Assembly: GCA_013151735.1 (NCBI GenBank)
Contig: JAADHR010000182.1
Span: forward strand, 1-39,060
DNA from: Calditrichota bacterium
Lineage (GTDB): Bacteria; Zhuqueibacterota; JdFR-76; BMS3Abin05
Reading direction: 5' to 3'
Length of the DNA: 39,060 nt
The translations under genes and the position numbers were made by a program. This document shows positions 1 through 39,060 of this stretch, one piece after another (the first letter of the stretch is position 1; each line of letters opens with the position of its first letter). The notes beneath the pieces are model-generated. The model searched no databases. It saw nothing but the letters and a program-made list of their open reading frames with translations, and was not told the DNA's origin.

Positions 1-247
1 GGGGGGAGGGTCAATAAAAGAAAAGTATCACGTAAAAACACATTATTCAATTGATTGTAACGCGACCCCTTGTTAATGGCAAATTAATTTTTATCACAAC
101 TTGTTGATCTAATTTTGCTGCGAATCATTGTCTGTGTCAGGAATCTTGATTTTTTCAAAACTTTCTATTAAATGATCTGCTGCAAAAAACCATCCCCCTC
201 TATTCAGGGAATTTTGCAGTTGTCACAACATTCGCAAGGGTCGACCA
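1..247. other. non-coding 3' flank of the glycan operon
   Basis: AT-rich sequence downstream of the last gene of the glycan operon. I see no convincing open reading frame, RNA gene or strong terminator hairpin here. The short plus-strand frame beginning near 172 only continues as antisense of the glycosyltransferase gene. Confidence 0.5.
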
Positions 248-2329
248 TCAGATCCCCAAAATGGATTTTGCCAGAATTTCAACATCAAAAAAGGGGGAAT
301 AATTTTTCAAATAAAAAAGCTCGTATTTTTCCTTTTCCAATTCATTCAGATTGTGATCCCGGTACAATTGCACCAGCCCGGTGAGCCCCGGTTTCAAATA
401 GATTTTATGGTGATTTTTTTTGGCCGCCGGAACCATTTCAGCCCCCACAAAACTGATCTTCCCCTCCAGAATATTCCCCAACAGGGGAATTTTCTGCCAG
501 TATTTCAGATTTGCAAAATCACCGGGGAACTCCCCAAGAATGGACACCTCAATCGGAGCTCCCTTTTCAGAAAGAATAGGAATTCTTGAAAGCGGCTTCC
601 GTTTGATCCATCGAAAATAGAAATAGATCGGCCAGAGACAAAGCAGCCCAATGAGTGAAAGGGTTCCGTCGAACAGCCGCTTTAAAATTCGCAGCGGCCC
701 CCGGCCCAGTTTGTAATCAATATCGACCAGAGGAATATCGCCAATGTGGTCGACCGAGGAGCGCCCGATAATCACCTCTGCATCGCTGGCGGCCGTTCGG
801 AAATTGACGTCCAGGCCTTCGGCCTGAGAAATAACCTCCAGAATAAATTCATAATTCAGGCTTTCGGATGAAAAAATAACCTCCTCAATGGCCTCGCTTC
901 GAATAATCCAGGGAAGATTTTCCACGGTCCCCAAAACCGGAACCGAGTAGCTTTCCCCCTGATTCTCCTGGGGGACAACCACCCCCGCAACCTCGTACCC
1001 CTTATCCAATCGCTGACGAAGCCGGTCAATCAGATTCGACAAGGCCGCACCGTGCCCCACCAACACTGTTTTCTTGCGGGCAAGTGAATGTTGAATCGAT
1101 TTTAAAAAGGGGACCTTACCGGATTTTGCGATCAGGTGCAAGGCCAGGCGCCAACCCGGCAGCAAAACCAGCGCGGCCAGTCCCATCGCAAAAACGACCA
1201 CCCGCGAAAACGCAAACTGCTTGAAAAAAAAAGTAAATGTACCGTTAATAATCAATCCCAACAGGGTGGCGCCCAGCGCCCGGGATACGGAGTATTTTTG
1301 CCGCTTGTAGAGATCAAAAAAATAGAAACTGCTCAGCCACACCAACGAGTACACCGCGTCCACAATCAGGTAGCTTTTCAGATGCTGAAGGGATCCAAAG
1401 CGAACCAGCAAACCGAAAACAAGGGCTACACTCAGAAAAAACCAGTCCACAATAGGAAGGGCGAGCTGTTTTAGCAAACGATTCAAAAAGCTTAAACTGC
1501 CCCGAATAGCAATCCCCGTAATTAAAAACCACTGGGGCAAAAACAAATATTTCCCCCTAAAATGTTTCTGGACAAATTGCAGCATTGCCCGGTAAAACAT
1601 CAGGAGCGTATCTTTTTGGCTTTTTCCCGAGCTGGCCCCTTTGTAGTGAATGATCTTCGTCTCGGGAACGTAGTAAATTTTCCACCGGGCATGCTTCACC
1701 CGGTAGCACCAATCCAGATCCTCCCCGTACATGAAAAAACGCTCGTCGAGGGGTCCCACCTGTTCGTACACTTCCCGGCGAAGCATCATAAACGAGCCGG
1801 AAATCGCATCCACCTCGGTGGTTTGCTCCGGATCCAAATAGGTTAAATTGTAGCGACCAAAAAGCCTGCTCCGGGGAAACAGCCGGCCCAGCCCCACCAG
1901 TTTTGTAAACGCCACCCAGGGCGTTGGAAAGCTGCGTCGGCAGGCCAGTTGAAGGGTTCCGTCGGGATTCAGGATCTTGCAGCCAGCCATTCCGGCATCC
2001 GGATGTTTGTCAAAGAACCGAATAAGGGTTTGGAACGTATCCTCCTGAACAATGGTGTCGGGATTCAAAAGCACCAAAAATTTGCCCCGTGCCCGTTTCA
2101 GCGCCTGATTATTCGCGCGCGCAAACCCTACATTTTCCGTATTTTTCAAAAGAATTACGTCTGGAAATTCCCTTTCCACAATCTCCGGACTGCCATCGGA
2201 CGAATGGTTATCCACAACAATGATTTCCGAAGGGATGGATTGGGTGGCTTTTTCAACGGAACGGAGCGTTTGCGATAAAAAATCCCTGACATTGAAATTG
2301 ACAATAATAATGGAAAGCTGAACGTCCAT
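248..2329 (-). CDS. GT2 glycosyltransferase fused to a degenerate sugar-phosphotransferase-like membrane domain
   Basis: 693 residues. Residues 1-240 are a GT-A family 2 glycosyltransferase of the rhamnosyltransferase (WbbL-like) type: IIIVNFN start, VVDNHSSDG, and LLNPDT as the metal-binding region near 90. Hydrophobic segments follow at about 290-400, then a Rossmann-like region (about 420-520) as in WcaJ/WbaP polyprenyl-phosphate sugar transferases, then a C-terminal sugar-transferase domain (545-693) with KRLFDGTLSLIG, NILEGKISFVG and KPGLTGLVQ. In canonical enzymes the Asp-Glu dyad lies in LDELPQLxNVL; here the aligned segment reads YWQKIPLLGNIL, so the dyad is Gln612-Lys613, and the RVG and KFRSM motifs are also missing. 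The GT half looks active; the phosphotransferase half probably is not. ATG start 5 bases after the stop of the preceding gene; last gene of the operon. Confidence 0.85.
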   Translation of the reverse strand: MDVQLSIIIVNFNVRDFLSQTLRSVEKATQSIPSEIIVVDNHSSDGSPEIVEREFPDVILLKNTENVGFARANNQALKRARGKFLVLLNPDTIVQEDTFQTLIRFFDKHPDAGMAGCKILNPDGTLQLACRRSFPTPWVAFTKLVGLGRLFPRSRLFGRYNLTYLDPEQTTEVDAISGSFMMLRREVYEQVGPLDERFFMYGEDLDWCYRVKHARWKIYYVPETKIIHYKGASSGKSQKDTLLMFYRAMLQFVQKHFRGKYLFLPQWFLITGIAIRGSLSFLNRLLKQLALPIVDWFFLSVALVFGLLVRFGSLQHLKSYLIVDAVYSLVWLSSFYFFDLYKRQKYSVSRALGATLLGLIINGTFTFFFKQFAFSRVVVFAMGLAALVLLPGWRLALHLIAKSGKVPFLKSIQHSLARKKTVLVGHGAALSNLIDRLRQRLDKGYEVAGVVVPQENQGESYSVPVLGTVENLPWIIRSEAIEEVIFSSESLNYEFILEVISQAEGLDVNFRTAASDAEVIIGRSSVDHIGDIPLVDIDYKLGRGPLRILKRLFDGTLSLIGLLCLWPIYFYFRWIKRKPLSRIPILSEKGAPIEVSILGEFPGDFANLKYWQKIPLLGNILEGKISFVGAEMVPAAKKNHHKIYLKPGLTGLVQLYRDHNLNELEKEKYELFYLKNYSPFFDVEILAKSILGI

Positions 2330-2334
2330 TCACT

Positions 2335-3132
2335 TTACTCGATTTTCCCAGACAAACTTAGAAACTTTAACTTCCACACCACCCAGGCGGCTTCTCGTAC
2401 AATTTTTTTGGACATTTTTGAATGTCCGATGAAACGATCCACAAAAATGATGGGAATCTCCTTGAGTCGAAATCCCAGTTTCCAGGCCTTAAAATCCATC
2501 TCTATCTGAAAAGCGTAGCCGTCGGAGGTAATTTTGTCCAGATTGATCGCTTCAAGGACCGACCTCCGAAAGCACTTAAATCCGGAGGTGCTGTCCTGAA
2601 TGGGCATTCCTGTAATCCACCGGGTGTACACATTCGCAAAATAACTCAGCATCAAGCGGGATAACGGCCAATTAATCACATTGACGCCCTGAATGTACCG
2701 CGAACCGATCACCAGATCAAAATCCTGAATGGCGTGTAAAAAGCTCGGTATTTCACGCGGATCGTGAGAAAAATCAGCATCCATCTCAAAAATATAATCG
2801 AATTTCCGCTCAATTGCAAATTTGAAGCCGCGAACGTAGGCCGACCCCAATCCCAGTTTTTTCTCGCGAACAATTAATTCGATATTGGGGTGTGTTTGTT
2901 GAAGTTGGCGCACCCGATCGGCCGTTCCATCGGGCGAGTTGTCATCCACGACCAAAATGGACAACCCCCGAATGTTCAGATCCAACACGGAGCGGCAAAT
3001 GAGTTGAATGTTTTGAACTTCGTTGTAGGTCGGAATAACAACCAGTGTTCTCTTTTCACCAATCTGATTATTGATTTCATCAATTTTCTTTTCGTTCGAT
3101 TTGTAGAAGGGATGTGATGCATCAAATTCCAA
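2335..3132 (-). CDS. polyprenol-phosphate mannosyltransferase-like GT2 enzyme (Dpm1 type)
   Basis: 265 residues, soluble. Family-2 glycosyltransferase of the dolichol-phosphate mannose synthase type, which moves mannose or another hexose from a nucleotide sugar to a polyprenyl phosphate on the inner membrane face. Visible motifs are VVIPTYNE, VVDDNSPDGT, EMDADFSHDP (the DAD metal-binding motif) and IGSRY, then DSTSGFKCFRR, all in the usual order. There is no C-terminal membrane segment, as in the Dpm1-only class. No ATG fits the start; a TTG at 3130-3132 has an AAGGAG Shine-Dalgarno seven bases upstream, which decides the start. It could supply the lipid-linked donor used by the DUF2723 membrane protein encoded at the head of the same operon (inference). 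Confidence 0.88.
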   Translation of the reverse strand: MEFDASHPFYKSNEKKIDEINNQIGEKRTLVVIPTYNEVQNIQLICRSVLDLNIRGLSILVVDDNSPDGTADRVRQLQQTHPNIELIVREKKLGLGSAYVRGFKFAIERKFDYIFEMDADFSHDPREIPSFLHAIQDFDLVIGSRYIQGVNVINWPLSRLMLSYFANVYTRWITGMPIQDSTSGFKCFRRSVLEAINLDKITSDGYAFQIEMDFKAWKLGFRLKEIPIIFVDRFIGHSKMSKKIVREAAWVVWKLKFLSLSGKIE

Positions 3133-3155
3133 ACGGATACTCCTTTTTCTGATTC

Positions 3156-4070
3156 CTAGAGCGGATGTTTCTCGTCCAGCTGCTTCTTCAATTCAAGCAA
3201 TTCCTCCTCAACCGACATCAAATAAACCCCCAATTCCTTCTGAGCCTTTTCCACCGATAAGGCGGCATTCATCGGACGGGGAGCCAGTTGTTTTAAATCG
3301 CTTGTCTTTCCACGATGAATAAGCGACTGGTTCAAATTAAAAATCCGGGCTATTTTTAGAGCAAACGAATATCGATCGATTGATTCTCTTCCCGCAAGGT
3401 GAAAAAGCCCGGTGGCCTTTTTCTCGATTGCGACACGGAACGCCTCCGCCAAATTGTCAGCCAGTGTGGGATTTCCAATCTGATCGTCAACAATCGTAAC
3501 CTCCTGATTTTTTTTCAGGGCAGAAATGAGCCACAAAACAAAATTCGGCCGTATGTTTTCACCCGCTCCAAAGAGAGTGGATGTTCGTCCGATAAAATAG
3601 GCTGCTCCGGATTCTTCGATAGCCCATTCTGCGGCCAGCTTGGACCGGGCATAAAATCCCCTGGGATCCGGCGTATCTGTTTCCCGGTAGGGGCCGTTCT
3701 CCCCCGAAAAAACATAATCGGTAGACACGTGGTAAAGCATGGCCCCCACGGCCTTGGCTTCAAGAGCCAGGTTTTCGACTCCAATAACATTAATTTCCCA
3801 ACAGAGGTCCTGGTCGATCTCCGCTCTATCCACATTGGTGTAGGCCGCTGCATTGACAATAACCGTTGGGCGAAATTCCCGGACCACCCGGTGAACGGAG
3901 TCAATCTTCGTAATGTCTATCCGCTGATAAGAAATACGTGTCGAAAACAAGACACTGGGTTCGATACTTGTCCCCAGAATTTCCGAATCGGAGGACTGCT
4001 TTGAAATCTCCCGAACAATTTTTTGACCTAAAAGACCATTGCAACCCACAATTAAATAACGATTTTTCAT
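3156..4070 (-). CDS. rfbD: dTDP-4-dehydrorhamnose reductase
   Basis: 304 residues, an extended short-chain dehydrogenase. RmlD/RfbD reduces dTDP-4-keto-L-rhamnose to dTDP-L-rhamnose with NAD(P)H in the cytoplasm. Seen: N-terminal GCNGLLGQ dinucleotide-binding motif, NAAAYTNVDRAE, STDYVFSG with the catalytic Thr and Asp, YARSK (YxxxK catalytic pair), and GRTSTLFG. Length matches the family (about 290-300). It sits among glycosyltransferases, which supports a rhamnose-containing surface glycan, but rfbA, rfbB and rfbC are not in the window and must be elsewhere. An RfbD-like paralogue acting on another dTDP-sugar cannot be excluded. Confidence 0.88.
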   Translation of the reverse strand: MKNRYLIVGCNGLLGQKIVREISKQSSDSEILGTSIEPSVLFSTRISYQRIDITKIDSVHRVVREFRPTVIVNAAAYTNVDRAEIDQDLCWEINVIGVENLALEAKAVGAMLYHVSTDYVFSGENGPYRETDTPDPRGFYARSKLAAEWAIEESGAAYFIGRTSTLFGAGENIRPNFVLWLISALKKNQEVTIVDDQIGNPTLADNLAEAFRVAIEKKATGLFHLAGRESIDRYSFALKIARIFNLNQSLIHRGKTSDLKQLAPRPMNAALSVEKAQKELGVYLMSVEEELLELKKQLDEKHPL

Positions 4071-4094
4071 GTATGTTTCAGGATACCTCTCCTT

Positions 4095-5066
4095 TTATTC
4101 GACAACAAACAGCTTATTTTTTTGATAGGATTTTAGCGCCTCCTCCACCTGAAGATGGATGCGATCCACTTTTGTCGTGGATTGAAAGGTACAATTCAAC
4201 CCTCCGGTAATATTCCCGTATCGGGCAGATTCCACGGGGTCTTTTGTTTTGAGAAACCGGGAAATAAAACCCGTCGCAAAGGAGTCGCCGCAGCCGGTGG
4301 CATCTACCACTTTGTTCACTTTTAGGGGCTCAAAATAATACACCTCCGGGATACCATCCGACAGGAAAGCCAAAACCGATCCCTTTGAGCCCAGCGTTAT
4401 ATTAATAATATTGTTACTAATTTGAACCAATTCGGTTGCAAATTTTTTGTAATCGTCCACAGTTTCCAGAGCGCGTGCCGCCAGGGTTTCCGCTTCTTTT
4501 TCGTTCATTTGAAGAATATCAGGAAGTTTCACCCAATCCTGCCAGTTTTCCGGTCTTTGGTAAAACCGGGAACCGTCTTCATTCCGCCCAAATGCAAGAC
4601 TGTGAAAATCCACGTACAAATAGCCGGATTTTTCTTCCGCTATTTGCTTGCAGGTTTCATACGTCACCTCGTAGCCAGAGATGAAATTGAGTAAGATAAC
4701 ATCGTTTCCGACAAAAGGCCGAATCAAATCGTACGGCAAAGGAGGCGGAATATAGTTCGACGTTTCTTCCCGATATTCAGGTGTAATGTATTTTAAAATG
4801 ACCTGATTATTTTTTTGGTCGATTTTATGGATCCCGTTGGTGCGAATGTTGGGGAATTTTTCCGTAAGAAGTTCCAAAAACTCGTCGTACACATCGTATC
4901 CAAGATAAAATACGGGTTCCAGAACAGCCTGGTCTCTCAAAATGCCGGCCAAATGGGATAAGGTGTAGTAAATCCCGCCCCACCCGTAAACCGGCTCCCC
5001 TTTGTAAGGGTAGATGGTATCCCTTACCACCGTGCCAATTACCGTAATTTTGATTTTTTCAGACAT
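4095..5066 (-). CDS. PfkB-family carbohydrate kinase
   Basis: 323 residues. Ribokinase-fold kinase: the PfkB signature VDATGCGDSFATGF near the C-terminus carries the catalytic Asp and the anion-hole glycines, and the N-terminal part has GWGGIYYTLSHLAG, equivalent to the GGxxxN substrate-binding motif of the family. The substrate cannot be told from sequence; sugars, nucleosides and heptose phosphate are all possible. The neighbours are glycan genes and purE, so it might provide an activated sugar phosphate (inference). ATG start; the gene ends 24 bases before rfbD and is preceded by purE 74 bases upstream. Confidence 0.82.
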   Translation of the reverse strand: MSEKIKITVIGTVVRDTIYPYKGEPVYGWGGIYYTLSHLAGILRDQAVLEPVFYLGYDVYDEFLELLTEKFPNIRTNGIHKIDQKNNQVILKYITPEYREETSNYIPPPLPYDLIRPFVGNDVILLNFISGYEVTYETCKQIAEEKSGYLYVDFHSLAFGRNEDGSRFYQRPENWQDWVKLPDILQMNEKEAETLAARALETVDDYKKFATELVQISNNIINITLGSKGSVLAFLSDGIPEVYYFEPLKVNKVVDATGCGDSFATGFISRFLKTKDPVESARYGNITGGLNCTFQSTTKVDRIHLQVEEALKSYQKNKLFVVE

Positions 5067-5140
5067 TCACCATTCCTTTCCAGTTCGGGTTATTTCGAGA
5101 ACATGTCTGGCTCATTTCTGATTCTTGAGGTACTATTTTA

Positions 5141-5608
5141 TTACAATTTGGACCCCTTATTACGAAATTCAACAAGTTTGTCCTGTAAATCGGTACGGGA
5201 CAACGCCAATATTTCGGCAGCCAGAACGGCTGCATTAATGGCCCCTGCTTTTCCGATGGCCATGGTGGCTACCGGAATACCCGAGGGCATCTGAACTTCC
5301 GATAAAAGGGCATCCAGTCCGTTCAAAGCGGAATTGGGTAACGGAACACCAATAACCGGACGCGAAGTTTGGGCCGCTATTGCTCCGGGCAGGTGGGCCG
5401 CCATTCCCGCCTGTGCGATAAAAACCTGTACACCCTGTGCTACCGCCTTTTTCAGATATTCGGAAAGCGCCGCTGCATTCCGATGAGCGGACAAAACCTG
5501 AAAATCGTAGGGAATATTAAAATAATCCAGATATTTTTTTGTGTGTGCCGCCATCTCTTCATCCGATGAACTTCCGACAATAATACTGACCAGATACCCG
5601 TTACCCAT
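5141..5608 (-). CDS. purE: N5-carboxyaminoimidazole ribonucleotide mutase (PurE)
   Basis: 155 residues, the normal length for bacterial class I PurE, which moves the carboxylate from N5-CAIR to C4 to give CAIR in purine synthesis. Seen: IIVGSSSDEEMA at the N-terminus (phosphate loop), SAHRNAAAL containing the catalytic His of the SAHR motif, FIAQAGMAAHLPGAIAA and the conserved PVIGVP segment. No purK is next to it, which is unusual; here it lies inside an envelope-glycan operon, 2 bases after a DUF4837 gene. The class II type (direct CO2 use) is less likely from the motifs but not excluded. Confidence 0.92.
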   Translation of the reverse strand: MGNGYLVSIIVGSSSDEEMAAHTKKYLDYFNIPYDFQVLSAHRNAAALSEYLKKAVAQGVQVFIAQAGMAAHLPGAIAAQTSRPVIGVPLPNSALNGLDALLSEVQMPSGIPVATMAIGKAGAINAAVLAAEILALSRTDLQDKLVEFRNKGSKL

Positions 5609-5610
5609 AT

Positions 5611-6654
5611 TTATTTTCCTTTTTGAATATCAACCAACGTTTTAAACGATCTGGCTATCACATCCAACTGCCGCATGAACGGCATTTTTCCATAGAGATC
5701 TTTCGGATCAAAAACAGCACAATCAATAATGTAAATTCGGCTGGTGGGCTCATCATAAAACACATATTCACGGAATGGGCCGCCGGCTATTTTTTCGTTA
5801 TTTTCCCACAATCCATCCACCTGGTAGGCCCGCCTGCCGTTAAAATTGACAATCTTAAATTTTACATATTTCCGATTCACCGTATCTCCGCCATAAAACC
5901 AGGAACCGACAGAATCCCTCTCATTGATAATCCAGTCTTTGGTAATGAGCGAGGGGTTGTCCGTTTCAATCCACCGGACGTAAAGCCAGCGTTCGGGGTA
6001 TCGTCGGCGCAAAAAGACAAAACCCGTATCGGGCGATTCCCAGGCCAGAAAGTAGTCGTGCTGCACACGAACGGTCCACTGGTATTTTTTAAGAAGCTCT
6101 TTTTCCAGCTTTTTATTTTCGTGGCTGGCAAACATTTCCTTCGTCAATTGTTTTACATATTGAGTGTTGTAAATCGAAAAAATTTGTTTCTTAAATCGTT
6201 CAATCTTTTTGGCCAGTGAATCCGTATTCACAGACACCAGGAGCAAAATGGTCTGATCATCCACCCATTGGTTTTCCTTCTTAAAAAGAAAATTTTTTCC
6301 CGCTTTAACGCCCGCCATAATTTGCGGCGACGAAAGACTCTTTCGGACCAGATCGGCAATCGGGCCCTTGGAATCAAGCGTGGCAACAAACATCAGATTT
6401 CGGTGAAGGGTGTATTTATCCAGATCGTCGGGGTTTGAAATATACTTCAAAATAAAATATTTTTCGGGTTGGGGTGTTTCAATGCCTTCACTGAACGCCT
6501 CTTCAAGAGGCTTTTGCACGGCATCCCAAACCGATTGGGGCGCAAATACGTAGATGTCCTGCTCCGGTTCCCTCCCCAGTTCTCTGCGATAACAATTTGC
6601 AGCAAAAAGGGAGAGAACAAGAATTACCAACAAACCATATCGTCTAATTTTCAT
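5611..6654 (-). CDS. DUF4837-like envelope protein, possible lipoprotein
   Basis: 347 residues. The N-terminus is a signal peptide (positive residues, then a hydrophobic stretch to about residue 20) ending at AANC, a weak lipobox, so it may be a lipoprotein anchored at Cys21. The rest resembles DUF4837, a family of unknown function common in Bacteroidetes and relatives: an IYVFAPQSVWDAV start and the later WLYVRWIETDNP region fit that family by memory. The start codon overlaps the stop of the flippase-like gene by four bases (ATGA), so the two are translationally coupled. No catalytic motif is visible and I assign no function. Confidence 0.7.
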   Translation of the reverse strand: MKIRRYGLLVILVLSLFAANCYRRELGREPEQDIYVFAPQSVWDAVQKPLEEAFSEGIETPQPEKYFILKYISNPDDLDKYTLHRNLMFVATLDSKGPIADLVRKSLSSPQIMAGVKAGKNFLFKKENQWVDDQTILLLVSVNTDSLAKKIERFKKQIFSIYNTQYVKQLTKEMFASHENKKLEKELLKKYQWTVRVQHDYFLAWESPDTGFVFLRRRYPERWLYVRWIETDNPSLITKDWIINERDSVGSWFYGGDTVNRKYVKFKIVNFNGRRAYQVDGLWENNEKIAGGPFREYVFYDEPTSRIYIIDCAVFDPKDLYGKMPFMRQLDVIARSFKTLVDIQKGK

Positions 6655-7607
6655 TTTTTCCTCCTGCTTTTTTTCCCGGCAAATAGAAATAAAGCGGCAC
6701 CTGGCAACGATCCGACAATGGTCATCAAATAAGCCAGGAACTCCATCGATGCAGCCAAACCTGCAGAAATGCCGGCTCTCGCAAAAAGCACGACTCCCGA
6801 TTGCTCACGGACACCCAATCCTCCGATGGAAATAGGCAGGCTTGCCAGCAGTGCAATCAAAGGAATGAATAACATGAATGTTTGAAATCCCACGTGAATA
6901 TTCAATGCCAATCCGGCAAAATAATGAATCCCCACCCTAAAAAGCTGAACAAAAAACCCAATGCCCATGAGTTTCAGCAAAACCAATTTGGCATGTTTGA
7001 ATTGATGCACCACTTCGTACAGATCAATCATTTTCTGCACCACAGATTCCGGAAAAAGCCAGACAAACAACGGGTGAAATTTCTTTGCCAGGGGGCGATT
7101 GAAAAACACCGCAAAAATTAAAATCCAAAAGAAAAGCGTAATGAAAAGTACCGGTAAAATGGTTTGTAAATAATTCTCCTTCAGAATCAAAAGTCCTCCG
7201 ATCAGCGACAAAAATGTAAGCATGGTAAATCCGATGAACCGATCGAGAAAAACGGTTGAAATGGCCCCGGCTGTTTTGTCGGTGGATCGGGAAGCGTAGT
7301 AAATGCGAAACACATCCCCGCCCAAATTACTGATAAAAAAATTATTAAAAAAGAGGCCGATAAAATAGAACTCCACAGTTTGGCGGTACGTCAGATCCAT
7401 CCCGCTCTGCCGCATAAGCAGGTACCACTGCAAAGAGCCCAGAAAATTACTGATCAGAAACGACCCGATTCCAACCAGAACCCACCACAGATTGGCCGTT
7501 GATAATTGATTGATAAAATTTTCAACACCAATTCTGGCAAATAAATAATATAAGAGGACACTGCTTACAACGATTTTGAGAAAAAAGAAAACTGTTTTCC
7601 GGTTCAC
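6651..7607 (-). CDS. flippase-like integral membrane protein (LPG synthase TM / UPF0104 family)
   Basis: 318 residues with about eight hydrophobic segments. It belongs to the lysylphosphatidylglycerol-synthase transmembrane family (UPF0104, YbhN-like), shown by the SIGGLGVREQSG motif near 275 and by ISNLGGDVFRIYYA near 95. Members without the soluble transferase domain are often encoded beside lipid-linked glycan enzymes and are thought to be transporters or flippases, but few have a proven role. The start is GTG inside the GTGA overlap with the methyltransferase gene stop, so it is translationally coupled. A positively charged tail (KKSRRKK) lies in the cytoplasm by the positive-inside rule. 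Confidence 0.82.
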   Translation of the reverse strand: MNRKTVFFFLKIVVSSVLLYYLFARIGVENFINQLSTANLWWVLVGIGSFLISNFLGSLQWYLLMRQSGMDLTYRQTVEFYFIGLFFNNFFISNLGGDVFRIYYASRSTDKTAGAISTVFLDRFIGFTMLTFLSLIGGLLILKENYLQTILPVLFITLFFWILIFAVFFNRPLAKKFHPLFVWLFPESVVQKMIDLYEVVHQFKHAKLVLLKLMGIGFFVQLFRVGIHYFAGLALNIHVGFQTFMLFIPLIALLASLPISIGGLGVREQSGVVLFARAGISAGLAASMEFLAYLMTIVGSLPGAALFLFAGKKSRRKK

Positions 7608-8545
7608 ACCACCCTCTTTTGTAAAACGTACAACATTCCCGAACCGTTTCCGGTTATTCCAATAATTCGTGACAGCCAGGCCATCAGAAATCCCCGCAAA
7701 TAAAGAAACGGTGAAACAACCCTCGGTACCTGCAGCCGCCGCATCCGAATTTTTTCGCTGAGAAGTGCGTTATAAAAGTAATCCAACCCGATAGGCTTTT
7801 CCAGAACGATTTTCCATCCGGCAGCCCGCGCGACCTGCCGCATGTGTTTCGGAGAAACATGGAACAAGCGCCGCGGGCTATCCAAAGCCGCCCAATCCTC
7901 CCGATAAAAATAAAAATCCAGTGACCGAATATTGGGGATACCAATGAACACATGCCCCTCATCCTTTAGAAAAACCCGGATTTTTTTCAAAATCTGCACC
8001 GGATTCTGAAACCGAGAAAAGGAATGCCAGAATGTAACGGCGTCAAAATAATCATGATTCCCCTCAGGAAGTTTGTCTATTGAATCAAAAACGGGCAGTC
8101 CCAACGTTTGGTGCGCAAAATTGGCATATTTTGGAATTCGCTCGATTCCCGTTACCTCCCACAAGTGACGGCGCATGGAATAAAGAAAATCCCCGTTCCC
8201 ACAGGAAACATCCAGAATTCTTCCCACACCGGAAATCTTTTCCACCTGTTTTCTCTTCCACGAAATGGCGTATGGATGCACGAAAGCATACAGTTTCTGA
8301 AAAAAATCCTGATGATTGGCTTCGAATTCCAAAAACGGATTCAGAATATCGGTCGGGTAAAATTTGTCCAGATCTTCAGGCAACGGGCGGGGATTCACAA
8401 ACAATGCGCCGCACGAATTGCATCTCTCCAAGCGATAGTTCTTTGCGTAGGGAAACACATAGCGATCAAATGTGTCTAAAAAAAATGTGGCCGCTTGAGC
8501 ACCACAAATAGGACAATCCGTTTGTTCAAATCTCACTCGATCCAA
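7604..8545 (-). CDS. SAM-dependent methyltransferase with N-terminal zinc-ribbon-like cysteines
   Basis: 313 residues. A class I methyltransferase: ILDVSCGNGDF is the SAM-binding motif I, FDAVTFWHSFSRFQNP is motif II/III, and GHVFIGIPN follows. The N-terminus has Cys11-x2-Cys14 and Cys42-x2-Cys45 (CPICG, CNSCG), a small zinc-ribbon seen in many sugar or polyketide methyltransferases. The acceptor is unknown; position between glycosyltransferase and flippase genes suggests a glycan or lipid-linked sugar. The start is TTG at 8543-8545, supported by a GGAAGGG Shine-Dalgarno eight bases upstream, and overlaps the preceding gene by 13 bases. Confidence 0.85.
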   Translation of the reverse strand: MDRVRFEQTDCPICGAQAATFFLDTFDRYVFPYAKNYRLERCNSCGALFVNPRPLPEDLDKFYPTDILNPFLEFEANHQDFFQKLYAFVHPYAISWKRKQVEKISGVGRILDVSCGNGDFLYSMRRHLWEVTGIERIPKYANFAHQTLGLPVFDSIDKLPEGNHDYFDAVTFWHSFSRFQNPVQILKKIRVFLKDEGHVFIGIPNIRSLDFYFYREDWAALDSPRRLFHVSPKHMRQVARAAGWKIVLEKPIGLDYFYNALLSEKIRMRRLQVPRVVSPFLYLRGFLMAWLSRIIGITGNGSGMLYVLQKRVV

Positions 8546-9609
8546 GTAGGCAACCCTTCCAAATCACACACCCTTCTGACACCACGCACAAAATAATCAA
8601 AAACGATGCTTCCCCGGTACATCTGTGAAAAAATCATTTCATCGGAAACGTTCCGAATGGATTGTACATCCCTGTGCTTGCGACGTATTTTTATTCCATG
8701 CACCAGAATGAAAGCCCCTGCGCGGAGAACCGCCCATGCCCGTTTAACATCCAACTTGGCTACCGAAACCCAAAACGTAAGTCCTTCAAAAACCAGTCGA
8801 ACCGGAATAAGCCACACCAGTGTTTTAAACGAATAATTTTTTAGCAGCATCATCCAATTATTTCGATGGTTCAAATACATCTTTCGATGCGCTTCATGCC
8901 CCAACGAATAGCCGGAATAGTGGTACACCTGACTTTTGGAATCTGACAGAACGGAATACCCCAAAAGGTGAAACCGCCAATTCAGGTCAATTTCCTCCAT
9001 GTGGGCAAAAAAATCCTCATCCAGCAGCCCGGATTGGCTGAGAACAGCCGTTCGAATCATTATCGCTGTGCCGGATGCCCAGAAAATCCGAAAGCGGCCT
9101 TCGTACTGTCCGGTATCCGTTTCAAGAGCGTCGAAAATCCGCCCGATGGCAAAGGGGTAACCAAAGCGGTCAATCAGTCCTCCCATGCCGCCCGCGTAAT
9201 CAAACTTGCCAGGGAACCGCATGGAGAGTATTTTCGGCTGACAGGCTGCAGCATTCGGATAATCTTCCATACACGCCACCAACGGTTCCAACCAATTTTC
9301 GCCGACTTCCGTATCATTATTCAGCAGGACGGCGTAGGGTGTTTCCACCCGCCGAAGCCCCACATTGCACCCTCCGGCAAATCCCAGATTTTGCTCGTTT
9401 TTTACAATCTCAAAATCAGAGGTCGGCAAAATGGCGCTTACCTTCTCTGCAGAAAGGTCAGAACCATTGTCGATGATAAGCACCCGAAATGGCACTTTCT
9501 TTTCATTTTTCAAAGAACGCAGACACGCATACAGAATATCGCTTTGCCCGATATGGGGAATAACTATGGTGACAATGATTTTATTTTCTGTCGGCGTTTT
9601 TATTCCCAT
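8533..9609 (-). CDS. family 2 glycosyltransferase (WbbL/rhamnosyltransferase-like)
   Basis: 358 residues. GT-A family 2 enzyme: TIVIPHIG, VLIIDNGSDLSA, NLGFAGGCNVGL and LLNNDTEVGENW (donor and metal site), then GLLDEDFFAHMEEIDLNWR, the usual acceptor-side ED motif of WbbL-like rhamnosyltransferases. A hydrophobic stretch and basic residues at about 265-325 may hold it at the membrane. The start codon ATG follows directly on the TAA stop of the DUF2723 gene (TAAATG), so the two are coupled. Together with rfbD it suggests assembly of a rhamnose-containing glycan; the true donor is not provable here. Confidence 0.88.
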   Translation of the reverse strand: MGIKTPTENKIIVTIVIPHIGQSDILYACLRSLKNEKKVPFRVLIIDNGSDLSAEKVSAILPTSDFEIVKNEQNLGFAGGCNVGLRRVETPYAVLLNNDTEVGENWLEPLVACMEDYPNAAACQPKILSMRFPGKFDYAGGMGGLIDRFGYPFAIGRIFDALETDTGQYEGRFRIFWASGTAIMIRTAVLSQSGLLDEDFFAHMEEIDLNWRFHLLGYSVLSDSKSQVYHYSGYSLGHEAHRKMYLNHRNNWMMLLKNYSFKTLVWLIPVRLVFEGLTFWVSVAKLDVKRAWAVLRAGAFILVHGIKIRRKHRDVQSIRNVSDEMIFSQMYRGSIVFDYFVRGVRRVCDLEGLPTWIE

Positions 9610-12228
9610 TTATTTTTTAGGTTGAAGCGGCAGTTTGGCTGCCCCTCCAGCAATGGAATCCTTACTGGTTTTTGCAAGTTCGCTCTGTAAATTGCGAATA
9701 ATGGACTGTGCCTGTTTATCATTCGGATGCCGCTCCAGCCATTTTTGCATGAGTTGTATGCCATCCGAATAGCGTTTAAAGCTGCGGTAATAGTCCAGCA
9801 ACCAGACATACGCTTCCACGCTGTCCGGTTTTTTGGCGATAATCGCTTTGGCCCGTTTCTCAAATTCTTCCGGTTTTCCCGCATCCCAGTACATTTTTCC
9901 AATGGAAAGCACGACGCGGTCATCCCGAATCGGAATCAAATTCTCAGGCATGAGATATTCCATTCGATCCAACACCTGAATAACCTTGTTCATTTGCCGT
10001 TTCATGCGATAGTAAGCCGCCAGACGCAGAAAGGCAGAGCGGTAGTTGATGAGCAATCCCTTGGTTTTATCATCAAGATAAACCTTGGGATTATTAAGAT
10101 TTCTGAAAAGAAATTTGTGAAACAGGTTTTCCCACAAGCGATGGGCACTGATTTCAATCCCCCTAAAGGGGATAACCTTAAAGGCCATCCCGTCCATTCG
10201 CAGGTAGGGATTCAGTCCGATCTTATTTTCATCCGAAACCGTAACCGCAAAATAGATGGGTTTTCGCCAGTTATCGGTCATCATAATATTCAGCACCATG
10301 AGGTCCTGAACCCGAAGCGCCCGCCCTGCAACCGTTGGTTTGACCGTAAATTTAATCTTCCCGCTCTGATCCAGCGGCCTGTTCGGAAGCTCGTTCCATT
10401 TCCTCATATCGGCAATCTCATTTTTATAAACGGTATCCGGTACACCGATTTCAACGGTTTGAGGTTTATCCCAGGGGTACAGCCCAATGCGCTCAATTTC
10501 CTGATCCGTAAGGGAGATGGGAACCCGCGGCGCACGATGTTTGAGCTGTTTAATGTACCACGGAGTATTCAAAAGAGAAAGATTGACAAGCCGCACATCC
10601 GTTCGGATATTTTTCACGTACTGTAAATACCAGAGCGGAAAGGTGTCGTTGTCTCCATTGGTAAAAATGACTCCGTTGGGTTCACAGGTTTGGAGAATGT
10701 TGTAGGAGTAATCGTACGGAACATAATTTCCGGAACGATCGTGTGAATGGAAATTAAAGGCAAACATATTAATCGGAACAGCAACCGCCATCACCAAAAG
10801 GGCCACAAGGATAGCCGGGCGGAGCCATGTCTTTCGATTTTGAAGAAATTCCTTAATCGCCTCCATCACAGCGGTAGCGCCTATTCCAATCCAGATCGCA
10901 AATGCGTAAAAGCTTCCCACGTAGGAATAATCCCGCTCTCTGGGCTGCGGGTTGTCCTGATTCACGTACAGCACAATGGCCAGACCCATCATGAAGAAGA
11001 GAAACAGAACGGCCAGACCCCGTTTCCAATCCTTTGTAAAGTGATGAACCGCTCCAATCATTCCCAATAAGAACGGCAGGCCATACAATCCCCTGAGACT
11101 CAAAATCTCGGCAATATAACCGTCCCTTCCAATTGTTGTCCCGGTCCCAATGAACTGCCACCCAAAATAGCGGACATACATTTTACTGATCTGATACGAC
11201 CAAAACGGGGCTTTTCTTGAAAAGATGGTCAGCAGCATGCTGTTCTCGCCGTATTGTTTTCGGGCCAGATAATCCTTGATGGCCGTCCAGGTTTCGGGAT
11301 CATTTTCATCAATAGGCGGATTCATTTTTGATCGAATAAAAATAATCAGATACGCTGTATATCCGATCACAAACAGCAATGGAATGATCCACCACAATTT
11401 GAATGCCTTTTTGTCCACCTTCCACAAATAGTACAGGGTGCCGACCAGCACAATAACAAACGTGACTTGAAAGAATTTCCAGGCGGAGGCCTGATGCGCC
11501 ATGAATTGCTGGTAGGACATTTTGGTCGGATCATAATGGAAAAACAAAATGTAGAGCATAATCGGAACCCCTGCCTGCAGTAAAACCACCCAGACCAACC
11601 GCTTGATTGTGAGATTGTCCTCAAAATAAACGATCATAAAAATGAAAGGAAAGGCAAGTAGATTCAGAAGATGGACGCCTGTGGCCAGCCAGAAAAGGTA
11701 AACAATCAGGACCATCCATTTTTCATTGAAGGGACCGACAGGGTTATCCTTCCAATACAGGGTTAACCAAACCACCAGCGAGGTAAAAAGCATACTCATG
11801 GCGTAGACTTCGGCTTCAACGGCATTAAACCAGAAGCTGTCCGAAAAGGCAAAGGCCAGAGCTCCAATAACGGCCCCGCCGTAGGTAATCCAACGATCGG
11901 TGGCATTCTTGGGTTCACCCTTCCAAATGTTAATCAAGCGGACAATGACCAGATACAATAGCATAATGGTAAATGCACTGGACAACACCGAAATAAAATT
12001 CACCCGCCATGCCACATTCATGAATGGGAACAAGGTGAACAGCCGGCCAATAATGGTAAAAAGAGGGGCGCCTGGAGGATGCATGACACTCATGGTGTAC
12101 GAACATGCAATAAACTCACCGCAATCCCAAAACGATACATCCGGGGCAATTGTGCGCAAATACGTCAGAAAAGCTATTGCAAACACACCAATCGCTACCC
12201 AGCGATTCACAATCCGATTTTTCTCCAT
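9610..12228 (-). CDS. DUF2723 multi-pass membrane protein, putative lipid-linked-sugar glycosyltransferase with C-terminal TPR
   Basis: About 872 residues. The N-terminal 500 residues hold about twelve hydrophobic segments with the DUF2723 signature near the start: DVSFWDCGEFIAC and MHPPGAPLF. The family resembles protein O-mannosyltransferases (GT-C fold), with the acidic residues of the first periplasmic loop in the expected place. A soluble domain follows, then helical TPR-like repeats (about 740-860). The likely role is transfer of a polyprenyl-linked sugar to surface proteins or glycans at the periplasmic face (family inference). Two start codons are possible; the GGAGG Shine-Dalgarno lies one base from the ATG at 12237 but ten bases from the ATG at 12228, so I prefer 12228. 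It heads the glycan operon. Confidence 0.85.
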   Translation of the reverse strand: MEKNRIVNRWVAIGVFAIAFLTYLRTIAPDVSFWDCGEFIACSYTMSVMHPPGAPLFTIIGRLFTLFPFMNVAWRVNFISVLSSAFTIMLLYLVIVRLINIWKGEPKNATDRWITYGGAVIGALAFAFSDSFWFNAVEAEVYAMSMLFTSLVVWLTLYWKDNPVGPFNEKWMVLIVYLFWLATGVHLLNLLAFPFIFMIVYFEDNLTIKRLVWVVLLQAGVPIMLYILFFHYDPTKMSYQQFMAHQASAWKFFQVTFVIVLVGTLYYLWKVDKKAFKLWWIIPLLFVIGYTAYLIIFIRSKMNPPIDENDPETWTAIKDYLARKQYGENSMLLTIFSRKAPFWSYQISKMYVRYFGWQFIGTGTTIGRDGYIAEILSLRGLYGLPFLLGMIGAVHHFTKDWKRGLAVLFLFFMMGLAIVLYVNQDNPQPRERDYSYVGSFYAFAIWIGIGATAVMEAIKEFLQNRKTWLRPAILVALLVMAVAVPINMFAFNFHSHDRSGNYVPYDYSYNILQTCEPNGVIFTNGDNDTFPLWYLQYVKNIRTDVRLVNLSLLNTPWYIKQLKHRAPRVPISLTDQEIERIGLYPWDKPQTVEIGVPDTVYKNEIADMRKWNELPNRPLDQSGKIKFTVKPTVAGRALRVQDLMVLNIMMTDNWRKPIYFAVTVSDENKIGLNPYLRMDGMAFKVIPFRGIEISAHRLWENLFHKFLFRNLNNPKVYLDDKTKGLLINYRSAFLRLAAYYRMKRQMNKVIQVLDRMEYLMPENLIPIRDDRVVLSIGKMYWDAGKPEEFEKRAKAIIAKKPDSVEAYVWLLDYYRSFKRYSDGIQLMQKWLERHPNDKQAQSIIRNLQSELAKTSKDSIAGGAAKLPLQPKK

Positions 12229-12317
12229 CCGTTTCATTCCTCCAAGCTAATAGAATTCCATTCAAATTGCTCTAAAAAATAAATCAAAAGATAGGCATTC
12301 TTACGACGAACCAAAAT

Positions 12318-12722
12318 CTATTTGCCCCCTTCATCTGTTTTTTTCTCTTTTTCTTCTTCCTTCACGTTTTCTTTTTTCTCACTTTCCGAGGCAGGCTTTT
12401 TCTCTTCCTGCGCTTTTTCCTGAGCCTTTTTCTCCTGCTCTTTTCGCTCTTTCTCCAGTTCATCCACGAAATTCAATTTCAATTCCGATAGGGTGCGGTC
12501 CAAAACCCGGATTTCATTTTCTGTTAGATTACCCTGTGTTTTGGCTTTAATCATGTCCAGCATATCAATGGACAATTGTGCCTGATTCAGATCGCGCTCA
12601 ATTTTATCGGTAAGAGGATTTTTGATCTTTCCCATTTGCTGCCAGGCGGCTGTTTCAAATGTCATAATCAACTGCAGGAACAGTATTTCATTTTTCTGAT
12701 CATTAGAAATGTCCTGGGCCAT
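12318..12722 (-). CDS. DUF1844 domain protein
   Basis: About 134 residues. DUF1844 signature: FLQLIMTFETAAWQQMGKI followed by NQAQLSIDMLDMIKAKTQGNLT. The C-terminal 45 residues are a highly charged Lys/Glu-rich low-complexity tail that is probably disordered. The function of the family is unknown; members are small cytoplasmic proteins in FCB, delta-proteobacterial and related genomes. The start is set by an AAGGAGG Shine-Dalgarno eight bases before the ATG at 12720-12722; an earlier in-frame ATG overlaps that ribosome site and is less likely. Confidence 0.85.
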   Translation of the reverse strand: MAQDISNDQKNEILFLQLIMTFETAAWQQMGKIKNPLTDKIERDLNQAQLSIDMLDMIKAKTQGNLTENEIRVLDRTLSELKLNFVDELEKERKEQEKKAQEKAQEEKKPASESEKKENVKEEEKEKKTDEGGK

Positions 12723-12893
12723 GAGTTTTCCCTCCTTCATTTTTGGAACAATGCTGTTCTTACTCTACCCCAAATTCTCTAAAAATGAATATATTCCCTT
12801 CTGATTTCTTCCAATGCTTCGAGACGTTTTTCAAAAGGCTGTGACTAACAAAACGCGAAATCACTTTGTTTTTCAAAAATTTTTATCTTTTTA

Positions 12894-12960
12894 ACCTGTA
12901 TTATTCATAAAATTTCGCCACAAAGACCCTAAGTCACGAAGATTACTATAATTAAAATTA
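12894..12960. repeat. dispersed 67-bp intergenic repeat, copy A
   Basis: Between DUF1844 and recG. It aligns without gaps to 19940-20006: by hand I count 55 identical of 67 positions. The conserved core is CACAAAGACCC followed by AGTCACGAAG. No coding potential is seen in it. Confidence 0.7.
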
Positions 12961-13001
12961 GCTGTTTTATCCATTTTCCGCTTTCAAAAATACAGGCAAC
13001 G

Positions 13002-15098
13002 TTAGCCAATTTTTATTAGACCCCATTTATCCCGATATCGTTCCAAAAAGAATTCCCGGACGCGGGCATGATCATGTAATTTCAGCGCCGGGTCTGTTTG
13101 AACCAGATGAAAGGCTTCTTTTCGCGCCTTTTTTAGCAGATCGGAATCCTCCACAATATGAGCCAATTTCAATTGCGGCATCCCGTGCTGCCGGGTGCCA
13201 AAAAATTCACCGGGGCCGCGCAGCTTTAAATCCACTTCCGCCAGTTTAAACCCGTCTTCGGTCGATTTCATGGCCGCCAACCGCTGTCGGGCCTCTTTTG
13301 AAATGGGCTGGTAGGCCAGTAAAATACAGTACGCCTGATCCGCCCCGCGCCCCACACGCCCCCGAAGCTGGTGAAGCTGGGTTAATCCAAACCGTTCGGC
13401 ATGCTCCACTACCATCACCGTGGCGTTGGGAACATCCACTCCCACCTCAATGACCGTTGTGCTGACTAAAAGCCGAATTTTCCCCTGTTTAAACGCCTCC
13501 ATTGCGGCTTCTTTTTCGCTGGCTTTCATTCTCCCGTGAAGAAGGCCGATGGGAGTATCGCTAAAAATTCCCCGCCGAAAGGATTCGTATGCTTCAGTCG
13601 CCGCCCGCAAATCCATCTTTTCCGATTCTTCCACCAGCGGGAACACCACATAGGCCTGCCGCCCGGACTGAAGTTGCGCCTTTACAAATTTGTAAATATC
13701 CTCCCGTTTTTTCTCCGTGCGCCAGGTGGTAATGACCGGCTTCCGGTTGGCCGGTTTTTCATCCAGAACGGAAACATCCAGATCGCCGTAAACGGTAAGC
13801 GAAAGTGTGCGCGGAATCGGTGTTGCCGTCATGATCAGCACATCCGGCCGTTTTCCCTTTGCACGCAGAGTTGCCCGCTGCAACACGCCAAACCGATGCT
13901 GCTCGTCGATCACCACTAATCCAAGCGCTTTAAAATTCACCGACTCCTGAATCAGGGCATGGGTGCCAATGGCCATATCCAGATACCCCTCCCGTAAGGC
14001 TTTCAAGGCGCTTTCTTTTTCCTTTTTCTTTTGGCTTCCCGTGAGCAGTGCCACTCGAACCCCCAGGCGCTCCAACATCCGATGAAACGTCAGGTAGTGT
14101 TGCTCCGCCAGAATTTCCGTTGGAACCATTAACGCGGCCTGAAATCCGTTTTCCACCGCCAGAAGCATGGCCACCAGAGCCACAATCGTCTTTCCGGAGC
14201 CCACGTCTCCCTGAAGCAGGCGATTCATAGGCATGGGCTTTTTCATATCTGACCAAATCTCGCGGATGACCCGCTTCTGGGCATCGGTCAGCCGAAACGG
14301 CAGATTTTCAACCAGATTTCGCGTGCGCTTTCCAACGGCAGCAAAGGCAATTCCCTCTTCTTTTTGACGGGAAAGATACCGGCGGTACGCCAGCATAAGT
14401 TGCAAAAAGAAGAGTTCCTCAAACTTCAACCGGCGAATGGCTGATTCCAACTGTTCGGGCGAATCCGGAAAGTGAATGGCACTGACGGCCTCCCGCCTGC
14501 CCAAAAGCCCGTGGCGGCGGCGCAGGTCATCCGGCAAATTTTCCGTTACAAATTGGGAATAATCCAGAACGGCCCGATACAAAATGCGCCGGATTCCACG
14601 GCTGTCCAGGCCCACATCGCTCAAATCGTGGGTTGTGTGATACTGAGGCAGAATTTTTCCCGTGTTCAATTTTTCGCCGTCATTAAAATCGGAAATTCTG
14701 TCAATGTCAGGGTGCGTTATCTGAAATCCCCCAAAAAAGCGCACCTTTCCGCTTACGGCAAGGGTTTCTCCCAATTGAAATTTATTCTTCAGATAAAACC
14801 CGCCCTTGAACCACACACAATTCAGCTCACCGGTACCATCGAACAAACGAAGCACAAAGCGCGATTTTCGACCCGGGATCATCCGGAAAGAGGTAACCTT
14901 GCCCACGACCGTGGCATCCATTCCGGCCCTTAAATCCCGAATCTCGCTCACGTGCTGGCGGTCCAAATAAGCCCGTGGAAAATACTCCAGCAGTTCTTCG
15001 ACGGTTTTAATGCCGATTTTTTCAAGGAACACACCCCTCTTTTCGCCAATCCCCCTCAAAAAGCGAATCGAGGTTTTAAGAGGCTTCTTCTCTACCAT
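13002..15098 (-). CDS. recG: ATP-dependent DNA helicase RecG
   Basis: 698 residues, normal RecG length. RecG is a superfamily 2 helicase that reverses stalled forks and branch-migrates Holliday junctions. Seen in order: an N-terminal wedge/OB-fold region (about 60-135, VVGKVTSFRMIPGRK), Walker A LLQGDVGSGKT (near 297-304), DEQH Walker B (398-401), TATPIPRT (motif III), TVIEVGVDVPNA, and QLRGRVGRG (motif VI). The C-terminal GPGEFFGTRQ is typical. The start overlaps the stop of the DUF4139 gene by seven bases and no clear Shine-Dalgarno is visible, which suggests translational coupling. Confidence 0.97.
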   Translation of the reverse strand: MVEKKPLKTSIRFLRGIGEKRGVFLEKIGIKTVEELLEYFPRAYLDRQHVSEIRDLRAGMDATVVGKVTSFRMIPGRKSRFVLRLFDGTGELNCVWFKGGFYLKNKFQLGETLAVSGKVRFFGGFQITHPDIDRISDFNDGEKLNTGKILPQYHTTHDLSDVGLDSRGIRRILYRAVLDYSQFVTENLPDDLRRRHGLLGRREAVSAIHFPDSPEQLESAIRRLKFEELFFLQLMLAYRRYLSRQKEEGIAFAAVGKRTRNLVENLPFRLTDAQKRVIREIWSDMKKPMPMNRLLQGDVGSGKTIVALVAMLLAVENGFQAALMVPTEILAEQHYLTFHRMLERLGVRVALLTGSQKKKEKESALKALREGYLDMAIGTHALIQESVNFKALGLVVIDEQHRFGVLQRATLRAKGKRPDVLIMTATPIPRTLSLTVYGDLDVSVLDEKPANRKPVITTWRTEKKREDIYKFVKAQLQSGRQAYVVFPLVEESEKMDLRAATEAYESFRRGIFSDTPIGLLHGRMKASEKEAAMEAFKQGKIRLLVSTTVIEVGVDVPNATVMVVEHAERFGLTQLHQLRGRVGRGADQAYCILLAYQPISKEARQRLAAMKSTEDGFKLAEVDLKLRGPGEFFGTRQHGMPQLKLAHIVEDSDLLKKARKEAFHLVQTDPALKLHDHARVREFFLERYRDKWGLIKIG

Positions 15099-16468
15099 TC
15101 ATAACGAACCGTGTAGGTTACTTTTGCTGCATTATGTGAGCCGACCTTTACATGAAAAATGATGGTGCGCGCATCTTTCTTCTCAAATTTCCGGCTCGAT
15201 TTACGTATCGTCCACTGACTTTGTGGAGCCCGATAGTTTAAATGTTCAATGACATCAACGGTTACCGGCTGGTCTTTAAAATTCCGAATTTCCATAAGAT
15301 AACTCTCTTCCCTCACCCGTTTTGCAACTCTTTTTACGCGGGTTTGGGTGCGCGTACCGCGAATATCAAAGGCATTTCCCACGTTTAGGGTTACCATTTC
15401 CCCCTTGGGCGTGTGATCAATCCAATCTTCACCCAGGAAAATGGAGCTTCGCGGGCCATCTTTCTGATAAATACGAAATTTGCCGGCCGGCAAAGGCTGA
15501 CCGATTCCCTCCGTTTTGGTATTGCGAAAGCGCAAAAAGACCTTTACCACTTTCCCCCAGCGTGCTCCGTCAAATTTGTAAATCTTCTGAAATTTTACCT
15601 GTTTTGAGCCGAAAAGGGGAATCTGTTTGGTCTCATTTTGTTTGAGGGTTGTTTTCCCCTTCAGGTTGTAGAGATGATATTCGAATGCCGCCCGTTCCGA
15701 GAAACGCGGCACCGCCGCCTGTACCGTTGTTTTCATCAACCGATTTTCATAGGCCATGGGTCTTCTCCCGGAGACCCGATGCGGCTGCCCGGCCACCAAT
15801 TTTAATGCGGCCCCGGCAAATGCAGCCCCGGAGTGATTTTCGAGACTTGCCCAACCCGACACGTCAAGGCGATTTCCCTTCCCGGAAAGCACCCCAACGT
15901 ATTCTGCATGCCAGCTCATCCCGGAAGTCAGATATTCCACCTGCATCAGTTGTTTTTTTGTGACCGGTTTTTCAAGTGTCCAGATCAGCGTGGGACGCGT
16001 GATCAATCCCTCCGGAAGTTCCCGAAATGTGTACTGAACAATTTCGTCATTCCGGACCGAAACAATCGATTTGTCCTGAGTTTCCAGAATTACGGATTCC
16101 CCGGCACTCAACAGCCTTCCCGAAAGCGTCGACTGATCCTTTAATTTCAGTTGAACGGTTTGATCGATGTATTTTCGGAACAATTTTCGGACATTCACCA
16201 GATCGTATTCAAAATTCTGCTCCAGGATAGCATTTCGGTAGCCACCAAGCCAGTGCAAATGGACCGATGTGGGATCGATTTGCGTGGGAACATTCTCCCA
16301 CCGAACCAGCGTTTCCCCGCCGGTTGGCAGAACCGGCCGTATCTCTTCTACCAACGCCAAATTGTTTGAATACACCGTCACCGAAACACTCTTCTTGCCT
16401 GAACCCGCCTGACCGGTCACGGGGAGCCACAAAACGAGAAAAACGCCAATAATTGCTATTTTTTTCAT
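15092..16468 (-). CDS. DUF4139 domain exported protein
   Basis: About 458 residues. A clear signal peptide (MKKIAIIG then a hydrophobic core, cleavage near GQA) points to the periplasm or outer membrane. The remainder fits the DUF4139 mucoidy-inhibitor-like family: VTVYSNNLALVEE at the N-terminus, a repeat of beta strands, MSWHAEYVG, and ENHSGAAFAGAALKLVAG. Function unknown. The upstream in-frame TTG at 16477 is one base from its AGGA motif, whereas the ATG at 16468 is at ten bases, so I use 16468. It is directly upstream of, and overlaps, recG, with no obvious functional link. Confidence 0.82.
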   Translation of the reverse strand: MKKIAIIGVFLVLWLPVTGQAGSGKKSVSVTVYSNNLALVEEIRPVLPTGGETLVRWENVPTQIDPTSVHLHWLGGYRNAILEQNFEYDLVNVRKLFRKYIDQTVQLKLKDQSTLSGRLLSAGESVILETQDKSIVSVRNDEIVQYTFRELPEGLITRPTLIWTLEKPVTKKQLMQVEYLTSGMSWHAEYVGVLSGKGNRLDVSGWASLENHSGAAFAGAALKLVAGQPHRVSGRRPMAYENRLMKTTVQAAVPRFSERAAFEYHLYNLKGKTTLKQNETKQIPLFGSKQVKFQKIYKFDGARWGKVVKVFLRFRNTKTEGIGQPLPAGKFRIYQKDGPRSSIFLGEDWIDHTPKGEMVTLNVGNAFDIRGTRTQTRVKRVAKRVREESYLMEIRNFKDQPVTVDVIEHLNYRAPQSQWTIRKSSRKFEKKDARTIIFHVKVGSHNAAKVTYTVRYEW

Positions 16469-16554
16469 GATTTTCAATTCCTATGTCCAAACATCTGCAA
16501 AAAACACAAGAGATGTCTGCATCAATTAAACGGCCCCGAAGCCGCCTGGGCGGA

Positions 16555-19230
16555 TCAGCCCTCTAAACCAGTCCAATTTCTTTGCAGCTTTTCCAGATCA
16601 CTCTCGTAAGCCTGCTTTTTTGCCCGTTCCTTTTGAACAATCTCCTCGGGCGCGCGCTTCAGGAAATTTTCGTTGGACAGTTTCTTGTTGACCTGCTGAA
16701 TCAAGTTTTGCAGGCGCGTGATTTCCTTTGTGAGGCGCTCCCGTTCTTTGTCAAGATCGATGAGGCCTCCCAGGGGAACGTAGATTTCCGCTCCCTGCAC
16801 AACAGCCGAAGCCGCCTGCCTGGGTTTTTCCTGCAGATGGGGGTGAATCGTGATGGTTTCCACACCCGCCAAATAGGTTAAATACGCCTGATTTTTCTCC
16901 AGTGCAACCTGTTGAGAATGATTGAGACCCGAAAGAATGACTTTCGCCTTTCGGTTAGGCGGTACGTTCATTTCACTCCGGACATTTCGTACGGCACCAA
17001 TGAGTTCCTGAAGAAACAGCATTTCCGCTTCTGCTTCCGGAGATTGGAGCGTTTGAACCACATCCGGCCACGGGGCAACGGTAATACTTTCAGCCTCGCC
17101 TTTGCTGCGTACCGACTGCCAGATTTCCTCCGAAATAAACGGCATCACCGGATGCAGTACTTTCATTGAATTTTTCAACAGCCACAAACTGAGATTGAGG
17201 GTCCATTTTCTCGCGTCGATCTCTTCTTTTTGGTAGAGACGCGGCTTAATCAATTCCAGGTACCAGTCACAGAAGTCGTGCCAGAAAAAATTGTAGAAGG
17301 TCGTCAGGGCTTCATTAAACCTGTAGGTCTCGAGAGCCTTTGTGATGGAATCCACAGCTCGCTGCATCCGACTGACGATCCAGCGGTCGCTAAGCTCGGC
17401 CGCCCGAGAATCCCAATTTTTGACCGGATCAAAATCGGCTTCAATGAGAGCCTCATCGGTATTCATCATGATAAAGCGGAAGGCATTCCAGATCTTATTC
17501 GAAAAATTCCGCCCCATCTCGAATTTGCTTTCCGAAAGATTGATGTCCTGCCCTTCGGACGTCAGCATAATCAGCGAGAACCGCACGGCATCGGCACTGT
17601 ACCTGTCCACCATTTTGAGGGGATCAATTCCGTTGCCCAGCGATTTGCTCATTTTTCGGCCTTTTTCATCCCGAATAATGCCGTGAATGTACACATCGCT
17701 GAAGGGTTTTTCCTCCATAAATTCCAGTCCGGCCATAATCATGCGTGCAACCCAGAAGAAGATAATATCCTGTGCCGTCACCAGGGTGTTGGTCGGATAA
17801 AAATACGTTAAATCTTCCGTTTTTTCCGGCCATCCCAGGGTTGCAAACGGCCAGAGCCAGGACGAAAACCAGGTATCCAGCACATCTTCATCCTGCCGGA
17901 TATGCGCACTGCCGCATTTCTCGCAGCTTTCCGGTTTCTCCCGTTTCACCATCATGTGGCCGCACTCTTTACAATAAAAAACCGGAATGCGGTGCCCCCA
18001 CCAGAGCTGCCGCGAAATACACCAATCGCGGATGTTGGTCATCCAATTTTCGTAGACCTTTGTCCATTTTTCAGGAATAAAGCGAATATCCCCTTTCTGT
18101 ACGGACGCAAGGGCCTTTTCGGCCAGAGGCTTAATTTTTACAAACCACTGTTCGGAAAAATAGGGTTCGATCACCGTATCGCAGCGCTGGCAGTGGCCAA
18201 CGGCGTGCTGATGTGCTTCCACCTTCTTCAAAAGGCCCTGTTTTTCCAGTTCTTGAACCAGGGCTTTTCGGCAGTCAAACCGATCCATTCCCTGATAGGG
18301 CCCGGCATTTTCATTCATCCGGCCTTCCGTATCCATGATGACGATGGAGGACAGGTTATGGCGGCGGCCAATCTCGAAATCGTTGGGATCGTGAGCCGGA
18401 GTGACTTTAACCGCACCCGTTCCGAATTCAGGATCCACCTGTTCGTCCGCAATCACCGGAATTTCCCGGTTCAGAATGGGCAGAATAACCGTTTTCCCGA
18501 TGAGGGCCTTGTAGCGCGGGTCTTCCGGGTGTACGGCCACCGCCGTATCTCCCAACATGGTTTCCGGCCGGGTGGTTGCCACGGTCACGAATTGATTGGA
18601 ATCTTTTACGGGATAGGCGATGTACCAGAGGTGCCCCTGTTCGTCTTTGTGAATAACCTCTTCATCGGACAATGCGGTGTGGCACCGGGGACACCAGTTA
18701 ATAATGTACTTTCCGCGATAAATAAGCCCCTTTTCGTACAATCGGACAAACACCTCGCGCACAGCCCGCGTGTACGGTTCATCCATCGTAAAGCGGGTAC
18801 GCGACCAGTCACAGGAGGCACCCAGCTTTTTTAATTGATTAATAATCAATCCACCGTATTTTTCCCGCCACTGCCACACGCGCTTCACAAACTCCTCCCG
18901 ACCCAAATCGTGGCGCGTCAGTCCTTCTTCTTTCAGCAACCGCCGCTCCACCACATTTTGTGTGGCAATTCCGGCATGATCGGTCCCCGGCAGCCAGAGG
19001 GTTTCGAACCCCTTCATCCGGTGGAAACGGATTAAAATATCCTGCAACGTGTTGTTGTAGGCATGTCCCATGTGCAGAATATCCGTCACATTGGGCGGGG
19101 GAATCACAATGGTGTAAGGCGATTTTTGGGGATTGGGTTCCGCGTGAAAATAGTTCTTTTTCTGCCAAAAGTCATACAGGCGATCTTCAACCGTTTTCGG
19201 ATTGTAAATCTTTGGAATTTCCGGACGCAT
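16555..19230 (-). CDS. valS: valyl-tRNA synthetase
   Basis: 891 residues, the usual length for bacterial ValRS, a class I synthetase that charges tRNA-Val and edits threonine. Seen: PPPNVTD then LHMGHA (HIGH motif, 53-56), editing-domain ATTRPETMLGDTAVAVHP with GTGAVKVTPAHDPND, the zinc-binding-like CKECGHMM and CEKCGSAH pairs, KMSKSLGNGIDP near 527, and a C-terminal coiled-coil arm rich in Lys/Glu (about 815-885). A small oddity is Asp in NVTD where many ValRS have Gly. An ATG start; the C-terminal end is 86 bases from DUF4139. Confidence 0.97.
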   Translation of the reverse strand: MRPEIPKIYNPKTVEDRLYDFWQKKNYFHAEPNPQKSPYTIVIPPPNVTDILHMGHAYNNTLQDILIRFHRMKGFETLWLPGTDHAGIATQNVVERRLLKEEGLTRHDLGREEFVKRVWQWREKYGGLIINQLKKLGASCDWSRTRFTMDEPYTRAVREVFVRLYEKGLIYRGKYIINWCPRCHTALSDEEVIHKDEQGHLWYIAYPVKDSNQFVTVATTRPETMLGDTAVAVHPEDPRYKALIGKTVILPILNREIPVIADEQVDPEFGTGAVKVTPAHDPNDFEIGRRHNLSSIVIMDTEGRMNENAGPYQGMDRFDCRKALVQELEKQGLLKKVEAHQHAVGHCQRCDTVIEPYFSEQWFVKIKPLAEKALASVQKGDIRFIPEKWTKVYENWMTNIRDWCISRQLWWGHRIPVFYCKECGHMMVKREKPESCEKCGSAHIRQDEDVLDTWFSSWLWPFATLGWPEKTEDLTYFYPTNTLVTAQDIIFFWVARMIMAGLEFMEEKPFSDVYIHGIIRDEKGRKMSKSLGNGIDPLKMVDRYSADAVRFSLIMLTSEGQDINLSESKFEMGRNFSNKIWNAFRFIMMNTDEALIEADFDPVKNWDSRAAELSDRWIVSRMQRAVDSITKALETYRFNEALTTFYNFFWHDFCDWYLELIKPRLYQKEEIDARKWTLNLSLWLLKNSMKVLHPVMPFISEEIWQSVRSKGEAESITVAPWPDVVQTLQSPEAEAEMLFLQELIGAVRNVRSEMNVPPNRKAKVILSGLNHSQQVALEKNQAYLTYLAGVETITIHPHLQEKPRQAASAVVQGAEIYVPLGGLIDLDKERERLTKEITRLQNLIQQVNKKLSNENFLKRAPEEIVQKERAKKQAYESDLEKLQRNWTGLEG

Positions 19231-19260
19231 TCAGTTTCCTTACTTTCAAAATGTAAATAA

Positions 19261-19293
19261 ATTCTTCGTGCCTTTGAGTTTTCGCAGCCAGTA
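19261..19293. repeat. degenerate relative of the dispersed intergenic repeat
   Basis: Reads CTTCGTGCCTTTGAG then TTTTCGCAGCC on the plus strand, resembling the reverse complement of the core of the 67-bp repeats (CTTCGTGACT...CTTTGTGGCC). It sits just upstream of valS. The similarity is short and could be by chance. Confidence 0.35.
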
Positions 19294-19410
19294 TTTTTTA
19301 TCTAATAAGAAAGCTTTGAAAAAATCAAGGTTTCCGACACAGGCAATGGTTCGTAACAAAATAAGATCATCATTTGTGATAAAAATTAATTCGCAAAATT
19401 CGCGGGAAAA

Positions 19411-19430
19411 GGCTTCTTAAAGCCGGTTTC
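19411..19430 (-). terminator. weak hairpin with short T-run
   Basis: GGCTT, loop CTTA, AAGCC; on the minus strand the stem is followed by TTTTCCC. It lies between the helical unknown gene and valS. The stem is only five pairs, so I treat it as a weak terminator candidate. Confidence 0.3.
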
Positions 19431-19488
19431 CACATAAAAAAAATCAAACTAAATATAAAAAAAAACCTCTTAAGAATCAACCAATTAT

Positions 19489-19920
19489 TTATCCTTCCGG
19501 ATTTCCCAGGACGCGTTTGATTTCGTTCAAAAGGGCAATGAGGTGGTCTACCAAAGGATCCAGCTCACGGCTCAAATCCGGGGAAACATCCCCGTAGCGT
19601 TTTAATTTATCTGCCTTTTTGTCGGCAATAATTGACCAGAAATAACTCGTACTGCCGTTCATAATTTGGGATAATTTCTCTTCCTCACTCGGCAGGTCGA
19701 ATACCTCTTTAAATCTGGCAATCAAACCCTCAATTTCTTGAAAGAGGGTTTGCACATGAGAAATTTGGGAATGGCTGAGATCATTTTGAAAACTGTACAA
19801 GATTCCGCGGTGTTCCTTTTGGGAAAGAAGCGTTTCAATCCAGAAAAGGCGTTCTTCCAGCAAACGCAAGGCAATGCGAATGCTGTTTTTTTGTGCAGGA
19901 TTTAACAGGGCTTTATCCAT
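19489..19920 (-). CDS. unknown all-helical cytoplasmic protein
   Basis: 143 residues. I do not recognise a family. The sequence is predicted largely helical: charged heptad-like segments (LRLLEERLFWIETLLSQKE, VQTLFQEIEGLIARFKEVF, DPLVDHLIALLNEIKRVL) could form a small helical bundle. There is no signal peptide, membrane segment or cysteine. Start is ATG with no strong Shine-Dalgarno. Codon use and length look like a real gene, and its frame is the only open one across the region, but the function cannot be inferred. Confidence 0.65.
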   Translation of the reverse strand: MDKALLNPAQKNSIRIALRLLEERLFWIETLLSQKEHRGILYSFQNDLSHSQISHVQTLFQEIEGLIARFKEVFDLPSEEEKLSQIMNGSTSYFWSIIADKKADKLKRYGDVSPDLSRELDPLVDHLIALLNEIKRVLGNPEG

Positions 19921-19939
19921 GTGTTTGATTTACGTTTTG

Positions 19940-20006
19940 ACCTGCATAATTCATAAATTGCGGCCACAAAGACCCTGAGTCACGAAGGCTATTACAATTA
20001 AAATAA
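19940..20006. repeat. dispersed 67-bp intergenic repeat, copy B
   Basis: Gapless match to 12894-12960 (55 of 67 identical by hand). A shorter inverted relative lies at about 20090-20130 (TTCGTGACTTTGTAGCC then AATGAATTATTCAG), so copy B and that segment form an imperfect inverted pair of about 190 bp. No coding content is visible between them. Confidence 0.65.
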
Positions 20007-20089
20007 TTGGCGATTTGCAACTCAGTTTGTTTTGTACAGTTTCCTGTTTCAATGAATATTTATTTATCTTTTTGTTTATTATACCCTTG

Positions 20090-20130
20090 TGTTTTCGTGA
20101 CTTTGTAGCCAATGAATTATTCAGATTAAG
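20090..20130. repeat. inverted partial copy of the dispersed repeat
   Basis: TTCGTGACTTTGTAGCC followed by AATGAATTATTCAG resembles the reverse complement of copy B (19940-20006) with about nine bases missing from the core. It could be one arm of a small non-autonomous element, or an independent degenerate copy. Confidence 0.4.
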
Positions 20131-20166
20131 AACCTTTCTGCGAAATGTCCCGAATTTCGGATGTAC

Positions 20167-20814
20167 CTATTTTTTTAGTAAATCCCAGGCAATTTTGACA
20201 GCCTTGCCTTCGGCTTCCGTAATTTTTTCCGTTTGAAAGCGATAGTCGTTTTTTTGAATCACGGTTTCCAGTTGTTTTAAAAGGGCCTGAATTTTATCCC
20301 GTTGAAAATGAATCAGCTTTTCTTGAACCTCTTTGGAAGACAGTTCCCGCAAAACCGCTCCAAAATGCCTGCGGCACAACCCGACACTCCTGGCAAGCGG
20401 CCCCCAAAAATCCGGGATGGCCAGGTATCTGGAAAAAGCCCCGGTCAACCGGCGCTCGTTTTCCTCGTAAACGTTGCACAGGGGACAGCCAGGCTCCGGC
20501 GGATTCTGCGGCGGATGGTCAGCGTATTTCGTCATTAAATCCTTGCCAATGATGGCCAATCCCAGAATATCGCCCAGATCAATCAGTAACTGGGTGTGCC
20601 GTTTACAAAGCCCCCCGGCCTGCCGGAATTTTTTTCGCACCCCCGGATCATTCACACTTTCGTAGAAAATCGACTCTATGTACCGTCTCTCCCGCAAATC
20701 CAGCAGGTGGCAAACCGGACATTCTTCTGCGGCAAAGGCCTCTTCAAAATCAAAGTAAAGGGAATCCTTTGAAATTTTCTCAGACGCACGCCGTTGGAAT
20801 CCAAAAAACCGCAT
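20167..20814 (-). CDS. DUF6062-like protein with duplicated cysteine/histidine motif
   Basis: 215 residues, no signal peptide. Two repeats of the same unit are visible: CPVCHLLDLRERRYI then GGLCKRHTQLL, and CPLCNVYEENERRLT then VGLCRRHFGAVL. Each gives a Cys-Pro-x-Cys plus Cys-x-x-His set that could bind one metal. This matches my recollection of the DUF6062 family, function unknown. The first CPVCH fits the haem consensus by chance only, because there is no export signal. The gene lies next to the cytochrome cluster but with a 436-base gap, so a link is doubtful. Confidence 0.65.
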   Translation of the reverse strand: MRFFGFQRRASEKISKDSLYFDFEEAFAAEECPVCHLLDLRERRYIESIFYESVNDPGVRKKFRQAGGLCKRHTQLLIDLGDILGLAIIGKDLMTKYADHPPQNPPEPGCPLCNVYEENERRLTGAFSRYLAIPDFWGPLARSVGLCRRHFGAVLRELSSKEVQEKLIHFQRDKIQALLKQLETVIQKNDYRFQTEKITEAEGKAVKIAWDLLKK

Positions 20815-21250
20815 TGGACGTCTTTCTCTCCCACATTAAAATAAAAGGCACGGGTTTGTTTTATTCAACATTTTTTGGGTCAGCCCCGGCACTGACATCC
20901 CTACTGTATCAATTGATTATTTTCGAATTTGTGGAGGCGCAAAATCCTGCACCCCTATCTTTGCATTTTTGCAATTGCCTCTGTGTTTTTGCGGCATAAA
21001 TCAGTTAGGTTAAATGTAAGCAATATTAAGAAGAGGAACAACAGGAAATTTTGGAGAAGAAAAATAGGAATCGCTATTTATTGGAAACGGGCGGAAATGA
21101 ATGCGATAAACCAAATATTTTCAAAGTAGTGAATGGGCTGGGAGAATGGTGCTACAGCGTTTGTGTAGGGCGAACACAATCCATCAGATGATTCTGAAAA
21201 AACGGTAATAACCCTGGCAGGGATTGCTTTCGCCCCACATGACACCACCA
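20815..21250. other. 436-base intergenic region before the first cytochrome cluster
   Basis: AT-rich sequence with no gene I can support. It includes a further degenerate relative of the dispersed repeat at about 20960-21000 (CCTCTGTGTTTTTGCGGC). Short frames on both strands here lack ribosome sites and domain features. It separates housekeeping genes from the cytochrome cluster and may hold the 3' end of its transcript; I see no clear U-tract terminator. Confidence 0.5.
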
Positions 21251-21949
21251 TTAATATTTTTTTGTAAACACCAGCGGACCGTGGCACCCCGCGCTTGAAC
21301 AGGTTTTGGTGTCAGGATTCCATCCCAAACTGGGATTGACCTCAGCGTGGCCGGTGGAATCGATATGACCCGGCGCATACACACTGTCCGGTACCACATG
21401 GCAGGTGCTGCAGCTCACGCCGGCGTTCAGCATGGCCTGGTGTGCCCCCACTCCGGGCGAGGTGTAATCCAGGTTCCCGGCCAAATCCCTCGGGGGAGCG
21501 GCATTTTTTTCGTTTCCGTGACACGTGTTGCAGGCCTCCGGCCCACCCGGGCGGGTGTGGCATTCGAGACAGGATTTATGGACCACGCCCCCGGAGTAAT
21601 CCTTCCCGTGGCATGCCTGGCAGGGATGCATATCGTAGTTATGAGATTGAATGTAGGCTCCGTGAAAACCGGCCGTTCCGATTTCCATCCAATCCGCTTT
21701 GTGAGGAAAAGCCTTGTGACAGCTGGTACAGGACACACCCACTTCGCCTCCGGACAGATCCTCTCCGTGGCACTCCTGGCAACCGGAATATCCCCGGGCC
21801 AGCACAATTTGCCCGTGAAAATCGGCTGAATTTTCCTGCATCCAGGTTTCGGGGTGTGTCAAACTTTCCACAGGATTTTTCTTCTGGCTGCATCCCCAAA
21901 TGAGAACTGCTCCCAAAATAACCGCAAGAAATCCATAGAATTGTTTCAT
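21251..21949 (-). CDS. heptahaem c-type cytochrome lipoprotein
   Basis: 232 residues from the ATG at 21947-21949. Signal peptide with lipobox LIWGC (Cys20), so it is an exported lipoprotein. Six CxxCH motifs (CQECH, CTSCH, CQACH, CLECH, CNTCH, CSTCH) and one CX4CH (CSSAGCH) near the C-terminus, as in Geobacter-type cytochromes with mixed CxxCH and CxxxxCH motifs. The first four motifs form two repeats with a CHGxDxSGG pattern. The start lies four bases after the stop of the 12-haem gene; a longer upstream frame exists only as an overlap. Probably a distal carrier near the outer membrane (inference). Confidence 0.9.
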   Translation of the reverse strand: MKQFYGFLAVILGAVLIWGCSQKKNPVESLTHPETWMQENSADFHGQIVLARGYSGCQECHGEDLSGGEVGVSCTSCHKAFPHKADWMEIGTAGFHGAYIQSHNYDMHPCQACHGKDYSGGVVHKSCLECHTRPGGPEACNTCHGNEKNAAPPRDLAGNLDYTSPGVGAHQAMLNAGVSCSTCHVVPDSVYAPGHIDSTGHAEVNPSLGWNPDTKTCSSAGCHGPLVFTKKY

Positions 21950-21953
21950 GCCT

Positions 21954-22868
21954 CTACTCTTCTTTATTGGGTTGATTGTGACATTTGAAACACGAGGGAT
22001 AGGTTTTGTAGTCGCCATGACAAGCCAAACACGATTCCAGGTCAAATTCCGCTTCAATTTTGTGTTGTCCGCCATCGATTCGATTAGCCCAATCCACACG
22101 GCCATGGGAGGGCGGCATCACCTCTTTCTCCTGATGGCATTGAATACAGAAAACCTCATCTTCGTGGCACGAAATACATTGAATTTTATTCATTTTAGCA
22201 TCAATCGCATGATTCCATTCATAATTTAAAGGATGCGTGCGATGGGTGAGGTTTTTGCCCTCATGGCAGTCTTCACAATCGCTTTGTGCATGACACTGAG
22301 TGCATTCTTCCGGATTGGACTCGGCCGCAAATTGATGTGCATGTTTCCAGTCCAGTTTATGGCTAATGGGCTGCAAATCTTCCTTGGGCGTATGGCATAC
22401 CTGACATTTCAACGGATCGCTGACCCGTTTTTGTTGATGGCAGGTCTGGCACTGATTCATTTTTGGCAGATGCCGTGCCACCGTGTTGGTTGCTTTCGAA
22501 ATACCAACGTGGCAGGTTAAACATTTTTCCCCGGCCTGCAAATGCGTCCGGTGCGGAAATTTCGGGCTGTACTGGGTGATCCGCGGAACCACCTTTGCCT
22601 CATCGGGATTGGTATGACAAACCGTGCATTTATTGGGCGCACTGTCGCCATCGTGACACTGAAAACAGGTTTCCATATCCGGCAGCAAATTGTCGGTTCC
22701 CTTCATGCTGCTGTCTACCCGGGTGTGACACGTCGTGCAGTCAATACCCATTTCATCCACATGCTTCTGATGCGAATAAATCAGATGATCTTTTTGCCCG
22801 GCGCTGGCAAAAACGGCCACACCGACAAAGAGACCCGCGATGAAAAACAAAAAACCGGCAATTTTCAT
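21954..22868 (-). CDS. dodecahaem c-type cytochrome, periplasmic
   Basis: 304 residues from ATG at 22866-22868. Signal peptide MKIAGFLFF... with cleavage after FASA, giving a soluble periplasmic protein. I count twelve CxxCH motifs (CTTCH, CFQCH, CTVCH, CLTCH, CQTCH, CQVCH, CTQCH, CEDCH, CISCH, CIQCH, CLACH, CFKCH) with many extra histidines (YSHQKH, FPHRTH, WKHAH, WNHAI) spaced as in class III (c3/c7) cytochromes with bis-His haems. About one haem per 25 residues. The start chosen avoids overlap with the barrel gene stop at 22883. Likely carries electrons across the periplasm to the barrel encoded just upstream. Confidence 0.92.
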   Translation of the reverse strand: MKIAGFLFFIAGLFVGVAVFASAGQKDHLIYSHQKHVDEMGIDCTTCHTRVDSSMKGTDNLLPDMETCFQCHDGDSAPNKCTVCHTNPDEAKVVPRITQYSPKFPHRTHLQAGEKCLTCHVGISKATNTVARHLPKMNQCQTCHQQKRVSDPLKCQVCHTPKEDLQPISHKLDWKHAHQFAAESNPEECTQCHAQSDCEDCHEGKNLTHRTHPLNYEWNHAIDAKMNKIQCISCHEDEVFCIQCHQEKEVMPPSHGRVDWANRIDGGQHKIEAEFDLESCLACHGDYKTYPSCFKCHNQPNKEE

Positions 22869-22882
22869 GACTCTCTTTCTCT

Positions 22883-24073
22883 TTAGAATCGGCATATGAC
22901 TTGTCCCAAAATTCGATTATCAACGTTGTACAACCGATTACGAGTGAACTGATCTTCCAAAGAAACCAGAAATTTCCTTTTAATCTGGTACTCCAGCCGA
23001 AAAGCGCTGCCATATTGAATGTAACTTTCAGACCAGTCACTAATCTGGTAGTTGGAAAAATCCAATAAAAGTCTGGCCTTCAGCCCGGAGGTAATGGCGT
23101 ACGAGGCATCCGCATAAAGCCGGGTTTGAAATCCTGCCGCCCCCAAATCCTGCTGAAATCCGACAATTCCGTACGGCGTCAGCACGCCCAAACGGATCTT
23201 TTGTGAGTGTTTTTCCTCGCTTTGAATCCACAATACATCACCTGTAACGCCGTATTTTTTTGAAAAATAATAAACAGCATTGAGCCGACCCTGAGCCAAT
23301 CCATTCAGTTCAAAACGTTCAAAAAAGGAATCGTGATAAACATGCGGTGTGCGATAAAACCCCTCAAGGTAAAAAAGCCATTTCGGCGCTGGCAGCCAGC
23401 GCAAATTTACCAGTGCTTTTTGGAGCGTCGACTCCAACAGGTTATACGAAACCCGCGTCCGCCAGAAAAGGCTCTTGCCGAATGCCCGGCTTGCGTTTAC
23501 TCCAATCAGTTGCCAATAGGCGGAACCCGAACGCACCTTCTGGTAGAAACTCATCCCGAACCGCGTGCCGGCTATTTTCTTTGCTTCGATTTTGGCGCCA
23601 AATACATAGCCATCCTTCAGGCGGTACACCTTGGCCGACCGGTCGTAGGGAACTTCCACCCCTCCAAAGACCGCAACGCTTAGTTTTTTGACGGGCCGGA
23701 TCGTTACAAATCCCCCGTCCAGATAACCAATGCCGACGCCGTTAAAATAAAATTTTCGGCCAAGAGACAGATCCACACGGTTTTTCCAGAGATGATTCCA
23801 CATAAGGTACGCCCCGTACACCTGAAAGGGCGTTTTCATGTTTTCGGGGCCCAGGTCTGTTAACCCCATTACATTCACATGAACAGAGAAATTTTTGATC
23901 AGCTTTGGGCGGTACCCCAAGGTTACCTGTTGATAAAAATTATAGTGCGCATCCTCGGTTTTATATCCCAAAAAGGATGTAACACTCGAACCGGAAAGCT
24001 GGGGTATGGATGCGGTTAATGGACCGGCCCAAATCAACAGGCATGAAACAAGGATTCCAAACTTTAATTTCAT
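22883..24073 (-). CDS. outer-membrane beta-barrel protein, putative conduit partner
   Basis: 396 residues. Signal peptide MKLKFGILVSCLLIWAG cleaved near LTAS. The rest alternates polar and hydrophobic residues with aromatic girdles and short turns (RTRVSYNLL, LNAVYYFSKKYGV, FRLEYQIKRKFLVSLEDQF), and ends in Phe (VICRF), a typical BamA-recognised end. No homology to MtrB or OmbB is provable by eye, and it is smaller than those (about 650-750). Its place between the surface cytochrome gene and the periplasmic 12-haem gene suggests it is the sheath of a porin-cytochrome conduit. Confidence 0.8.
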   Translation of the reverse strand: MKLKFGILVSCLLIWAGPLTASIPQLSGSSVTSFLGYKTEDAHYNFYQQVTLGYRPKLIKNFSVHVNVMGLTDLGPENMKTPFQVYGAYLMWNHLWKNRVDLSLGRKFYFNGVGIGYLDGGFVTIRPVKKLSVAVFGGVEVPYDRSAKVYRLKDGYVFGAKIEAKKIAGTRFGMSFYQKVRSGSAYWQLIGVNASRAFGKSLFWRTRVSYNLLESTLQKALVNLRWLPAPKWLFYLEGFYRTPHVYHDSFFERFELNGLAQGRLNAVYYFSKKYGVTGDVLWIQSEEKHSQKIRLGVLTPYGIVGFQQDLGAAGFQTRLYADASYAITSGLKARLLLDFSNYQISDWSESYIQYGSAFRLEYQIKRKFLVSLEDQFTRNRLYNVDNRILGQVICRF

Positions 24074-24176
24074 GGGGAACCTTTCATTTTAGGTTCATCC
24101 AAATAAGGAAACAGGGCGGAAGAATGCTTTCCGCCCCATTCACATTTATTAATGGATCACTTTCGTTCTCTTCCGC

Positions 24177-25922
24177 TTATTTCAACAGCGTCATCTTCCT
24201 GTAATCCACACGATGTCCGGCCTGAATACGATAAACATACACACCATTTGGAACGGCATGGCCAAGATCATCTTTTCCATCCCACACAATGGAGTGCCGT
24301 CCGGCTTTTTTCTTGCCCTTCACCAGCGTGCACACCCGATTGCCCAGAATATTGAAAACCTCAAGGGTCACATAGGATGCACGCGGCAATTCATACGTAA
24401 TTTTTGTAGACGGGTTAAACGGATTGGGATAATTCTGGAACAATTCAAATTTCGTTGGAGAGCCGGCCACGGTTTCCTCTTTCACTCCCGTTGCATTCAG
24501 GATTTCGTTGGATTTTTGAATGACATCTGCCAGCAGATCCATTTGATACTTATGATTATGAAAGCCTTCGCTTTCGTCCGATTGAACCAGAAACAGATTT
24601 GTTTGGGCTTCTTCTAATTTGGCCAAAAGTCCCGAATCCGTATTCCCCTGCATGGCTGTTTCAGCCGCCGTAACCTTCTGTTCAGCCGAATCCAGTTTTG
24701 CCTGAGTCTCTTCCTTGTACATCTTAATAACAGATTTGGCAGAAGCCGCATTCATTCCCGAATGGCAGGATGCGCACGAAACGGTTTCACTGCCATCCTC
24801 TTCGGCGACAAAAATAGACCAGGAATGTCCGTGGTACATCGCCGAATTGCTTCCATCTACATCGCTGGAATACATGTGGCAATCGGTGCAAGACGCACCC
24901 GGCATGGTTTGTTCAAACGTAACGCCGACCGCCACACCGCCCTTGATAATATTGTAGGTTAGGTGATCGGTATCGGGAAATCGAAGATTGCCATGGCACT
25001 GGCCGCACAATTCGGCAGAATTATCAAAGACCGTGTATTTTTTGGTCGTGGAATTAAAATACGAATATTGATTGGGATAATGCGGATTGTGGCAGGTATT
25101 GCACGCCACACTTGGCCAGTCAGCCTGATTTTTTGAAGTGGTGGAAGCAGAAAAGGCTCCATTGCTTGTGGTAAAGAAATAATCCAGCGCTTCAGCCTCT
25201 GTCATCCCGCCATTGGCCAATACCGCCGTTGGTGCATGGCAGGCGATACAATTTTCGGGATCGGAACCGCTGATGACCGAATCCGGTGTTTCTCCGGCCC
25301 GTTCTTCTGCCAGTTCTTCGGCAACATCATCCTGTGTATCGGAATGTTTACTCATTTTCCAGGCATTATAGGTTAAGTGATCTGTATCTGGAAAATGGAG
25401 ATTCCCGTGACACTGCCCGCAAAGGGACGGAACATTGGCCACCGTGTCATAGGATGTCGTCGTAGAATTGAAGTAGCCAAATACCGGCAAGGATGCCGGG
25501 TGATTTGAGGGAACATTGTGACAGGTTGTACACCAGTTGTGGGGCCAATTGGTTGTATCGGCGACCGTTGTTGAGTCGGTAAATACGCCGTTTGTGGTCG
25601 TAAAAAAGTGACCCAGGGCCTCAGCCTCCGTCATCCCGCCATTTACCGTAACGGCCAGAGGCGAATGGCATGCAATACAATTTTCCGGGTCGGAACCATA
25701 CAAAACCGAATCAGGAGATTCCCCAACCCGTTCCTCTGATAACTCATCAGCCACATCCATCTGGGTGTGCGAATGGCTTCCTTTTAGCCACTGTTGATAA
25801 ACATTTCCGTGACACAATTTGCAATCCAATTGAGACTGCGCAAATGTCATTTGATTCGTCGTCATGATCAAAAAAATCATGGCGGCCAAATAAAATCCCA
25901 AATTGGTTATTCTGGTTTTCAT
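24177..25922 (-). CDS. nonahaem NrfA/HAO-type cytochrome with T9SS sorting domain
   Basis: 581 residues. Signal peptide to about residue 29, then CKLCH followed by WLKGSHSH, the W-x-x-S-x-H pattern of HAO/OTR-type cytochromes. Two tandem units (about 47-185 and 186-325) share SDPENCIACH, NGGMTEAEAL, LCGQCHGNL and FPDTDHLTYN almost unchanged. Nine CxxCH in total. The last is followed by long helices and DESEGFHNHKYQMDLLADV, like the C-terminal helices of NrfA/octahaem reductases. From about 492 comes FELFQNYPNPFNPSTKI and a beta domain ending YRKMTLLK, a T9SS type A sorting domain. Start set by AAGGAGG ten bases upstream. The protein is thus likely exported and bound at the cell surface. There is no CxxCK active-site motif as in NrfA, so catalysis is doubtful. 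Confidence 0.9.
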   Translation of the reverse strand: MKTRITNLGFYLAAMIFLIMTTNQMTFAQSQLDCKLCHGNVYQQWLKGSHSHTQMDVADELSEERVGESPDSVLYGSDPENCIACHSPLAVTVNGGMTEAEALGHFFTTTNGVFTDSTTVADTTNWPHNWCTTCHNVPSNHPASLPVFGYFNSTTTSYDTVANVPSLCGQCHGNLHFPDTDHLTYNAWKMSKHSDTQDDVAEELAEERAGETPDSVISGSDPENCIACHAPTAVLANGGMTEAEALDYFFTTSNGAFSASTTSKNQADWPSVACNTCHNPHYPNQYSYFNSTTKKYTVFDNSAELCGQCHGNLRFPDTDHLTYNIIKGGVAVGVTFEQTMPGASCTDCHMYSSDVDGSNSAMYHGHSWSIFVAEEDGSETVSCASCHSGMNAASAKSVIKMYKEETQAKLDSAEQKVTAAETAMQGNTDSGLLAKLEEAQTNLFLVQSDESEGFHNHKYQMDLLADVIQKSNEILNATGVKEETVAGSPTKFELFQNYPNPFNPSTKITYELPRASYVTLEVFNILGNRVCTLVKGKKKAGRHSIVWDGKDDLGHAVPNGVYVYRIQAGHRVDYRKMTLLK

Positions 25923-26044
25923 TTTCAGCCACCCTCCTTATGTAAGTAACAGTGAGCTCCGAGTGAAATAAACCGAAGCTTGAATTATCTGACCTCATTA
26001 TCGAATGTCATTTTCAGGCTATTGATCGTATACGCATCTTTCCG

Positions 26045-26116
26045 TTACCCTTTCCCCATAACTGCCATTGACGGCATAAAGATTATTCGCATTATCAATC
26101 TATTTTCACAGCTCAT
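26045..26116 (-). CDS. possible 23-codon leader peptide
   Basis: ATG at 26114-26116 is preceded by a perfect AAGGAGG at seven bases. The frame runs 23 codons to TAA and encodes a Met-rich peptide (MSCENRLIMRIIFM...). It lies between the 11-haem and nonahaem genes, 122 bases before the latter's start. It could be a leader peptide, a remnant, or a chance frame. The ribosome site is the only strong support. Confidence 0.35.
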   Translation of the reverse strand: MSCENRLIMRIIFMPSMAVMGKG

Positions 26117-26155
26117 ATGCAAACCTCCTTATTTTTGTTTTTATTTTGTATGACT

Positions 26156-27457
26156 TTACGGTTTTGGCGGAATATCTGCCGGAACAATTACGTTTTTATT
26201 GGCCTCCAATTCATCAGGAGCCACATCAGCTTTTCTCAGAAAAAAACTACGGGTTGAATGGCATTTTAGCGCACAATTACCCCCGCTTCCCGTGGTATCT
26301 GTCCGGGCTGTCCAGCGCTGAATATTGTGTGGTGTACTGTATTTCCAGGTGGGTACAGAATTATAGTTTGCCAAATCGGAAACACCCCAGGCCGCGTAGC
26401 TGTCTCGGGAAACAGGAATATGGCGCACGACGACATACTTTTTGGGATGTTCGGCCGAGCGAATCGGATTTCTTCCAATTTTAAACGACATGTACGGCGG
26501 TTCAGCCAATCCCCCGGCACCCACATGGCACGAATTGCAGTTTTTGTAATCCTGTGAATGGCAGACCTGACATTGAAAATCTTTCCAATGCATGAAATGA
26601 TAAATGTTTGCCGTGGCTTTATCCTGATGACAATCCTCACAGCGGGGTGAATTGGGTACCGCGTAACGCGTATCCGATTCAACGCCCGTGCCGTGTAATT
26701 CATCTTCCTTGTGGCAGAACAAACACTGTTTTTTACCGGATACCCAATGGACATCCGGCTGGTAACCCTCATGCTGTCCCAGATACTCTTCGCCCACACG
26801 ACTTCCGTGGCAAGCCGTGCAGTTGTTGATCATATCCGGTTCTTTGCGAAAGGCATGTCCCATAATAAATCCACCCTTTACGCTGGCCGGCCGGCTCACA
26901 TGACACTGCCCGCAGGTGGTATGACAGGTGCCACAATCCTTCTTAAAATGCTGCATTAAGCCGGGGTTATCTTTAAGCGAGAAACCGGCCCGTTCTCTGA
27001 AAAGCGTAAAATATCCATTTTGATTAAAATGAATGCTCTTTTGGACATGCTCCACAATGTTTGTATGACATCCTGCACAGTAGGTTTGTGCATCCTCAGA
27101 TGGATCGGCCACCAAACCGACATGGGCAGAATCCTTGTTTGTTGCCTCCTGATGGCCCTTGTGGCATCCTACACAGGCGATTTTCCCGTGGACTCCCTCA
27201 AAAAATTCCGATGTGACCAACACCTTTTCCCACGGTGCCAGTGGGGTCACCGAGCCGCCCAGGCCCTCATCTGCCACACCGGAAGGCGCCTCCTCTGGCG
27301 TGGCAACCTTCTTTAGCAATGCCTGATCCGTGTGACAATCCACACACCCAATGGATACATTTAGGGGTTTTGATGGAATGGGCTCCCGCTTGGAACATCC
27401 TACAACCATCATCAGCAGAATCGCCGGCACAGCCCACAACCATTCCTTATTCAACAT
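26156..27457 (-). CDS. undecahaem c-type cytochrome lipoprotein
   Basis: 433 residues from ATG at 27455-27457. Signal peptide with lipobox MVVGC (Cys21). Ten CxxCH motifs (CVDCH, CVGCH, CAGCH, CGTCH, CGQCH, CTACH, CLFCH, CEDCH, CQVCH, CNSCH) and a final CX3CH (CALKCH) near the C-terminus. The fourth and fifth motifs are only two residues apart. Additional histidines (GVHGK, KSIHFNQ, FMHWKDF) are likely distal ligands. The start overlaps the stop of the TPR gene by eleven bases, and AAAGG lies upstream. A surface- or periplasm-facing carrier; which leaflet cannot be told. Confidence 0.9.
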   Translation of the reverse strand: MLNKEWLWAVPAILLMMVVGCSKREPIPSKPLNVSIGCVDCHTDQALLKKVATPEEAPSGVADEGLGGSVTPLAPWEKVLVTSEFFEGVHGKIACVGCHKGHQEATNKDSAHVGLVADPSEDAQTYCAGCHTNIVEHVQKSIHFNQNGYFTLFRERAGFSLKDNPGLMQHFKKDCGTCHTTCGQCHVSRPASVKGGFIMGHAFRKEPDMINNCTACHGSRVGEEYLGQHEGYQPDVHWVSGKKQCLFCHKEDELHGTGVESDTRYAVPNSPRCEDCHQDKATANIYHFMHWKDFQCQVCHSQDYKNCNSCHVGAGGLAEPPYMSFKIGRNPIRSAEHPKKYVVVRHIPVSRDSYAAWGVSDLANYNSVPTWKYSTPHNIQRWTARTDTTGSGGNCALKCHSTRSFFLRKADVAPDELEANKNVIVPADIPPKP

Positions 27458-27878
27458 GATTTGGCCTTTCTTCCATTCGTTTAAGGAGCGCTCGTATTTT
27501 GGGTGAATAGACAAAATTGTTTTTCAGTGATTTAAAGATTTCTTTTGCTTTATCCCGGCGGCCACAGAGACCGTCCAAAATAGCCCTTGCAAGACGCCTG
27601 TCCGATTCCTCTTTATAAAGCGATTCTTCTGATTGTACCTCCAAGCAAATCGGCTTTAAATAGACATTTTCCATCATTTTTTTATCGGGGCAAATCTCTA
27701 TTAACTGAAGGTAATGAACAAGAGCTTTTTCCAAAAGCGCCACTTTCAATTCCGCCAAAATGCAATGAACCAGTACATCCTGATTGTGCGGCTCCTGCTC
27801 CAAAACCGCCTCATAAGCCTGAATGGCTTTTTGGTAGAGCCCGTTAATAAAATACTGATTCCCGAGCATTTCACTCAT
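27447..27878 (-). CDS. small TPR-type helical protein, first gene of the cytochrome cluster
   Basis: About 143 residues from ATG at 27876-27878 (MSEMLGNQYF). An AGGA motif eight bases upstream and a predicted transcription start near 27936 both support this start over the longer frame. The sequence contains a TPR-like pair: GLYQKAIQAYEAVLEQEPHN and a following helix ALVHYLQLIEICPD, and a repeat of the form GRRDKAKEIFKSLKNNF. No signal peptide, so it is cytoplasmic. TPR proteins near cytochrome operons may assist assembly, but nothing in the sequence shows it. It is co-transcribed with, and overlaps, the 11-haem gene. Confidence 0.7.
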   Translation of the reverse strand: MSEMLGNQYFINGLYQKAIQAYEAVLEQEPHNQDVLVHCILAELKVALLEKALVHYLQLIEICPDKKMMENVYLKPICLEVQSEESLYKEESDRRLARAILDGLCGRRDKAKEIFKSLKNNFVYSPKIRALLKRMEERPNHVE

Positions 27879-27942
27879 CAGTTGAATCCTGTTTTTAGAC
27901 AATAATATCCTGTGATAAACTAACAAGAAATGTACCAAAGGT

Positions 27943-27971
27943 ATTATATATTGTTTTTTATCGTGTTACAA
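27943..27971 (-). promoter_or_regulatory. sigma-70-type promoter of the first cytochrome cluster
   Basis: On the minus strand TTGTAA, 17-base spacer, TATAAT (perfect -10). It lies about 65 bases upstream of the TPR gene start chosen here. The -35 matches four of six bases. Confidence 0.5.
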
Positions 27972-28002
27972 GCTATTCCGGTCTTCATTGGAGAAGGGAA
28001 AT

Positions 28003-28105
28003 TTGAAACATACTGTTAAACCTGATTTTTGGTGATCCTTAATTGTAAAATTATTAGTCAATTAGGCCTGAAACAGTATTTTTAACAATATGTTTCATTT
28101 GAAAC
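28003..28105. promoter_or_regulatory. cluster of GAAACA/TGTTTC inverted repeats, possible operator
   Basis: ATGTTTC, ATTT, GAAACAT is a perfect seven-base inverted repeat near 28090-28107. The same half-site recurs upstream as GAAACAGTATT and TTTGAAACATACTG. This lies 30-150 bases upstream of the -35 of the first cytochrome cluster, a usual place for activator or repressor sites. No regulator can be assigned. Confidence 0.35.
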
Positions 28106-28178
28106 ATCATTACTTGGATAGGATCGGTGAAAAAGAGGAATGTTGATTTTTCCCATACTTTCAAACAGCGCCGTTCGG

Positions 28179-30371
28179 TCAACTGTTGGAATGAATTGGA
28201 ATTGTGATGATAAATGTGGTCCCCTTATTGGGTTCGCTCTTAACATCAATTGTGGTTCCATACGTCTCCAACAAGCGGTATGCCATAAACAGGCCCATAC
28301 CCGTATTGTAACTCCGACGGTTATCATTCGGGTCTTGAAAGCCCTTGGTTGTAAAAAATGGAAGAAAGATTTTATCCAGATCTTCCTTTGCGATACCAAC
28401 GCCCGTGTCACTTATCGTAATTTGAATTCCCTTGTCAACAGCCCTTGTGGACACAGTGAGTGTTTTTTCTTCGCTTTTTTCCATCGCCTCCACCGCATTG
28501 TACAGAAAGGCTTCAAGACTGATGACAAAATCACTGTAGCGTCCAAATACCGGAGGCAGTTTTGGATCGAAATCTGTGAACTTTTGCAATTGATAACGAA
28601 ACTGATAATTCATCTCCAGAAGTTCAAGGGAATCGGCCAATAGTTCATTTAGCTGAACCGGCATTTTTTGATCGATAATCTCTTTTTTATTGCGATCTGT
28701 AACCATCAAAACCGTTTTTTCCATTTGATTGGCTGCTTTGAGGATCGCATTAATTTCATTTTCATCCGGATATTTCATTTTCAGGATCTCAGTAAAGCCA
28801 ATAATCGAATTCAGAGGATTATTCAGATTATGAGCAATCCCGGCAACCAAGATTCCGATGGAGGCCAATCGGTTGGATTCAATCAATTTCCATTCCATTT
28901 GCTTTTCTTTAATTTCCAATTGCTTAACCCGGCTGACATCCACCAGAATAAACAGTTCGTGATCGGTATTTTCATACGAGAATTTGGAATAATACACCAA
29001 AACCGGCAAATCCTTTGTATCGAGAAATAATGTTCCTTCCACTGGAAAACGATCGTACGTTTCGCTTATGTTGAGCAACGGGTACATTCGTCCCTGCAGA
29101 TTCTTAAACATCAGAGCATTCAGGGAATCTATTCTGTCTTCTATTTTCAAGCCCAGTATTTTCGTTGCATTTGTATTTACAAAAATAATTTTGTGGTTTT
29201 GTGCCACAAAAATCATATTGGGTGAGTGATTTAGGAATTGAAAATAGCGTTCTTCAGAGATTCTGAGTTGGTCGAGCGTTTTTTGAATCTGTTGATTTTT
29301 TTTCTCAATCTCCTCAATATAACCCCGTGCTTCCTGCGCCAAAATCCCATATTCATCCCGGCGGTTTCTGAAATCGCTTAGGGAAGGGAGTATCCCATTC
29401 TTTTGATACGAACCAAGCGCTGTAACCAGGGAACGAAGGGGTCTGGAAAAATAGGCTGCAATAAGTTCACTAATCAAAAAGATAATCAGGAGATTCAGGG
29501 CAATAAAAAGACCCATGAATCCGGGTTTAGGCTGGAATCCCTTGAGGATCGGCGAGAGATTCTCTTCCTCAACAATCCCGAATTGCCCGGATTCCAGTGG
29601 TTCTTGAAAAATGAACGTCCTGTTTTTTCTATCCAGAATTTCAAATGGGCGAACACCCGCGGCCGTAAACATTTTCAAAACCATTTCCCGATCCAGATTC
29701 TTAAATGGTCCGATAGTCGAAATTTTTCGGCCCACTTTTTCGGCGTCACCCGTAAAAAGAATTGTTCCTTCCCGATTGACAAAATAATAATGAATCATTC
29801 TTTTTTCACTTGGATAATTCAGAACGGAATTAAAAATGTAGGGGATATCCACCTCCAACAGGACGCGAATAGGAGTTTGTTTCTTGTCTAATCTTGTTAT
29901 GCGAGATAAAATAAGAATACTTTTTTGAGAACTTAGCTGATTGGGCAATGAACGCAAGATTTCCCGGTTAGGCGTCAAGTTTGAAAACAGCAGGCGCAAA
30001 GAATCCCCTGAAAAGGGTGCAGAACGGGTACTGTCCGGAATCTGAAAAAGAATCGTGCCGGTATTGTCAACCACAAAGACCCTTTTAATTTCAGGAAAAA
30101 TGTCATATTTATTGGAAAGATAGTCTTTCCAGCGGGAAATATCAGGAATGGATCGCGCAATTTGATTGGCCATTCTCTCAAAATGGGAAAACGTATTGGA
30201 AAGAGCGCGGGCCTTACCTTTTCCATCTTCTATGGCAATTTGTTCATATTCGTTTACAATTTGTTTTTCCGAATGAAAATGGATCATATAAATAACGGTA
30301 ATCATTGAAATAGTGACTGTCAGGAAGATCGCCCAAAATATTTTTGTCCGGATTCTTATATTCTGAAACAT
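28179..30371 (-). CDS. membrane sensor histidine kinase with Cache-like periplasmic domain and PAS
   Basis: 730 residues. TM1 about 10-30, an extracytoplasmic double-Cache-like domain about 35-285, TM2 about 286-308, a HAMP-like linker, and a PAS domain about 370-480 (YFQFLNHSPNMIFVAQNHKI). The HisKA box AGIAHNLNNPLNSIIGF holds the phospho-acceptor His514, and the HATPase has Asn625 (YNAVEAM), DTGVGIA (655-661), FFTTK and GMGLFMA. No receiver domain, so it must act on separate regulators; the nearest are the receiver and sigma-54 activator at 37.7-39.1 kb. A GGGAG Shine-Dalgarno precedes the ATG by ten bases. Cache domains bind small metabolites, so it may sense an electron donor or acceptor-related compound (inference). 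Confidence 0.93.
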   Translation of the reverse strand: MFQNIRIRTKIFWAIFLTVTISMITVIYMIHFHSEKQIVNEYEQIAIEDGKGKARALSNTFSHFERMANQIARSIPDISRWKDYLSNKYDIFPEIKRVFVVDNTGTILFQIPDSTRSAPFSGDSLRLLFSNLTPNREILRSLPNQLSSQKSILILSRITRLDKKQTPIRVLLEVDIPYIFNSVLNYPSEKRMIHYYFVNREGTILFTGDAEKVGRKISTIGPFKNLDREMVLKMFTAAGVRPFEILDRKNRTFIFQEPLESGQFGIVEEENLSPILKGFQPKPGFMGLFIALNLLIIFLISELIAAYFSRPLRSLVTALGSYQKNGILPSLSDFRNRRDEYGILAQEARGYIEEIEKKNQQIQKTLDQLRISEERYFQFLNHSPNMIFVAQNHKIIFVNTNATKILGLKIEDRIDSLNALMFKNLQGRMYPLLNISETYDRFPVEGTLFLDTKDLPVLVYYSKFSYENTDHELFILVDVSRVKQLEIKEKQMEWKLIESNRLASIGILVAGIAHNLNNPLNSIIGFTEILKMKYPDENEINAILKAANQMEKTVLMVTDRNKKEIIDQKMPVQLNELLADSLELLEMNYQFRYQLQKFTDFDPKLPPVFGRYSDFVISLEAFLYNAVEAMEKSEEKTLTVSTRAVDKGIQITISDTGVGIAKEDLDKIFLPFFTTKGFQDPNDNRRSYNTGMGLFMAYRLLETYGTTIDVKSEPNKGTTFIITIPIHSNS

Positions 30372-30753
30372 TATTTGCTTGCTCCCACTAAATCAAAGAA
30401 ATAAGTGTACTATCAGGGTTCGGATATAAACTGCCGTAAACACTGCGGATTAGTATGGCGTTTGAAAAACCGACTTTCGGGGCATTTGCAAATCCCTATT
30501 CTGCCGGATGCACACGCACTTCACTTTTTCAACTGACCTAAGGTTAATAAGTTTCGGGGAAATTTGCTATTGTTAATAAAAACAGCATGAAGCAGAAAAC
30601 AGATCATGCCAAAAACGCCAGTCACGGCAGCAGATTTTTCAGAAAACGGGACATGCGGGGCTCTACTCACTTAAATTATGCAGAAAAAAGCAGAAAGTCC
30701 TTTCGGATCAAACGCATTGACTGCCTCCGTATATCCGGTTCCCGCACAACGTT
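30372..30753. other. 382-base intergenic region upstream of the histidine kinase
   Basis: No gene is supported here. A perfect seven-base inverted repeat CACAACG/CGTTGTG with a 12-base loop at 30745-30770 overlaps the 3' end of the CysQ-like gene and could fold in the transcript, but no T-run follows it. No clear promoter for the kinase is visible; a weak GG-N10-GC pair near 30480 lacks the rest of the sigma-54 consensus. Confidence 0.5.
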
Positions 30754-31581
30754 TTAGGAAGCCCGTTGTGTCCCTTTCTCTATCCGGTTCCAATTGGTTT
30801 GGACAAAATGCACCAATTCGGCAGCCAGTGATTTCGGGCAGCCGATCGTTCCGGCGGGCAGGTGTGCATCTTTCTGATTGTACCGAATGGGCCGGCCATC
30901 TGGAAGCAAAAATACCCCGCCTGCCTCGCGAATCAGAATATCTCCGGCACACACATCCCATTCGTACTGCGGGTGGAAACTGATTACCGCATCCCCCCTG
31001 CCCTGTGCAACGGCAGCCATTTTGTAGGCGATACTGCCCAATGGGACAAAATTCGCAAAATGGTTGCGGAGCCAGTCCAATTTGCCTTTTTGGGTATAGG
31101 TCCGACTGACCAGCAACCTGATATCGCGTGCTGAAGAAATGGAGTTGACCTGAATTTTCTTTCCATTGAGCAGGGCCCCTTTTCCCTTAACCGCTGTAAA
31201 CAGCTCCTCCGTTATGGGATTCAGGATAACACCCAAAACCGGTTCCCCCTTTCTGACCAATCCAATAGAGATCGCAAATTCGGGAATGTGCTTCACAAAT
31301 TCGCGTGTGCCATCCATGGGGTCGACAATCCAGACCCACTCTTTGGTGAGCCGCTCCTCGGAATCCAGGGTTTCTTCCGAAAGCCAGCCATCATCAGGAA
31401 AAATATTCAGCAGGATGTCCTTGATTTTCCTGTCAGATTCCCGATCAGCCAATGTAACCGGGTCATCGGCCTCCTTGTCCTTGTAAGCAACCGTAAAATC
31501 GCCCTCATAAATTCTCCGAATGATTGTTCCTGCCTGCCTTGCGGCGGAAAGTGCGGCTTCTAAACGCATGTCCAAATTCAT
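30754..31581 (-). CDS. cysQ: 3'(2'),5'-bisphosphate nucleotidase / inositol monophosphatase family (CysQ-like)
   Basis: 275 residues. Metal-dependent phosphatase of the IMPase superfamily; CysQ hydrolyses PAP to AMP in sulfur metabolism. Motifs in order: WLSEETLDSEERL (metal-binding Glu), WIVDPMDGTREFVKHIPEF (DPxDGTxxF metal site, CysQ-like REFV), and YEWDVCAGDILIREAGG (WDxxAG). Length fits CysQ (about 250-275). AAGGAA lies eight bases before the ATG at 31581. It lies alone between the histidine kinase and the nanowire operon, so no pathway link is evident; an inositol or fructose bisphosphatase role is the main alternative. Confidence 0.85.
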   Translation of the reverse strand: MNLDMRLEAALSAARQAGTIIRRIYEGDFTVAYKDKEADDPVTLADRESDRKIKDILLNIFPDDGWLSEETLDSEERLTKEWVWIVDPMDGTREFVKHIPEFAISIGLVRKGEPVLGVILNPITEELFTAVKGKGALLNGKKIQVNSISSARDIRLLVSRTYTQKGKLDWLRNHFANFVPLGSIAYKMAAVAQGRGDAVISFHPQYEWDVCAGDILIREAGGVFLLPDGRPIRYNQKDAHLPAGTIGCPKSLAAELVHFVQTNWNRIEKGTQRAS

Positions 31582-31718
31582 TTAATGGATTCCTTAAATT
31601 CCTGGGTTGTGTTGTCAATTGTTTCATCGAGGATTATTCACTTGTTATCGAGGGTGAACCCGACTGTGTTTTTGGAGAATAAGTATTGGAATATACGGAA
31701 TATTCACTGAAGTGTCAA

Positions 31719-31735
31719 GGCCAAACCTTTTGGCC
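31719..31735. terminator. hairpin at the 3' end of the nanowire operon
   Basis: Perfect seven-base stem GGCCAAA, loop CCT, TTTGGCC, beginning 11 bases after the stop of the 654-residue barrel gene. No run of T follows on the minus strand, so it may protect the mRNA end or act with Rho rather than work as a standard intrinsic terminator. Confidence 0.4.
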
Positions 31736-31745
31736 CACGGAACTT

Positions 31746-33710
31746 TTAGAAATACCGTTCAAAGTTCACTATGAAGCGGTTTATTTTTACCCTGCGAGGG
31801 CCAATTTTCCAGGTCTGGCGGTGATAAGATAACTGCAATTTCATCACCCTCCAGGACCACTGAGCAAAACTGGCCAAATCGAGTATAAACTGGTCATACC
31901 CGGCGGAATCTTGCCGAAGGCGCAGTTCGCCGTAAACTTTCACTGAAAACAGGTTGGTGGGATACCACCGGATCTCGGGACGAGCGCTGTAGATATTGAT
32001 ATTTCTATTGACATGACTGTAATCAAACAGGGAAAAAGTGAGTTTCGATGAAACGGTCAAAACTTGATTCAGTTGTAAAAAAGAAACATTGCGCGTTTCC
32101 AGCAGCCGATAGGCCACCAGATTGGATTCCCGAATGATCCGTTCAATAAAAAGTGATGTGCCCCAGGTATTTCCACGCCGGGTTAATTTGAGGCCAATTG
32201 TTTTGATAAGCATATTTTGAAGAAGGGCTCTCTTTTCCGCTGACCCTCTCAATAAGTCCTGATAATGGTGGTTGATCCGATAGTAAAACGATATCCATTT
32301 AAAGTGAACGCCCATATTGAAAATAGTGGTATTTGTTGAATATTTCATGGAGGGCAAGGTTCGAAACTGGTAATCAACCAATATTCTTTGATTCTCCTGT
32401 ATTCGTCCCAAGGGGTTGCGGTAAATCTCAACCAAATCATCAACCGTGCGAATAATGTAATCCTTATCTTCACCTTCTTCGTAGATTATGCTGCCCTGCT
32501 CATTATAAACAACAATTGTTGAAACAATAATATTTCTTTCATTAAAGAATACCGGAAAATCCCCTATAAAAACGTGCTGTTCCCGTACAACGGTTTGTAT
32601 GATATTTTTTAGATTCCGATCTTCCACCGAGTAGGCGCGATTATACACAATACGCAAATTTCCTGAAAATGGAATATGCTTGTTATAATTGATTCCCCCA
32701 TTAAACGCCCGGGATGATTCCCTGCCGTCCGTCAATTTGGCAGAGGTTCCCCCTGCACCAATCGTCGTGTTCAGGCTGGAATAGAGTTGGTGGTTCAGGG
32801 CAAAAAATGCTGATTGCAATAAGGATGAATAATTTTTGAGACGGATATTGGAAATACTATAACGATACTGACTGGAAAAACCGTGTTTGTGTTTTAGTTG
32901 TATCGTTTGAAATGTCCTTATATTCTCATAATTCCGAAGCCCCCGCCGGCGATAAAACCGAACCCCGCCGTTCCAGGTTTGTGATGAATCATGACCAAAA
33001 TAACGGATAAAATTTATGTGGGCATTATGGGATGTAAAACTCCGATCGGCATAAATGCGGTCCTTGATGTCCAACAAGTTGTAGCTGAGACTGATATTCG
33101 ATTTTTCTCCCCTTTGACCCTCATATTGAAGAGTGCGCCGGAGTTGATGAAGCTGGGTGGACCAGTCTATCCTCGACCATTTTTCACGCATTTCTTCCGC
33201 ACCCACGATAAGCGTAGAAGGCATGAATTTTTTATTTATGATTGTAGTCGCTTGATAGCGGTTAATATTGTAGGACGTTCGACCGCCGTAATCCGTATCG
33301 GTGACATTTTTGAGCTTGCTGAAAACGAACGAAGTGGGATAAGCACTTCTGCTAAAAAACAAACCTGAAAGATAGTTGTTAAAGAACCTGGCTTTGGAGT
33401 ACTGCTTAAAATCCCTATAAACATAATGTTCCTGCGAAAGACTTAAATTGCCAATCCATTGAAATGAAAAAACGGCCGGATTGATAACAAATCCCTTGTT
33501 ACGTAAGTCGAAAACCTCTCTGTAATAGGGTCTTTTCGAATATTGAGGTTCTATCCTTCGTTCCGTTCTGTATTGAAGCCGCAGGGTACCCGTAAATCGA
33601 TTTAAATGAAATAGTGCAACCTGTTGAGCAAACAGAGACGAATACACACCCAAACTTAGAATTGAAAATAGAACGGAACCAATTATTTTTTTACTGGATA
33701 GTCCGCCCAT
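31746..33710 (-). CDS. large outer-membrane beta-barrel, putative porin of a porin-cytochrome conduit
   Basis: 654 residues. Signal peptide ending SLFAQ. The mature protein is a run of amphipathic beta strands rich in Tyr, Arg and Ser (YRYSISNIRLKNY, YYRINHHYQDLL, WRVMKLQLSYHR) with charged loops, ending in FERYF with terminal Phe. Its size matches MtrB/OmbB-type porins of electron conduits (about 650-750), but no family motif is provable by eye; a CxxC as in MtrB is not seen. An AAGG eight bases before the ATG lies around the stop of the upstream pentahaem gene, five bases away, so both are translated together. I infer that the pentahaem protein is its periplasmic or lumen partner. Confidence 0.8.
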   Translation of the reverse strand: MGGLSSKKIIGSVLFSILSLGVYSSLFAQQVALFHLNRFTGTLRLQYRTERRIEPQYSKRPYYREVFDLRNKGFVINPAVFSFQWIGNLSLSQEHYVYRDFKQYSKARFFNNYLSGLFFSRSAYPTSFVFSKLKNVTDTDYGGRTSYNINRYQATTIINKKFMPSTLIVGAEEMREKWSRIDWSTQLHQLRRTLQYEGQRGEKSNISLSYNLLDIKDRIYADRSFTSHNAHINFIRYFGHDSSQTWNGGVRFYRRRGLRNYENIRTFQTIQLKHKHGFSSQYRYSISNIRLKNYSSLLQSAFFALNHQLYSSLNTTIGAGGTSAKLTDGRESSRAFNGGINYNKHIPFSGNLRIVYNRAYSVEDRNLKNIIQTVVREQHVFIGDFPVFFNERNIIVSTIVVYNEQGSIIYEEGEDKDYIIRTVDDLVEIYRNPLGRIQENQRILVDYQFRTLPSMKYSTNTTIFNMGVHFKWISFYYRINHHYQDLLRGSAEKRALLQNMLIKTIGLKLTRRGNTWGTSLFIERIIRESNLVAYRLLETRNVSFLQLNQVLTVSSKLTFSLFDYSHVNRNINIYSARPEIRWYPTNLFSVKVYGELRLRQDSAGYDQFILDLASFAQWSWRVMKLQLSYHRQTWKIGPRRVKINRFIVNFERYF

Positions 33711-33715
33711 AATCG

Positions 33716-34303
33716 CTACCTTAAAAAATATTGATTATCTGAATTATGCGGATTATGACACATGGTACAGGGCTCTTTTCCAATAACTTTGTGTTCCGAA
33801 TCCATTATTTCCGATTGATCATGGCATTTGAAACAAAGGGACTGGCCTGTTTCCAATACCAGATGCTTGTTTTTTGATCCGTGCGGATTGTGACACTCCA
33901 GACACTCTCCATCTTCAACGGGCGGGTGTACATATTTCGCATCCAGCTTGTCATCATGACACATTAGGCAGAGGCTATCCGGAGACGCAATGAGGTGATA
34001 AGACTGGCTCACATTATGGCAGGCATCACAGCGATTGTCGCCCGTTTGGGGATGATAATAGAACACCGGCTGTGCCACGGATAGGCTTTCGGCAGCGGCC
34101 GTTTTAGACGATACTCCCGATTGACTGTTGCCATTTTTCCCTTGCAGATTTTGTGTTTGTTTTAAGGGCGGAACCCCGTCAAAAAAAAAGCTCAAAATGC
34201 GATGTCTGGCAATAGGGGTACACTGGAACAGAAATAAACTACCGGACAACAAAATAAAAATCAGCCCCGTCGAATATCTGAATTGTGGGAAAAAACGCTT
34301 CAT
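33716..34303 (-). CDS. pentahaem c-type cytochrome (doubled-CxxCH type), membrane-anchored
   Basis: 195 residues from ATG at 34301-34303; an in-frame TTG six bases earlier is nearer the AGG ribosome site and less likely. A hydrophobic segment (LIFILLSGSLFLFQC) may be a signal or lipid anchor, the lipobox (FLFQC) being weak. It is followed by HRILSFFFDGVPPL, a segment I recall from c3-type cytochromes beside Geobacter-like electron-transfer genes. The C-terminal half has five CxxCH (CDACH, CLMCH, CLECH, CFKCH, CTMCH) with the NPHGSKN and NPHNSDN pattern of the doubled CxxCH domain. It is five bases before the large barrel gene and is probably its haem partner. Confidence 0.88.
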   Translation of the reverse strand: MKRFFPQFRYSTGLIFILLSGSLFLFQCTPIARHRILSFFFDGVPPLKQTQNLQGKNGNSQSGVSSKTAAAESLSVAQPVFYYHPQTGDNRCDACHNVSQSYHLIASPDSLCLMCHDDKLDAKYVHPPVEDGECLECHNPHGSKNKHLVLETGQSLCFKCHDQSEIMDSEHKVIGKEPCTMCHNPHNSDNQYFLR

Positions 34304-34438
34304 TGTCAATTACCTATCCCGGCAAATCTTCTAACTACACACATTATGTTCCGTTTTGATAGAGATAAAAGAAACTTGGAATCAAAATTAAGATCGTCCT
34401 CCCTGTTTGACAACCTCACTCAGAAGCCTATTCTCAAT

Positions 34439-35416
34439 TTACGGATTGACGATATGTATTTTCGCTTTTGCTCTAAGCTGTTTCAGCAGATTCTCCCTGC
34501 GTTCTTCAATCCGCTTTTGAAGCAATTTTTGTTTTAATTCCTTTTGATCTATTTCGTCAAAGGCTAACTGTTTGCCCGGTTTTCGGCCAACCAACTTAAT
34601 AATGTGATACCCGTAAATCGTACGAATGGGCTGGCTTACTTGCCCAATTTTCATTTTTTGAGCAACCTGATCCAGTTCCGGAAGCAGTTGTCCGACATGA
34701 ACCCAACCTATATCCCCTCCCCGGGCACGGCTTGTGGAATCACTTGAAAATTCTTTCACGACCTTGGAAAATTTTTCACCTGCCAGCAGTTTCTTATACG
34801 CCTTTTGAGCCCGTTTCAATCCCGCTTTCCAGCCCGCTTCCATAGAGCCGGGATCGACCGATATGAGGACATGTAATACCTTCAAACGCGCGGGTACAAA
34901 AAACTTTTTCTTATGTTCCTGATAATATCTGCGTACATCTTTATCGGTTACCGAAACCTGATCCATTATCTCCAATTTCTGTACTTGATTAATCAACAGG
35001 CGCCGTTTTAATTTATTAATCCATTCTTTGTAGCTGAGACCAGTTTTTGCCAATTGCTCACGAAAAGCCTTTTGGGTCGGATAAGCACTTTTCATATAGT
35101 TGATATGCTTATTTAATTCCACTTCATCGGCTTTTAGCTTGAGCCTCTTTGCTTCCTGATATAACAATTCATCATCAATCAATTGGTTAAGGACCTGATG
35201 CTGGATTTCCTGATATTTCTGTTTGGATATCACCTTATGAACAGAAATTAAAGGCAGTTTTTGATTGATTCCCTCCAATAAATCACGGTTTGTGATTTTT
35301 ACTCCATTAACCGTGGCCACCACTTTTTTCTTGGCCTGTGCGTTGACCAGGGAAAGAATAAAAAACAAAACAATCCCGCATAGAATGATAAAGGACTTTA
35401 ATTTTTGTCTTTGCAT
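34439..35416 (-). CDS. parvulin-type periplasmic peptidyl-prolyl isomerase (SurA/PpiC-like)
   Basis: 325 residues. Signal peptide ending VNAQA. A SurA-like N-terminal helical domain (VVATVNGVKITNRDL, then Lys-rich helices to about 170), and one parvulin domain about 178-285: VLHVLISVDP, FSSDSTSRARGGDIGWV, and IRTIYGYHIIKLVGRKPG. A basic C-terminal helix follows. It is placed between the OmcE-like subunit and the pentahaem/barrel genes, as such isomerases are in Geobacter nanowire cytochrome operons (my recollection). Its client is probably the cytochrome or the barrel. GAGGA eight bases upstream sets the start. Confidence 0.9.
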   Translation of the reverse strand: MQRQKLKSFIILCGIVLFFILSLVNAQAKKKVVATVNGVKITNRDLLEGINQKLPLISVHKVISKQKYQEIQHQVLNQLIDDELLYQEAKRLKLKADEVELNKHINYMKSAYPTQKAFREQLAKTGLSYKEWINKLKRRLLINQVQKLEIMDQVSVTDKDVRRYYQEHKKKFFVPARLKVLHVLISVDPGSMEAGWKAGLKRAQKAYKKLLAGEKFSKVVKEFSSDSTSRARGGDIGWVHVGQLLPELDQVAQKMKIGQVSQPIRTIYGYHIIKLVGRKPGKQLAFDEIDQKELKQKLLQKRIEERRENLLKQLRAKAKIHIVNP

Positions 35417-35441
35417 CTGCTAATTCCTCTTAAAAATTGAA

Positions 35442-35466
35442 AGGGGTGAGGTAACGCCTCACCCCT
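35442..35466 (-). terminator. perfect hairpin between the OmcE-like gene and the foldase gene, likely partial terminator
   Basis: Ten-base perfect stem AGGGGTGAGG / CCTCACCCCT with loop TAACG. On the minus strand it is followed by TTTCAATTTTTAAG, an imperfect T-rich tract. It lies about 97 bases after the OmcE-like stop and about 26 bases before the foldase start. Confidence 0.65.
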
Positions 35467-35562
35467 CTAATACTTTCGCTCCGGTTGGATGTCTGTTCAA
35501 GGGATAATGTTCAACAAAAATACAACTCGTTTTCAAACGCAATAAATGCCACAGAAACGGAA

Positions 35563-36267
35563 TTAGATATTGTGACACGTTAAACATAATGCGCTGTTGC
35601 TATTACTTACTCTCAAGAATGGACGATTTGTTTCGTCATGCGGATTATGACATGTTGCACATTCCACCTGATCATGATTCGATCCATACAGGGGCAAATT
35701 TCCAACTTTCCCATTAGAGGCCGGATTAAATTTCGGATCGACACTCGGATCGTATGTAATCGAAATCGGGTGATCGTTCCTTAAATCCGTACCAATATTT
35801 GTCCCTTCAAAATTCAAACCCGCCACATGATTTGAACGGGTATGACAATTCTGTGAACAGGAATTAATCGTTGTTCCTGAAGGAGAATCATTACTCGCAA
35901 CAGGAACATTAATCACCTGATCCAATCCAATGGTATTATCATGGCAAGACAGACATGCCAGAGAAACGCCTTGCGGTGAGCTGGCAATCGTCATATCAAT
36001 CGATGGACTGCTGTACATGGTGTACGGTCCAGCCGGAGCACTACGGTTCCATAAAGGCGCCTCAATTGCCGTATTGTTATTATGGGGGGTGTGGCAATAT
36101 ACGCAAATGCCACCCCAGTCCGTAAGACCCATACCGTTTTTTGTAGCCTTGCGCAAATTATGCGGAGTATCCGCAACTTTGTTCCCGAATTGGGCGTAAC
36201 TAGTCCCTTGCCATGTAAATGCAAACGCAAGGATAAGGGCGCCAAACAGAACAAAAAATTTCTTCAT
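35563..36267 (-). CDS. OmcE-like cytochrome, probable nanowire subunit (4 CxxCH plus one CX3CH)
   Basis: 234 residues. Signal peptide cleaved near SYAQ. The mature protein shows the layout of Geobacter OmcE-family filament cytochromes: an N-terminal His (TPHNL, His36), GICVYCHTPHN, EAPLWNR, a YSSPS segment, ACLSCHDNT, DLRNDHPIS, VECATCHNPH and a C-terminal ALCLTCHN. Haem motifs are at Cys55, Cys105, Cys203 and Cys228 (CxxCH), with an extra CX3CH (CSQNCH) at 137-142, absent from tetrahaem OmcE as I know it. Other histidines (62, 147, 166, 198, 210) can be distal ligands. A strong AGGGAGGTGA site lies four bases upstream. It is followed by a hairpin, consistent with high output. Filament formation is inferred from family and context. 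Confidence 0.85.
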   Translation of the reverse strand: MKKFFVLFGALILAFAFTWQGTSYAQFGNKVADTPHNLRKATKNGMGLTDWGGICVYCHTPHNNNTAIEAPLWNRSAPAGPYTMYSSPSIDMTIASSPQGVSLACLSCHDNTIGLDQVINVPVASNDSPSGTTINSCSQNCHTRSNHVAGLNFEGTNIGTDLRNDHPISITYDPSVDPKFNPASNGKVGNLPLYGSNHDQVECATCHNPHDETNRPFLRVSNSNSALCLTCHNI

Positions 36268-36271
36268 TTCT

Positions 36272-36281
36272 TCACCTCCCT
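36272..36281 (-). promoter_or_regulatory. near-perfect Shine-Dalgarno of the OmcE-like gene
   Basis: AGGGAGGTGA followed by AGAA and ATG. This is the strongest ribosome site I found in the window and fits an abundant structural subunit. Confidence 0.7.
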
Positions 36282-36324
36282 TTGGTAGAATTTATCGTGG
36301 AATTATTATAAGTGTCCATCAATA

Positions 36325-37458
36325 TTACTCCTTTGATCCCTTGTTGGATAAATATTGATAGACCTGTACCCTATGATTAAGCTGATCAACAACATAAATC
36401 CGCTGGCGACTGTCGATACAGAGGCCTGCAGGAAGTCGAAGATCAGCCATACCGGAGCCGAAATTACCGAAAGCAAGCAGAATTTTACCATCCTGGTCAA
36501 ATATCTGCACATTATTAAAAGCAGCGTCAGCTACATAAATATGGCCTTCGCTATCCAGCCCAATTCCTTTTGGCCGGGAAAATGTTCCTGGAGTGTTTCC
36601 GATCTGACCGAAACTCTTGATAAATTTTCCATTCGGATCAAAGATCTGAACGCGAAAATTCATCGTATCGACCACATAAATGTTCCCATGCGGCCCAATT
36701 GCAATATTTGTCGGGAACCGAAATTCACCCTTTTCACTGCTTCTGTTCCAGACTTCATCCAGGCTTCCTTTTGGAACATTCTTGAATTTCTCACCCTTTT
36801 TGCCAATAACAAATAATAGTTTCCCATTTCGGCGGTCAAATGCCTTTACCTGATGGGCCCAGGTGTCAACCACATAAATATAGCCGAGTTTTGAATTGAC
36901 CACAATTCCGGATGGACGGTCTAATATATTCTGGCCTCCAAATGCCGTTAGAAACGCTCCGGTGGGATCATAAACAATCACGCGTTTCCCATCCGCATCG
37001 GTAACATAAATATTTCCCTTATTATCAGAGGTCACGCCAAGCGGATTCAACAGCATGCCGATACCGCTTCTTCCCAAAAACGTTAACTTTTTATTCTTAA
37101 AATCAAACATCAGAACTTTGTGCCAGCCCGTATCCACAACCAGAAGACGCCCCCACTTGTCCACATTTACTGAAAAGGGCTTTTTCAAAGCAATTAAGCG
37201 GGGTCTGCCAAATATGGCTTCAAAGATTTTTCTTGCAAGCGACCGCTCCCGTTGTCCCAGAGCCAATTCAGAATGAATGCTTCGGACAAAACGGATCCTC
37301 GGCTGATCAGGAGGAAGGGGCCAGACAAAATCGGCCGGATTTTTCTCGGTTGCCGGACGAGTCCCTGCACATCCCATCATGAACATGCCTATTGTTAAAA
37401 TGGCCAACATAAAAAGCGTTAAACGCCGGGTTATTCTATTTGGCATCAGCTTCACCAC
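36325..37458 (-). CDS. NHL-repeat beta-propeller lipoprotein
   Basis: 377 residues. Signal peptide with lipobox MMGC, then FVWPLPPDQPRIRFV, a segment found in NHL lipoproteins of cytochrome operons (recollection). From about 90 there are six repeats of the NHL type: NPLGVTSDNKGNIYVTDADG, RPSGIVVNS, FPTNIAIGPHGNIYVVDT, RPKGIGLDSEGHIYVADAA and LPAGLCIDSRQRIYVVDQ. These form a six-bladed propeller. It is probably a binding or scaffold protein at the outer membrane for the filament; no catalytic site is seen. The start is GTG at 37456-37458, ten bases after GAGGA; the next ATG (37446) is too far from it. First gene of the operon. Confidence 0.9.
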   Translation of the reverse strand: MVKLMPNRITRRLTLFMLAILTIGMFMMGCAGTRPATEKNPADFVWPLPPDQPRIRFVRSIHSELALGQRERSLARKIFEAIFGRPRLIALKKPFSVNVDKWGRLLVVDTGWHKVLMFDFKNKKLTFLGRSGIGMLLNPLGVTSDNKGNIYVTDADGKRVIVYDPTGAFLTAFGGQNILDRPSGIVVNSKLGYIYVVDTWAHQVKAFDRRNGKLLFVIGKKGEKFKNVPKGSLDEVWNRSSEKGEFRFPTNIAIGPHGNIYVVDTMNFRVQIFDPNGKFIKSFGQIGNTPGTFSRPKGIGLDSEGHIYVADAAFNNVQIFDQDGKILLAFGNFGSGMADLRLPAGLCIDSRQRIYVVDQLNHRVQVYQYLSNKGSKE

Positions 37459-37544
37459 ACGTCAATCCTCGTATTTCCAGTCCCATAATTCTCGAATAAA
37501 AATAGAAAAATAATAGTAATAATTCTCATTTATTACCGCTTTAT

Positions 37545-37560
37545 TGCAAAATTAATGCCA
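37545..37560 (-). promoter_or_regulatory. sigma-54 (-24/-12) promoter of the nanowire operon
   Basis: TGGCATTAATTTTGCA: GG and GC are separated by exactly ten bases. Compared with the consensus TGGCAC-G-N4-TTGC, only the C and G at positions 6-7 differ. Predicted start near 37534, about 75 bases before the NHL gene start. A sigma-54 activator gene lies just upstream. Confidence 0.7.
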
Positions 37561-37659
37561 ACAGACGGTATATTCCCTGCCGCTGTGTGTTCGTTAAGGA
37601 AGGGGGTTGATATTGTTATACTTGATGAATTTATCCGGGGGATTACGGGTCGCAATTGA

Positions 37660-37715
37660 ATGGGAATTGAAACGAATGGCCATCAAATGTGCGTTTCCAC
37701 ACAAAACACTGTTCA
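37660..37715. promoter_or_regulatory. possible activator site upstream of the sigma-54 promoter
   Basis: GAAACG and CGTTTC form an inverted pair with a 17-base gap (about 37669-37697), followed by the inverted pair TGTGCG / CGCACA with a 26-base gap. The positions, 110-180 bases upstream of the -24 element, are usual for enhancer sites of sigma-54 activators. The halves are short, so this is weak. Confidence 0.3.
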
Positions 37716-37747
37716 TATTCGCACACTATTCTTGGCAAAAACGCAGA

Positions 37748-38152
37748 TTAGTTGAAGATAAAAAGCAAGGGTGAAAAAAAGCGATCCTTTTTGATCTTAT
37801 GGAATGATGTTTCTCGGAGGATTTTAATAAGTTCATCAATATTAAAAGGCTTTGGCAAAAAACAGAGAATTCCGTCTGCTTCCATGCTCTTACGCAACTC
37901 AGGAGAGCCAAATGCTGAAATCAGCATGGTTTTTACGTTTGGCTGACACTGTTTAACCTCCCGCAGGACCTCTAATCCATTGAGCCCCGGCAGCCGAAAA
38001 TCCGTAATAACCCAGTCAAACGTATATTTGGACAACCAGGCAAACGCTTTCTCTCCACTATCTTCAGCAATCACCTCAAACCCTTCCCGGGTGAGAGATC
38101 TTTTGAGAGACCACAGTAATAATTTTTCGTCTTCAATGAGTAAAATTTTCAT
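37748..38152 (-). CDS. single-domain response regulator (CheY-like receiver)
   Basis: About 134 residues from the ATG at 38150-38152 (MKILLIEDE). Acidic pair Glu8/Asp9, phospho-acceptor Asp51 (WVITDFRLPG), Ser79 (LISAFG) and Lys101 (LPKPF), all present. There is no DNA-binding or effector domain; a short basic tail (KIKKDRFF) follows. An upstream in-frame GTG at 38203 would add 17 residues before the normal beta-1 strand and is less likely. It lies just after the sigma-54 activator and may relay phosphate or compete for it in the same pathway. Confidence 0.88.
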   Translation of the reverse strand: MKILLIEDEKLLLWSLKRSLTREGFEVIAEDSGEKAFAWLSKYTFDWVITDFRLPGLNGLEVLREVKQCQPNVKTMLISAFGSPELRKSMEADGILCFLPKPFNIDELIKILRETSFHKIKKDRFFSPLLFIFN

Positions 38153-38199
38153 TTTAAAATGGCTTTTTTTTGCAATATACGTGCAAGAAATATGCCATT

Positions 38200-39060
38200 T
38201 CACAACAAGTTAAATTTTACCATTTTTCGTCGAAGGGCATCCCGGCTGATTCCAAGCAATTTTGCCGCTTTTACCTGATTTCCTTCCGTATAACTTAATG
38301 CCTGACGGATGAGGTTTTTTTCTACTTCCTGAAGTGATAAACCGGTATGGGGCAGTTTTATAAGCGGACGGCTTAACATATCATCCTGTGTATAGGATTG
38401 AATTTCATAGGGAAGATGTTCGGGTTTTAATTCTTCTGTATCTTCAAGAATCATAATACGTTCCAGAACATTTTTAAGCTGGCGGATATTTCCCGGCCAA
38501 CTGTAATTTAACAGGAGTTTTTCGGCTTCTTTTGAAATGCTTTTGACATTTCTATGAAATTGATGATTAAAGCGGTTGAGAAAATATTCCGCAAGAGGGA
38601 TAATATCGTCCTTACGTTCGCGCAGGGGAGGAATGATCAGCGTAATTACATTTAACCGATAAAAAAGGTCCGTCCTGAAATTTCCCGCTTTCGTTTCAGC
38701 GATCAAATCCCGGTTTGTGGTGGTAATTATTCGTACATTGATTGGAATATCATTAAGTCCCCCGATTCTTCTCAAACGCCGGTCTTCCAAAACCTTCAGC
38801 AGTTTCACCTGCATGGCCAGGGGAATTTCGCCAATTTCTTCAAGCAAAATAGTACCCTTATTGGCGATTTCAAACAATCCGCGTTTCATTTTCCGGGCAT
38901 CGGTAAAAGCACCCCGTTCATATCCAAACAATTCACTTTCCAGAAGGGCTTCCGGGACAGCCGTACAATTGAGTTCAACCAGCGGGAAATTTGACCGTCT
39001 GCTTTGGTAGTGAATGATTCGGGCCAGCAAATCCTTGCCCGTTCCGCTTTCTCCCTGAAT
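38200..39060 (-). CDS. sigma-54-dependent transcriptional activator (NtrC family), 5' end outside the window
   Basis: 286 residues visible; the frame is open to the window edge, so the N-terminal domain is missing from view. AAA+ motifs: Walker A GESGTGKD, GAFTDA (the sigma-54 contact loop, usually GAFTGA), Walker B ILLEEIGEIP (Glu in place of the usual Asp), TTTNRDL (sensor I), and the FRTDLFYRLNV and LRERKDDI arginine segments. A Fis-type helix-turn-helix ends the protein (VKAAKLLGISRDALRRK). It is most likely the activator of the -24/-12 promoter at 37545-37560. An N-terminal receiver is probable but unseen. Confidence 0.93.
   Translation of the reverse strand: MQGESGTGKDLLARIIHYQSRRSNFPLVELNCTAVPEALLESELFGYERGAFTDARKMKRGLFEIANKGTILLEEIGEIPLAMQVKLLKVLEDRRLRRIGGLNDIPINVRIITTTNRDLIAETKAGNFRTDLFYRLNVITLIIPPLRERKDDIIPLAEYFLNRFNHQFHRNVKSISKEAEKLLLNYSWPGNIRQLKNVLERIMILEDTEELKPEHLPYEIQSYTQDDMLSRPLIKLPHTGLSLQEVEKNLIRQALSYTEGNQVKAAKLLGISRDALRRKMVKFNLL

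Follow-up and report, generated by a model that had tools for sequence, protein, structure and literature searches.

An OmcE-type cytochrome gene and a gene for a large outer-membrane beta-barrel stand in one operon of a Calditrichota bacterium, and across genomes the two are tightly linked partners. We consider it rather probable that this operon encodes both an extracellular filament of OmcE-type cytochrome and the outer-membrane port that serves it. The operon occupies positions 31746-37458 of the contig analysed here (39,060 nucleotides, called the window below).

Operon organisation and conservation of gene order

The operon and its regulatory surroundings comprise the following features:

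31746-33710, minus strand: large outer-membrane beta-barrel, 654 aa, haem-free, about 28 strands, C-terminal Phe
33716-34309, minus strand: pentahaem c-type lipoprotein, five CXXCH motifs (Paired_CXXCH_1, E 8.7e-24), lipobox Cys30
34439-35416, minus strand: parvulin/SurA-type peptidyl-prolyl isomerase (PpiC/SurA-type foldase), 325 aa (Pfam Rotamase, E 4.3e-24; SurA_N_3, E 1.6e-16)
35440-35468, minus strand: strong 12-bp hairpin and behind it a T-rich stretch, in the gap that separates omcE from the foldase gene
35563-36267, minus strand: OmcE-type cytochrome, predicted filament subunit, 234 aa, CXXCH at residues 55, 105, 203 and 228 and CX3CH at 137
36325-37458, minus strand: NHL beta-propeller lipoprotein, 377 aa (Pfam NHL, E 1.2e-33), lipobox Cys recognised by eye
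37546-37560, minus strand: sigma-54-like -24/-12 element TGGCATTAATTTTGC, 102 nt upstream of the NHL start
37748-38203, minus strand: small receiver-only response regulator (Pfam Response_reg, E 1.6e-22), with an orthologue in L002
38183-38197, minus strand: sigma-54-like -24/-12 element TGGCATATTTCTTGC ahead of the small receiver gene; the same element is found at 8078 in L002
38200-39060, minus strand: sigma-54-dependent response regulator of NtrC type (Pfam Sigma54_activat, E 6.4e-58; HTH_8), cut by the contig end

The sequence-only reading had described five co-directional genes, and an ORF check indeed placed all five reading frames on the minus strand at these coordinates. Intergenic gaps of 57, 146, 129 and 5 nt, counted from the NHL gene through the omcE, foldase and pentahaem genes to the barrel gene, make a single transcript plausible. 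Eight related genomes share the order NHL - OmcE - PPIase - multihaem - barrel, apart from minor differences (tandem OmcE genes, 5 to 21 haems, contig ends), so the possibility of a chance ORF cluster was discarded. Around the OmcE-type gene, the genes for propeller, foldase, haem lipoprotein and barrel are conserved. That reading's inventory of five genes stands; it did not list the CX3CH motif of the OmcE-like protein (residues 137-142) and left outside the unit the upstream sigma-54-type regulator, to which the unit extends and which runs off the contig end.

The arrangement is not unique to the Calditrichota host: it recurs in other members of the phylum, and at least five families beyond the phylum have it too. 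An FCB-like host had been proposed from the sequence, in agreement with the labels of the relatives (KSB1, Calditrichaeota, Bacteroidetes) and with 71 type IX sorting-tail matches in the genome. Cytochrome c assembly genes are also present in this genome.

Regulatory elements

In the relatives, an orthologue of the NtrC-type regulator is located directly upstream of the operon and is itself preceded by a histidine kinase gene. The true start of the small receiver gene is probably an internal ATG. A sigma-54 promoter-like element was found upstream of the NHL gene in nine loci out of nine, against 0.17 expected. The gap between omcE and the foldase gene contains a hairpin of 11-17 bp (bulged in one case) in all ten loci examined.

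Probable helper genes

The genes of the secreted propeller and of the PPIase adjoin the OmcE-type cytochrome gene in the operon. The NHL gene directly precedes omcE, a position conserved in relatives, and its lipoprotein product is a probable assembly scaffold, while the parvulin/SurA-type isomerase is a probable foldase of the filament subunit. Translation of the pentahaem lipoprotein likely starts at the ATG at 34303, two codons into the ORF. Its lipobox Cys30 and ten His residues are invariant across eight homologues, which gives enough His for five bis-His haems.

Co-occurrence of the barrel and the filament gene

OmcE and barrel profiles share an identical distribution within the phylum, both being found in the same 18 of 82 genomes; in the full set of 388 genomes the 24 with the barrel all lie among the 34 with OmcE, and outside the phylum the six barrel genomes all have the OmcE gene as well, these counts being made without regard to shared ancestry. 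We regard the two genes as tightly linked because of this coincidence, which also lends strong support to the earlier suggestion that they belong to one unit. No convincing second barrel family was found among the large haem-free neighbours of OmcE genes examined outside the phylum: one neighbour is an O-antigen-ligase/TPR protein, another is a type II secretion ATPase and the rest have no convincing family.

The barrel: conduit or export port

The AlphaFold2 model of the barrel (pLDDT 82.2) has about 28 strands and a small inserted domain near residues 372-449. Foldseek searches with this model returned large barrels only, MtrB (6r2q_B) and LptD scoring near the top by TM-score; the value for MtrB was 0.38, not better than that for LptD. 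Neither single-sequence nor profile searches found a match of the barrel sequence to MtrB, to known Pcc porins or to any family in Pfam, NCBIfam or PDB.

The barrel could be read as an electron conduit, the reading that we favour, or as an export port. In the second case it would export and anchor the filament, with the pentahaem lipoprotein acting as a periplasmic chaperone or docking cytochrome. The exclusive link between barrel and filament gene suits such a port as well as a conduit, the model resembles LptD as much as MtrB, and the foldase is encoded in the same operon. Moreover, T9SS sorting tails have 71 matches in the genome but are lacking from the OmcE-like proteins; this rules out T9SS export of the subunit, which must then cross the outer membrane by another route. 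A classical porin-cytochrome complex has a second cytochrome, whereas in the window a search for a periplasmic and extracellular pair beside the barrel found one adjacent multihaem protein and no second; five haems may also be short for a complete transmembrane wire, which would count against a conduit. On the other hand, a multihaem protein adjoins the barrel in almost every locus, and this arrangement is kept while the haem number goes from 5 to 21. Type II loci have two multihaem proteins, one on each side of the barrel, as in porin-cytochrome clusters. We consider it unlikely that the barrel is an export port and not a conduit.

The OmcE-type cytochrome and its fifth motif

The product of 35563-36267 is a genuine full-length relative of OmcE, as judged from sequence. 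It matches the cryo-EM OmcE chain 7tfs with phmmer (E 1.6e-25, residues 30-233) and, in a profile search, over its whole length (E 8.8e-50), with 35% identity over 206 columns. The four CXXCH motifs (residues 55, 105, 203 and 228) are in register with those of 7tfs, and all eight axial-type His residues (H36, 59, 62, 109, 166, 207, 210 and 232) are also His in 7tfs and 9yuq. The family assignment made earlier from motif layout is thereby upheld, as the HMM search groups the product with OmcE and not outside it; OmcS membership is ruled out, the profile search giving only short local matches to OmcS.

Besides the four CXXCH motifs the protein has a CX3CH motif at residues 137-142. Its two Cys and its His are unchanged in all 13 members compared, whereas the intervening residues vary; in genome G341, from another lineage, the corresponding loop has a canonical CXXCH. 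The subunit therefore probably binds a fifth haem, for which no distal His is conserved: L004, L009, L047 and L048 hold nine His, namely the eight core residues and H142. The missing distal ligand and the atypical spacing would also suit a disulphide or metal-binding loop, which would leave the subunit a plain tetrahaem OmcE. This alternative concerns one detail and is otherwise compatible with a filament and port; we find it doubtful in view of the invariant Cys and His, the canonical motif of G341 and the atypical CX3CH haem motif carried by ImcH homologues (PMC6295460).

An OmcE-like sequence by itself is no proof of polymerisation, and the literature cautions against naming nanowires from sequence (PMC12977616). 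The AlphaFold monomer of the subunit (24 relatives) has a pLDDT of 38.9, too low to read haem spacing. The protein might instead form no filament and stay a monomer, an ordinary cytochrome of the periplasm or the cell surface that passes electrons to a porin-cytochrome complex: several small cytochromes are often present in porin-cytochrome clusters, such complexes have already been reported for the KSB1 MAGs OFTM72 and OFTM356 (PMC10732223), and among close Geobacter paralogues polymerisation is known for OmcS only (PMC12977616). We consider this very unlikely, as all eight OmcE axial His are retained and one of them in OmcE comes from the neighbouring subunit across the interface (PMC12954529), so that a monomer would be one haem ligand short; 9yuq, the second solved relative, has 16 identical chains in the entry, which suggests an assembly, and a foldase and a propeller accompany nanowire clusters.

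Comparison with known systems

Geobacter sulfurreducens OmcE (7tfs) and 9yuq are alike to the subunit in full-length homology, four CXXCH and eight axial-type His in register, but identity to G. sulfurreducens OmcE is 35% and the OmcE loop has no counterpart of CX3CH. In contrast to 7tfs, the OmcE-type gene of the clade studied here shares its operon with genes for a barrel and a haem lipoprotein.

Filament-plus-conduit cassettes comparable to this operon are already published for Desulfobacterota. In the OetABI cassettes of syntrophic sulphate reducers and Geobacter, putative filament cytochromes are paired with a porin-cytochrome conduit (PMC10553843). As with OmcX/OmcS there, filament and conduit share one gene cassette; however, those filaments are of OmcS/OmcX type with two named conduit cytochromes while ours is of OmcE type, and the present barrel family has no database match.

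An operon of SEEP-SRB1 and metal reducers encodes a beta-propeller, a PPIase and multihaem cytochromes (PMC5539420), and the GSU2493-2500 block has been connected with the maturation and secretion of OmcS nanowires (PMC12977616). Both resemble our operon in having a six-bladed propeller and a PPIase beside multihaem cytochromes (PMC5539420; PMC12977616), but their core as described includes neither an OmcE gene nor an adjacent barrel and, in place of our small subunit, has large proteins with 16 and 26 haems; the Geobacter gene order compared here, taken from these papers, is that of an OmcS-type cluster. The MtoA-OmcE-NHL locus of Geoalkalibacter ferrihydriticus shares an OmcE homologue, two NHL proteins and a conduit-type cytochrome, but neither a barrel gene (mtoB) nor a foldase is reported for it (PMC12016550). 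MtrCAB (6r2q) likewise pairs a multihaem cytochrome with a large haem-free barrel of comparable strand number, and MtrB was among the best TM-scores; it differs in its decahaem MtrA and MtrC, as against a pentahaem lipoprotein, no adjacent MtrC and a barrel without sequence similarity.

Proposed mechanism and significance

For a filament with its own port we propose the following scheme. An adjacent two-component, sigma-54-dependent regulator would switch transcription on, and the hairpin behind omcE would hold the downstream products below the level of the subunit. The subunit would leave the cytoplasm via the Sec pathway and receive its haems; the PPIase would aid its folding and the NHL lipoprotein would position it. 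Subunits would polymerise outside, each donating one His to the next, as in OmcE. The barrel and the pentahaem lipoprotein (7-21 haems in relatives) would form a transmembrane electron link from the periplasm to the filament base, and the fifth haem, on a side loop, may provide a lateral contact for the wire.

We also put forward, as a tentative idea, that the product is a branched five-haem OmcE-type nanowire, whose extra surface-loop haem without a second His ligand would act as a reactive or "leaky" side contact. A dedicated barrel under sigma-54 control, from a family outside Pfam, NCBIfam and PDB and present only in genomes with the filament gene, would build this wire and connect it electrically.

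How cytochrome nanowires are electrically connected to the cell, and by which route they exit it, is unsolved, and Geobacter has several conduits and several filaments that are redundant. The present operon brings together, in compact form, the subunit, its helpers, a multihaem link and a barrel. Since every barrel genome among the 388 surveyed also has the filament gene, filament and outer-membrane port become a testable pair. The operon would extend OmcE-type wires, backed by gene neighbourhood, to the KSB1/Calditrichota lineage; it also leads us to expect wires in which a fifth haem faces sideways.

Operon composition and host

The five minus-strand genes that the sequence-only reading placed in one operon at 31746-37458 are each an open reading frame:

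36325-37458 (-), NHL lipoprotein
35563-36267 (-), OmcE-like cytochrome (omcE)
34439-35416 (-), foldase (PPIase)
33716-34309 (-), pentahaem protein
31746-33710 (-), barrel

They are separated by gaps of 57, 146, 129 and 5 nt. The families named for four of the genes (NHL repeats, doubled-CXXCH cytochromes for two genes and a PpiC/SurA-type foldase) match; Pfam and NCBIfam searches with the barrel gene returned nothing. The window is a complete contig (G000:C182) of a 3.95 Mb genome, 95% complete. The closest relative, bacterium BMS3Bbin03, belongs to the same genus (its cytochrome is 88% identical) and is followed by KSB1, Calditrichaeota and one "Bacteroidetes" MAG. Given these relatives and the type-IX sorting tail, matched 71 times across the genome, labelling the host FCB-like was reasonable.

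The OmcE-like cytochrome and its candidate fifth haem site

Among all PDB sequences, the single 35563-36267 protein has two clear matches: the Geobacter OmcE filament 7tfs (E 1.6e-25) and the 16-chain entry 9yuq (E 1.8e-25), a putative multihaem cytochrome. With a profile built from 24 relatives both match over the full length (E 8.8e-50 and 1.2e-41, respectively), while matches to OmcS are confined to short stretches (E 5.5e-5), which upholds the proposed OmcE assignment. Alignment of 48 sequences gives 35% identity between the protein and 7tfs across 206 columns. The eight histidines that four bis-His haems would require (36, 59, 62, 109, 166, 207, 210 and 232) are likewise histidines in both 7tfs and 9yuq. 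OmcE itself carries four haems, with one histidine ligand contributed by a neighbouring subunit (PMC12954529; PMC12307469). Judged by sequence, the small cytochrome belongs with OmcE, and we infer that it polymerises.

The stretch CSQNCH at residues 137-142 is a CX3CH motif, for which ImcH homologues provide a precedent as an atypical haem site (PMC6295460). It is found in 13/13 members of the window clade, with its three middle residues variable, and in 0/13 other sequences of the first alignment; the clade is monophyletic (support 99/99). In one genome (G341) a canonical CXXCH occupies the same loop in two OmcE-like proteins, and in other five-haem variants of OmcE the additional site lies close to residue 175 or 217. 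Five-CXXCH variants, with the extra site near window residue 137, 175 or 217, are encoded in these comparison loci:

L053:10925-11560
L086:1609-2367
L054:7203-7889
L055:1094-1780
L088:6212-7848

Since the extra sites fall in three different loops, a side haem appears to have been gained repeatedly. The fifth haem, if attached, would lack a conserved distal histidine, since four clade members have no histidines beyond H142 and the eight of the core. Met84 and Met92 are specific to the CX3CH clade and, speculatively, could serve as ligands. Tandem OmcE gene pairs of the CX3CH type (L003:8908-10711, L005:8919-10708) recall omcS/omcT pairs.

The barrel and its haem partner

The AlphaFold2 model built with 13 homologues is a large barrel, predicted with confidence (pLDDT 82.2), that has about 28 strands and a small domain inserted near 372-449. 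Foldseek matched the model to large barrels only, none of them specific, MtrB and LptD being among the higher TM-scores (0.36-0.38); both are 26-stranded. The lipobox cysteine and ten histidines of the pentahaem protein are invariant in eight homologues. Across related genomes (L004, L009, L007, L008, L047, L048) the haem count of the protein preceding the barrel rises from 5 to 7, 9, 13 and 21, the remaining operon being unchanged.

Gene order and co-occurrence

The window-like type I order is histidine kinase, sigma-54 activator, NHL, OmcE (one or two copies), PPIase, multihaem protein and barrel. Type II, found in other parts of the phylum and also in outside families, runs OmcE, NHL, pentahaem, barrel, 12-13-haem protein and OmcE, without PPIase. 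The loci L053:13580-15535, L084:1128-3092, L085:4568-6532 and L086:6484-8424 show that family f10 holds both types and that type II is also found beyond the phylum; this suggests horizontal transfer or differential loss.

Independent profile searches found OmcE-like and barrel genes in the same 18 of 82 phylum genomes, scattered over eight families (naive P 1.7e-18, common descent ignored). Because the distribution is patchy inside families (e.g., f10, f18, f9, f20), the pair must have been gained or lost independently several times. Among 388 genomes OmcE occurs in 34 and the barrel in 24, all within these 34 (P 1e-30, common descent ignored); outside the phylum alone, 6/6 barrel genomes also have OmcE (P 7e-9, common descent likewise ignored). 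Ten of the 388 genomes have OmcE but lack this barrel, and none was found to have the barrel without OmcE.

Proteins of about 560-700 aa with an N-terminal OmcE domain and 10-11 CXXCH sites, mostly adjoining an NHL gene, are encoded in 16 loci within the phylum and beyond; at the threshold used, none was found in the window genome. Examples are:

L049:51-1757
L050:9120-10829
L085:12022-13797
L092:3726-5486

With about seven haems added to the OmcE domain, these fusion proteins could act as adaptors at the base or tip of a filament.

Regulation

Upstream of NHL, 9/9 loci tested carry a -24/-12 element (TGGCAtN5TTGC; background expectation 0.17, the loci being related, not independent), 11-179 nt from the mechanically called NHL start and 102 nt from it in the window. 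A sigma-54 activator adjoins the element. Between activator and operon lies another gene, conserved in locus L002, with its own sigma-54-like element:

37748-38203 (-), receiver-only response regulator

The omcE-foldase gap (102-295 nt) contains a strong hairpin in 10/10 loci examined, mostly followed by a T-rich stretch (z-scores -1.4 to -3.8 in nine loci tested). The hairpin is kept between lineages while its sequence changes. Its likely role is partial termination or 3' protection, which would leave the subunit in excess over the downstream parts.

A second cytochrome cluster

The window holds a second extracellular-electron-transfer cluster at 21251-27938 (-), including:

21251-22105 (-), 8-haem lipoprotein
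21954-22895 (-), 12-haem protein
22883-24073 (-), 396-aa haem-free protein, barrel-like by eye
24177-25922 (-), 9-haem protein with a type-IX secretion tail
26156-27514 (-), 10-haem lipoprotein

This cluster appears to be a porin-cytochrome system in its own right, its outer cytochrome being exported by the T9SS.

Functional interpretation

The operon is best read as a regulated unit encoding both an OmcE-type filament and a dedicated outer-membrane link for it. The foldase and NHL lipoprotein would assist assembly, a role drawn by analogy from that proposed for beta-propeller/PPIase cytochrome operons (PMC5539420) and from the block linked to OmcS maturation (PMC12977616), and the barrel and haem lipoprotein would connect the periplasm to the filament base. 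The chief alternative is an export-port role for the barrel; co-occurrence with OmcE does not distinguish the two roles, and both could be true.

Porin-cytochrome complexes were reported in the KSB1 MAGs OFTM72 and OFTM356 (PMC10732223), the source genomes of L004 and L009; in the available part of that paper no description of them as filament operons was found. A Geoalkalibacter locus combines OmcE, NHL and MtoA (PMC12016550). Filament and conduit also occur together in the OmcS/OmcX cassettes with OetABI (PMC10553843), whereas the filament here would be of the OmcE type. As far as the literature searched shows, this OmcE-type version with a barrel family lacking database matches is new, and so are the exclusive co-occurrence, the clade-wide candidate fifth haem site and the putative sigma-54 control.
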